Shown here: piece by piece, positions 1 to 43,925 of the stretch | Numbering within the stretch: the stretch's first letter is position 1 | How the letters are laid out: each line of letters opens with the position of its first letter | Assembly (NCBI RefSeq): GCF_000204015.1 | Contig: NZ_GL883079.1 | Location: 635,572 to 679,496 of the forward strand | Direction: 5' to 3' | From: Asticcacaulis biprosthecium C19 | GTDB lineage: Bacteria; Pseudomonadota; Alphaproteobacteria; Caulobacterales; Caulobacteraceae | Length of the DNA: 43,925 bases | Made by a program: the position numbers and the translations under genes | Notes under the pieces: model-generated | What the model was told of the DNA's origin: nothing | The model's input: only the letters and a program-made list of their open reading frames with translations | The model's database searches: none

Positions 1-387
1 TTCCGCCTTGACCAGGTCGTCGGCACGTCTGGCCGCTGTCTGGGCGAGCTCCTGTTGAGCCTGAGCACGAGCGACATCGCCATCAGCGCGGGCCTGGTTT
101 GCTGCAAGGGCTGCAGGGTCGCTGGTCCCGCCGGCGGTGCCCGGCGCCACGACTTCGCCATGAACCCTCATTGCCTGGCCCAGGGCGCCTTCACCGACAG
201 CGACAGTGGTCAATCCAAGACGATTTTCCGCGTCGGCTGTCAGGGTCAGCTTCAGCAGTTCGGTTTCGTGGCCGATCACTTCGAGGGTCGCCGGCTTCAC
301 CGGGCCTGAAGCTTTTTTCGGCGGTTCGCAGGCAACCAGGATAAAACCTGCCAGGGCGATAAGTCCCGATATTCCAAGTCTGGACAT
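1..387 (-). CDS. RND efflux periplasmic adaptor lipoprotein (membrane fusion protein), C-terminus cut off by window
   Basis: The reading frame is open from the ATG at 387 to the window edge (129 codons), so only the N-terminal part is present. It starts MSRLGISGLIALAGFILVAC, a signal peptide with lipobox LVAC, so the mature protein should be anchored by a lipidated Cys20. The next part (about 33-75) has the strand-rich pattern of CzcB/CusB-type adaptors, with LTLTADAENRLGLTTVAVGEG followed closely by RVHGEVVAPG. After that comes an Ala/Gln/Arg-rich helical stretch typical of the adaptor hairpin. Such proteins bridge an inner-membrane RND pump and an outer-membrane channel. A purine-rich GGGAGACGGAAG precedes the start. 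The pump gene should lie beyond the left edge. The substrate cannot be read from this fragment; a metal-efflux type is only a guess. Confidence 0.75.
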   Translation of the reverse strand, partial: MSRLGISGLIALAGFILVACEPPKKASGPVKPATLEVIGHETELLKLTLTADAENRLGLTTVAVGEGALGQAMRVHGEVVAPGTAGGTSDPAALAANQARADGDVARAQAQQELAQTAARRADDLVKAE

Positions 388-490
388 GTCTTCCGTCTCC
401 CGCGAGTCTTCGCGGCAGCCATAGCCTGTTCGTCCTTCGCTGCGGCTGGCGGCATCTATACAAAATGCGAAGGTTTCGGTCGGAAATTGA

Positions 491-913
491 TCAGGTGCGG
501 AGCGAAACCAACACAGCACCAACGGCGATCAGACCGACACCTGCCCAGTTGGCCAGGCTCAGCTTTTCGCCCAGGAACAGCACGGCAAAAGCGGCGACAA
601 AGACGACACTCAGCTTGTCGATCGGTGCGACTCGGGCGGCGTCACCCAGCTTGAGGGCATGAAAATAACAGAACCAGGATGCCCCCGTGGCCAGACCCGA
701 CAGAATGAGAAACAACCACGTTCGGTTGGAGATGCTCGACGGGTTGTGCCAGCTTCCCGTCGCGACGACCAGGAGACCGGCTGCGAGCAGGATCACAATC
801 GTCCGGATGAACGTCGCAAGGTTGGAGTTGACGTTTTCAACTCCAACCTTGGCGAACACAGCCGTAAGCGCTGCGAATCCCGCCGATAACAAGGCCCAGA
901 ACGGCCAGGACAT
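491..913 (-). CDS. EamA/DMT-family small membrane protein (single-domain transporter)
   Basis: This 140-residue protein is almost entirely hydrophobic, with four to five membrane segments. It begins MSWPFWALLSAGFAALTAVF and has the internal GxASWFCYFHALKLGDAARVAP pattern typical of one EamA (DUF6) half-domain. Many DMT transporters carry two such halves; this one has one, like the COG2510 group, and would have to dimerise. The start at 913 matches the usual length of that group. An upstream in-frame ATG at 928 would add MKTFY, and neither has a clear Shine-Dalgarno sequence. It is transcribed toward the RND adaptor with about 100 bases between them. The substrate is unknown. Confidence 0.75.
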   Translation of the reverse strand: MSWPFWALLSAGFAALTAVFAKVGVENVNSNLATFIRTIVILLAAGLLVVATGSWHNPSSISNRTWLFLILSGLATGASWFCYFHALKLGDAARVAPIDKLSVVFVAAFAVLFLGEKLSLANWAGVGLIAVGAVLVSLRT

Positions 914-1233
914 GTAGAAGGTTTTCATCACCGCAAAGTATGGTTGAAAGGCGTCGGAGGCAATTGAGAAATCCCCAACCAAGACCATTTGCAGGTGCCT
1001 CCAAGACAGGGCTCAGGCCGCCGTCATCTACAACCCGGTAATCGACGTCCCCAACATGGCAGGAACACCACGCGCAACGGCAGCATGGTCTCGTGGTACG
1101 TATCCATGCCCTGGATCATCGTGGCAGTTCATGGGTCGCAGGCGATGGAACAAATTGTTGTTTCGGTTGTCGTGGTGTCTGTAACGCCGCCGGATCTGTG
1201 GTAGGCTGGGGCGGTTCTATGGAGGGGGAAACG
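914..1233. other. 320-base gap without a supported gene
   Basis: This is the divergent region between the EamA gene and the membrane protein starting at 1234. Several overlapping short frames cross it, but none has both a ribosome binding site and recognisable protein character. It should hold the promoters of both neighbouring genes; I could not identify them with confidence. Confidence 0.4.
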
Positions 1234-1695
1234 ATGTGGATCTTGCCGCGCATTTTCTTGAGCGTTCTGGGCGCCGCCGCCGCACGGGCGGCGGCCATCG
1301 GCCTGATGGCCTATGGCGTTATCGGCGAACGCACGGCTATTTCCGGTTTTGAGCTGGCCTCGACCATGCTCAGCCTCACTTTTTTCCTCAGCCTGATCAT
1401 CGCCGCTATCATCGGCATACCAATGTTTGCGGGCCTGATCCGGCGTGGTCGCCTGAGGTGGTGGTCTGTAACCTGGCGGTCGTTTTTCGTCGGGTTTGTC
1501 GTGGTCAACCTGGTCGGTGTGGCCTTGTACGGCTTGGGCGCACCTGCGATCTGGGTGCTGGTGCCGCTGTATGCCCTGATTTTCCTGTCACCTTATCTGA
1601 TCCTTAGCCCATTGGCCGGTCTGACGGCCCTACTGGTATGGAAGACGTTTCCCGCGAACCCGTGGGGGCACGAACGTCAGGAACCAGCGGCATGA
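1234..1695 (+). CDS. Small multi-pass membrane protein of unknown function
   Basis: This is a 153-residue protein starting MWILPRIFLSVLGAAAARAA. The ATG at 1234 is chosen because a strong GGAGGGGG (1221-1228) sits 5 bases upstream; longer in-frame starts lack one. About four hydrophobic stretches are separated by short Arg-rich loops (IRRGRLRWW near residue 70), consistent with an inner-membrane protein. I do not recognise the family. Its stop overlaps the start of the next gene (ATGA at 1692-1695), so the two are very likely translationally coupled and may act together in the membrane. Confidence 0.7.
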   Translation: MWILPRIFLSVLGAAAARAAAIGLMAYGVIGERTAISGFELASTMLSLTFFLSLIIAAIIGIPMFAGLIRRGRLRWWSVTWRSFFVGFVVVNLVGVALYGLGAPAIWVLVPLYALIFLSPYLILSPLAGLTALLVWKTFPANPWGHERQEPAA

Positions 1696-2180
1696 CACAT
1701 CCGCAGGCCCAGCCGGTACCGATCGGCCTTCGGGCATGTGTTGCGGCCCTCGCCGGACCGCTGTCCTTAACGCTCATCGGAACCATGTTTTCGCTCTTGA
1801 AATCGGGGTGCGGGCCTTCAGGGGTAGACCTGAACTGCATTTTTGTGACGGGTCGAGGTTCCATCAGTTTGTTCGTGTGGTTGTTGCCGTGCGTAGCGCT
1901 TCCCGGAATGCTGGCGCTGCTCGGATTGGCGCATCTGAAGATGGACTATTGGTGGTCCATGACACTCGCTGGTTTCGTCATAGGCTACGGCATCTCCGGT
2001 GCTTGGGGACTCCTTAGCCCACCACATTTAGGTACCGATATTCCCGCCGAGGCCTGGCACGCCTGGAATCCCCTGTTTCTAGTCTTCGGCGGTATGGGTG
2101 CCTTGACAGGTCTTTTCATGTGGGCGGCGTGGCGCGGTCTGCGGTCAAAAGCACATGTGGATGTGCCGAGTGACGCTTAA
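1692..2180 (+). CDS. Membrane protein of unknown function, translationally coupled to the previous gene
   Basis: The protein has 162 residues and starts MTHPQAQPVPIGLRACVAAL. The ATG at 1692 overlaps the previous TGA, and AGGAA lies about 8 bases upstream; the longer in-frame start at 1638 is unlikely because it would lie inside the previous gene. Four hydrophobic segments are visible: around residues 14-34, 50-75, 85-105 and 128-145. A loop contains CGPSGVDLNC, which could form a disulfide on the periplasmic side. No family was recognised. The stop TAA (2178-2180) overlaps the stop of the opposing gene at 2177-2179. Confidence 0.65.
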   Translation: MTHPQAQPVPIGLRACVAALAGPLSLTLIGTMFSLLKSGCGPSGVDLNCIFVTGRGSISLFVWLLPCVALPGMLALLGLAHLKMDYWWSMTLAGFVIGYGISGAWGLLSPPHLGTDIPAEAWHAWNPLFLVFGGMGALTGLFMWAAWRGLRSKAHVDVPSDA

Positions 2181-2725
2181 GCCGCGTCATAGGCAGCGCG
2201 CAACCAGCCCAGCAGTTCCTTATCGACCTGAGCCCCTGCCGTCACCCGGACACGATGCGTCACCATGGTATTCCAGCTTCCGGCGGCTTCGAGACGTTCG
2301 CCAGGATCATAGCCTTTGAGCTTGATGCCGACATCCATACGCTCGACGCCGATCTGAACAATGCCGAATTTTTTCTTGCCGCGGTTCAGGTTGATGTAGC
2401 TCTGCGCAGGCGCAAACTCCACATCGCCACCAAAGGCTGTCACGTCTGCTGCCAAGGCGTCAAAAGCTGTCCGCCACGCCGCCTTGTTACCGGAAAAATG
2501 CGCGGCGAGCTTGTCGTCGTCCGATGACGGACCGCCGGTGGCTGCTTGCTTCAACACGGCCGCGATGGCGTTGGCATGGCCGTGCCCCAAGCCCAGCTCC
2601 CCCTTGGCCCAGGCGAGGATATCGGCGTGTTGCGTCAAGCCGCGTTCGGCGGCGATACGGCGAAAGTCGTCGGGGCCCAGCCCCGTCTTTTCGCGGATGG
2701 TATCGAGATAGGCCTGGAACGACAT
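2177..2725 (-). CDS. DUF4287/DUF5655-type protein
   Basis: This is a 182-residue soluble protein starting MSFQAYLDTIREKTGLGPDD. The N-terminal 75 residues match the DUF4287 pattern (YxxxIxxKTG, followed by LTQHADILAWAKGELGLGHG). The second half resembles the DUF5655/DUF1801-like fold, with a GDVEFAPAQSYINLNR stretch and a conserved IQIGVERMDVGIKLKG strand region. The function of these families is not established. The start follows the stop of the upstream membrane protein by a single base, so the two form an operon. A longer frame exists upstream but would overlap that gene completely. Confidence 0.75.
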   Translation of the reverse strand: MSFQAYLDTIREKTGLGPDDFRRIAAERGLTQHADILAWAKGELGLGHGHANAIAAVLKQAATGGPSSDDDKLAAHFSGNKAAWRTAFDALAADVTAFGGDVEFAPAQSYINLNRGKKKFGIVQIGVERMDVGIKLKGYDPGERLEAAGSWNTMVTHRVRVTAGAQVDKELLGWLRAAYDAA

Positions 2726-2726
2726 G

Positions 2727-3065
2727 CTAACCGATCTTTTCGGCCTTGGTGATGTTCTTGTAGACCGACAGAACCGGAATACGGAAACCGTAATAGCTGA
2801 TCTTGAACCGTCCCTGCTCAGCCAGCTTGCCCTGAATATCCGACGAGTTGAACTTGAAATAGTGCAGGCTGTCGGTGTTGCGATAGGTGCCGTCATTGGT
2901 GAAAACCAGATAGACATCCTGGCGATCGCCGTTGCGCTCCATCAGCTTGTTCTCGACATGGGTGACCGTGACCTCGGCCGAGCCCGCCGTCCAGTAGGGA
3001 TAGGTCGCCCAGCCCAGGAACATGGCCACGACGACGACAAGAATAGCAACAACCAGTTTCTTCAC
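2727..3065 (-). CDS. Membrane-anchored protein, DUF1523-like
   Basis: This is a 112-residue protein with one N-terminal membrane segment (KKLVVAILVVVVAMFLGW) and a small extracytoplasmic domain. The GTG at 3065 is preferred because GGAGGG lies 6 bases upstream; the TTG at 3071 would sit on top of that site. The domain has the sequence VYLVFTNDGTYRNTDSL, then KFNSSDIQGKL, then YYGFRIPVLSVYKNI, which I associate from memory with the DUF1523 family of alphaproteobacteria. No enzyme motif is visible. It is the first gene of a pair with the DUF4287-like gene at 2177-2725. Confidence 0.65.
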   Translation of the reverse strand: MKKLVVAILVVVVAMFLGWATYPYWTAGSAEVTVTHVENKLMERNGDRQDVYLVFTNDGTYRNTDSLHYFKFNSSDIQGKLAEQGRFKISYYGFRIPVLSVYKNITKAEKIG

Positions 3066-3125
3066 AGCCAACCCTCCATCTTACAAAATAAGCTTAGCCT
3101 CGCGATGGCAGGGCGGCAATGGCAA

Positions 3126-3842
3126 TTAGCCTCTGAACCCCGTCGCGACGATGTAGATTTCCGTCGAGCCAGCGCGGCTGGACTTGGGTTTCATATGTTT
3201 GACCACATCGAAGGCGAGTTTCAGCTTCAGCAGCAGTTCTTCGGTCTCACCACCCTGGAAAGCCTTGGCAACAAAGGCGCCACCCGGCTTTAGGTTTTCG
3301 AGCGCGAAATCGCCGGCCATCTCCAGCAAGCCCATGATCTTGAGGTGGTCGGTCTGTTTGTGGCCAACCGTATTGTGCGCGAGGTCGGACAGTACGATAT
3401 CGGGCTTGCCGCCCATCAATTCGATCAGTTGCGGCCCGATGGCCGGATCGGTGAAATCGGCCTCCAGTATATCGGCGCCCGGCACCGGATCGACCGGCAA
3501 CAGGTCGACGCCGACCACATGCGCCGCGCCACGCTTTTTCGCAACCTGGACCCAACCGCCCGGGGCACAGCCCAGGTCGATGACCCTAGAGCCGCGCTTG
3601 AGCAGGTGAAAGCGCTCGTCGATCTCGATCAGCTTGAAGGCGGCGCGCGACCGCCAGCCCTCGGCCTTGGCCTGCTGGACGTAGGGGTCGTTCAATTGCC
3701 GCTCCAGCCACTTGGCGGAGGATTGCGTGCGGTACTTGGCAGTCTTGACGGCGGTGTGGCCTTTGCCGCGGCCGGCCAGGGTTCCGCCTTCGGGCGGCTT
3801 GACCATACGGCGGCGTTCGGGCTCTTCGGGGGTATCGTTCAT
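3126..3842 (-). CDS. rlmE: 23S rRNA (uridine-2'-O-)-methyltransferase RlmE (FtsJ/RrmJ)
   Basis: The protein has 238 residues. RlmE methylates the 2'-O of U2552 in the A-loop of 23S rRNA, using S-adenosylmethionine, on the 50S subunit. The SAM-binding motif VIDLGCAPGGW lies at 87-97 and VVGVDLLPV at 109-117. The K-D-K-E catalytic tetrad of the family is present as Lys70 (SRAAFKL), Asp153 (LSDLAHN), Lys193 (VAKAFQG) and Glu228 (STEIYIV). The first 40 residues are a basic extension (TLAGRGKGHTAVKTAKYR), common in alphaproteobacterial members and likely to bind RNA. No clear ribosome binding site precedes the ATG at 3842. It is divergent from the lipoprotein gene at 3945. Confidence 0.92.
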   Translation of the reverse strand: MNDTPEEPERRRMVKPPEGGTLAGRGKGHTAVKTAKYRTQSSAKWLERQLNDPYVQQAKAEGWRSRAAFKLIEIDERFHLLKRGSRVIDLGCAPGGWVQVAKKRGAAHVVGVDLLPVDPVPGADILEADFTDPAIGPQLIELMGGKPDIVLSDLAHNTVGHKQTDHLKIMGLLEMAGDFALENLKPGGAFVAKAFQGGETEELLLKLKLAFDVVKHMKPKSSRAGSTEIYIVATGFRG

Positions 3843-3944
3843 GTCGCGTCTATAACAGTCCCTTGTGGAGCACGGAAGGAAAAGGTTCCAATTCCTTTCT
3901 TACATGCAAACCGCTAAACCGCCCGTAGCCCGAAAGGAGGCCCC

Positions 3945-4292
3945 ATGCGCCCTGCCCTGTTCCTGATACCGCTGCTGATGCTGTCCGCCTGCGGGCCATC
4001 CGAAAAGCCGGCCGATGTCGCCACCGCCGCCGAAGCGCAGGCCGTCCAAGCTTTTGTCTCCTCCAGCGGGCCGCAACTCACCTTTGTCGACTCCTCGGAA
4101 ATGGCCGGCTCCTGCCGCCTGGAAATCGGCGACGAGGAAGCCCGTAAGCTGGTCAAGCGCTGCACCCTGCTGTCGCCACCCACCCATCCGCCCTGCCACG
4201 TCGACAATTCGTGCAAGATGATCCACGACGAAATCAAGCGTGCCTGCGAGCAACTTCCCATCAACCGGCAACTGCCCGCCGAATGCGGCTGA
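3945..4292 (+). CDS. Small cysteine-rich lipoprotein of unknown function
   Basis: The protein has 115 residues, starting MRPALFLIPLLMLSACGPSE. This is a short signal peptide with lipobox LSAC, so it is probably lipidated at Cys16. The mature part has six further cysteines (GSC, RCT, PCH, SCK, ACE, ECG), an even number that fits three disulfides in the periplasm. An AAAGGAGG lies 5 bases before the ATG, giving a confident start. No known domain was recognised. It lies just upstream of the cyclophilin gene in the same direction, with 75 bases between. Confidence 0.7.
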   Translation: MRPALFLIPLLMLSACGPSEKPADVATAAEAQAVQAFVSSSGPQLTFVDSSEMAGSCRLEIGDEEARKLVKRCTLLSPPTHPPCHVDNSCKMIHDEIKRACEQLPINRQLPAECG

Positions 4293-4367
4293 CGATTCCG
4301 GTTTGCAATCCCTCAGCCTAACGCCTATGTCAGGGCCGCAATTTTCTGCCCACAAGGAACCTCCACC

Positions 4368-4835
4368 ATGGCCGATGATCCCGAAAACACCCTCATCCTG
4401 ACGCTCGACACCGGCCCGGTGACGATCCGCCTGCGCCCCGATCTGGCGCCAAACCACGTCAGCCGCATCAAGGAACTGGCGCGCGAAAGCTTCTATGACG
4501 GCATCGTCTTCCACCGCGTTATCCCGGGCTTCATGGCCCAGGGCGGCGACCCGCAGGGCCAGGGCTTTGGCGGTTCGGGCAAGAAGATCAAGGCCGAGTT
4601 TAACGCTGAACCCCATATTCGCGGCGTCTGCTCGATGGCCCGCTCGCAAAACCCGGACTCGGCCGACAGCCAGTTCTTTATTTGCCTGGACGACGCCCGC
4701 TTCCTGGACAAGCAATACACGGTCTGGGGCGAAGTGACCGAAGGCATGGAAAATGTCGACGCCCTGCCCAAGGGTGAGCCGCCGCGCACCCCCGGCAAGA
4801 TCGTCACCATGCGCGTCGCCGCGGACGTTGCCTGA
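4368..4835 (+). CDS. ppiB: Cytoplasmic peptidyl-prolyl cis-trans isomerase (cyclophilin type)
   Basis: This is a 155-residue cyclophilin without a signal peptide, so it acts in the cytoplasm. It speeds cis-trans isomerisation of X-Pro bonds during folding. The active-site block FHRVIPGFMAQGGDP spans residues 48-62 and contains the catalytic Arg50; the QFFICLDDARFLD stretch forms the substrate groove. AAGGAA precedes the ATG at 4368. A second, exported cyclophilin is encoded at 14876-15742. The symbol ppiB rests on the cytosolic location and short length. Confidence 0.9.
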   Translation: MADDPENTLILTLDTGPVTIRLRPDLAPNHVSRIKELARESFYDGIVFHRVIPGFMAQGGDPQGQGFGGSGKKIKAEFNAEPHIRGVCSMARSQNPDSADSQFFICLDDARFLDKQYTVWGEVTEGMENVDALPKGEPPRTPGKIVTMRVAADVA

Positions 4836-4870
4836 TCGGTGACCACTCGCGTCACAACTTAAAGGCTTGT

Positions 4871-4902
4871 TAAGACCCATACCCTTAAAAGTATGGGTCT
4901 TA
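4871..4902 (+). terminator. Perfect 12-bp hairpin after the cyclophilin gene
   Basis: TAAGACCCATAC (4871-4882) and its exact complement GTATGGGTCTTA (4891-4902) enclose an 8-base loop, CCTTAAAA. It lies 36 bases after the cyclophilin stop and is followed by GTTTAGT, a poor U-tract. A transcription terminator is the simplest reading. A leader structure for the next gene at 4932 is possible, because the hairpin ends only 29 bases before that ATG. Confidence 0.6.
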
Positions 4903-4931
4903 GTTTAGTAGCGTAATAGTAGCAGAGTACC

Positions 4932-5327
4932 ATGCCCAAGCGTTCGCGTATCAGCCTGAATATCGATGCCGCTAATCGCATCCTGTTTGTCCGCCTGCAC
5001 AGTCTGTGCGATGACCATAACACGCCCGACCTGATAGACAGCCTGAGCCAGGTGGACGAGTCCTGGTCCTACGATGCCCTGTTCGATTTCCGCCGCTACG
5101 AAGCGGATCTCTCCGGCGATTACCTGTCCTTCCTCACGCAGAAATGGACCGCCCTGACCGAAGGCCGCGACCGCGACCGGCGGATGGCTCTGGTCAGTCC
5201 CTGCCCCGTCCTGAACCTGCAACTGCGCGAGATGCGCAGCGCCATGCCCGACCGTGGCATCGCCGTGTTCGAATCCTTCGACGAAGGGCTGGACTGGCTG
5301 AAAGCCGATACGGCCCTGGCTGCCTGA
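4932..5327 (+). CDS. Conserved small protein, paralogue of the next gene
   Basis: The 131-residue soluble protein begins MPKRSRISLNIDAANRILFV. It aligns along its whole length with the next gene: both have a leading beta strand pair, a DExWxYD element, a D-x-RRY motif, a GRDR motif, and a C-terminal SFDEGLDW followed by L/I-K. The alternating strand/helix pattern and the ending resemble SpoIIAA-like (STAS-type) proteins of alphaproteobacteria. That link is inference, and no function is known to me. No signal peptide or membrane segment is present. It follows the hairpin at 4871-4902. Confidence 0.7.
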   Translation: MPKRSRISLNIDAANRILFVRLHSLCDDHNTPDLIDSLSQVDESWSYDALFDFRRYEADLSGDYLSFLTQKWTALTEGRDRDRRMALVSPCPVLNLQLREMRSAMPDRGIAVFESFDEGLDWLKADTALAA

Positions 5328-5408
5328 ACCGACATTCGGCGGCCATCTCAACAAAGCCTTAAGTCCGTTGTGGCAGGGTGACTATCCACTGCCAGGACTG
5401 AGCCCGTC

Positions 5409-5819
5409 ATGAGCCGATCGCGGATAACTATCACCTTTGACGAGACCAGTCGCATCTTCGTTGCGCGCTATTTCGGCGAGATCGAAGGCGATGATATCAA
5501 TGACGGCATGATGGGACAACTGCTCAAGGTCGATGAAATCTGGACCTATGACTGCATCATCGACATGCGTCGCTATGACGGCACCGTCCTGGTCGGCGAG
5601 ATCGAAGACCTGGGCAAGCGCTGGGCCTTGTTTGCCAATGGCCGCGATCGTGGCTGTTTCACCGCCATCATCAGCGACGATTCCCTGGTCCGGGCGCGCC
5701 TTCCGGTAACCCAGTCGCTGTTTCCGACGCGCACAACGGAACTATTCAACAGTTTTGATGAAGGGCTGGACTGGATCAAGGTCCAGCGTGGCTACTTACA
5801 GAAAGCCCTGGCTGTTTAA
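5409..5819 (+). CDS. Conserved small protein, paralogue of the previous gene
   Basis: This 136-residue protein begins MSRSRITITFDETSRIFVAR. The same landmarks as in the gene at 4932-5327 occur at matching positions: VDEIWTYD, DMRRYDG, GRDRGC and SFDEGLDWIK. Sequence identity looks moderate, roughly a third by eye, so the duplication is old. The 81-base gap between the two genes has no obvious terminator, so they may share a transcript. The stop lies about 40 bases before the queA start, which suggests partial cotranscription with the queuosine genes. Function unknown. Confidence 0.7.
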   Translation: MSRSRITITFDETSRIFVARYFGEIEGDDINDGMMGQLLKVDEIWTYDCIIDMRRYDGTVLVGEIEDLGKRWALFANGRDRGCFTAIISDDSLVRARLPVTQSLFPTRTTELFNSFDEGLDWIKVQRGYLQKALAV

Positions 5820-5858
5820 GCCTTGACCTGAGCGACGTTTGCGCGTTTGAGACGCGCC

Positions 5859-6929
5859 ATGCTGGTTTCCGACTTCGACTTTGACCTACCCGACGACCTT
5901 ATCGCCCTGCGTCCCGCCGAGCCGCGCGAATCCGCACGCCTGTTGCGCATCGACGCGCAAGGCGGTCTGACCGATGCCAGGGTCGGGGACATTGCCGCCT
6001 TCTTGAAATCCGGCGACCTGCTGGTCGTCAACGACACCAAGGTCCTGCCGGCGCAACTGCACGGGATCCGCCGCCGAGATGGCGCCGACGTCGCCATCGA
6101 AGCCACCCTGATCAAGGCCACCGGTGCCACCCAGTGGCAAGCCTTCCTGAAGCCCGGCCGCAAGGTCCGTATCGGCGATGACTTGCATTTCGGCAGTGAT
6201 ATCAAACTACAAGCGACCGTCGCCGCCAAGGCGGAAGACGGCCGCTATACGCTCGACTTCCACCACACGCCCGAGGTGCTAGTCGAGCGGCTTCATGTCA
6301 TCGGCGCCATGCCCTTGCCACCCTACATACGGTCGAAACGGCGCGAAGACGATCAGGACAAGCGCGACTATCAGACCGTCTTCGCCAATGAGGAAGGGTC
6401 GGTCGCCGCCCCGACGGCGGGCCTGCACTTTACTTCTCAATTACTGGAAGTGTTGCAATCGCAAGGGGTCGGCATAGAGCGGATTACCCTACATGTCGGC
6501 GCAGGCACCTTCCTGCCAATGAAGGTCGAGGACACGCGCGACCACATCATGCACGCCGAACTCGGCGTCATCTCCGCGGAGTCTGCCGCGCGTATCAATG
6601 CCGCCCGGATCGCCGGCGGCCGGATCGTCTGTGTGGGGACGACCTCGCTGCGGTTGCTCGAAAGCGCTTGCGATCCGCAAGGCACCATTCACGCCTTTGC
6701 TTCCGAGACTGCCATCTTCATCACACCCGGTGTGGTGGTGCGGTCGTGCGACCTGGTGCTGACCAATTTTCACCTGCCCAAGTCGACCCTGTTTATGTTG
6801 GTCAGCGCCCTGGCCGGAACCGATACGATGAAGGCCGCCTACCGCCACGCCATCGAAACCGGCTACCGCTTCTTTTCCTACGGCGACGCCTGCCTGATCG
6901 ACAACATTTCTAAAAACCAAGAAACGTAA
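5859..6929 (+). CDS. queA: S-adenosylmethionine:tRNA ribosyltransferase-isomerase QueA
   Basis: QueA moves the ribosyl part of SAM onto preQ1 at tRNA position 34, forming epoxyqueuosine, the next step after Tgt. The 356-residue length from the ATG at 5859 fits the family. Hallmarks are [20 protein letters not shown] at the N-terminus, [16 protein letters not shown], the PAEP and PTAGLHFT motifs ([11 protein letters not shown]), and the C-terminal [20 protein letters not shown]. An in-frame TTG at 5847 would extend it by four residues without support. It is followed after one base by tgt, forming the classic queA-tgt operon. Confidence 0.93.
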
Positions 6930-6930
6930 C

Positions 6931-8046
6931 ATGAGCGCTTTTCCCTTTACGATCCATGCGTCACAAGGCCAGGCCCGCACGGGCGTGCTGAAAACGCCGC
7001 GCGGTGATATCCCGACTCCCATCTTCATGCCCGTCGGTACGGCCGCTACGGTCAAGGCGCTGACCCTGGACATGGTCCGGCAGAGCCACGCCAAGATCAT
7101 CCTGGGCAACACCTATCACCTGATGCTGCGACCGGGGCCCGAGCGGGTGAAACGGTTGGGCGGGCTGCATAAGTTCATGGGCTGGGACGGTCCGATCCTG
7201 ACCGACAGCGGCGGATTTCAGGTGATGAGCCTGTCCAAGATCTCCAAGGTCAAGGAGGACGCCGTCACCTTCGCCTCGCATATCGACGGGTCGAAACACG
7301 TCCTGTCGCCGGAACGGTCCATCGAGATCCAGGCCGACCTGCTGGGCTCGGACATAGTCATGCAGCTTGACGAGTGCGTGTCATGGCCGGCCGAGGAAAA
7401 GCGCGCCCAGGAAGCGCTGCAACTGTCGGCGCGGTGGGGCCTGCGTTCAAAGCAGGCGTTCGGCACGCGCGACAGCCAGGTTTTGTTCGGCATTCAGCAG
7501 GGCTCGACCTTCGAGCACCTGCGCCGCGAATCGACCGACCGTCTACTGGGCATCGGTTTCGACGGCTATGCCATCGGTGGGCTGGCCGTAGGCGAAGGCC
7601 ACCGCGCCATGTGTGACACGTTGGATTTTTGTGCCCCCCTGCTGCCATGGGACAAGCCGCGCTATCTGATGGGGGTCGGCAAGCCGATCGACCTGCTGGA
7701 AGGCGTGGCGCGCGGCGTCGACATGTTTGACTGCGTGCTGCCGACCCGGTCGGGCCGCCATGGCCAGGTGTGGACCTGGGACGGACCGATCAATATGAAG
7801 AACGCCCGCTTCGCCGAGGACGACACGCCGCTGGACGCGACCAGCGACTGCCCGGCCAGCCGCGACTATTCCAAGGCCTATCTGCACCATCTCGTTCGCG
7901 CCGAGGAGATCCTGGGGCAGATGCTGCTGTCGTGGCACAACATCGCCTTCTTCCAGGCCCTGATGATCCGGATGCGTGGCGCCATTGCCGCTGGCACCTT
8001 CGACAGCCTGCGCGCTGACCTACTCAGCCGTTGGACGCGTGACTAG
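6931..8046 (+). CDS. tgt: tRNA-guanine transglycosylase, with two zinc cysteines replaced by serine
   Basis: Tgt exchanges guanine 34 for preQ1 in tRNAs with GUN anticodons. The protein has 371 residues. The catalytic Asp92 is in [10 protein letters not shown] (91-100). The nucleophile Asp267 is in [14 protein letters not shown], and the base pocket has the usual GGLAVGE (216-222). Bacterial enzymes bind structural zinc through C-x-C-x2-C-x25-H. Here the matching positions read Ser305, Cys307, Ser310 and His336 ([11 protein letters not shown]), so only one Cys and the His remain. The rest of the fold motif, including YSKAYLHHL, is intact. It overlaps nothing and is the last gene of the queA operon. 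See findings for the zinc site. Confidence 0.93.
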
Positions 8047-8067
8047 GTTTTGACGCATCGTGTTTAT

Positions 8068-8103
8068 CCAAAAGGTGCCAAAGTTCGTTTCTGGCACTTT
8101 TGG
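8068..8103 (+). terminator. Hairpin downstream of tgt
   Basis: CCAAAAGGTGCCA (8068-8080) pairs with TGGCACTTTTGG (8092-8103) with one bulged G, over an 11-base loop. It begins 22 bases after the tgt stop. There is no U-tract after the stem, so termination here is only likely, not certain. Confidence 0.4.
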
Positions 8104-8129
8104 GCATGACGCTACGTAAACTGCATTTT

Positions 8130-8186
8130 CGCCACAGTGGCGAGCTTTATGACGCACATGCAGCAATTCTGTTGCAAATGCGTCAT
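8130..8186. promoter_or_regulatory. Palindromes and TGACGCA half-sites before the TonB-receptor gene
   Basis: CGCCACAGTGGCG (8130-8142) is a perfect 6-bp palindrome around one base. It is followed by an extended inverted repeat, ATGACGCA (8149-8156) and TGCGTCAT (8179-8186), with a further 7 bp of pairing inside after two mismatches. A third TGACGCA occurs at 8051-8057. The cluster lies 110-240 bases before the receptor start, so an operator for a regulator of the receptor gene is plausible, but no known regulator site was recognised. Confidence 0.4.
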
Positions 8187-8295
8187 GGCGGCGTAACCCT
8201 GCGCCTATTGCGGACCCCACAACGGGGCCGGATCAATAAACCGGGCAGGCAGCGGCAAGGAAGGCACGTCTCTTCACATCTGAGGGAACATGCCC

Positions 8296-10503
8296 ATGTT
8301 GTCATCGAAATCCACGCGTCTCGCCGTCCTGCTGGGCGGTGTCTCCACCCTTATTCTTGCCTCCGCCCTTCCGGCGATCGCGCAGGAAGGCGACGAAGTC
8401 ATCGTTACTGCCACACGGCGCAGCGAAGCCGCCCGCGACGTCCCCGTCGCCGTCTCGGCCATCTCCGGCGAAAAGCTCGGGGTCCTCAACTCTTCTGGCC
8501 AGGACATTCGTATGCTGTCGGGGCGCGTGCCGTCCCTGATCGCCGAATCGTCGTTCGGCCGGACCTATCCACGTTTTTACATCCGCGGCCTGGGCAATAC
8601 CGACTTCGACGTCAATGCCGCCCAGCCGGTGTCGGTCGTCTATGACGACGTCGCCCTGGAAAGCCCGCTGCTGAAAGCCTTCCCGGTGTTCGACGTTGCC
8701 TCGGTCGAAGTCCTGCGCGGCCCGCAAGGCACGCTGTTCGGCCGCAACACCCCAGCCGGTGTGATCAAGATCAATTCCGCCAAGCCATCGGATGTTTTCG
8801 GCGGCTTCGGCAGCGCCTCGATCGGCACCTATGGCAGCACCAACCTGGAAGCCGCGGTCACCGGGCCGATCACCGAAGGCATCAATTTCCGCCTGTCGGG
8901 CCAGATCCAGCATCGCGACGACTGGGTCGAGAACACCGCCACGACCGGCGTCGCCAACGACATGCTGGAAGGCTATACCGACCGCGCCGTTCGCGCTCAG
9001 TTGTCGTATACCAAGGGTAGCTTCGACGGCCTGTTCAACATCCACGCCCGCAGCCTGGACGGTACGCCGCGCGTTTTCCGCGCCGGCTTGTTCAAAAAGG
9101 GCACTAACGATTTCTCCGACGGCTTCGATGTCGAAAAGGTCGCCCTGGACGGCGTCACGTCGCAGGAACTTTCGTCGTCGGGCGTCGGCCTGCAACTGAA
9201 CTACAGCTTCGACGGCGTTGGCACCCTGCGCTCGATCACCGGCTATGAGACCGCCAAGGTCGAGAGCTCGGGCGATATCGATGGCGGCGACACCTATGTC
9301 TTCCCGCCGCTGGGCCTGAACAACGCCCTGTTCCCGAGCAGCACCGGAGGTATCTCCAAGCCGCAGGAACTGAGCCAGGAAGTGCGTTTCGAGTTTGAAC
9401 CTTGGGGCAATTTCAGCGCCCAGACCGGCGTCTATTTCTTCGAACAGAAGCTGTTTTACAACGAACTGAACTTTGACGGCGCCGGCGTCGCCAACGCCAA
9501 TGTCCTCCACGAAAACTACCAGACCAACACCGGCCTGTTTGTGTCGGGCGTATACAAGCCCACAGAACTGCTGACCGTACGGGGCGGTCTGCGTTTCTCG
9601 GCCGACCGCAAGACCGACGAGATTTCCGGTACCCCAGTGGTGTCCGGCGTTACCCTGCCGGCTGAGACCACGGTGCGCGGTGACAATGTCTCGGGCGACC
9701 TCAGCGTCACCTACGAACTGACCCCGACGACCAACCTCTACGGCCGAATCGCCACCGGCTATCTCGGGCCTGCGATTCAGGATCGGGTCAACTTCGTCTT
9801 CACGCCGACCGTGCCGACCGTGGAAGCCCAATCGACCATCTCGTATGAAGCCGGTATGAAATCGGTTTATTTCGAGCGCAAGCTGAGCCTGGCGGCTTCG
9901 GTTTACAGCTTTGAAACCGAAGACCTGCAACTGACGGCGGTCGGCGGCAGCAACAATTCAGCCAAGCTGATCAATGCTGACAAGGCAATCGGTTACGGAC
10001 TGGAACTGGACCTGACCGCCAAGCCGATGGCCAACCTGCTGCTGACGGCCGGTGCCAGCTATAACTACACCGAAATCCAGGATGCGACCCTGGGCGTTGG
10101 TCCTTGCGGCTCAGGCATGTGTACGGTCAAGGATCCGATCGTCGGTGGGCTGGCCATGATTGACGGTAACCCCTTGCCCCAGGCGCCGAAATATGTCGCC
10201 AACTTCACGGCCCGCTATGCCTGGCCGCTCGACAATGGGGCGCAGATCTTTGCCTACACCGACTGGTTCTACCGTTCCGAGGTCAACTTCTTCCTCTATG
10301 AAGCGGTCGAATTCGAAGGCAAGCCCGAGTTCATTGGCGGCCTGCGGGTCGGATATCTGAGCGACGACGGCACCGAGTACGCCGCCTTCGTCCGCAACAT
10401 CACGGACGAGATTCGCGCCGAAAGCGCCATCGACTTCAACAACCTGACCGGCATGGTCAATGATCCGCGGACCTTCGGTCTGTCGATCCGCAAGTCGTTC
10501 TGA
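8296..10503 (+). CDS. TonB-dependent outer-membrane receptor
   Basis: The protein has about 735 residues. It has a signal peptide ending around AIAQEGDE, a TonB box-like region (EVIVTATRRSE), an N-terminal plug domain with the VEVLRGPQGTLFGRNTPAGV motif, and a beta-barrel ending in KSF with the terminal Phe of outer-membrane proteins. It should import a scarce ligand using TonB and proton-motive force. The sequence is of the broad type annotated as siderophore or carbohydrate receptors; the substrate cannot be told. Two in-frame ATGs (8290 and 8296) follow GAGGGA (8282-8287), and 8296 has the better spacing. A strong terminator follows the gene. Confidence 0.92.
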   Translation: MLSSKSTRLAVLLGGVSTLILASALPAIAQEGDEVIVTATRRSEAARDVPVAVSAISGEKLGVLNSSGQDIRMLSGRVPSLIAESSFGRTYPRFYIRGLGNTDFDVNAAQPVSVVYDDVALESPLLKAFPVFDVASVEVLRGPQGTLFGRNTPAGVIKINSAKPSDVFGGFGSASIGTYGSTNLEAAVTGPITEGINFRLSGQIQHRDDWVENTATTGVANDMLEGYTDRAVRAQLSYTKGSFDGLFNIHARSLDGTPRVFRAGLFKKGTNDFSDGFDVEKVALDGVTSQELSSSGVGLQLNYSFDGVGTLRSITGYETAKVESSGDIDGGDTYVFPPLGLNNALFPSSTGGISKPQELSQEVRFEFEPWGNFSAQTGVYFFEQKLFYNELNFDGAGVANANVLHENYQTNTGLFVSGVYKPTELLTVRGGLRFSADRKTDEISGTPVVSGVTLPAETTVRGDNVSGDLSVTYELTPTTNLYGRIATGYLGPAIQDRVNFVFTPTVPTVEAQSTISYEAGMKSVYFERKLSLAASVYSFETEDLQLTAVGGSNNSAKLINADKAIGYGLELDLTAKPMANLLLTAGASYNYTEIQDATLGVGPCGSGMCTVKDPIVGGLAMIDGNPLPQAPKYVANFTARYAWPLDNGAQIFAYTDWFYRSEVNFFLYEAVEFEGKPEFIGGLRVGYLSDDGTEYAAFVRNITDEIRAESAIDFNNLTGMVNDPRTFGLSIRKSF

Positions 10504-10530
10504 CCAACAAAAACAGCCTGAAAAAGAGAA

Positions 10531-10559
10531 ACGGCCGGGAATGTCCCGGCCGTTTTTTT
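10531..10559 (+). terminator. Strong rho-independent terminator of the TonB-receptor gene
   Basis: ACGGCCGGGA (10531-10540) and TCCCGGCCGT (10544-10553) form a perfect 10-bp stem closed by ATG. A run of seven T follows, to 10559. The T-run touches the stop codon of the opposing lipoprotein gene (10558-10560), so the two convergent genes are packed with no spare bases. Confidence 0.9.
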
Positions 10560-11313
10560 ATCTGCGTTTCTTGCTGGTCCGCTTTTTCGACGTCGTCTTC
10601 TTTACCGGTACGTCTGCGACGGGCTTAGGCGGCTGAACGTAGGTCTCGACATAGACCCGCGGCTTGAACCACGAGGGCGCCGCTGGCGGGGCGCAGTTCT
10701 TGTTCATGCCGACACCCTTCAGGTAGGCGCGACGCACCTTGCCGGCCTGGATAGCGTTGTCGAGTTGCTTCTGGTGCTTGTCAGCGCCCGACAGGTAACG
10801 AATCGCGCCGCGGAAGGGAACAATGCCACGGGTCGCGCCACGCACCGCACCGACGGCCTGCTTATTGGCGAAGGCCTTGCCTTTTTCGCTATTGGTACGC
10901 TCGTCCTTGGGGGGCGGGGGTTCGTCGAAATCCCGGCCCAGCAGAGCGTCCAACTGCGCGACCTGAGAGGCGATGGCTTCGCAGTTGTCCAGCCCCGCCA
11001 GGTCGTAGGGCTTGATGACAGCGTTTTGCAGGATTTCCGGAATGTCCTGGCGCTTGAGATTGAAGTCTTCGAGCGGCGCGGTAAAGGCGTCACCCCAGTC
11101 GTTATTGTCCTCAGTGCTCTGGCGCATGCGTTCGGTGCTGGCCGATTCACGGCCGCGGCCATCCTCGCGCGCCCCATTCTCTGGACGGACCTTGTCGCCC
11201 TCACGCGGCGGCGCCGTATCGATGGGATATTCCGGCGATGACGCGCAGGCGCCAAGGCTCAGTGAAACTATCATTAAACAGGCTGTGACGAAAACCGTCC
11301 GGCTTCGTGTCAT
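10558..11313 (-). CDS. Lipoprotein of unknown function with basic C-terminus
   Basis: The protein has 251 residues from the ATG at 11313. Its signal peptide is MTRSRTVFVTACLMIVSLSL with lipobox LGAC next to it. After the lipid anchor comes a long charged, low-complexity linker (about 30-75), then a folded part with NCEAIASQVAQLDALLGRDFDEPP. A glycine/alanine stretch (KQAVGAVRGATRGIVPFRGA) resembles glycine-zipper segments that contact membranes. The last 20 residues are Lys/Thr/Arg-rich (KKTTSKKRTSKKRR). GGGGGG precedes the start. A structural envelope role is possible, but no family was recognised. It is convergent with the receptor gene. Confidence 0.75.
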   Translation of the reverse strand: MTRSRTVFVTACLMIVSLSLGACASSPEYPIDTAPPREGDKVRPENGAREDGRGRESASTERMRQSTEDNNDWGDAFTAPLEDFNLKRQDIPEILQNAVIKPYDLAGLDNCEAIASQVAQLDALLGRDFDEPPPPKDERTNSEKGKAFANKQAVGAVRGATRGIVPFRGAIRYLSGADKHQKQLDNAIQAGKVRRAYLKGVGMNKNCAPPAAPSWFKPRVYVETYVQPPKPVADVPVKKTTSKKRTSKKRR

Positions 11314-11518
11314 GGTTCGCCCCCCATCAGCCTGATCAGGCCATAAGCTCATTCACCCGCCTCCGCCCCGACTGTACTTATGACAGCTTCCGGGCATAAA
11401 AAAACAATACACAAAAATGGCCTCGCGCGCTTGCGCAATGCGGAACTCCCCTCTATGTAGTCGCTCACGTTTGATCCACCCTTTTTGGTTCCGGGTCAAG
11501 CCGTTACGTCTTTGGCAA

Positions 11519-11595
11519 GAGCCCGTAGCTCAGCTGGCTAGAGCATCTGACTTTTAATCAGAGGGTCCTGGGTTCGAGTCCCAGCGGGCTCACCA
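11519..11595 (+). tRNA. tRNA-Lys (anticodon UUU), CCA encoded
   Basis: The acceptor arms GAGCCCG (11519-11525) and CGGGCTC (11585-11591) pair perfectly and are followed by A and an encoded CCA. The D-arm reads GCTC..GAGC. The anticodon stem is TCTGA/TCAGA around the loop CTTTTAA, giving anticodon UUU. The T-arm is CTGGGTTCGAGTCCCAG. All canonical parts are intact. Confidence 0.97.
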
Positions 11596-12035
11596 AGTCA
11601 ACTTAAATTGGCTTGCGTGACATAATCATGGCAAAGACGACATTTACCCCATACAATATGTGGCCAATTGTTACCGGCCGGCGCGCCGCCGCTTCGGTCG
11701 GCGTCTGAAGACGAAGTCTGGCCGGTCTTCACGATGGACAGCAGCTTCGTCCGTGGTGAAAGCGTGAGGCGCTGGAATTTGAGGCAGCGTCGCCTCTCGC
11801 ACCCTGCAGCTTTGCATGTCTGTTTCCGTCGCTTCAAGATGAAGCGGCACACGCCCTAAGACCGCGTGTATGGTGGCTTTCGCGTGTGGCATTTTGCCAC
11901 TCATCCTGCGCGCGGCAGCGAACGTAATCCCTTCAGTATCTCGTCCGGCGCCCGGCCTTAGCCAGAGGCTGCTCAGTGGATTGCCGGCGATCGGACAGCC
12001 TTTTTTAACCAGGTCCTTCTGAACGGATTGTTGCC
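11596..12035. other. 440-base gap without a supported gene; one perfect palindrome
   Basis: No frame here has both a ribosome binding site and recognisable protein character. The only clear structure is GTGGCATTTTGCCAC at 11886-11900, a 6-bp perfect palindrome whose core equals the element repeated in the flagellin leaders. The region should contain the promoter of the PdxJ-like/SdhE fusion gene, about 135 bases downstream of the palindrome. Confidence 0.45.
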
Positions 12036-13073
12036 ATGACCGTCGCTATGCAGCCTCGCAAGCTGAATTTGAGCATCGCCAGCGCCGCCATGTTGCCGAT
12101 GGTCCGCAAAGAACCCTCCATGTCTTTGGCCGCTATCGCGGAGGCTGGTCTGCGTGGCGGGGCAGACGGCATTTTGCTCCACCTGACCGATGAGCGTTGG
12201 CTGGTCCGCGAGGACGATTTCGAGCAGGTCAGGCGAGTCTGTTCGGAGATGGACAGGTCATTTCAGTTGCGCCTGTGGAGCGCAGGCCCGCTGATCACGA
12301 CGGCGCTGAAATTTCGGCCCGATGTCGTCTGTTTAACCGCCGAGAGCAAGATCGGCAGCCCCCAAAGCTATGGCCTCAGTTTCCGCGGCAACCTGGGCCA
12401 AATCAAATCTGCCTGTCAGCGTTTGAAAGACATTGGCGCACGCTGCTACGTCTCGATAGATGCAGGCCTGGAGGCAGTTGAAAACGCGCTGAAATCTGAC
12501 GTTGACGGCATCGAATTCGACACGAGCGATTTGTGCGACGCTATACGGGGCGGCAATCTGAAACTTGTGGACGAAAGATTTACCCACCTTTCCTCCATGG
12601 CGCGCTATGCGTCGCGGCACGGATTGGGCGTACAGGCCGGGCACGGGCTGGATTTTGAAGCGCAGCGGCTGCTGGCGCGCGTCCCCCAGATCCGCGGGAT
12701 CAATATGGGGCGTTATCTTATCGGTGGCGCGCTGATGCATGGCCTCACCGCCATGGTCGCCGAGGCCAAAGGGATCATGCTTCATGCCGGGAGCGGTCTG
12801 GATGGTCTCGACGCGCGCCGGCAGGCCTGTCTCTATCGTGCAAACTATCGCGGCTTCCGCGAGATGGACATCATCATGTCATCCTTCGCGCAGGCTGTCG
12901 TGCCTGCCCTGGTAGATCCCGACCTGTTCATGTTCGAGCACATCCTAGAAATGCCCGACCATGACCTTTACGAACGGATCAGGTCCACGAACGAACCGGA
13001 ACAAGGCCTGCACATCGAACTGCTGACCAACCTGCGCGACCACTACAAACAGAGCCGTTGGCTTTGCCAATGA
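12036..13073 (+). CDS. Fusion of a degenerate PdxJ-like barrel with an SdhE (succinate dehydrogenase assembly factor 2) domain
   Basis: This is a single 345-residue frame. Residues about 8-252 follow the pattern of pyridoxine 5'-phosphate synthase PdxJ: AGLRGGADGILLHLTDER, RPDVVCLTAES, GNLGQIKSACQRLKDIGA, DGIEFDT, VQAGHGLDFEAQ and INMGRYLIGGALMHGL. By alignment from memory to E. coli PdxJ, His49, Glu160 and His203 match His45, Glu153 and His193. The catalytic Glu72 is Arg79, the N-terminal NIDH is SIAS, and the GHAIIGRA phosphate region is GRYLIGGA, so normal synthase activity is doubtful. Residues about 261-340 are a full SdhE domain with the RGxxE motif at 272-276 and MPDHDLYERI. SdhE helps attach FAD to SdhA. 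No clear ribosome binding site precedes the ATG. Confidence 0.88.
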   Translation: MTVAMQPRKLNLSIASAAMLPMVRKEPSMSLAAIAEAGLRGGADGILLHLTDERWLVREDDFEQVRRVCSEMDRSFQLRLWSAGPLITTALKFRPDVVCLTAESKIGSPQSYGLSFRGNLGQIKSACQRLKDIGARCYVSIDAGLEAVENALKSDVDGIEFDTSDLCDAIRGGNLKLVDERFTHLSSMARYASRHGLGVQAGHGLDFEAQRLLARVPQIRGINMGRYLIGGALMHGLTAMVAEAKGIMLHAGSGLDGLDARRQACLYRANYRGFREMDIIMSSFAQAVVPALVDPDLFMFEHILEMPDHDLYERIRSTNEPEQGLHIELLTNLRDHYKQSRWLCQ

Positions 13074-13099
13074 GGCCCACAGGCCGCCGCCACGACGCC

Positions 13100-13429
13100 T
13101 CAGTTCGCCAGTCGCACCTTGGGCAGATAGCGCCCATTCTCATAGCGATCGAACAACAGACGGGTCTGTGGGTGGTGCAGCGGCCCACCGGCGGTGTCCG
13201 GGCATAGATTGCCTTCGGAGGCATAGGCGACATAGTGGCTGTCGCCGTTCTCAGCCAACAGATGATAGAAGGGCTGGTTCTTGCTCGGACGTACGCTCTC
13301 GGGAATGGCTTCCCACCATTCGTCGGTATTGGCGAACTCGGGATCGACATCGAAGATGACGCCACGGAACTCGAACAGATTGTGCTTCACGATCTGACCG
13401 ATATCAAATTTTGCGCGCTGTTCTTGCAT
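13100..13429 (-). CDS. hspQ: Heat shock protein HspQ (YccV family)
   Basis: The protein has 109 residues, the usual length. HspQ binds hemimethylated DNA in vitro and, in enterobacteria, acts as a specificity-enhancing factor for Lon protease. The family signature is clear: AKFDIGQIVKHNLFEFRGVI at the N-terminus, then VDPEF, PFYHLLAENGDSHYVAYASE and a C-terminal F-x-RYENGRYLP. It is convergent with the PdxJ-like/SdhE fusion gene, with only 26 bases between stops. The upstream region is shared with the Ppx/GppA gene. Confidence 0.9.
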   Translation of the reverse strand: MQEQRAKFDIGQIVKHNLFEFRGVIFDVDPEFANTDEWWEAIPESVRPSKNQPFYHLLAENGDSHYVAYASEGNLCPDTAGGPLHHPQTRLLFDRYENGRYLPKVRLAN

Positions 13430-13692
13430 GTTTGAGACCCGTACTCCCCCTGAGCCCGATCATAGTGCACCCGGTTGCCAGCGGATTTCATGCCCCTTCC
13501 CCATTCGGTTGTCGGCTTTTTTGCATTTTCATGAACGGCGGAATGTGGTTAACGGCGAATATATCAAAAGCCGGACCTATCCCGCTGAATCTCATAATCT
13601 TTCAAAAAGCGGTTGGCATTGTAACCGCCTCGCCCTAAGGTACCTGTGAAGGGATGCCGCGGGCGTCCAACGCAATAAGCGGGGTATGAGCC

Positions 13693-14844
13693 ATGACCGG
13701 GGCTCCCTCATATGTGCGGCGGGGCACCGCCGCAGGCCGCCGTGATTCGGCGCCAAAAGGTGGACGCGAGTCCGGCATCTATGCCGCGCTCGACCTCGGC
13801 ACCAACAATTGCCGCCTCATGATCGCCACCTTCAGCAATTCGCAGTTCAAGATCGTCGAGGCCTTTTCGCGCATCGTTCGGCTAGGCGAAGGCCTGGCCC
13901 ATTCCGGCCGGTTGCACGACCGCGCCATGGAACGCGCCATGAAGGCGCTGAAGATCTGCGCCGAAAAGATCGAAAAGCGCGGCGCTGCCCAGGTTCGCGC
14001 CGTCGCTACGCAGGCCTGCCGCATCGCTCGCAACGGCCGCGACTTTATCGCCCGCGTCGAGCGCGAGACGGGCCTGAAACTGACCATCATCAGCCCTGAG
14101 GAAGAAGCCCATTTGTCGGTCATGGGTTGCGCCTCCCTGCTGGATGGCCGCGACCTGGATCCGATTGCACGGGCAGCCCTGGTCATGGATGTCGGTGGTG
14201 GGTCGACGGAACTGAGTTGGGTCGAACTGGCCCAGGGTGGCGCCGGCGAAGGCGATGGGTCGCAACTGGATGCCCAACAGCGGACACTGCGCATGAGCCG
14301 GCACATGCCACGGCCGCGCCACTGGATTTCGCTGCCGGTCGGAGTCGTCAACCTGGCCGAACGCTTTCCGGAGCCGGAGACCGGCGATCCGGAAGCCTGG
14401 TTCGAAACCATGGTCGATGACGTGACCCAACGGCTCGGAAATTTCAGCGCCGCAGACGGACTGCGTCCGCATTTTGCCGCCGGCGAGGCCTATATTGTAG
14501 GAACCTCGGGGGCGATCACGTCGCTGGCCGGCATGCACCTGGGGCTGGATCGCTATGACCGCTCCCAGGTCGACGGGCTGTGGATGGAGCATCGCCATTG
14601 CCGCACGGTGATCGACAAGCTGCTTCAGTTGGGGCGGTCCGGGCGCGAACTGGAACCGTGCATTGGACGCGACCGTGCCGACCTGGTGCTGGCCGGCGCC
14701 GCCATTCTGGAGGCCGTCCAGCGGCAATGGCCATGCACCCGGCTGCGGGTGGCTGACCGTGGTCTGCGCGAAGGTCTTCTGCTCTCCATGGCGCGCAAGA
14801 AGACTCGCCGCCGTCGGCGCGGCCGCAGCAAGGGACCGGCATAA
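13693..14844 (+). CDS. Ppx/GppA family exopolyphosphatase / pppGpp phosphohydrolase
   Basis: This is a 383-residue member of the actin-like ATPase superfamily that hydrolyses polyphosphate or pppGpp. The N-terminal phosphate loop is YAALDLGTNNCRLMIA (30-45). The EEEAHLSVMGC segment carries the usual catalytic glutamate, and the second loop is MDVGGGSTELSWV. It is shorter than E. coli Ppx (about 510 residues) and lacks the C-terminal HD-like domain, as is common in alphaproteobacteria, so the choice between Ppx and GppA cannot be made from sequence. The C-terminus is very basic (KKTRRRRRGRSKG). The start at 13693 has only a weak GGGG upstream. Confidence 0.88.
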   Translation: MTGAPSYVRRGTAAGRRDSAPKGGRESGIYAALDLGTNNCRLMIATFSNSQFKIVEAFSRIVRLGEGLAHSGRLHDRAMERAMKALKICAEKIEKRGAAQVRAVATQACRIARNGRDFIARVERETGLKLTIISPEEEAHLSVMGCASLLDGRDLDPIARAALVMDVGGGSTELSWVELAQGGAGEGDGSQLDAQQRTLRMSRHMPRPRHWISLPVGVVNLAERFPEPETGDPEAWFETMVDDVTQRLGNFSAADGLRPHFAAGEAYIVGTSGAITSLAGMHLGLDRYDRSQVDGLWMEHRHCRTVIDKLLQLGRSGRELEPCIGRDRADLVLAGAAILEAVQRQWPCTRLRVADRGLREGLLLSMARKKTRRRRRGRSKGPA

Positions 14845-14868
14845 AAAAGGCGGCCCCGAAGATCCGCC
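14843..14868 (-). terminator. Terminator of the periplasmic cyclophilin gene
   Basis: On the minus strand GGCGG (14868-14864) pairs with CCGCC (14853-14849) and is followed by six T (14848-14843). It sits 8 bases after the cyclophilin stop and directly abuts the stop of the convergent Ppx/GppA gene. Confidence 0.7.
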
Positions 14869-14875
14869 CGATTTC

Positions 14876-15742
14876 TTAATTGGAAGCGACCGGTGCCGCC
14901 GGTGGGGGCGCCAGGTCCTTGATCGGTACGGTAACGTCACACACCGAGAAGCCGTCGCCCTTTTCCTTCAGCACACCGTCCAGAACGGTCTTGAACTGCG
15001 GCGAGTTGGTGTCCATGACGATGATCTGAGGACGTTCGGCCTCCGGAATATCGGCCAGGAGACGCACGGTCAGCATCTTGTCGGGATTGACCGGTGGTTC
15101 GCCGATCTTCAACTTGCGGACGACATCCAGGCCGGAAATGACGGTGCCAAAGGCGGTGTAGCGAGTTTCCAGGAACGAACTGGCGCCACGCATCAGGAAG
15201 AACTGGCTGTTGGCCGAGTTGGGCTGAGAGTCCCGGGCCATGCCCAAGGAGCCCTGACAGAACAGGCCCCAGGCATTGACCTTCGCGTCGGCTGTCATGG
15301 CCATCAACTCATTGACCTGGGACTTCACCGGCATGGCGCCAACAAAACCGACCTGCGAACCGACCGGCTTGGCGGCCACCACCAGCGGAAAACTGGCATC
15401 GCGGCGTGTCGTGAACTCCGCCGTCAGGTCCGGCATCTCCGAACCGCCCTGGCCGGTGCCCTGCGGATCGCCCGTCTGGGCCATGAAATCCTCCATGACG
15501 CGATGGAAGATCAGGCCATCATAGAATTTTTGGCGCGTCAGGGTCTTCATGCGTTCAACATGGCCCGGCGCCAGTTGCGGCAACATTTCGACGATCACGC
15601 GGCCCTTGGTCGTATCGATGACCAGCGTGTTCTCAGCGTCCAGATTCCGGTAGCCCGGTTCCAGTGTCTGGGCTCCGGCCATGCCGGCCAACGCCGCAAA
15701 GGCCGCCGCCCCCACCAAGAGCGCCTTTTTCAAAACTGACAT
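14876..15742 (-). CDS. ppiA: Exported peptidyl-prolyl cis-trans isomerase (cyclophilin type)
   Basis: This is a 288-residue cyclophilin with a signal peptide (MSVLKKALLVGAAAFAALAG, predicted cut after AGA at residue 24), so it works in the periplasm. The active site reads FHRVMEDFMAQTGDPQG from residue 79, with catalytic Arg81. The family's NSQFFLM groove is present as ANSQFFLMRGASSFLETRY. The protein is about 100 residues longer than E. coli PpiA, through an insertion near 105-150 and a C-terminal tail containing CDVTVPIKDLAPPPAAP. It is the third gene of gyrA-coaD-ppiA, 25 bases after coaD, and is followed by a terminator. Confidence 0.9.
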   Translation of the reverse strand: MSVLKKALLVGAAAFAALAGMAGAQTLEPGYRNLDAENTLVIDTTKGRVIVEMLPQLAPGHVERMKTLTRQKFYDGLIFHRVMEDFMAQTGDPQGTGQGGSEMPDLTAEFTTRRDASFPLVVAAKPVGSQVGFVGAMPVKSQVNELMAMTADAKVNAWGLFCQGSLGMARDSQPNSANSQFFLMRGASSFLETRYTAFGTVISGLDVVRKLKIGEPPVNPDKMLTVRLLADIPEAERPQIIVMDTNSPQFKTVLDGVLKEKGDGFSVCDVTVPIKDLAPPPAAPVASN

Positions 15743-15767
15743 ATTTCGTCCCGCTGTGACTGTTCGA

Positions 15768-16247
15768 CTAGCTTCTTACCTTGGCGAGGAGGCGCTTTTC
15801 AACACTTTCCGCCACGAAGGGACGGATACTGCCGCCTAATTGAGCTATTTCTTTGACCAGGCGTGACGCAATCGCCTGATGACGCGGGTCGGCCATCAGA
15901 AAAACCGTCTCGATCTCTCGGTTCAATTGCTGGTTCATCGCCGTCATCTGGAATTCGTATTCGAAGTCCGCCACGGCGCGCAGGCCGCGAATAATGACCG
16001 AGGCGCCAATTTCTTCAGCAAAGTGCATCAGCAGGCTCGAGAAGGGCCGCACCTCGATATTGCCCAGATGCGCCGTCTGTTCGACGATCATCTCGACCCG
16101 TTCCTCAAGGGTGAAGGTCGGCCCCTTGCCGGTATTGCGCGCGACGCCGATGACCAGTTTGTCGACCAGTTTCACGGCCCGGCCGATGATGTCGGTATGA
16201 CCGTTGGTGATCGGGTCGAAGGTCCCCGGATAAAGTCCGATCCGCAT
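15768..16247 (-). CDS. coaD: Phosphopantetheine adenylyltransferase CoaD
   Basis: CoaD transfers AMP from ATP to 4'-phosphopantetheine, the penultimate step in coenzyme A synthesis. The length of 159 residues is standard. The nucleotidyltransferase signature YPGTFDPITNGH (6-17) contains the TxGH motif with His17. The IIRGLRAVADFEYE stretch (85-98) and SRLVKEIAQLGG near the C-terminus are diagnostic of the family. AAGGGG precedes the ATG. The gene starts 24 bases after gyrA and is cotranscribed with it. Confidence 0.95.
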   Translation of the reverse strand: MRIGLYPGTFDPITNGHTDIIGRAVKLVDKLVIGVARNTGKGPTFTLEERVEMIVEQTAHLGNIEVRPFSSLLMHFAEEIGASVIIRGLRAVADFEYEFQMTAMNQQLNREIETVFLMADPRHQAIASRLVKEIAQLGGSIRPFVAESVEKRLLAKVRS

Positions 16248-16271
16248 GCGCCGCCCCTTGTGATCCTGTGA

Positions 16272-19079
16272 TTAGGTCTCGTTGCTGATAGCTGGTGCCT
16301 CGTCGGTGCCAGCTTCGTCTTCGCCGCTGTCAGGCAGCCGCTCGACCGATACCACGCGCTCGCCACCTGCCGTGCGGAAGATGGTCACGCCCTGGGTGTT
16401 ACGGCCGGCAATCCGCACCTGACGCACGCTGGTGCGGATCAGTTGCCCTCCCTGGGTGACCAGAAGGATGCCATCCGTCGCCTCGATCGGGAAACAGGCC
16501 GCCAGCTTGCCGCCGCGCTTGCTCATATCCATGGCGACAATGCCCTGCCCGCCCCGGCCGGTCCGCCGGAATTCGAACGATGAACTGCGCTTGCCGAAGC
16601 CGACATCGGAAATGGTCAGGATGAACTCTTCCTGGTTTTTCAGCTCGGCATAGCGTTCGTCGGTCAATTCGGCGATGTCCGAAGTTTCCTCAGAGTCGTC
16701 TTCGACCACGGCCGGCGCTTCGTCATCGGCACTGCCGATCAGGGCGGTGCGTTCGGCCGAGGCGCGCTTCAGATAGGCCGCCCGCTCAGCCGCAATCGCG
16801 TCGGACCGCTTCAGAATGGCCATGGAGATGACCTTGTCGTCACCCAGCAAGCGCACACCACGGACGCCAGTCGAATCCCGGCCCTTGAAGACGCGGACCT
16901 CATCGACGGCAAAACGGATCGCCCGTCCGCCCGAGGTCGACAACAGCACGTCCTGATCGTCGCTGCAGACGGCAACACCGACAATGGCGTCGCCCTCTTC
17001 CAGCTTCATGGCGATCTTGCCGGCCCGGTTGACGTTGACGAAGTCCGACAGCTTGTTGCGGCGGATATCGCCCGACCTGGTGGCGAAGATAATGTCCAGC
17101 TTGTCCCAGCCGGCTTCTTCTTCGGGAAGGGCCAGGATGTTGCTGATATTGTCACCGGGCTCGATTGGCAGCAGGTTGACGAAGGCCTTGCCCTTGGACT
17201 GCGGGTTGCCCACCGGCAGACGCCATACTTTCAGCTTGAAGGCCTTGCCCGTCGACGAGAAAAACAGCATCGGCTGATGGGTCGAGGCGGTATAGACGCC
17301 GATAATGGCGTCCTCGTCCTTCATGGCCATGCCCGAGCGGCCTTTGCCGCCGCGATGCTGCTCACGGTACATCGATAGCGGCGTGCGTTTGACATAGCCG
17401 GAATGGGTCACGGTGACGACCATGTCCTCACGCGGGATCAGGTCCTCGTCCTCGATATCGCCTTCGGATTCGGCAATCTGGGTCCGGCGCGGCACGGCGA
17501 ACTGGGCCTTGACCTCGACCAGTTCCTCGCGAACGATCGCCATGATGCGTTCGCGCGACGACAGGATTTCGAGATAGCCGGCAATGGCGCTCGAAAGCGC
17601 CCTGGCCTCGTCGCCGATTTCGTCGCGGCCCAGGCCGGTCAGGCGCGACAGGGTCAGGGCCAGGATGGCGCGGGCCTGTTCGTCGGTCAGGCGCACCTGG
17701 GCGCCTTCCAAAACGATGGAGCGCGGATCGGCGATCAGGTCGATCAGCGGCGCCATATCGCCCGACGGCCAGGTCTTGGCGCACAGGCGCTCACGCGCTT
17801 CGCTCGGATCTGCCGAAGACCGGATGATATGGATGACTTCGTCAATGTTGGCGACGGCAATGGTCATGCCGACCAGGACGTGGCCGCGGTCGCGCGCCTT
17901 GTTCAGCTCGAAACGGATACGGCGGACGACAACGTCCTCGCGGAAATCGAGGAAGATGTCGAGCAGGCGACGCAGGCCCATCTGCTGCGGTCGCCCGTGG
18001 TCAAGCGCCAGCATGTTGACGCCGAACGAGGTTTGCAGCGACGTAAAGCGATACAACTGGTTCAGGATGACATCGCCCGAGGCGTCACGCTTCAGCTCGA
18101 CGACAACGCGCATGCCCTGGCGGTCGGATTCGTCGCGGACATCGGAAATGCCCTCGATACGCTTGTCTCGGACCAGTTCAGCGATGTGTTCGATCATCGA
18201 CGACTTGTTCACCTGATACGGGATCTCGGTGATGACGATGGCTTCGCGATCCTTGCGGATGGTTTCAATGCTGGCCTTGCCGCGGGTCACGACCGAACCG
18301 CGGCCGGTCATCAGCGCCAGACGGGCGCCGGAACGGCCCAGGATCTCGCCGCCAGTCGGATAGTCCGGCCCGGGAACGATGCTCAGCAGATCTTCCATCG
18401 ACACCGACGGATCGTCCAGAACCGCCAGGCAGGCGTCGACGATTTCGCCCAGATTGTGCGGTGGAATATTGGTCGCCATACCGACCGCGATGCCACCGGC
18501 GCCATTGACCAGCAGGTTGGGGATACGCGATGGCAGGACCGACGGCTCGCGACGGCTGCCATCGTAGTTGTCGGTGAAGTCGATCGTCTGCTTTTCGATG
18601 TCTGCGACCAGGGCTTCGGCCGCCTTGGTCATCCGGCTTTCGGTGTAACGCATAGCCGCCGGCGGGTCGCCGTCAACCGAGCCGAAATTGCCCTGGCCAT
18701 CGACCAGCAGCAGGCTCATCGAGAAGGGCTGGGCCATCCGCACCAGGGCGTCATAGATGGCGCTGTCACCGTGCGGGTGATAGCGGCCCATGACGTCGCC
18801 GACGATGTTGGCCGACTTGACGTACTTCTTGTCCGAGGTCCGGCCTTCCTCGTGCATGGCGTAGATAATACGCCGGTGCACAGGTTTCAGGCCGTCGCGG
18901 GCGTCGGGAAGCGCCCGCGAAACGATAACGCTCATGGCATAGTCGAGATAGGAGCGTTTTAGCTCGGCCTCGATCGAGATATAGGCGATGCCTTGCGGCG
19001 GCGGCGGCGTACCTCCAGAAGAAGGTCCTCCGGAAGAAGGCTCAGGGAGTTCATCATCGCCGTTGGTCGTATCGTTCAT
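16272..19079 (-). CDS. gyrA: DNA gyrase subunit A
   Basis: The protein has 935 residues. GyrA is the breakage-reunion subunit that introduces negative supercoils together with GyrB. The catalytic tyrosine is in [10 protein letters not shown]. The quinolone-determining region [10 protein letters not shown] (101-110) carries Ser106 and Asp110, the residues usually linked to quinolone sensitivity. The C-terminal beta-pinwheel has a GyrA box variant QHRGGKG. There are two additions: a Ser/Pro/Gly-rich N-terminal extension of about 28 residues, and an acidic insert in the C-terminal domain ([16 protein letters not shown]) plus an acidic tail ([13 protein letters not shown]). It is the first gene of gyrA-coaD-ppiA. 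Confidence 0.97.
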
Positions 19080-19103
19080 TTAGTCACTGTCTTGGGTTTG
19101 TGA

Positions 19104-19129
19104 AGAAACGGACGGCGTCGTACCGTCCG
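19104..19129 (-). terminator. Hairpin downstream of ssb
   Basis: CGGACGG (19109-19115) and CCGTCCG (19123-19129) form a 7-bp stem with a 7-base loop. On the minus strand it is followed by TTTC only. It lies between the ssb stop (19165) and the gyrA start (19079) and could reduce readthrough from ssb into gyrA. Confidence 0.45.
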
Positions 19130-19164
19130 CCTCCACGGGTTACTGCGGATTTACGCCCGATCTA

Positions 19165-19674
19165 TTAGAACGGAATTTCGTCGTCCAGATCGAAATTCTG
19201 GGCCGGGCCGGATGCTGGGGCGCGCTGACCAGCCGAGGCCGGCGGACCGCCGTAGCTGTTGTTGTCTTCATACTCGTTGTAGCCGCCGCCACCGCTTTCG
19301 CTGCGGCCCCCGCCGCTGTCGCCACGACCGCCCAGCAGGGTCAGTTCACCGCGGAACTTCTGCAGCACCACTTCGGTCGAGTACTTTTCAACACCGCTCT
19401 GGTCAGTCCACTTACGGGTCTGCAGGCTACCTTCCAGATAGACGGTCGAACCCTTGCGCAGATACTGTTCAGCGATCTTGGCCAGGTTGTCGTTGAAGAT
19501 GACGACGCGGTGCCATTCTGTTTTTTCCTTGCGTTCGCCGGTCGCCTTGTCGCGCCACTGCTCAGAGGTCGCAACGGTCAGATTGGCGACGCGGTCGCCG
19601 GAATTGAGGGTACGGATTTCCGGATCCTTGCCGAGATTACCGATAAGGATGACCTTGTTGACACTGCCTGCCAT
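19165..19674 (-). CDS. ssb: Single-stranded DNA-binding protein
   Basis: The protein has 169 residues, starting [20 protein letters not shown]. The OB fold covers about residues 4-110, with [20 protein letters not shown] and [11 protein letters not shown] as family marks. A Gly/Ser/Asn/Pro-rich flexible linker follows, ending in the acidic tip DLDDEIPF that recruits partner proteins. An in-frame start at 19725 would add 17 residues, but the family begins at MAGSVNK. Expression is probably SOS-controlled, because a LexA box overlaps a promoter at 19928-19956. Confidence 0.95.
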
Positions 19675-19992
19675 GGGACTTTCGCTTTCTTCTCTCTGCC
19701 GCACGATTTCCGTTGAGTCTGGCAACGAAGCGGCAACGACTCATTGAGGGGACATTAGAGACTTCTCCCGTCCAAGCCAAGCTTTACGGCCGGCACGCGG
19801 ACAGGTGTTAACACTTCTTTTGCGTTTGTTGAAAAACAACGGCTGATGATATTGGCTCCGGTTGCAGAAATCGCCTCAGAGGACAATGCGCGCCGATCCA
19901 GTTGTTTTCCAACGGGCGTTACAATTTATGTTCTCATTTTGTTCCAACAATGTCAACAGGCCCGCCGATTCGCGAACCTGTTGTCTTGTGCC
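19675..19992. other. 318-base gap: ssb upstream region
   Basis: This non-coding stretch lies between ssb and the lipoprotein gene to its right, both on the minus strand. It contains the LexA-box promoter at 19928-19956 and otherwise only AT-richer leader sequence. No small gene with a ribosome binding site was found. Confidence 0.5.
19928..19956 (-). promoter_or_regulatory. Promoter with LexA (SOS) box, probably for ssb
   Basis: GTTC-N7-GTTC (19930-19944), the LexA operator form of alphaproteobacteria, is exact. On the minus strand a perfect -35 TTGACA (19956-19951) is followed 17 bases later by GAACAT as a weak -10, so the LexA box covers the spacer and the -10. The ssb ATG is about 255 bases downstream with no gene between. 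LexA control is inferred from the motif and its placement. Confidence 0.65.
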
Positions 19993-20442
19993 TTACGGCT
20001 TGGTCGGCAGATTGTCCGGCAATTCCACGGTGACGGGACCGGACGGCGCCTCGTCCTCGATGACGATTGAGCCCGGCTGAACCAGGCGATTGCCCGGCGC
20101 CCGAACGAGGAACGGCAGGCGCGGCCCCTCATAATGCTGCGAGTAGCGAACTTCACGATTGTTCGCCCACAGGAAGCTGCCGCCGTAGCTGCCTTCCGTC
20201 CAGTCAGACGTCGTGCCGGTCGCCAGACGCTGCATACGAACATTGTACAACTGAACCGCGCAGTGTTCCAGGGTCGGGACGTCGCGGGCAATGACGTTGA
20301 ATTTCACCTCACCCGACGCCGGGTGACCAACCGAATAACAGACCCCGCGTTCCCCAGGTGACTTCAAGCGCTTCTCGCACGCCGTGAGGCCAAATGCAGC
20401 GGTACCTGCCAGGGCCATAACGGCCATCGCCTTCCAGTTCAT
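19993..20442 (-). CDS. Lipoprotein of unknown function
   Basis: This is a 149-residue protein from the ATG at 20442, with AAGGAA about 6 bases upstream. An ATG two codons earlier (20448) is less well placed. The signal peptide is MNWKAMAVMALAGTAAFGLTAC with lipobox LTAC. The mature domain has two cysteines, in GVCYSVGHP and LEHCAVQLYN, likely to form a disulfide, then aromatic-rich strands (WTEGSYGGSFLWANNREVRY). No family was recognised. It lies 13 bases behind the membrane-anchored gene at 20456, and both share the Cys-containing type of domain, so they probably act together in the envelope. Confidence 0.7.
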   Translation of the reverse strand: MNWKAMAVMALAGTAAFGLTACEKRLKSPGERGVCYSVGHPASGEVKFNVIARDVPTLEHCAVQLYNVRMQRLATGTTSDWTEGSYGGSFLWANNREVRYSQHYEGPRLPFLVRAPGNRLVQPGSIVIEDEAPSGPVTVELPDNLPTKP

Positions 20443-20455
20443 CGTCATTCCTTCC

Positions 20456-21136
20456 TTACTGCGCCGGGACGGAGCAGCCCTTGCCCTGTTCGACCAGGGT
20501 CCGGAAATTGGTATTGTCGTCGGAAATTTCCACCCGCTTGGGGACCAGACGCAACGTCTTTTCGCCCCAGCGTCCGTAGGATGCGTTGCCGGGCGAGACA
20601 CAGCGGCTGTCGAACAGCAGGGCCGCGCATTGGCCAAGAGTCAGGTCGTCGCGCAGACGATTCCAGCTATTGGAGTTGTAACGCAGGCACGGTGCGGTCG
20701 GCCCTGTGGCCACCTTGGCCGTTTCAGGGACGATTTCGCCTGTGGGCTCAGGCTCAGCCACCGGCGCTGTCGTACCCGGCGTCGCCGAGGTTGGGGCTCC
20801 GGGAACCGGCACCAGCGACCCGGTCGGCGCGGCGGCCACGTTGCCCTGATCATCGACGCCGACATCCAACTGACCGGTGGCAACACCGTTTTTCTTGGCG
20901 CAGTCGGCCAGGGTCAGTTCACCGACGTCGGCCCCGTTGACGTAGCAGCGCAGGGGCTTCTTGGGATCGAGTTGCGGCGTGGGATCGGCAATATCGAACT
21001 TCAGGCTGGGCGGTTCGCCGTTCATCTTAGGATCATCCTTGTGACCCTTGTTCAGCATCATCGCCAGTCCGATGGCCGCAGCAATAGCGACGGCAGCGCC
21101 GATCGCAACGAACTGCCAGCGTGTATTACCCTTCAT
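20456..21136 (-). CDS. Membrane-anchored periplasmic protein of unknown function
   Basis: The protein has 226 residues, starting MKGNTRWQFVAIGAAVAIAA. One N-terminal membrane segment is followed by a periplasmic region. The ATG at 21136 has GGGAGGGGGAAGG upstream; the longer in-frame start at 21172 lacks this. Two small Cys-pair modules are visible, RCYVNGADVGELTLADC (about 64-80) and CLRYNSNSWNRLRDDLTLGQ followed by C-x8-C. A Pro/Thr/Ala-rich linker (about 105-140) separates them. The repeated LTLADC/LTLGQC element suggests an internal duplication. Function unknown; it is the first gene of a two-gene operon. Confidence 0.65.
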   Translation of the reverse strand: MKGNTRWQFVAIGAAVAIAAAIGLAMMLNKGHKDDPKMNGEPPSLKFDIADPTPQLDPKKPLRCYVNGADVGELTLADCAKKNGVATGQLDVGVDDQGNVAAAPTGSLVPVPGAPTSATPGTTAPVAEPEPTGEIVPETAKVATGPTAPCLRYNSNSWNRLRDDLTLGQCAALLFDSRCVSPGNASYGRWGEKTLRLVPKRVEISDDNTNFRTLVEQGKGCSVPAQ

Positions 21137-21279
21137 CGCCAAAACCTTCCCCCTCCCTGTCGCAAAAATCAACCATTGGGCGACGCGGTCAAGCCGAATT
21201 TCACCCGTCGTTCAATTCGACTAAAGGCCTTGTTCTGGCGCAGCTGTCAAGGGTCTGAGGGAAGGTCCGCGCGGTGTGG

Positions 21280-24276
21280 CTAACCGCCGCCGGTGAGGCG
21301 GTTGAGCGCCGCCTGGTAATTGTTGATCTGATTGGTCAGGTAGGCCGGCGCCTGCCCCGACGACTTGCCCTTTTTCTTGCTGTCCGTTTCCTGCGGATCG
21401 CCGTACTTCAGGTAGTTGTACGCCTTCTGGACGTTCTTCATGACACCCTTAAGCGACTCCAATGCCGACTTGACATTGGCTTCGGTCGCCAGGTTCAGCG
21501 AGCCGTCGAATTCAAGGCCCATCATCTTCTGGGTCTTGGTATAGTTGCTGGCCTTGGCGTCCATCACCTTGTTGGCGTCGGCCGAGACAATCCCTGGCGC
21601 CAGACCAAGCCCCTCCAGAGCGTCACGGCCGGACGGCCCGGCGACGAACTCCATCTTGCTGGACTTGTTCGACGGCTGGATATTCAGTTGGCTCAGTGGC
21701 TCGCCCGTCATCTTCATGATATCGACCTTGAGCCGGTAGCCCGACCCGCGGACGATCTTCTTCGACAGGCTTTCAAGGGTTTCGTCGGCGTCGATGGTGA
21801 TGGTCTTGCGAGCGCCCGACGACGGATCGACCATGTAGAACTGATCGCCGGTACGGACGGCCGTAGATGACACAATACGGGTATTGGCTTCGATCTTGCC
21901 CTTGACGTCGACGCCCAGGTCTTTTTGCATGATCGCGCCCTGGGGCAGCCCCATGCGGTCCAGCACGCTTGAGCCACCCTTGGAGATGGCAATGGCATTG
22001 GGCGATACGACGCCGTCCTGACCGGTATAGCGCTTCTGGAACTCGACATCGCCATTTTCGACATCCAGCTTGGCGAGGAAAGCGTCCCTGACGCCCTTGC
22101 GCGTGCTGGTCACCGCTGTCCCGGCGATTTCGCCGTCGGTGTTGCCCGCGATCCAGGCCTTGCCATCGTCGGCGAACTTGACCTGAGCATCTTTTTCGAT
22201 GCCGGCGCCACCATAATAGGCGAGCTTATCGTCCGAGGTGTTGGTCAGGTCGGCATCGATCGACAGCGCAAACGCGTCCTGGCCACCTGAATAGGCCTTC
22301 GTTACGTTGGCTGTGGTTTCCATAAGTTTACCGTTGCCGGTAGAACCGCCGAGATAGATCTTGCCGTCGATCAGAGAAAAACCGGTGATATTGCCGCCAC
22401 CGATACCGCCCAGGTTTCGGGTATTGGCGACATCCGCCGCCCACGTGGTCGTCGTCTTGCCGTCGGTCGTCGTCGTGTTCGAACTGACGTCATAGCTACG
22501 CACGACAGCGTTGCCGTCTTCGATGCTGGCGGCATAGACGGTGTCCCCATCGACGACCAGTTGCGAGGTGGTGTCGCTGTTGGCCGTCCCGGTCTGGACC
22601 GAAAAGCGAGCATCGCCCGTCTTCGAAAAGCCCATGATGTAGCCATCATAGCCGCCAGCCGCGCCACTGGCAGCACCCGGCACCAAAGACTTGGTCTTGC
22701 CGCCGACATAGACCGCACCATCATCGCCAAAAGCGACCGACGTCGCCTGATCTTCCTGGGTGGCGCCGCGACGCTGCGTCCATTCCTCGACACCATATTT
22801 GTCGAAGACGGTGACGAAGCTGTCGCTGAGAGACTCATTGACGCCGTTGGTGCTGACATTGGTGGTCAAGGTGGCGGTCGTCGCCTTTTCGCCGGTACCA
22901 TAGGTCTTGGTCTCGGTCTTGGAGATGTTTAAGGCGCCCGTCACCGATCCGGCCAGGGCGACGCGGCCATCGTCCGACACCGACATGGCGTAGCCGGAAG
23001 CCGTATCTGACGCGCCCAGGGTGCGGGTGAAGACCACCTTGCCGGCGGAGTCGTACTTGATCAGGGCTACATCCTGTTTGCCCTTGATAGCCTGGTCGTT
23101 GATATCGCCTTCGACATCAGCCAGGACGTAGACCGAACCGTCGGCGCCCGACACGGTCTGGCGGACAGAGGTGATGTTCGGCGACAGGGCGACATTGGCC
23201 TCCTGCCCCTCCACCCAAAACTTGGTTCCGACCTTGGACGACGGATCGGCGACCAGATCGCCTTCGTCGGCCTGGAACTTGACCAATTGCGAGCTGACAT
23301 CCTTGCCGACTTCGGTGACCGGTTTGCCGTCCTCGCCCTTCTTGGTCTTGCCGGCGTCATCCTTGACGACGGTTTTCTTTTCCGGATCGCCGGTGGTCTG
23401 GACGACATAGACGGCATCGGCCGTCGTCGGCGCGCTCATCGTCAGGTCTTCATACGACACGCCCTGGATTTTCAGACCATAGCTGTCGACGCCCTTGGAC
23501 AGCGTGATCGTCTTGCCGTTGACCACCTGGGTCTCGGCGACGGCCGGGGTGCGGTTGACGATAAACTTGGTCGCCAGCCCCTGCTCTTTCAGCTTGGAAT
23601 TGATATAGCCAACGACATTGGACATTGATCGCGTGCCGGACATGTCAGCCAGGTCAATATCGACATTAAATGGGGTCGCCGAGCCGATCTTCTTGACCGC
23701 GATACTGAACTTGACGTCGCCTTCAAAGGCCTTGACCGAACTCGTTGCCGAACCGGTATGGATACCCGGCCCGGTATAGACGGAATTGGTCCGACCGACC
23801 CCGACTTCGTTCTTCAGCTTTTCCGTCAGCGTACCTTCGGTCAGGCTGATGTGGTCAAACTTCGTGTCCTTGACGTAGTTCTGGACTTCACCCATGCCGG
23901 TCTGGAAACGGCGCCGTACGGCTGCCAGTGTCAGGTCGCTGAGGGTGCTGTCCTGCGCCTTTTGGGCCAGGCCTTCCAGAGCATTGAGGCCCTGATACAG
24001 GGTGAACAACTTGGTGTAGTCGGCTGACGCGCCGATCACGTCGGACACGGCGGCATTCTGGTTGATGAAACGGTGACCGGCCAGGACGTTTTTGACCAGG
24101 GCCTTGTCGTCCATCATCCCCGAGCCCGTCCCCCACGGGGTGCGCGGCGCCTCGGCCTTGCCGGTCGGCGATGTCGTCTTGCCCAGAACCAGGCCTGAAC
24201 CACCTGACGCACCGCCGCTGACGCCGGATTTGGCGTTGTAGTAACTCGTCAAAAATGAGCTGTCGAACGAGATCAC
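21280..24276 (-). CDS. flaEY: FlaEY-like flagellar protein with beta-propeller repeats
   Basis: This is a 998-residue protein beginning at a GTG (MISFDSSFLTSYYNAKSGV). Its place at the end of a flagellin cluster matches flaEY of Caulobacter, a gene needed for normal filament assembly; the identity rests on locus order and general character. The middle (about 350-790) contains several propeller-type repeats of the form DGxVYVLAD, DDGRVALAGS, DGAVYVGGKT, DGKIYLGGS and DGKAWIAGN. The N-terminal part (about 55-160) and the C-terminal 150 residues are helical and flagellin/hook-like. The C-terminus is Lys-rich (DSKKKGKSSGQAPAYL). No signal peptide is present, as expected for a flagellar-exported or cytoplasmic protein. 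No clear ribosome binding site was seen. Confidence 0.75.
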   Translation of the reverse strand: MISFDSSFLTSYYNAKSGVSGGASGGSGLVLGKTTSPTGKAEAPRTPWGTGSGMMDDKALVKNVLAGHRFINQNAAVSDVIGASADYTKLFTLYQGLNALEGLAQKAQDSTLSDLTLAAVRRRFQTGMGEVQNYVKDTKFDHISLTEGTLTEKLKNEVGVGRTNSVYTGPGIHTGSATSSVKAFEGDVKFSIAVKKIGSATPFNVDIDLADMSGTRSMSNVVGYINSKLKEQGLATKFIVNRTPAVAETQVVNGKTITLSKGVDSYGLKIQGVSYEDLTMSAPTTADAVYVVQTTGDPEKKTVVKDDAGKTKKGEDGKPVTEVGKDVSSQLVKFQADEGDLVADPSSKVGTKFWVEGQEANVALSPNITSVRQTVSGADGSVYVLADVEGDINDQAIKGKQDVALIKYDSAGKVVFTRTLGASDTASGYAMSVSDDGRVALAGSVTGALNISKTETKTYGTGEKATTATLTTNVSTNGVNESLSDSFVTVFDKYGVEEWTQRRGATQEDQATSVAFGDDGAVYVGGKTKSLVPGAASGAAGGYDGYIMGFSKTGDARFSVQTGTANSDTTSQLVVDGDTVYAASIEDGNAVVRSYDVSSNTTTTDGKTTTTWAADVANTRNLGGIGGGNITGFSLIDGKIYLGGSTGNGKLMETTANVTKAYSGGQDAFALSIDADLTNTSDDKLAYYGGAGIEKDAQVKFADDGKAWIAGNTDGEIAGTAVTSTRKGVRDAFLAKLDVENGDVEFQKRYTGQDGVVSPNAIAISKGGSSVLDRMGLPQGAIMQKDLGVDVKGKIEANTRIVSSTAVRTGDQFYMVDPSSGARKTITIDADETLESLSKKIVRGSGYRLKVDIMKMTGEPLSQLNIQPSNKSSKMEFVAGPSGRDALEGLGLAPGIVSADANKVMDAKASNYTKTQKMMGLEFDGSLNLATEANVKSALESLKGVMKNVQKAYNYLKYGDPQETDSKKKGKSSGQAPAYLTNQINNYQAALNRLTGGG

Positions 24277-24377
24277 GGGGAAAAACTTGCCGAGTCAGAG
24301 GGTTGAGTCACGCTCAGTATCCGGCAACAAAGCTTAAGAAGCGTAAACTTTTTGCGCCCACCCGACACAACCCAAAG

Positions 24378-24405
24378 AAAAAGGCGAGCTTGCGCTCGCC
24401 TTTTT
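24378..24405 (-). terminator. Bidirectional terminator after the first flagellin gene
   Basis: AAAGGCGAGC (24380-24389) and GCTCGCCTTT (24394-24403) form a 10-bp stem with a TTGC loop, with A-run and T-run on opposite sides. On the minus strand it ends the flagellin transcript 36 bases after its stop and so separates that gene from flaEY. Confidence 0.88.
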
Positions 24406-24439
24406 CCCGTCGGTTTCGGATGTCGGAGGCGGTTCTGTA

Positions 24440-25270
24440 TCAGCCCTGGAACAGGGACAGGATCTGCTGCGGACCCTGGTTGGCGATCGACAAGGATTGC
24501 GTACCCAACTGCTGCTGAACCTGAAGCGCCTGCAGACGTGAGCTTTCCTTGGCCATGTCGGCGTCGACCAGGTTGCCGATACCAGAACTAATCGCATCAT
24601 CCAGCTTTGCTATGAACGATAGATGCCCTTCGATCTGCCGGGCTTGAGAGCCCAACTCACCCAAAGCCGCGTTCACGTTGGAAATGGACGTATCAAGGTT
24701 CGAGAGCAGCGCTGTCGCCGTGGCAGCGGTCAGAATGTTTGCATCGCTGGCCAGGGTAATAATCGTGCCACCGAACGTCAAATCCTTTACGGACAAGGTG
24801 ATCGTGGCGTCTGCGTCGGCGTTCGCAATGAACTGAATAGGATTCGGGATTGAGCCGTCGAACAGATTGCTGCCGTTAAATGTCGCATTGTCCGAGATCT
24901 GCTTGATCTGTTTTACGATGGCCTGATAATCACTATTCAGGGCATTTCGCGACGCAGTGTCAATCGAGCTGTCCATCCCCGCGACGACCTTTTCGCGGAG
25001 CTGGTTCATCATATCCGAGATCGATTCCCCAGCCGCCATAGAGACGTCGGCAATCGAATTGGCACGGTTGAGACTGTCGCGAACCGCGTTCAGACCCGAC
25101 AGGTCGGCGCGTTGGCTCTGGGCGATTGAATAGACCGCCGAATTGTCTTTCGCCGTGGATACGTCCAGACCGGTGCTGATCCGCTTCTGGACCTCGTCCA
25201 TATTGCGATTGGTTGCGTTCAAATTCTGTAACGCAATCATCGCCGATGTATTAGTATGTACGCTTGCAGC
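24440..25270 (-). CDS. Flagellin (divergent member, FljJ-like position)
   Basis: This is a 276-residue short flagellin with only the D0/D1 helices. It starts MAASVHTNTSAMIALQNLNA and ends QSLSIANQGPQQILSLFQG. GGAGGT lies 9 bases before the ATG at 25270. Compared with the two other flagellins here it differs in both termini and in the core, so it probably has a distinct place in the filament, as FljJ does in Caulobacter. Unlike the other two it has no recognisable sigma-54 promoter just upstream. One CGCATTTTGCCG element lies about 90 bases upstream. The transcript ends at the terminator 24378-24405. Confidence 0.93.
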   Translation of the reverse strand, partial: AASVHTNTSAMIALQNLNATNRNMDEVQKRISTGLDVSTAKDNSAVYSIAQSQRADLSGLNAVRDSLNRANSIADVSMAAGESISDMMNQLREKVVAGMDSSIDTASRNALNSDYQAIVKQIKQISDNATFNGSNLFDGSIPNPIQFIANADADATITLSVKDLTFGGTIITLASDANILTAATATALLSNLDTSISNVNAALGELGSQARQIEGHLSFIAKLDDAISSGIGNLVDADMAKESSRLQALQVQQQLGTQSLSIANQGPQQILSLFQG

Positions 25271-25418
25271 CATGATTTGCTGACCTCCGATGACTTGCCG
25301 ACTCACTCAAGTCTTAACGTTTATGGTAAGCAAAGGGTTAACAAGCGCAAACGCATTTTGCCGCGCATTAAGATAATGCACGGGGACAACTTACAATCTA
25401 TAACCTTAGAACTGACGC

Positions 25419-25760
25419 CTAAACGTCTGTTTTTATAACGGAACCCGCTTCGTAGTTACCGGATTTTTTCATGTCGAGAAGTTCCTGACGTGGTAACTGA
25501 CGAACCACCTCTCCGGTGTAGCGATCGATCGCTTTGTAAACCCAGTCCCCCGTATTGGGGTCCTTATCGACGGTCAGACGCAGGGAATATTCCGGAGCCG
25601 GACCTTTATCCTGGCCTTTTTGCGACAGATCGTTGCCTTGATTCTGCTCCTTCGGCGCGGAAGCCGCCTCTGCGGCAGCGACAGGCTTGGCCGAATCCGA
25701 CACCGGCTTGACCTGAGTCACGTCGGGCAACTGTGGGAAACTGACTATATTGTTGATCAT
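25419..25760 (-). CDS. flaG: Flagellar protein FlaG
   Basis: This is a 113-residue protein with an Ala/Gln-rich disordered first half. The C-terminal FlaG domain reads SLRLTVDKDPNTGDWVYKAI, then DRYTGEVVRQLPRQELLDMK. FlaG proteins influence filament length or flagellin assembly in several bacteria; the exact action is unclear. The GGAG directly touching the ATG is too close to be a normal ribosome binding site, while a better GAAGGAGG lies about 30 bases upstream in front of a six-codon reading frame (see findings). It lies between two flagellin genes on the same strand. Confidence 0.85.
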   Translation of the reverse strand: MINNIVSFPQLPDVTQVKPVSDSAKPVAAAEAASAPKEQNQGNDLSQKGQDKGPAPEYSLRLTVDKDPNTGDWVYKAIDRYTGEVVRQLPRQELLDMKKSGNYEAGSVIKTDV

Positions 25761-25841
25761 CTCCGTCTTACGCCCGGCCCCTTGGCACGGACGCCCTCCT
25801 TCTAAAACTACACGCAACTGAAGTTACGCGGCGAAATGAGA

Positions 25842-25867
25842 GAGGGGCGGCCTTTCGACCACCCCTC
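25842..25867 (-). terminator. Hairpin terminator after the second flagellin gene
   Basis: GAGGGGCGGCC (25842-25852) and GACCACCCCTC (25857-25867) form an 11-bp stem with two G-T pairs; on the minus strand the loop is GAAA. It starts 8 bases after the flagellin stop. The following U-tract is weak (TCTCATTTC). Confidence 0.65.
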
Positions 25868-25874
25868 CTTCCGA

Positions 25875-26699
25875 TTAACGGAACAGGCTCAGGACAGTCG
25901 AAGTGGACTGGTTGGCAATGGACAGGGCCTGAACGCCCAACTGCTGCTTGGTTTGCAGAGCTTGGAGTTTGGCGCTTTCCTTGGCCAGGTCGGCGTCGAC
26001 AAGGTTGCCGATACCGGAGGTGATCGAATCCTGGAGCTTGCCCACGAAAGTCATGTGGTTATCCAGGGCCTTCGACGAGGTACCCAGACGGGCCAGAGCC
26101 GCGGAGACGTTGCTGATCGAATCGTCCAGCGTCGACAACAGGGCGTTGGCCGAGGTAGCGGTGTCGAAGGAATCGTCCGAGGCCAGGGTAACGACCGCAC
26201 CGCCCAGCGACAGATCTTCGCCGGTCACGGTGATGGTTGAAGACCCATCAGCGTTGGCCAGGGCACCGATCTCGGCGTTCGTGCCGTCAACGAGGTTAAC
26301 CCCGTTGAAGGTCGAGTTCGACAGAGTCTTGGTGATCTGACCACGGATCGAGTCGAAGTCCGCCTTCAGTGCCTCACGGCTGGTTGTATCCAGCGAGGTG
26401 TCGGAAGCGGCCAGGGCCTTTTCCTTCAACTGGGTCAACATGTCGGAGACGGATTCGCCAGCCGACATCGACACGTCAACGACGGAAACGCCGCGGGACA
26501 AAGAGTCCTTAACGGCGTCGAGCGACGAAACAGTGGCGCGTTGGGATTGGGCGATGGCGTAGGCCGCACCATCATCCTTGGCGCTCGCAACCTTCAGGCC
26601 GGTCGAGATGCGGCTTTGGGTCGAAGAGAGTTCGCTGGAGGTGCGGTTCAGGTTTTGCAGGGCAACCATGGCCCCAACATTGGTGTTAATGCTAGACAT
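25875..26699 (-). CDS. Flagellin (major type)
   Basis: This 274-residue flagellin starts [20 protein letters not shown] and ends [20 protein letters not shown] plus Arg. It has only D0/D1-type sequence, with a small variable centre (GEDLSLGGAVVTLASDDSFD). AAGGAAG lies 7 bases before the ATG at 26699; a longer in-frame start at 26771 lies inside the leader and is not used. It closely resembles the next flagellin (27044-27874). Expression should depend on sigma-54: a matching promoter lies at 26776-26790 and palindromes resembling FlbD sites at 26866-26918. The leader carries two tandem mini-hairpins. Confidence 0.95.
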   Translation of the reverse strand: MSSINTNVGAMVALQNLNRTSSELSSTQSRISTGLKVASAKDDGAAYAIAQSQRATVSSLDAVKDSLSRGVSVVDVSMSAGESVSDMLTQLKEKALAASDTSLDTTSREALKADFDSIRGQITKTLSNSTFNGVNLVDGTNAEIGALANADGSSTITVTGEDLSLGGAVVTLASDDSFDTATSANALLSTLDDSISNVSAALARLGTSSKALDNHMTFVGKLQDSITSGIGNLVDADLAKESAKLQALQTKQQLGVQALSIANQSTSTVLSLFR

Positions 26700-26728
26700 T
26701 ATGTCAGCTTCCTTCATTCTAGAATGTT

Positions 26729-26762
26729 CCGGTGACATTTTGTCGACCGGTGGCATTTTGCC
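26729..26762 (-). repeat. Two tandem AAA-loop mini-hairpins in the flagellin leader
   Basis: On the plus strand CCGGTGACATTTTGTC (26729-26744) is followed after two bases by CCGGTGGCATTTTGCC (26747-26762), a direct repeat with 18-base period. In the mRNA each gives a 4-bp stem with an AAA loop (GACA-AAA-TGTC and GGCA-AAA-TGCC). The stem changes are compensatory (A-T for G-C), which argues for structure. They begin a few bases after the predicted sigma-54 start point. Confidence 0.65.
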
Positions 26763-26775
26763 TACGCACAATGAT

Positions 26776-26790
26776 GCAAGTTGCGGGCCA
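26776..26790 (-). promoter_or_regulatory. Sigma-54 promoter of the flagellin at 25875-26699
   Basis: On the minus strand TGGCCCGCAACTTGC reads from 26790 to 26776. It has the -24 GG and -12 GC at the exact sigma-54 spacing and matches TGGCnnG-N4-TTGC. Transcription should start near 26764, about 65 bases before the ATG. Confidence 0.85.
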
Positions 26791-26865
26791 CAAGAGCGCC
26801 CCCCGAAAAAATTGCCTAAGCCATTGTTTTTAAATAGTATTCAAGGCTGAAGCGCGACCAGGGAA

Positions 26866-26918
26866 CCGGCAATATTTGCCGGATGCGGGCAATATTTGCC
26901 GAGTCGGCAATTTTTGCC
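26866..26918. promoter_or_regulatory. Three phased palindromes, candidate FlbD (ftr) enhancer sites
   Basis: CCGGCAATATTTGCCGG (26866-26882), CGGGCAATATTTGCCG (26886-26901) and CGGCAATTTTTGCC (26905-26918) repeat about every 19-20 bases, nearly two helical turns. They lie 80-140 bases upstream of the sigma-54 promoter at 26776-26790, the normal place for enhancer sites. The CGGCAA core resembles the ftr elements bound by FlbD in Caulobacter; that resemblance is from memory. Confidence 0.65.
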
Positions 26919-26960
26919 CCAAACCTCCCCGCCCCCTCGACCAAAGCCGACCCGCCAACA

Positions 26961-26985
26961 AAAAAGCCCGGACAAATGTCCGGGC
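26961..26985 (-). terminator. Second terminator downstream of the third flagellin gene
   Basis: GCCCGGACA (26966-26974) and TGTCCGGGC (26977-26985) form a perfect inverted repeat. On the minus strand it is followed by a T-run (26965-26960). It backs up the terminator at 27004-27033 and protects the enhancer region of the next flagellin gene from readthrough. Confidence 0.8.
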
Positions 26986-27003
26986 CGGGCAAATAAAAGC
27001 AAA

Positions 27004-27033
27004 GAAAAGCCGGAGTGGCGAACCACTCCGGCT
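27004..27033 (-). terminator. First terminator downstream of the third flagellin gene
   Basis: AGCCGGAGTGG (27008-27018) and CCACTCCGGCT (27023-27033) form an 11-bp stem with a 4-base loop, followed on the minus strand by TTTTC. It lies 10 bases after the flagellin stop. Confidence 0.85.
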
Positions 27034-27043
27034 GTTAGGTGGA

Positions 27044-27874
27044 TTAGCCGCGGAAGAGGCTGAGGGCCGTCTGCGGAGCCTGGTTGGCGATGGACAGAGC
27101 CTGCACGCCCAACTGCTGCTTGGTTTGCAGAGCCTGGAGCTTGGCACTTTCCTTAGCCATGTCAGCATCGACCAGATTGCCGATACCTGCTTCCAGCGAA
27201 TCCTGGAGTTTTCCAATAAAGGTCATGTGCGCCGTCACGGCCTTGGAATCGGTACCCATGCGGGCCAGAGCTGCCGACACGTTGCTGATTGAGTCATCAA
27301 GCGTGCTCAGCAGGCCGTTGGCCGAGGTCGCCGTCGCGAAGGTCGCGTCGGTGGCCAGGGTAACGATGGTACCCGCCAGGCTCAGATTTTCGGTGTCGAC
27401 GGTCAGGGTTGACGAACCGTCGGCATTAGCCAGAGCACCGATACCGGTGATGCTGCCGTCAATCAGATTGATGCCGTTGAATTCCGCATTCGAAATCGTC
27501 TTGGTGATCTGGTCACGGATCGATTCGAAGTCGGACGCCAAGGCATCCCGGCTGGTGGTATCCAAAGACGTGTCGGACGCCGCGAGCGCTTTCTCCTTTA
27601 ACTGAGTGAGCATGTCCGAGATGCCTTCACCCGCTGACATGGCGACGTCGATCGAAGACGTAGCCCGGTTCAGCGAGTCCTTCACCGCGTCCAGCGAGGC
27701 CACCGATGCGCGTTGGCTTTGCGCAATCGCATAGGCCGCCCCGTCGTCCTTTGCCGTGGCCACCTTCAGGCCGGTGGAAATCCGGGTCTGGGTCGCCGCC
27801 AACTGGCTGCTCGTGCTGTTCAGGTTTTGCAGCGCCACCATGGCGCCAGTATTGGTGTTGATCGAAAGAGACAT
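27044..27874 (-). CDS. Flagellin (major type)
   Basis: This 276-residue flagellin starts [20 protein letters not shown] and ends with [20 protein letters not shown]. It is a close paralogue of the flagellin at 25875-26699; most differences fall in the centre ([20 protein letters not shown]). AAGGAA lies 7 bases before the ATG at 27874. It has its own sigma-54 promoter (27951-27965), a leader with two mini-hairpins (27909-27936) and two terminators. The flagellins should be exported unfolded, glycosylated by FlmG and assembled into the filament. Confidence 0.95.
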
Positions 27875-27908
27875 TTGATTTTCCTTACCATTCTGGTCGG
27901 GTTCAAGC

Positions 27909-27936
27909 GGACATTTTGCCGTGTAGCCATTTTGGC
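27909..27936 (-). repeat. Two tandem AAA-loop mini-hairpins in the flagellin leader
   Basis: GGACATTTTGCC (27909-27920) and GCCATTTTGGC (27926-27936) are the counterparts of the pair at 26729-26762. In the mRNA they read GGCA-AAA-TGTC and GCCA-AAA-TGGC. They sit at the same place, right after the predicted sigma-54 start near 27939, although the surrounding leader is not conserved. Confidence 0.6.
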
Positions 27937-27950
27937 CTGCCTCCATCAAA

Positions 27951-27965
27951 GCAAGTGCGATGCCA
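27951..27965 (-). promoter_or_regulatory. Sigma-54 promoter of the flagellin at 27044-27874
   Basis: On the minus strand TGGCATCGCACTTGC (27965 to 27951) has GG and GC at the exact -24/-12 spacing with the TTGC box. The predicted start is near 27939, about 65 bases before the ATG, the same distance as in the other flagellin. Confidence 0.85.
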
Positions 27966-28071
27966 ATGAAGAAACGAGGTAAAGAATAGTTTAATGCATT
28001 GAATCTGAAGACTTTATTTCTCTTGCAAACTTAACGAATCGCAATTTGTAGGCTTCAGTGGCCGCGCACTT

Positions 28072-28106
28072 CACGGCAAATCCTGCCCAGCCCGGCAATT
28101 TTTGAC
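28072..28106. promoter_or_regulatory. Candidate FlbD (ftr-like) sites upstream of the third flagellin
   Basis: CACGGCAAATCCTGCCC (28072-28088) and CCCGGCAATTTTTGAC (28091-28106) share the CGGCAA half-site with the perfect palindromes at 26866-26918 but are imperfect. They lie 110-155 bases upstream of the sigma-54 promoter at 27951-27965, with centres about 18-19 bases apart. Confidence 0.45.
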
Positions 28107-28118
28107 TACAGACAGGCA

Positions 28119-28147
28119 CAAAAAAAAGCCCGGCGCTAAGGCCGGGC
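28119..28147 (-). terminator. Terminator of flbT-flaF
   Basis: GCCCGGC (28128-28134) and GCCGGGC (28141-28147) form a 7-bp stem with a 6-base loop. On the minus strand a long T-run follows (28127-28120). It lies 27 bases after the flaF stop and isolates the flagellin promoter. Confidence 0.88.
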
Positions 28148-28173
28148 TTTTCAATATGTCAGGCAGACCGAGT

Positions 28174-28566
28174 CTAGAAGCTTCCGCCCATCTGGCGCGG
28201 GGCAGAGGTGTCTTCGTTCTGCGGCGCAAGGCCCTGCATGATGATACGGTTGATATCGATCAACGGACCGATCTCCTCCTGGTTCCGCATTACCATCGAG
28301 GTATGCTTGTTGACCCAGATCGACAGCGAAATGATATTGGCACGGACCATGTCCGGCAGGCCGTTGCCATCGACCGAACAGTCGGCCCCAAGCGCGGACC
28401 ACATGCGGCGATTCCAGTCCAGGGCGTCCATGCGCTCGCGGATCATGGAGCGGTCCATCTTCTCCGCCTCCATCAACGCACGCGTCACCTGCCCGAACAG
28501 GCGATACTCGGTCTGACGCGGATTCTCCGCACGGGCGGCTGTGGTCTGGTACGCCTTAAGGGACAT
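28174..28566 (-). CDS. flaF: Flagellar biosynthesis regulator FlaF
   Basis: The protein has 130 residues, starting [20 protein letters not shown]. The family pattern is clear: [31 protein letters not shown], and [13 protein letters not shown] near the C-terminus. In Caulobacter FlaF is needed for flagellin secretion and translation and acts in opposition to FlbT; here it directly follows flbT with 33 bases between. The C-terminal tail ([14 protein letters not shown]) is likely disordered. A strong terminator follows. Confidence 0.92.
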
Positions 28567-28599
28567 CAGGACTCTTTCTGTTACGACAGAACCTTAGAC

Positions 28600-29004
28600 T
28601 CAGACTGAGCCCGTGGTTCTCCCCAATCGTTCGTCTTCATAGTCGATGAGCTTACGACAGCCCATCAACGCCTTATAATACTCCTTGGTCATTAACGACC
28701 GGGAAACGGCGACACATTCCTGCAGGACGGAAGGGTTCGCAATGACGCTCATGAACTCAGTCATGCGGCGCAGGAATTCGTCATAGTATTTGTCAGCACC
28801 GGCTTCATCCAGGTACATCATCATGACCGGGAAATAGACGTGCCGTGCCGGTGAATTGGCCTCGGCCTGCTGCATGATGTCCTTTTCGCGCAGGACGGAG
28901 GCCTTGTTTTGCAGCACCAGAGAACAGCGACGGTCGCCGTTTTGCACGACGGCTCCGTTCAGGACGAATCTTTCCCCAGGCTTCAACGACAGTTTTAGCG
29001 GCAT
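28600..29004 (-). CDS. flbT: Flagellin mRNA regulator FlbT
   Basis: The protein has 134 residues, starting MPLKLSLKPGERFVLNGAVV. The family marks NGDRRCSLVLQNKASVLREK, IMQQAEANSPARHVYFPVMM and YKALMGCRKLIDYE are all present. In Caulobacter FlbT binds the 5' leader of flagellin mRNA and promotes its decay when the hook is incomplete. This makes the paired hairpins in the two flagellin leaders of this locus natural candidate targets (inference). It is the first gene of flbT-flaF and divergent from flmG. Confidence 0.92.
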   Translation of the reverse strand: MPLKLSLKPGERFVLNGAVVQNGDRRCSLVLQNKASVLREKDIMQQAEANSPARHVYFPVMMMYLDEAGADKYYDEFLRRMTEFMSVIANPSVLQECVAVSRSLMTKEYYKALMGCRKLIDYEDERLGRTTGSV

Positions 29005-29081
29005 TGACTTTCTCTCGGTCTGCTGGTGCGACCCGCAAACCTTATGCTTAAGGCTTATAGATCACACGGAGTTAACATCAG

Positions 29082-29101
29082 GTTGCCGGCCTACCGGTAA
29101 C
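29082..29101. promoter_or_regulatory. Near-perfect palindrome between flbT and flmG
   Basis: GTTGCCGG (29082-29089) and CCGGTAAC (29094-29101) are inverted repeats with one mismatch around CCTA. The CGGCAA half-site resembles the ftr-like sites further left. It lies in the divergent region 78 bases before flbT and 84 bases before flmG, so it could control either gene. Confidence 0.35.
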
Positions 29102-29184
29102 GCGCCCAGATGGGACGAATTTCTTAAGGCCAATTAAACGAATCTCGTATTAACCATGACACGAAATGCGCGCGCGGAGGAGTC

Positions 29185-31023
29185 GTGTCCAACTATCTGA
29201 GAAATCCCCGCAAAAAGACGGGCAACCCTGTCTTTGCGCCAAAGCCCTCTGTGACAGCGATTGCGCTGGGTGCCGAGAATGCGGTTCCGCTTGTCGGTGC
29301 AGGTCTGGTCGATCCGGCTTCGCAGATCCTGGGTGATTCTGCATCGTCCGAATCGCTGAAGCGCCTGATTTCAAGCACCGACCGTATCAAGCAGATCGAC
29401 ACCCTGATCCTGCTCAAAGAAGCCCTTGTCATGTTCAAACGGGGTGACTGGATCCGGGGTGGTGAACTGGCTCTAAAAGCGCTGCATGTCGATGAAAAGA
29501 GCGCGCAGGCCTGGCACGTCCTGGCGATCGCACGGGAAAAGGCCGGCGACCTGAAAACCGCCATTACCTGTTTCGAAACGGCGCTGCGCATTTCTCCGGA
29601 AGACGCCTATATCGCCAACGATCTTGGTCGCCTGGCCTTCCGCCTCAGCCTCAACGACCTGGCGCAAAAGTTCTTCCTGCATTTTCTGGCCAGTTTTCCC
29701 AACCATCCGGAGGCTATGAACAACCTGGCGTCTGTGCTGCGCGAAAAGAACGATCTGGATGGCGCCATCGAGGTGCTGCAGACCGCCATCGCCGCGCATC
29801 CGGAGGACCCGCAACTGTGGAACGCGATCGGTACGGTTGTTAACGCCCGCGGCGATACAGAAACGGCGGGCGTCTTCTATCAGGAAGCGCTGAAATTCGA
29901 CCCTGACCATTGTCACGGCAACTACAACTACGGCAACGTCCTGACGTCATTGGGCAGGTTCGACGAAGCCCGGCGGTACTTCGATCACGCCCTCCCCCGT
30001 TTCACCGACCCGATGAATGTCTATACCTGTAAGCTCAGCATGGCGTTTGCCTACCTGGCCGAAGGTGATCTGAAGAACGGCTGGACCTGGTATCGGGCGC
30101 GCACCAAGGAGAACACGCCCGAACATACGGTCTATATGGTGCAGAGTCCGCGTTGGGATGCCGACATGCCTCTGGAGGGCAAGCGCATCTTCGTTTCGGC
30201 CGAACAGGGCCTGGGCGACGAAATCATGTTCGGCAGCCTTCTGCCTGACCTGATTCGCGAAGTTGGCCCTTCCGGACACGTCGGAATAGGTGTCGAGAAG
30301 CGTCTGGTGCCTCTGTTTCAAAAGGGTTTTCCCGACTGCACCGTCGTTCACCACCATACCGTCAAGCACCAGGGCCACACGGTAAGACTCTTCCCGGATA
30401 TCAAGGCTTGGGAGACGTGGGATGCCTATGCCCTGATGTGTGACTTCCTGCCGCGGTACCGGTCGAAGATGGAAGACTTCCCGCAACATCAGACCTTTTT
30501 TCGCCCCGATCCGGAAAGGGTCGCCTATTGGAAGGCTCTGTTGGGCGGATTGAACGATAAGCCCAAGGTTGGCGTCCTGTGGAAATCGGCCATCAGCCAT
30601 TCCCGCCGTAACCGCTACTACTCTCCGTTTGAGGATTGGCAGGCGGTGTTGTCACTGGAGGGAATCCAGTTCATCAATCTGCAGTATGGCGACACCGAAG
30701 CCGAACTGGAAGAAGCGCGCAATATGGGCCTGGATATCTGGACACCGCCCGGCATCGACCTGAAGAACGATCTCGACGATCTCAGCGCTCTGTGCATGGC
30801 GATGGACTGTGTCCTCGGGCCCGCGAATGCCACCAGCAACATCGCGGCCGCTGCCGGCGTGAAAATCTGGATCGCCAGCCTGGCCAATACGTGGATCAGC
30901 CTCGGGACAGATCGCCTGCCCTGGTACGCCGACACCCGGATGTTCTTTGCTCACAATGCCCTGGACTGGCAACCTGTCATGCAGGATATGCGCGACGCCC
31001 TGGTCGAGGAATTCCTTAGCTGA
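29185..31023 (+). CDS. flmG: FlmG-like flagellin glycosyltransferase (TPR plus glycosyltransferase domain)
   Basis: The protein has 612 residues, starting at GTG 29185 with GGAGGAG just upstream. Residues about 75-290 form a run of TPR repeats (for example AWHVLAIAREKAGDLKTAIT, then the repeat at 141-170, 175-205 and 210-240). The C-terminal half carries a GT-B-like domain with KRIFVSAEQGLGDEIMFGSL and GPANATSNIAAAAG as likely nucleotide-sugar site elements. In Caulobacter FlmG binds flagellins through its TPR part and transfers pseudaminic acid onto them. Position beside flagellins, flaF and flbT supports this role. No sugar-synthesis genes are in the window. A close paralogue lies at 31896-33425. 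The stop overlaps the convergent glycosylase gene by 8 bases. Confidence 0.88.
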   Translation: MSNYLRNPRKKTGNPVFAPKPSVTAIALGAENAVPLVGAGLVDPASQILGDSASSESLKRLISSTDRIKQIDTLILLKEALVMFKRGDWIRGGELALKALHVDEKSAQAWHVLAIAREKAGDLKTAITCFETALRISPEDAYIANDLGRLAFRLSLNDLAQKFFLHFLASFPNHPEAMNNLASVLREKNDLDGAIEVLQTAIAAHPEDPQLWNAIGTVVNARGDTETAGVFYQEALKFDPDHCHGNYNYGNVLTSLGRFDEARRYFDHALPRFTDPMNVYTCKLSMAFAYLAEGDLKNGWTWYRARTKENTPEHTVYMVQSPRWDADMPLEGKRIFVSAEQGLGDEIMFGSLLPDLIREVGPSGHVGIGVEKRLVPLFQKGFPDCTVVHHHTVKHQGHTVRLFPDIKAWETWDAYALMCDFLPRYRSKMEDFPQHQTFFRPDPERVAYWKALLGGLNDKPKVGVLWKSAISHSRRNRYYSPFEDWQAVLSLEGIQFINLQYGDTEAELEEARNMGLDIWTPPGIDLKNDLDDLSALCMAMDCVLGPANATSNIAAAAGVKIWIASLANTWISLGTDRLPWYADTRMFFAHNALDWQPVMQDMRDALVEEFLS

Positions 31024-31546
31024 CCGCGTCCGCCAGGTCCTGCCAGGTCTGCTGATTCCAGAACACCCGCGCCTGACCGGAGGGCGACGGCAGCACATAG
31101 ATGCGCGTTGCGCCTATCGTCTCAATGTGGAAGCCGAGGTGAACCGCCCCCGTCGCGCGTTGCAGAAACGCTGCCGCCCCGGTCTTGCTGGTAAAGGCCA
31201 GAACATCTGGCTTATATTTCAACATTTTGTCACGAAGGGCTGATGTATCGAATGCACCCGACGGCAGTTCGTTATCATTGCCAAAATGCCGCTTGCACAA
31301 GTCCGTGAGACCGATGCCAAACTCGCGCACCCGGACATAGTCTTTGGCGGCGATCAATTCCGAAGTCAGGCCGGTGGCCGACAGTGTGCGCCAGAAAAAG
31401 TTGCCGGGATGCGCATAGTAGGCGCGTGACTGCGCCGACACACGGCCAAGGGCCGTGCCGCAGAACACCACCTTCAAGCCCGGCATGAGGACATCGGGGA
31501 CGCAGTGGTCAAGGGGCAAGACACCGAATTTTGCGAGATCAGCCAT
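31016..31546 (-). CDS. Mug/TDG-type mismatch-specific uracil-DNA glycosylase
   Basis: This is a 176-residue protein of the Mug/TDG branch of uracil-DNA glycosylases, which remove U or T from mismatches with G. Marks are VVFCGTALG (26-34), AHPGNFFWRTL (45-55), FGIGLTDLCK (76-85) and the C-terminal LPSPSG loop. E. coli Mug has GINPG with catalytic Asn where this one reads GTALG, so it lacks that residue. The Asp82 in GLTD may take over, as reported for the Deinococcus enzyme (from memory). It is convergent with flmG, sharing 8 bases (31016-31023). Confidence 0.82.
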   Translation of the reverse strand: MADLAKFGVLPLDHCVPDVLMPGLKVVFCGTALGRVSAQSRAYYAHPGNFFWRTLSATGLTSELIAAKDYVRVREFGIGLTDLCKRHFGNDNELPSGAFDTSALRDKMLKYKPDVLAFTSKTGAAAFLQRATGAVHLGFHIETIGATRIYVLPSPSGQARVFWNQQTWQDLADAVS

Positions 31547-31582
31547 GGTCTGGATTTAGGGTGTCACGACCGAAAGGCAAGC

Positions 31583-31783
31583 CTAATCCTTTCCTATGAC
31601 GGCCTTGGTCGCCTCGCCCCTGTCGCTTTGCCGGATCGGATTGTCGGCGTCGTCACCCTTCAATACCGTTTCGTCCGTGCCTTCTGGCGGCATGGAGTCG
31701 GCCTCCCCCTTGTTGACCTGTTTTTCCGCTGTGCGGCTAACCTCGGCAGGGCTGTGACCACCCATCACTTCCTTCTTGTCCAT
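31583..31783 (-). CDS. Small acidic hydrophilic protein
   Basis: The 66-residue protein starts MDKKEVMGGHSPAEVSRTAE. It has no hydrophobic stretch, no cysteine and no aromatic residue, and it is rich in Asp, Glu, Lys and Gly, so it is probably disordered. AGGAGA lies 6 bases before the ATG, which is the main reason to believe it. Function unknown. It is divergent from the second FlmG-like gene. Confidence 0.6.
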   Translation of the reverse strand: MDKKEVMGGHSPAEVSRTAEKQVNKGEADSMPPEGTDETVLKGDDADNPIRQSDRGEATKAVIGKD

Positions 31784-31895
31784 ATCCGTCTCCTGTTTGG
31801 CGATAGTCTAAACCAAAGGCTGCAAGAACCCGGTGACGATGCGCCTGCAAAGGCGTAAAACCGTTATCAAGACGAATCACCAGCCCCCATCTCCC

Positions 31896-33425
31896 ATGAC
31901 CGCCGCCGCCACTCGCACCGACTACCGGCAACTGGCACGCCAGTATGAAGCAGCGCATGACCTGCCGTCTGCGCTGGATGCCTGGCAGCATGCACTGGCG
32001 GAAGCGCCGGAATCGATTGAGATCGGCCGTCATCTCGCCGACATCGCTTTCCGCCTTCGGCTATGGGACATGGCCGAAAAACTGCTGGCGCACCTGATCC
32101 TGAAGGGGGCGCGCGACAGCGTGACCGTCACCGCCTACGCGGCAACCTTGCGCGAGCAGTCCCGCTACGACGAAGCCGCTGACCTGCTCAAGACCCTGTT
32201 GGGCCAGACGCCGGAGGACTCGACGTTGTGGGAAGGCCTGGGCGCGGTGATGGCCGCCAAGGGCGACAGCGCGACCGCTCAGATCTTCTTCGCTGAGGCG
32301 CTGAGGCTGGATCCAAACAATTTCCACGCCTTGTTCAATCGCGGCTGTGCGCTGATCGATGCGGGCGAGTTACGCGAAGGCCTGGCCGACGTGCGTACCT
32401 GCGCCGAGCTGTTCCGCGATCCCACCAACAAGGTCAGCGCCGGCATCGTCAGCGCCCACACTGCCCTGGCGTTGGGCGATCTGAAGAATGGCTGGAACTG
32501 GTTCCAGGCCCGGCACAAGCGCGGGACGCAGGCCGAGGTCCATTACGCGTTGAAAGTGCGCCTGCTTACGACGACCGAAAGTCTGGACGGCAAGCATGTC
32601 TTCGTCTCGGCGGAACAGGGGCTGGGCGACGAAGTGTTGTTCGGATCGCTGTTGCCGGATATCGCCGCCGCCATCGGCCCCAACGGGCGGCTGGGTATTG
32701 GCGTTGAGCCGCGGCTGGTCCCTCTGTTCTGTCGCAGCTTCCCCAACGCGATTGTGGTCGCCCACCGGACTCGCACGATCGACGCCCGTATCCTCCGCGA
32801 TTTCCTGGATTTCGATCTGAAACGCTTCGACACCTATGCTCTGGTTGGCGATTTCCTGCCGGTGTTCCGGCAGACGTCGGAGGATTTTGCCCATCCGAAA
32901 GCCTTCCTGAAGCCCGATCCTGAGCGCGTGGCCTATTGGCGGCGCTATTTCAATGGGTTGGATAGCCAGCCGAAGGCCGGCATATTATGGAAAAGCCTGA
33001 AAACCGGCGCCGAACGCGACCGGCATTTCGCGGGGTTCGGTCTATGGCAGGACGTGGTGGCGACGTCCGGCGTCACCTTCGTCAACATCCAGTACGGCGA
33101 TTCCTCGGTCGAAATGGCAGCGGCTCACACCGCCGGTCTGAACATTCATACCCCTGAAGGTATAGACCTGAAGGACGACCTCGACGACCTGGCAGCCCTG
33201 TGCACGGCCCTGGATGTGGTTATCGGGCCGTCCAATGCGACGACCAATATCGCGGCGGCCTGCGGTGCGCAAACCTGGCTGGTCGGTGGCCGCCATAGCT
33301 GGCTGCGGCTGGGGATGGAGCCGTTTCCCTGGTATCCAAACGTCCGCTATTTTGAGACGCCGGGCCCTGGCGACTGGAAACCGGCGCTCGATCGTGTCCG
33401 TGAGGCCCTGGGTCAGGCCTTGTAG
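31896..33425 (+). CDS. Second FlmG-like protein (TPR plus glycosyltransferase domain)
   Basis: The protein has about 509 residues from the ATG at 31896 (MTAAATRTDYRQLARQYEAA). This start is uncertain: no ribosome binding site precedes it, and an in-frame GTG at 31833 would add 21 residues. TPR repeats fill the first 220 residues. The C-terminal domain repeats the FlmG motifs: KHVFVSAEQGLGDEVLFGSL and GPSNATTNIAAACG, plus PDPERVAYW and GIDLKDDLDDLAALC. It lacks the 75-residue N-terminal extension of the first copy. It may glycosylate other flagellins or another surface protein. It ends inside the convergent oxygenase gene (overlap 33413-33425). Confidence 0.82.
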   Translation: MTAAATRTDYRQLARQYEAAHDLPSALDAWQHALAEAPESIEIGRHLADIAFRLRLWDMAEKLLAHLILKGARDSVTVTAYAATLREQSRYDEAADLLKTLLGQTPEDSTLWEGLGAVMAAKGDSATAQIFFAEALRLDPNNFHALFNRGCALIDAGELREGLADVRTCAELFRDPTNKVSAGIVSAHTALALGDLKNGWNWFQARHKRGTQAEVHYALKVRLLTTTESLDGKHVFVSAEQGLGDEVLFGSLLPDIAAAIGPNGRLGIGVEPRLVPLFCRSFPNAIVVAHRTRTIDARILRDFLDFDLKRFDTYALVGDFLPVFRQTSEDFAHPKAFLKPDPERVAYWRRYFNGLDSQPKAGILWKSLKTGAERDRHFAGFGLWQDVVATSGVTFVNIQYGDSSVEMAAAHTAGLNIHTPEGIDLKDDLDDLAALCTALDVVIGPSNATTNIAAACGAQTWLVGGRHSWLRLGMEPFPWYPNVRYFETPGPGDWKPALDRVREALGQAL

Positions 33426-34585
33426 GGTTCCATCCCGGGATCCAGGTAGGCATTGTTCGACTCACGTACCTTGGCCGCCGCGTCATCATACAGGAATGGC
33501 AGGAAGGCGTAGCGCCGTCCTTTGGTGATCTTCGACACCGCATGCAGCAGGGCACAACCAAACACGACGGCACCGCCGACCGGCGGCTTGAAGCTGCGCG
33601 GGCCATATTCCGGGAAGCTCAACTCGCCGCCCTCGAACTCTTCGTTCAGATTGATCGAGACGGCAAAACGACGGTGTGCCGTGCCTTTGGTGACGTTGTC
33701 ACGATGAGGACGGAAATGGCCGCCATCCTCTTCGGTGTAGCAGCCGACAATATAGCGCTCCATCCGTGTGGCGTCGAAATTGTGGATTTTCCTGACCTCG
33801 GGCACGATGCGGCGAATGACACGCGCCTGCAGTTGCTTGATCAGTTCGCGATCCTCGATGGTGACGTCGCGGCGGCGTTTGAAGCTGTGATCGTGGACCG
33901 GCTTGGTGACGCCGTCAATCTCGCGCATGACGCCGCTCTCCTCGTGGTCACCGGCCTCATAGATCCCAATCAGCTTGCGGCAAAATTCCGGTTCGAAGAC
34001 GCGCGGGAGATAAAGGACCGGCGCCATGATCTCAACGCCGGCAAAACGTTCCGGCGCCGGCAGGGCGTCAAGCAGATCGAAAATGGCCTGCAGGTTGCTG
34101 CCATCGTTTTGGAACGGAAATACCTTCATCACGCGCAGAGTCGGATCCAGCAGCAGCCAGAAACGGCGATAGGCCAAAGGCCCTGACGTCGGCAGGGCGC
34201 CATACAGGCGCGAGACATTACCGTCGAAATCCCAGAAATGTCGCTGGCCCGGCATATACTCCTTCAGCCGGTCCTGCTCGCGATCCTGCGGATCGACACT
34301 GATGCCGAAGAAACATATTTTGGTGTCATCAAACAGCCGACGGTTGGCCATGACGGCGGTCAGGGCGTTCTGCACCATCGGATCCCCTGCGGTGCCGAAA
34401 AAGCCCATAAGGACATAGCGTCCGCCGACCGACGAGAAGGCATAGTTGGGGTGGCTTGTGCTGACCTGGTGAAACCAGGGCGCCGGGTCCCCTGCCGAGA
34501 GGTTGCGATATGCCGGACGTGACGGCGCCACCTCGGCGATGGTGTCGTTGACGTCTTGCTCGGCGGTTTCGGATTGTGCAGTCAT
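33413..34585 (-). CDS. Fusion of a cysteine-less peroxiredoxin-like domain with a prolyl-hydroxylase-type 2OG-Fe(II) oxygenase
   Basis: The protein has 390 residues. Residues about 30-175 look like an AhpC/peroxiredoxin fold (GDPAPWFHQVS, VLMGFFGTAGD, FFGISVDPQDR). Where the peroxidatic Cys should be the sequence reads GTAGDPMVQ, so no peroxidase activity is expected. Residues about 185-370 form a 2-oxoglutarate dioxygenase: the HxD iron ligands are His294 and Asp296 (FRPHRDN), the distal His is 348 (CALLHAV), and Arg357 or Arg358 should bind 2-oxoglutarate. Such enzymes hydroxylate proteins or small molecules. No signal peptide is visible. It lies 31 bases behind the universal-stress gene and is convergent with the second FlmG-like gene. 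Confidence 0.8.
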   Translation of the reverse strand: MTAQSETAEQDVNDTIAEVAPSRPAYRNLSAGDPAPWFHQVSTSHPNYAFSSVGGRYVLMGFFGTAGDPMVQNALTAVMANRRLFDDTKICFFGISVDPQDREQDRLKEYMPGQRHFWDFDGNVSRLYGALPTSGPLAYRRFWLLLDPTLRVMKVFPFQNDGSNLQAIFDLLDALPAPERFAGVEIMAPVLYLPRVFEPEFCRKLIGIYEAGDHEESGVMREIDGVTKPVHDHSFKRRRDVTIEDRELIKQLQARVIRRIVPEVRKIHNFDATRMERYIVGCYTEEDGGHFRPHRDNVTKGTAHRRFAVSINLNEEFEGGELSFPEYGPRSFKPPVGGAVVFGCALLHAVSKITKGRRYAFLPFLYDDAAAKVRESNNAYLDPGMEPYKA

Positions 34586-34616
34586 CCCGCGAAATTAGCT
34601 GGCTTTTTTCAACGCA

Positions 34617-35441
34617 TCAATGTGCCATGTAAAGGTTCAGCAAAGTGTTGTGCAAAAGGGCGCGCGTCGTGCCGCCAAAAGCAAATTCGCGCAACCGCGA
34701 GCGCCCAAAGGCGCCTGCCACCATATAGCTGGCGCCATGGCGTTCATTGGCCTCCAACAGCAAGGGCACGATATCGCCCTTGGGCAACGGGTCGATCTCG
34801 GACTCTATTCCATGGGCGGCATAGTAGTCGGCCAGGCGGCCCAGATCTGCGGGGCTGTCACCGACCGGCGCACCAATAATGACCACCCTCCCCGCCTTTT
34901 TCAACAACGGGGCTGCCCGGCGCGCCGCCCGCGAAGACGGTTCCTTGCCGTCCCAGGCCACCAGGGCCGTACCATTCAGATCCAGCGGTTTGCGGGCGAT
35001 AAACACCCCTGCCCGCTCCTCCATCAGCACCTGCTGAAAGGCCTCGGACAGCAATCCCTGCCCCTTGGCGCTGGTTTCGCCGAAGACCACGAGGTCGGAC
35101 AGGCGGGTTTCCAGAGCCAGGTCTTGCCACACCGGCGAATGCAGCACGGTGAAAGTCTTTGCGTCGTAATCGACGGTGTCGAAGTGCGACCGGGCGGTCG
35201 CTTCGGACTCTTCAGCGGCGACTTTAAGGCTGTCAATGGTTGACATCTGGACCGTCCCCATGAAGCCCTCACCCAGCCAGGGCGCCAGTTCCGCCGGGTC
35301 GGGCGGTGCAAACAGCACATTCAGCCGGGCGCCGAAGCTCGCTGCGATCTGGGCACCCAATTGCAGGACGGTCGTTTCGGTCGCCGCGCCACTGACCGGT
35401 ACGCTGATACGCGACCAGGCCTGGGATTTGGAAACGGTCAT
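34617..35441 (-). CDS. Universal stress protein (tandem UspA-type domains)
   Basis: This is a 274-residue protein. The ATG at 35441 has GGAGG 6 bases upstream; a much longer in-frame extension lacks support. The first half begins ISVPVSGAATETTVLQLGAQ, and the second half begins GTALVAWDGKEPSSRAARRA and ends in the Usp pattern GAFGRSRLREFAFGGTTRAL, a G-x-GRSRL nucleotide-binding loop variant. Proteins of this kind bind ATP or AMP and help survival under stress, but the exact role differs. It is divergent from the HD phosphohydrolase gene and probably cotranscribed with the oxygenase fusion. Confidence 0.83.
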   Translation of the reverse strand: MTVSKSQAWSRISVPVSGAATETTVLQLGAQIAASFGARLNVLFAPPDPAELAPWLGEGFMGTVQMSTIDSLKVAAEESEATARSHFDTVDYDAKTFTVLHSPVWQDLALETRLSDLVVFGETSAKGQGLLSEAFQQVLMEERAGVFIARKPLDLNGTALVAWDGKEPSSRAARRAAPLLKKAGRVVIIGAPVGDSPADLGRLADYYAAHGIESEIDPLPKGDIVPLLLEANERHGASYMVAGAFGRSRLREFAFGGTTRALLHNTLLNLYMAH

Positions 35442-35547
35442 CGGGGCCTCCGTTTTTTGTGCATAGAGAAGAATCAGACCGCGACGGCGGTCATGGCCCG
35501 CACTATACATGTCTGCCTGTAAAATCCCCATGTGACACAGAGCGCTT

Positions 35548-36180
35548 ATGGCCGTTCGACAACGCAAAATCGCCAGATCTCCTTCGCGCGACACCGCACC
35601 GCGGGCCTGGCAGCGCATGCTGTCCGGCCGCCGGCTGGACCTGCTGGACCCGCATGCCATCGATATCGAAATCGACGACATCGCCCTGGGCCTGTCACGG
35701 GTGGCGCGGTGGAATGGCCAGACTCTGGGCGAGCACGGTTTTTCCGTTGCCCAGCACAGCCTTATCGTCGAGGATATCTGCGGCCACATCGACCCGAACA
35801 TCACGGTGCCTCACCGCTTGATGGCCCTGCTTCACGACGCCCCGGAATATGTCATCGGCGATATGATTTCGCCGTTCAAGGCGGCGCTGGGCCTGGATTA
35901 CAAACGCTTCGAAGCCCATCTGGAGCAGGCAATCCATGTCCGCTTCGGCCTGCCTGCCCTGATGCCGGCAGCGGTCAAGAAGCTGATCAAACAGGCCGAC
36001 CACGCCTGTGCCTATTTCGAGGCGACGCAACTGGCCGGGTTCAGCGACACCGAAGCGCGACAATATTTCGGTGAACCACCCGACGGCTATATCCTGCGAC
36101 TGGAGCCCTTGCCGTCGAAGGCGGCGTCGGAGGCCTTCGTTGCGCGTTTCGACACCCTGATCCGTCAGATGAAGGCATAG
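35548..36180 (+). CDS. HD-domain phosphohydrolase (YfbR-like)
   Basis: The protein has 210 residues. The metal-binding HD signature is visible: His70 (SVAQHSLIV), His96-Asp97 (LLHDAPEYVIGD) and a later Asp in KQADHACAYFEA. The HDAPE motif is typical of YfbR/YfdR nucleotidases that dephosphorylate deoxynucleoside monophosphates. No SpoT or GGDEF domain is attached. It is followed after 4 bases by the Nudix-type regulator, so the two form an operon; the pairing suggests a role in nucleotide or NAD balance. Confidence 0.83.
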   Translation: MAVRQRKIARSPSRDTAPRAWQRMLSGRRLDLLDPHAIDIEIDDIALGLSRVARWNGQTLGEHGFSVAQHSLIVEDICGHIDPNITVPHRLMALLHDAPEYVIGDMISPFKAALGLDYKRFEAHLEQAIHVRFGLPALMPAAVKKLIKQADHACAYFEATQLAGFSDTEARQYFGEPPDGYILRLEPLPSKAASEAFVARFDTLIRQMKA

Positions 36181-36184
36181 CGAT

Positions 36185-37090
36185 ATGGGCCTGGCGATCG
36201 AGCTGTCGGCCGTGGTGGTAACCGTCCGAGCCAACGAAGCCATGGTGCTGTGCCTCAATCTGCCGGCCAGCGCGACGGTCACCCGGGCGCTGCCGTCGGG
36301 TCCGTTCGCGCCGCAAAGCCACCGCACCTTCGACCTGGCCCTGCGCGCCTTCGTCCGTGAGCAGACCGGGTTCGATCTCGGCTATGTCGAGCAGCTTTAC
36401 AGTTTCGGCGACGAGGGCCGCGAAACCATGGCGGTCGACGGCGCCGATCGAGTCATTTCGATCGGCTATCTGGCCCTGACGCCGGGCGGCGACTTCAAGG
36501 GCCGCATCAATGCCGACTGGGTGCCGTTTCATCGCTTCTTTCCGTGGGAAGACTGGCGCAACGGCGAGGTCAATCCGGCGCTGGACGCCCTGCGGCCGGC
36601 CATGGAGGCATGGGCCGATACCGATCTGCGCCGCAGCCGTGTCGCGACCCTGTTTCCGGCCGATTTCGACAACTGGAACGAGGAACGCGTGCTCGACCGC
36701 TACGAGTTGCTGTACGAGGCTGGCTTGATTGCAGAGGCCGAACGTGACGGGCTGGCGGCGCACAGCGGCGAACCGATGGCATCGGACCATCGCCGCATCC
36801 TGGCCACCGCATTGTCGCGGCTGCGCGGCAAGGTGAAGTACCGACCGGTGATATTTGAGCTGATGCCGGAACGATTCACCCTGCTGGAACTTCAGAAGTC
36901 TTTGGAGGCCCTGACAGGCATAAAACTCCACAAGCAAAACTTCAGGCGCGCGCTGGAACGCACGGGATTCGTTGAACCTTTGGGTGTTATGCGTGAAGAC
37001 ACTGGCGGCCGCCCGGCAGAACTCTATCGCTATGATCGCGACCGCTTCCGTTTCAGCCCGTCATCCGGGCTGAGCCTGCCACGTGCTTAG
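36185..37090 (+). CDS. NrtR-like regulator: inactive Nudix domain plus winged helix
   Basis: This is a 301-residue protein. Residues about 1-180 show a Nudix fold whose catalytic box is degraded: the stretch RAFVREQTGFDLG keeps RE-x-TG but lacks the upstream G-x5-E and has Ala and Arg where acidic residues are needed. The C-terminal part (about 215-290) has the winged-helix pattern FTLLELQKSLEALTGIKLHK with NFRRALERTGFVEP, as in NrtR regulators of NAD synthesis that sense ADP-ribose. DNA-binding repression is therefore likely, and hydrolysis unlikely. It shares an operon with the HD phosphohydrolase. Its target genes are not visible in this window. Confidence 0.8.
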   Translation: MGLAIELSAVVVTVRANEAMVLCLNLPASATVTRALPSGPFAPQSHRTFDLALRAFVREQTGFDLGYVEQLYSFGDEGRETMAVDGADRVISIGYLALTPGGDFKGRINADWVPFHRFFPWEDWRNGEVNPALDALRPAMEAWADTDLRRSRVATLFPADFDNWNEERVLDRYELLYEAGLIAEAERDGLAAHSGEPMASDHRRILATALSRLRGKVKYRPVIFELMPERFTLLELQKSLEALTGIKLHKQNFRRALERTGFVEPLGVMREDTGGRPAELYRYDRDRFRFSPSSGLSLPRA

Positions 37091-37175
37091 AGCGCGTTTC
37101 GATCCGGCAGAATCGGATCGGCGCTTTGAGGTTTTGTTTTGACGCGCTTGTTCTTCCGAAACTAACGGCACACGA
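37091..37175 (+). repeat. Remnant of an alphaproteobacterial interspersed intergenic repeat
   Basis: The segment starts AGCGCGTTTCGATCCG and contains the inverted repeat CGATCCG (37100-37106) / CGGATCG (37114-37120). It is followed by a GGTTTTGTTTTGACGCG stretch. This layout is like the short palindromic repeats found between genes across alphaproteobacteria (from memory). It directly follows the NrtR-like stop and may also act as its transcription end. Confidence 0.5.
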
Positions 37176-37177
37176 CT

Positions 37178-37837
37178 CTAGTGAAGACGGGCCAAGCGTG
37201 CAGCCTGAGACATCCAGTTTTCACGCGCAATTCGCCGCGATGTCGGCAGGCGGTTGGCAACCCAGGCCACATGCTCCGGCGACCAGCCGGCAATTTGCCA
37301 GAAATGGAAGATACCCAGAGAATTCAACTGTTGCTGCTGATCGGCCGTAATGCCGGAAATCACGGTCAAATCGTCCACAGGCCCTTGTGGCGCCGGCAAA
37401 CGCACCGGCTCCAGGCCCGAACCGGCCTGCTGAACCGCGGCCTCGACGCTTTCGGGTGTCATCGCGGCCAGGCTGGAAACCCGGCGCACGGCGCCGAAAT
37501 CATCAACCTGATGCAGGGCCATAAGGTTTTGCACCATGGCGCTATGCGTCACCTGCTGCGGCAGCGGATTGATCGGCATATAGGGCGAACGATCGGGCTC
37601 GGGCGCCTTGACCACGCCCGAAGTAAAGGCTTCGGCTGCGGCATCGAGATAGGTCACCGGTTGCGGCCGCGCCGGAGCCGGTTGCTCGACGACGGGCTCA
37701 GGCACCGACCAGTCGACGACTTCGTAGGAACGGATCGCGCGCGACTTGCGCTTACCGGCGGCCAGCCAGCCAATCACCGCGAAAACGGCAAATACACCAA
37801 CCAGGAACAGGACCGATTGCAGGACAAGCGAAGGCAT
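37178..37837 (-). CDS. Membrane-anchored protein with C-terminal helix-hairpin-helix domain
   Basis: The 219-residue protein starts MPSLVLQSVLFLVGVFAVFA, one membrane segment followed by a basic stretch (GKRKSRAIR). A Pro-rich linker runs to about residue 150. The last 70 residues (DDLTVISGITADQQQQLNSL and on to FWQIAGWSPEHVAWVANRL) have the helix-hairpin-helix pattern often found at the end of alphaproteobacterial membrane proteins. The usual glycine hairpin is GIT here. It follows the 30-residue ORF by one base and the OmpA-like gene upstream, so all three form one operon. Function unknown. Confidence 0.75.
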   Translation of the reverse strand: MPSLVLQSVLFLVGVFAVFAVIGWLAAGKRKSRAIRSYEVVDWSVPEPVVEQPAPARPQPVTYLDAAAEAFTSGVVKAPEPDRSPYMPINPLPQQVTHSAMVQNLMALHQVDDFGAVRRVSSLAAMTPESVEAAVQQAGSGLEPVRLPAPQGPVDDLTVISGITADQQQQLNSLGIFHFWQIAGWSPEHVAWVANRLPTSRRIARENWMSQAARLARLH

Positions 37838-37838
37838 A

Positions 37839-37931
37839 TCAACTCACCTTACGCGCAATGAAGCCGGTCGCCAGCCCCAGAAAGGCCGCGCCCAGCAGCA
37901 GAAAGCGCAATTCAAACAACAGATGCAGCAT
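37839..37931 (-). CDS. 30-residue single-pass membrane microprotein
   Basis: The reading frame from the ATG at 37931 to the TGA at 37839-37841 encodes MLHLLFELRFLLLGAAFLGL followed by ATGFIARKVS. GGGAG lies about 4 bases before the ATG. It fills the gap between the OmpA-like gene (stop at 37941) and the HhH membrane gene (ATG at 37837), and its stop is one base before the latter start, so it looks translationally coupled to both. The hydrophobic stretch could span the membrane once, ending in a basic tail. The case rests on ribosome binding site, spacing and composition. Confidence 0.6.
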   Translation of the reverse strand: MLHLLFELRFLLLGAAFLGLATGFIARKVS

Positions 37932-37940
37932 TTTGCTCCC

Positions 37941-38756
37941 CTAGCCCGCAGTCGCGCGGATAACAATACGGCGATTGGCCGCACGCCCTTCGGGCGTCGC
38001 ATTGTCAGCAACCGGTGCGGCTCCGCCCATACCCTGAACCTGAATGCGGCCGGCATCGACGCCGCGCTTGACCAGGCCATCGGCGGCGGTCTGTGCCCGC
38101 GCCAGCGAAATCAGCTGATTGGCCTTGGCGTCACCCGTCGCATCGGTATAGCCGGCAATGATCAGTTTGACGTCGGCCGGACAGTCAGCCACGACCTTCG
38201 AAAGCTCATCCAGCAGCGGTTCGCTGTCGCCGATAAGTTCGTACGTGCCAAAGCGATATTCCAGTCTGCGTTTGCCCATCGCCGCCGAAATCCGGTCGTC
38301 GCACGAGCGGGCGACTTCAATGGCCGCGTCGCGGGCATTGTCACCCGCAACGGCCGGCAGATTGGAATTGGTGGCGACGATGGTCGTCGCCTTCTCGCCC
38401 TTGATCACCTCGGTAGGTAGTTTCAGAGCCGACGGATTGGCCGCAGCCACCTGAACCGGAGTCGCTTCGGTCATCGACAGGAAATGGACCTCGGACACCT
38501 TGCCGTCCAGCTTGGTGACGACCGCCTTGGCCTGTTCCAGATGCGACACGGGATTGGCAACTGTATCGCCGACGCTGAGGGTCACGGTCTGACCCGACAC
38601 CTCGGCGCGAACATCGCTGAACCCGTTGTCGGCCAAGGCCTTGACAACGCTTGCGCGGACGTCGCTTTCGACGCCTGGCAGAGTCTTGTACAACCCGACC
38701 GCGCCCAGCGCGACCAGCCCTGTCAGACCCACGAACCATACGGCCCCGGCTTTCAT
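37941..38756 (-). CDS. OmpA-family peptidoglycan-binding protein with BON-like domain
   Basis: The protein has 271 residues. An N-terminal membrane segment (KAGAVWFVGLTGLVALGAVG) is followed by a BON-like module (about 30-95; RASVVKALADNGFSDVRAEV, VTLSVGDTVAN). The C-terminal OmpA domain (about 155-270) has IIAGYTDATGDAKANQLISL and a terminal RAANRRIVI. The usual GHTD is GYTD here, and the RRI Arg that contacts diaminopimelate is present. Such proteins tie membranes to peptidoglycan. It is first in an operon with the microprotein and the HhH protein. Confidence 0.85.
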   Translation of the reverse strand: MKAGAVWFVGLTGLVALGAVGLYKTLPGVESDVRASVVKALADNGFSDVRAEVSGQTVTLSVGDTVANPVSHLEQAKAVVTKLDGKVSEVHFLSMTEATPVQVAAANPSALKLPTEVIKGEKATTIVATNSNLPAVAGDNARDAAIEVARSCDDRISAAMGKRRLEYRFGTYELIGDSEPLLDELSKVVADCPADVKLIIAGYTDATGDAKANQLISLARAQTAADGLVKRGVDAGRIQVQGMGGAAPVADNATPEGRAANRRIVIRATAG

Positions 38757-38858
38757 GCAAGCACCCCAATCGTTGTTTTGTTAACTAAAGGTTATCGCGT
38801 TTGACCGAGGTCGGCAACCAGCCAAAACAACCCGTGAGGGACAAATATCAACGAGGCG

Positions 38859-38887
38859 GCCGGGTGTGGCGCAATTGCCCACCCGGC
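38859..38887 (-). terminator. Hairpin downstream of ppdK
   Basis: GCCGGGTG (38859-38866) and CACCCGGC (38880-38887) form an 8-bp stem with a 13-base loop that can pair further. It starts 8 bases after the ppdK stop and has no T-run. Confidence 0.45.
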
Positions 38888-38895
38888 AGCTTCGC

Positions 38896-41565
38896 TTATT
38901 GACTGTTAGCCGCAATCGCAGCCTGTGCCGCCGCCAGACGCGCCACCGGGACGCGATAGGGTGAGCACGAGACATAGGCCAGGCCGACCTTGTGGCAGAA
39001 GGCGATGGAGGCCGGGTCGCCGCCATGCTCGCCGCACAGGCCCAGCTTGATGTCGGGACGGGTGGCCTTGCCCTTTGCGACCGCCATCTCGATCAGGGCG
39101 CCAACGCCGTCCTGGTCCAGGCTGACGAAGGGGTCCTTTTCGAAAATCCCTTTTTCGATATAGGGGTTAAGGAACCGGCCCGAGTCATCGCGCGAGATTC
39201 CGAACGTCGTCTGAGTCAGGTCGTTGGTGCCGAATGAGAAGAATTCGGCCGTTTCCGCCAGCCGGTTCGCCATCAGAGCGGCACGCGGCAACTCGATCAT
39301 CGTGCCGACCTTGTAGGCCAGGGTCTTGCCGCGGGCGGCGAACACTATCTTGGCGACGTCGTGCGTCAGCGCCGACAGCTTGGCCATTTCTTCCTGGGTC
39401 GCGACCAGCGGGTGCATGATCTCGGGGTGCGGGTCACCGCCACCTTCCAGCACGTCGACCGCCGCGTTGAACAAGGCGTTGAGCTGACTTTCGTAGATTT
39501 CCGGGAAGGTGATGCCCAGACGGCAACCGCGCCAGCCCAGCATGGGGTTGGTTTCGGACAATTCCTTGGTGCGCTTGTACAGCTTGTCGGCGCCGATGCC
39601 GGAGGTTTCGGCGACGTGGGCGATGTCCTCTTCGGTATGCGGCAGGAACTCGTGCAGCGGCGGATCCAGCAGGCGGATGGTCACCGGCAGACCGTCCATG
39701 ATCTGGAACAGTTCGGTGAAGTCCTTGCGCTGCATCGGTTCGATCTTGGCCAGGGCCTTGCGGCGGCCGGCTTCGTCGTCGGCCAGAATCATCTCACGGA
39801 CGGCTGTGATCCGATCTTCGTCGAAGAACATGTGCTCGGTGCGGCACAGACCGATACCCTTGGCGCCGAAGCCCAGGGCCGTGCGAGCATCGGCCGGGGT
39901 TTCGGCATTCGCGCGGATATCCAGGCGCTTGTAGTCATCGGCCCAGGCCATGATCTGGTGGAAGTCTTCGGAGAAATCCGGCTCGATCATGCGGATCGCG
40001 CCCTTCATGATCTCACCCGTCGAACCGTCCAGCGTGATGATCTCACCATGGCGGTAGGTCTGGCCGCGCGAAGCGAACTCACCGCGTTCGGCATAGATCT
40101 GCATCTCACCGGCGCCGGAAACACAGGGACGGCCCATGCCGCGCGCCACAACGGCGGCGTGCGAGGTCATGCCGCCACGCGCCGTGACAATGGCCTTGGC
40201 CGCATACATGCCCTTGATGTCTTCGGGGCTGGTCTCGTCGCGGACCAGGATGACGTCCTCGCCGGCGGCGGCGTACCGTACCGCGTCTTCGGCCGTGAAG
40301 ACGATCTTGCCCGAGGCCGCGCCGGGCGATGCCGGCAGGCCCTTGGCGATGACGGTCTTGTCCGCCTTGGGGTCCAGCATCGGGTGCAACAGTTGATCCA
40401 GCGTGCCCGGATCAATCCGCATAAGCGCTTCCTGCGGCGTAATCAGGCCTTCCTTGGCCATGTCGACGGCAATTTTCAGTGCCGCTTTAGAGGTCCGCTT
40501 GGCGTTGCGGGTCTGCAGCATGTACAGCTTGCCCTGCTCCACCGTGAACTCGACATCCTGGACATCGCGATAGTGGTTTTCGAGCGTGTCGACCGTCGTC
40601 TTGAACTGGGCGAACACTTCCGGCAGCGATTCTTCCATGGAGAGCGAACGCTCGCCCATGTCTTCGCGCGCCTTCTTGGTCAGCGCCTGGGGGGTGCGGA
40701 TGCCAGCGACGACGTCCTCGCCCTGGGCATTGAGCAGGAACTCGCCGTAGAGGTCGCTGTCACCCGTCGATGGGTTACGGGTAAAGGCCACGCCGGTCGC
40801 CGAGGTGTTGCCCATATTGCCGAACACCATCGACTGGATGTTGACGGCGGTGCCCCAGTCCTCAGGGATGTCGTGCATCTTGCGATAAAACTTGGCGCGG
40901 TCGTTCATCCATGATCCGAACACGGCCCTGATAGCGCCCCACAGCTGGTCCTTCGGATCCTGCGGGAAGTCGCGGCCCAGCTCGGACTTCACCATGGCCT
41001 TGTAGTCGGCGATAATGCGTTCCCAGTCCTTGGCGGTGATGTCGGTGTCGATGGTAACGCCCAGGCGATCCTTGTGATCATCCAGAATGTCCTCAAAGCT
41101 GTGGTGGTTCACGCCCAGCACAACGTTCGAATACATGGTGATGAAGCGGCGGTAGCAGTCCAGCGCAAAGCGGCTGTCGCCGGTCAGAGCCGTCAGGCCT
41201 TCAACGGTGGCATCGTTGAGACCCAAGTTCAGGACCGTGTCCATCATGCCCGGCATCGAAGCGCGGGCGCCGGAGCGTACCGAGACCAGCAGCGGATTGG
41301 CGACATCGCCAAAGCCCTTGGCCGTCGTCTTTTCGAGATGGGCGAGATTGGTTTCGACCTCGTCGACCAGTCCCGCCGGAAGCTCGGAATTGTTCTGGTA
41401 ATAGTGGACGCAGGCTTCGGTCGTGATAGTGAAACCTGCCGGTACCGGCAGGTTCAGCGACGACATCTCCGCCAGATTGGCGCCCTTGCCGCCCAGCAGC
41501 GCCTTCATGGACGCATCGCCGTCGGCCTGACCCGCTTTGAAAGCATAGACCCAGTGCTTAGACAT
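38896..41565 (-). CDS. ppdK: Pyruvate, phosphate dikinase
   Basis: This is an 889-residue enzyme that interconverts pyruvate, ATP and phosphate with phosphoenolpyruvate, AMP and diphosphate. The N-terminal ATP-grasp domain begins KGANLAEMSSLNLPVPAGFT. The swivelling phosphohistidine domain carries GGMTSHAAVVARGMGRP, whose His is the phosphate carrier. The C-terminal PEP/pyruvate barrel ends with KLGLCGEHGGDPASIAFC, containing the catalytic Cys. GAGGGAAA lies upstream of the ATG at 41565; an in-frame ATG six codons earlier is unlikely. In alphaproteobacteria the enzyme often serves gluconeogenesis. It lies behind glyS, with 90 bases between. Confidence 0.96.
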   Translation of the reverse strand: MSKHWVYAFKAGQADGDASMKALLGGKGANLAEMSSLNLPVPAGFTITTEACVHYYQNNSELPAGLVDEVETNLAHLEKTTAKGFGDVANPLLVSVRSGARASMPGMMDTVLNLGLNDATVEGLTALTGDSRFALDCYRRFITMYSNVVLGVNHHSFEDILDDHKDRLGVTIDTDITAKDWERIIADYKAMVKSELGRDFPQDPKDQLWGAIRAVFGSWMNDRAKFYRKMHDIPEDWGTAVNIQSMVFGNMGNTSATGVAFTRNPSTGDSDLYGEFLLNAQGEDVVAGIRTPQALTKKAREDMGERSLSMEESLPEVFAQFKTTVDTLENHYRDVQDVEFTVEQGKLYMLQTRNAKRTSKAALKIAVDMAKEGLITPQEALMRIDPGTLDQLLHPMLDPKADKTVIAKGLPASPGAASGKIVFTAEDAVRYAAAGEDVILVRDETSPEDIKGMYAAKAIVTARGGMTSHAAVVARGMGRPCVSGAGEMQIYAERGEFASRGQTYRHGEIITLDGSTGEIMKGAIRMIEPDFSEDFHQIMAWADDYKRLDIRANAETPADARTALGFGAKGIGLCRTEHMFFDEDRITAVREMILADDEAGRRKALAKIEPMQRKDFTELFQIMDGLPVTIRLLDPPLHEFLPHTEEDIAHVAETSGIGADKLYKRTKELSETNPMLGWRGCRLGITFPEIYESQLNALFNAAVDVLEGGGDPHPEIMHPLVATQEEMAKLSALTHDVAKIVFAARGKTLAYKVGTMIELPRAALMANRLAETAEFFSFGTNDLTQTTFGISRDDSGRFLNPYIEKGIFEKDPFVSLDQDGVGALIEMAVAKGKATRPDIKLGLCGEHGGDPASIAFCHKVGLAYVSCSPYRVPVARLAAAQAAIAANSQ

Positions 41566-41655
41566 GAAACTTTCCCTCTTCATGTTTATTTTTTTTGTTT
41601 TCAGGCACGCATGGAACTATCAGGTTCCATTTAGTTCTTTTGCCGCAACGCCGCG

Positions 41656-43704
41656 TCAGGCAATTTTGCTCAAATCCGCGATCGGTGCCGACAACTCACA
41701 TACCCCGCGCAGTATGGCCAGGCGGTTGACTTTGACTTTTTCGTCATCCGCATTGACCAGCACTCCGTCCAGGAAGCTATCAACATTTTGCCGCAATGCA
41801 GCAATGCTTTTCAAGGCCCCGGCGTAATTTTCTTCCGAAATGTGAGACACAACGTCCGAACGCGCGACGTTGAGAGCCTCCAGAAGCGCTTTTTCCAAGG
41901 GATCGATGCCCTCATATGCCTGTGGCATGGCGTGCGAAAGGTCGGTCTTGCTGGCAGCCAGGATATTGGCGGCGCGCTTGTGAAGGGTGAGGAGATCCTC
42001 ACCTTGCGGCGTGGCGATGACCGCTTCCACGGCTTCGATGCGGGTGATGGTGTTGACAACATCGTCGCTGCCGCGGGTCGCTTCCAGGACATCGAAGCGA
42101 CGGCCTTCATCGCGAAGCTGGACCTTCAGACGGTCGGCGAAGAAGTCGAGCACCTCCGGACGCACGGCTTCGACGTCCTGAACCGCCACCGGCAATTCGC
42201 CGCGGCTGCGATACCAGGCATCAACCAACCCGCCTAGGTGCAGGGTTGCGCCGTGCTCGCGGATAATGCGCAGGACACCCAGGGCCGAACGACGCAGGGC
42301 ATAAGGATCTTTCGACCCCGTAGGCTTTTCACCGATGGCGAAGAACCCTACCAGGGTATCAATCTTGTCGGCCAGGGCGACCGCAGCGCTGACCTTGCCC
42401 GCCGGGACGGAATCGGACGGTCCCTGCGGCTTGTAGTGCTCGCGGATGGCGTCGGCGATCTCAGGCTTCAGCTTCAAGGCGTCGGCGTAATAGCCGCCCA
42501 TAACCCCTTGAAGCTCGGGGAACTCTCCAACCATCTTCGAGGCCAGGTCGGCTTTTGCCAGGCGCGCGGCTTCACGAGCGGCGGCGATATCGGCGCCGAG
42601 ATGGCCTGCGATGTGCGCGGCCAGCGCCGAAATGCGCTCGACTCGCTGCGCCATGGTGCCCAGCTTTACGTGGAAGGTGGTGCCTTTCAGCCGTTCCAGC
42701 CAGCCGTCGAAATTGCCAGCCTTGTTATCCTCATTCCAGAAGAAGACGCCGTCGGACAGGCGCGCCGACAACACCTTGGCATTGCCGCGCTTGATCTCAT
42801 CGCCGCCATCTCTGGCGCGGATATTGGCGACGATGATGAAGTGCGGCGCCATCTTGCCCGTTGCCTTGTCGCGAACGGCAAAATACTTCTGGTGCGTCCG
42901 CATCGAAGTCTTGATGACTTCCGGCGGCAAGGCCAGGAATTTCGGATCCATGTCGCCCAGGATCGGCATCGGGAACTCGTTCAGTCCCGCGACCTCTTCC
43001 AGTAGCCCCTGGTCCTCGATCAGTTCGCAGCCGGTGTCTTCGCACACGGCCTTGGCTTCCTTGAGGATAAAGGCCTGGCGTTCGGCATGATCCAGGATGA
43101 CGGAATTGTCCGCCAAGGCCTTATGATAGCTGGCAAAATCGCTGACATTCAAGGCCTTTCCCGATCCCAGGAAGCGGTGACCTTCGGTCAGGCTCGACGC
43201 CGTCAGACCTTCCAGTTCAAACGGCACGATCTGGCCGTCGAACAGAAACAGTATGCGCTTCAGCGGCCGCACCCAACGGAAAGAGCTGACGCCCGACCGC
43301 ATCGACTTGGGCCACGGGAAGGCCAGGATGACCTCACGCAGCATGTCCGGCAGGGCATCCACTGTGCGGCGGCCTGGCTTTTCGATCCTTGCCATCCACA
43401 CGCCGTTTTCGAGGACCAGTTGGTCCTGGGTCAGGCCGACCTTGCGCAGGAAGCCGGCCATGGCCTGTTCCGGTGCGCCGTCTTTGGGCCCCTTGACCTC
43501 TTCTGTCACGGCTGCCTGCTCCGCCGGTAGCCCTTCGACCACCAGGGCCAGGCGACGCGGCGCGACATAAGCCTTGATCGACTCAAAGCTTAAGCCGGAT
43601 GTGTTCAGCTTGGCGCCGAAGAGGCGCTCGAAGTCACGCGCCGCCCCCAATTGCATGCGGGCCGGTATTTCTTCGGAAAACAGTTCAATAAGCAGTTGCG
43701 GCAT
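41656..43704 (-). CDS. glyS: Glycine--tRNA ligase beta subunit
   Basis: This is a 682-residue subunit of the bacterial two-subunit glycyl-tRNA synthetase. It starts MPQLLIELFSEEIPARMQLG, matching the family's LLxExxxEELP start. Other marks are MPKSMRWG-type FPWPKSMRSGVSSFRWVRPL, FPMPILGDMDPKFLALPPEV, MRTHQKYFAV, and the DKIDTLVGFFAIGEKPTGSK block. The C-terminal anticodon-binding helices follow. GlyS recognises the tRNA, while GlyQ carries the catalytic core. It starts 16 bases after the glyQ stop, so the two form the usual glyQS operon. Confidence 0.96.
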   Translation of the reverse strand: MPQLLIELFSEEIPARMQLGAARDFERLFGAKLNTSGLSFESIKAYVAPRRLALVVEGLPAEQAAVTEEVKGPKDGAPEQAMAGFLRKVGLTQDQLVLENGVWMARIEKPGRRTVDALPDMLREVILAFPWPKSMRSGVSSFRWVRPLKRILFLFDGQIVPFELEGLTASSLTEGHRFLGSGKALNVSDFASYHKALADNSVILDHAERQAFILKEAKAVCEDTGCELIEDQGLLEEVAGLNEFPMPILGDMDPKFLALPPEVIKTSMRTHQKYFAVRDKATGKMAPHFIIVANIRARDGGDEIKRGNAKVLSARLSDGVFFWNEDNKAGNFDGWLERLKGTTFHVKLGTMAQRVERISALAAHIAGHLGADIAAAREAARLAKADLASKMVGEFPELQGVMGGYYADALKLKPEIADAIREHYKPQGPSDSVPAGKVSAAVALADKIDTLVGFFAIGEKPTGSKDPYALRRSALGVLRIIREHGATLHLGGLVDAWYRSRGELPVAVQDVEAVRPEVLDFFADRLKVQLRDEGRRFDVLEATRGSDDVVNTITRIEAVEAVIATPQGEDLLTLHKRAANILAASKTDLSHAMPQAYEGIDPLEKALLEALNVARSDVVSHISEENYAGALKSIAALRQNVDSFLDGVLVNADDEKVKVNRLAILRGVCELSAPIADLSKIA

Positions 43705-43720
43705 GGATTATTTCTTTGTG

Positions 43721-43925
43721 CTAACGCTTCGCTCTTTGAGCACTATATCGCCCCCGGGCAGTTTGGGCGACGCCTGCTTCTTCCTGACGGGCCCATTCCT
43801 GGGCGCAGGCCTTACACAGATCGCGAATACGGCCGATATAGGACTGACGCTCCGCCACGGCGATGGCGCCACGGGCATCCATCAGGTTGAACAGGTGCGA
43901 CGCCTTCAACACATGATCATAGGCC
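43721..43925 (-). CDS. glyQ: Glycine--tRNA ligase alpha subunit, 3' end only (N-terminus beyond window)
   Basis: The last 67 codons are present, ending in a TAG at 43721-43723. The readable C-terminus contains [20 protein letters not shown] and [20 protein letters not shown], matching the family's KxSHxFNLLDARGAISVTERQ ending. The frame stays open to the window edge. It lies 16 bases upstream of glyS. The catalytic core lies outside the window. Confidence 0.93.

Follow-up and report, generated by a model that had tools for sequence, protein, structure and literature searches.

A PdxJ-like barrel fused to an SdhE domain

At 12036..13073 on the forward strand of the 43,925-nucleotide stretch of Asticcacaulis biprosthecium C19 DNA analysed here (the window), one open reading frame, 345 codons long, runs from an ATG at 12036 to a TGA at 13073 and encodes a 345-residue protein in which a PdxJ-like barrel is followed by an SdhE domain. 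The uninterrupted frame, the two domains and the motifs RGFRE and MPDHDLYERI in the second of them had been proposed from the letters of the DNA alone (the original prediction), and all are borne out by the open reading frames of the window, Pfam, homologues and a structural model. The exact start is uncertain, since another in-frame ATG sits 12 bases downstream. Alignments, the model and a fold search place the TIM barrel at residues 9-252 (12060..12791, forward strand), while Pfam, alignments and the model place the five helices of the SdhE domain at residues 258-340 (12807..13055, forward strand); the RGFRE that corresponds to the RGxxE motif of SdhE is found in the translation and alignments at residues 272-276 (12849..12863, forward strand). 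The G+C content of the gene is 0.592, against 0.602 for the window.

Pfam PdxJ matches residues 10-247 above its curated cut-off (5.8e-36, 124.2 bits) and Pfam Sdh5 matches residues 266-336 (4.7e-13, 49.3 bits against a cut-off of 27). In NCBIfam, six PdxJ models match the protein, all with scores under their cut-offs (at best 123.7 bits where 331 are required), so that by this standard the fusion is not a pyridoxine phosphate synthase; the NCBIfam SdhE model gives 20.4 bits against a cut-off of 120, and the SdhE domain is part of a 345-residue fusion, not a small stand-alone protein of the SdhE type. An AlphaFold2 model built from a 33-row alignment (pLDDT 88.5, pTM 0.87) predicts eight strands arranged in the order of a barrel and, after them, a five-helix bundle, and the folds ranked first in the PDB are those of PdxJ, with a TM-score of 0.92 on the target. 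The separate genes for the two functions, whose presence had been proposed as a check on the fusion, are both found in the 5.4 Mb genome: an ordinary-looking pdxJ, 30% identical to the fusion, in which NVDHVATVRNARGG, HLREDRRHI, FEMAVT, GHGIDY and NIGHFLIGEA are all intact, and a stand-alone sdhE with RGFKE.

Distribution within the genus Asticcacaulis

Seven of the 25 genomes of the genus carry the fusion, with a match along most of its length (G000, G052, G042, G062, G064, G070 and G074), and an eighth copy lies on plasmid pASDW145_1. The carriers with names are A. excentricus CB 48, A. excentricus M6, A. currens and the strains AC402 and DW145, together with two metagenome-assembled genomes; in M6, CB 48 and DW145 the gene lies on plasmid records of 244-345 kb, where its product bears the name pyridoxine 5'-phosphate synthase, a label that is very probably wrong. 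CB 48 was isolated from pond water. Six of the seven genus copies are uninterrupted and colinear, as is the copy on the DW145 plasmid, and these independent copies rule out a sequencing error joining two genes at the junction, an artefact that the original prediction had named as one that would refute it. In the remaining copy, from the fragmented genome G074, a stop codon interrupts the SdhE part, which might be taken to mean that the fusion is a decaying pseudogene or an assembly artefact, but this reading is hardly credible in view of the intact colinear copies and of dN/dS ratios well below 1 in the A. excentricus group (see below).

Beyond the genus, evenly drawn subsets of the order, class and phylum were searched. 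In the order sample 97 of 200 genomes, the window genome included, match the fusion profile at 1e-30; among the matches listed, every one but the window fusion itself has its end no later than profile position 286, and wherever the end is beyond 258 the match passes through a stop; these matches were therefore taken as ordinary PdxJ. At the strict cut-off no fusion is seen in the order sample apart from the window genome, and none at 1e-38 in 385 class or 398 phylum genomes, again with the window genome set aside, a cut-off that a fusion as distant from the profile (alignment A1) as ordinary PdxJ would escape. A pattern scan of the GTDB collection returned four loci, all from Asticcacaulis. 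On a two-gene tree of the genus (hspQ and ppx) the carriers occupy at least two separate places, at least two changes being needed to explain them, and five of the seven form one clade.

Insertion site and history of the fusion

In the window the fusion lies between a tRNA-Lys(ttt) gene (11519..11595, forward strand) and hspQ (YccV-like; 13100..13429, reverse strand), within a stretch whose approximate limits, from comparison with G052, are 11682..13098. Upstream of the tRNA gene, on the other side from hspQ, is a second syntenic gene (10558..11352, reverse strand), lipoprotein-like by eye and with no Pfam match, which 23 of the 24 other genomes of the genus also have close to hspQ; in none of these 24 is the fusion found beside hspQ. 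The gap between tRNA-Lys(ttt) and hspQ is short in G052, and a close relative of the window genome (G067, locus L143) has about 7 kb with ORFs that by eye resemble RHS/YD-repeat genes between the lipoprotein-like gene and hspQ. With the fusion at this place in one genome and RHS/YD-repeat-like ORFs in another, the gap (11596-13099) looks like an insertion hotspot in Asticcacaulis. Site-specific integration was also considered and rejected, as the insert is not bordered by any convincing direct repeat of the tRNA end.

The history of the fusion departs from that of other genes. Between the window genome and AC402 identity is 88% for hspQ, 85% for ppx and 83% for the COQ8-type kinase described below, but 38% for the fusion, and by BLAST the window fusion is nearer to the PdxJ of its own genome (5e-30) than to the fusions of AC402 (1e-21) or of the A. 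excentricus group (1e-11 to 1e-14). Pfam PdxJ scores the window and AC402 fusions equally (124.2 and 124.8 bits). A divergence so far beyond that of hspQ, ppx and the kinase suggests either that the two fusions are of different descent or that they have evolved very fast. In a tree of the barrel the six compared fusions form one group (support 100/96) on very long branches, owing to which the parent of the fusion barrel cannot be named.

The active site of the barrel

Residues of the pocket are given in E. coli numbering, which was checked against the pocket residues named in passages of PMC10471632 and against a PDB alignment. Two alignments were used: A1 holds seven fusion rows, including DW145 and omitting G074 for its internal stop, while A3, from which DW145 is also omitted, sets six fusions against 26 PdxJ rows. 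In A3, 13 sites conserved in PdxJ have switched to one common new residue in all six fusions and 19 are retained in all six. As 25 of the 26 PdxJ rows (two of which, L016 and L069, are identical) came from a list filtered for NxDHxAT and NIGH, the 26/26 counts for these two motifs are partly so by construction, and the PdxJ residues were therefore recounted free of the filter, over 102 loci of which 101 have a PdxJ-type ORF, giving 98 distinct proteins that take in five of another PdxJ-like type and the divergent paralogue L176.

Five residues that are present in nearly all of these 98 proteins are found in none of the six fusions, namely R17 and E72 (98 each) and R47, H52 and H216 (97 each). 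Each of the five has one replacement common to all six fusions: R17 to P, R47 to T, H52 to L, E72 to R and H216 to R. H155 (92/98) and H12 (93/98) are missing from all six as well, with D for H155 and S or T for H12, and N9 is likewise replaced in every one. Because the other PdxJ-like type (5/98) also lacks both H12 and H155, the loss of these two alone would not show lost activity. In the window protein the changed sites are S13, P21, T51 (R47), L56, R79 (Glu72), D162 (H155) and R226. The claim that the NIDH start had been lost holds, SIAS standing in its place, as does the assignment of Arg79 to the Glu72 position, and careful alignment, far from restoring a full catalytic set, adds further replacements at R47 and H155. 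At the phosphate site the GH of the NIGH loop has become GR (226), with Gly215 and Asn213 kept.

A second set of sites is preserved. His45 (97/98 PdxJ-type proteins), Glu153 and Gly215 (98 each) and Gly194 and Asn213 (92 each) are retained in all six fusions, and the window protein thus keeps H49 (His45), E160 (Glu153), N223 (Asn213) and G225 (Gly215), together with Gly194. It also keeps H203 (His193), a residue invariant in the 98 PdxJ-type proteins and replaced by glycine in the five other fusions. The region matching the E. coli 95-105 loop, the lid, is degenerate in the window protein, where residues 105-109 have a pLDDT under 50. Glu72 and His193 have roles in PdxJ catalysis. As far as the alignments can tell, residue loss in the fusions is patterned and the active site is rewired, not erased; the barrel has presumably lost B6 synthesis, and the two new arginines beside the kept phosphate-loop glycines point to an anionic ligand, which suggests that the predicted pocket may still bind something anionic.

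Outside the fusions, the other PdxJ-like type seen in the class (L174, L175, L177, L178 and L179) has NxNK for NxDH, Tyr for His155 and Ser for Asn213, and is very far from the common type. A stand-alone divergent PdxJ-like ORF (L176:2012-2872, reverse strand) occurs in the class genome G294, which has another PdxJ-like gene; by eye it sits between RelA/SpoT-like and AcpS-like ORFs, and its product, like the fusions, carries Arg in place of His216 and Asp in place of His155, while retaining Glu72 and His193.

Selection on the two parts of the protein

Within the A. excentricus group (G042, G070, G064, G062 and DW145; ten pairs, compared without gaps by NG86 and split at residue 253) dN/dS is 0.12-0.21 for the barrel against 0.28-0.36 for the C-terminal part, so that by this measure both parts of the fusion are under purifying selection, the barrel more strongly. 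A relative close enough to put the window protein through this comparison was not found. In the barrel, invariant polar residues are enriched on the active-site face (7 of 18, p 0.016) and all invariant positions weakly so (13 of 55, p 0.08), where the face was defined after the model had been seen.

A rival reading makes the barrel a new enzyme whose substrate is phosphorylated and in which Arg79, Asp162 and Arg226 have taken over catalysis or binding. The charge-changing replacements are fixed in all six fusions, the phosphate-loop glycines, His45 and Glu153 are kept, and in the A. excentricus group constraint is stronger on the barrel than on the C-terminal part. We nevertheless consider a new enzyme unlikely: His193, present in all 98 PdxJ-type proteins, is glycine in five of the six fusions, the lid is degenerate and poorly modelled in the window protein, and no neighbouring gene indicates a pathway.

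The SdhE-derived domain

The C-terminal domain falls into two types. In the window and AC402 proteins RGFRE and PDHxLY are preserved and the domain can be aligned with the SdhE of the window genome, and the AC402 fusion scores 49.5 bits with Sdh5. All five A. excentricus-group rows of A1, in contrast, lack RGxxE, and none of the three proteins of this group that were scanned singly matches Pfam Sdh5; over the seven A1 rows Sdh5 matches three at E-values up to 1, one of them a weak match from the A. excentricus group. The A. currens domain gives no match to the SdhE of the window genome by direct BLAST. It is 32% identical to that of AC402 over 82 residues (1e-9), and the model of the A. currens fusion (pLDDT 87.9) again has five helices in this part; from the match and the model together the domain is considered homologous.

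In SdhE the carbonyl of the RGxxE glycine hydrogen-bonds to the FAD-bearing histidine of FrdA, according to passages of PMC5773532, and a Shewanella relative is described in parts of PMC8621075 as requiring RGxxE yet acting other than through SDH. Both accounts, with the motifs kept in the window and AC402 proteins, would fit a fusion that uses its SdhE domain as a second flavinylation factor, acting on SdhA or on some other covalent flavoprotein, with the barrel as its scaffold or regulator. Against this, the window genome has its own SdhE, and in the A. excentricus group, where RGxxE is missing and Sdh5 is found in none of the three proteins scanned singly, the gene is still under selection; RGxxE-type flavinylation therefore cannot be what the family as a whole has been conserved to do. 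The suggestion of the original prediction that the fusion tunes flavinylation accordingly fails as a general rule, and is possible for the window and AC402 type alone. A second flavinylation factor seems improbable to us, about as much so as a new enzyme.

A COQ8-type kinase with the same distribution

A COQ8-type ABC1 kinase is present in exactly the seven genus genomes that carry the fusion, additional to an ABC1 kinase found in all 25; G079 too has a second ABC1 kinase, which is not the COQ8-type one of the carriers. The chance of the same seven genomes out of 25 being hit is 1 in 480,700 if genomes are taken as independent, which they are not, and because five of the seven carriers form one clade the co-occurrence rests on few independent events. 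The kinase gene is head to head with the fusion, and divergent from it, in five of the seven carriers (G052, G042, G062, G064 and G070) and in DW145. In G074 the contig ends at the fusion and the kinase is on another contig. In the window genome the two genes are unlinked, the kinase gene being found close to an IS66 transposase on a different contig, for which reason the fusion-kinase pair may be broken there; the discordant histories of fusion and kinase further weaken the claim that both act as a pair in this genome. The transposase (L105:6726-8327, reverse strand) may have caused the cluster to break up.

The closest PDB relatives of the kinase are COQ8B, the top match, and COQ8A (3e-58 to 1e-53), while in NCBIfam the MABP-1 and UbiB models come first, the kinase falling far under both cut-offs, and no COQ8 call is made. 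Outside the genus, relatives of about 38-48% identity occur in six class-sample genomes besides the window genome; the fusion is absent from all six of these regions, and no recurrent neighbour was found among ten mechanically picked ORFs from them. In one such genome (G405) a stand-alone SdhE-like ORF (L114:12489-12935, forward strand) lies about 4.5 kb from the kinase relative, which may be chance.

Other genes recur near the fusion. A DUF3429 gene is found in six of the seven carriers (the AC402 version, 38% identical, lying beyond the kinase), as is a gene for a short photolyase-type FAD-domain protein, cut by the contig end in G070 and missing from the window genome. An NAD(P)/FAD oxidoreductase gene lies near the fusion in G042, G062, G064, G074 and DW145, and a full photolyase gene in AC402. 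The presence of the FAD-domain gene could speak for a flavinylation factor, but photolyase-type FAD is not covalently bound. Two of the FAD-domain proteins (L060:5909-7177 and L061:7637-8851, both forward strand) have 405-423 residues with the photolyase-type FAD domain in the first half; no N-terminal photolyase domain is detected in them, and the second half might, at a guess, be a rearranged antenna domain.

A proposed pseudoenzyme with a docking domain

Taken together, these observations favour a reading in which the fusion is a family-specific pseudoenzyme that binds a ligand, uses its SdhE-derived domain for docking and works together with the COQ8-type kinase. We put its probability at roughly 45%, ahead of a second flavinylation factor, a new enzyme or a regulator of PdxJ. 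The PdxJ-derived barrel would no longer produce pyridoxine phosphate and would retain its phosphate-type pocket in a remodelled form able to bind an anionic ligand; the SdhE-derived bundle would dock a client protein (probably a flavoprotein or redox protein) under the control of the ligand state of the barrel; and the COQ8-type ABC1 kinase/ATPase would act in the same process, by which a membrane redox protein is assembled or maintained. We infer the function as a whole, and with it the ligand, the client, the coupling of barrel to docking and the joint action of fusion and kinase. The more specific proposal, in which the barrel is a sensor of a phosphorylated or flavin-type ligand and controls redox-protein assembly by way of the SdhE arm and a dedicated COQ8-type ATPase, is doubtful, if somewhat less so than either the enzyme or the flavinylation alternative.

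A regulatory role of another kind would be co-assembly with the true PdxJ, by analogy with plant PDX1.2 and PDX1. PdxJ is an octamer built from dimers, with a pocket at each dimer interface, as stated in passages of PMC6253932, PDX1.2 is described in parts of PMC6071262 as binding other PDX1 proteins and as a likely positive regulator, and the window genome does have an intact-looking PdxJ with which the fusion might assemble. The fusion is, however, just 30% identical to that protein, a B6 gene was not seen near the fusion, and the SdhE domain and the kinase would be left unexplained, so that we regard regulation of PdxJ as quite improbable, more so than the enzyme or flavinylation alternatives.

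If the more specific, ligand-sensing proposal were true, the fusion would found a protein family not described before and be a new kind of cofactor-dependent assembly factor, forming an accessory unit within one genus. A disarmed PdxJ whose new pocket residues are common to the fusions offers a natural experiment on how a TIM barrel is re-used, and its exact co-occurrence with a second, COQ8-type kinase offers a small genetic handle on the function of such kinases in bacteria, as well as on partners of SdhE-type domains beyond complex II.

Comparison with known systems

Literature searches returned no paper that joins PdxJ with SdhE, none linking DUF3429 with photolyase and none linking Asticcacaulis with the name pyridoxine 5'-phosphate synthase. 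The view in the original prediction that no protein of this build had been described is consistent with these searches; as far as they reach, both domains are known and their combination is undescribed.

With PdxJ (PF03740) the fusion shares the barrel fold (TM-score 0.92), His45, Glu153, Asn213 and the phosphate-loop glycines; it differs in the absence of N9, H12, R17, R47, H52, E72, H155 and H216 from the fusions, in the restriction of H193 to the window protein, in its C-terminal SdhE domain and in falling short of the NCBIfam cut-offs. With SdhE/Sdh5/SDHAF2 (PF03937) it shares the five-helix bundle, seen in the window model, and RGxxE, kept in the fusions of the window and of AC402, although here the domain is fused behind a barrel and RGxxE is missing in the A. 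excentricus group. Plant PDX1.2 offers a parallel as a paralogue of a B6 synthase that is itself no synthase and exists alongside an active one, but it belongs to the unrelated B6 synthase PDX1 and has no SdhE domain. Finally, the COQ8/ADCK3-type ABC1 kinases, with COQ8B the best match, are the nearest solved type to the co-occurring kinase, and we know of no PdxJ or SdhE fusion as a partner of these kinases.
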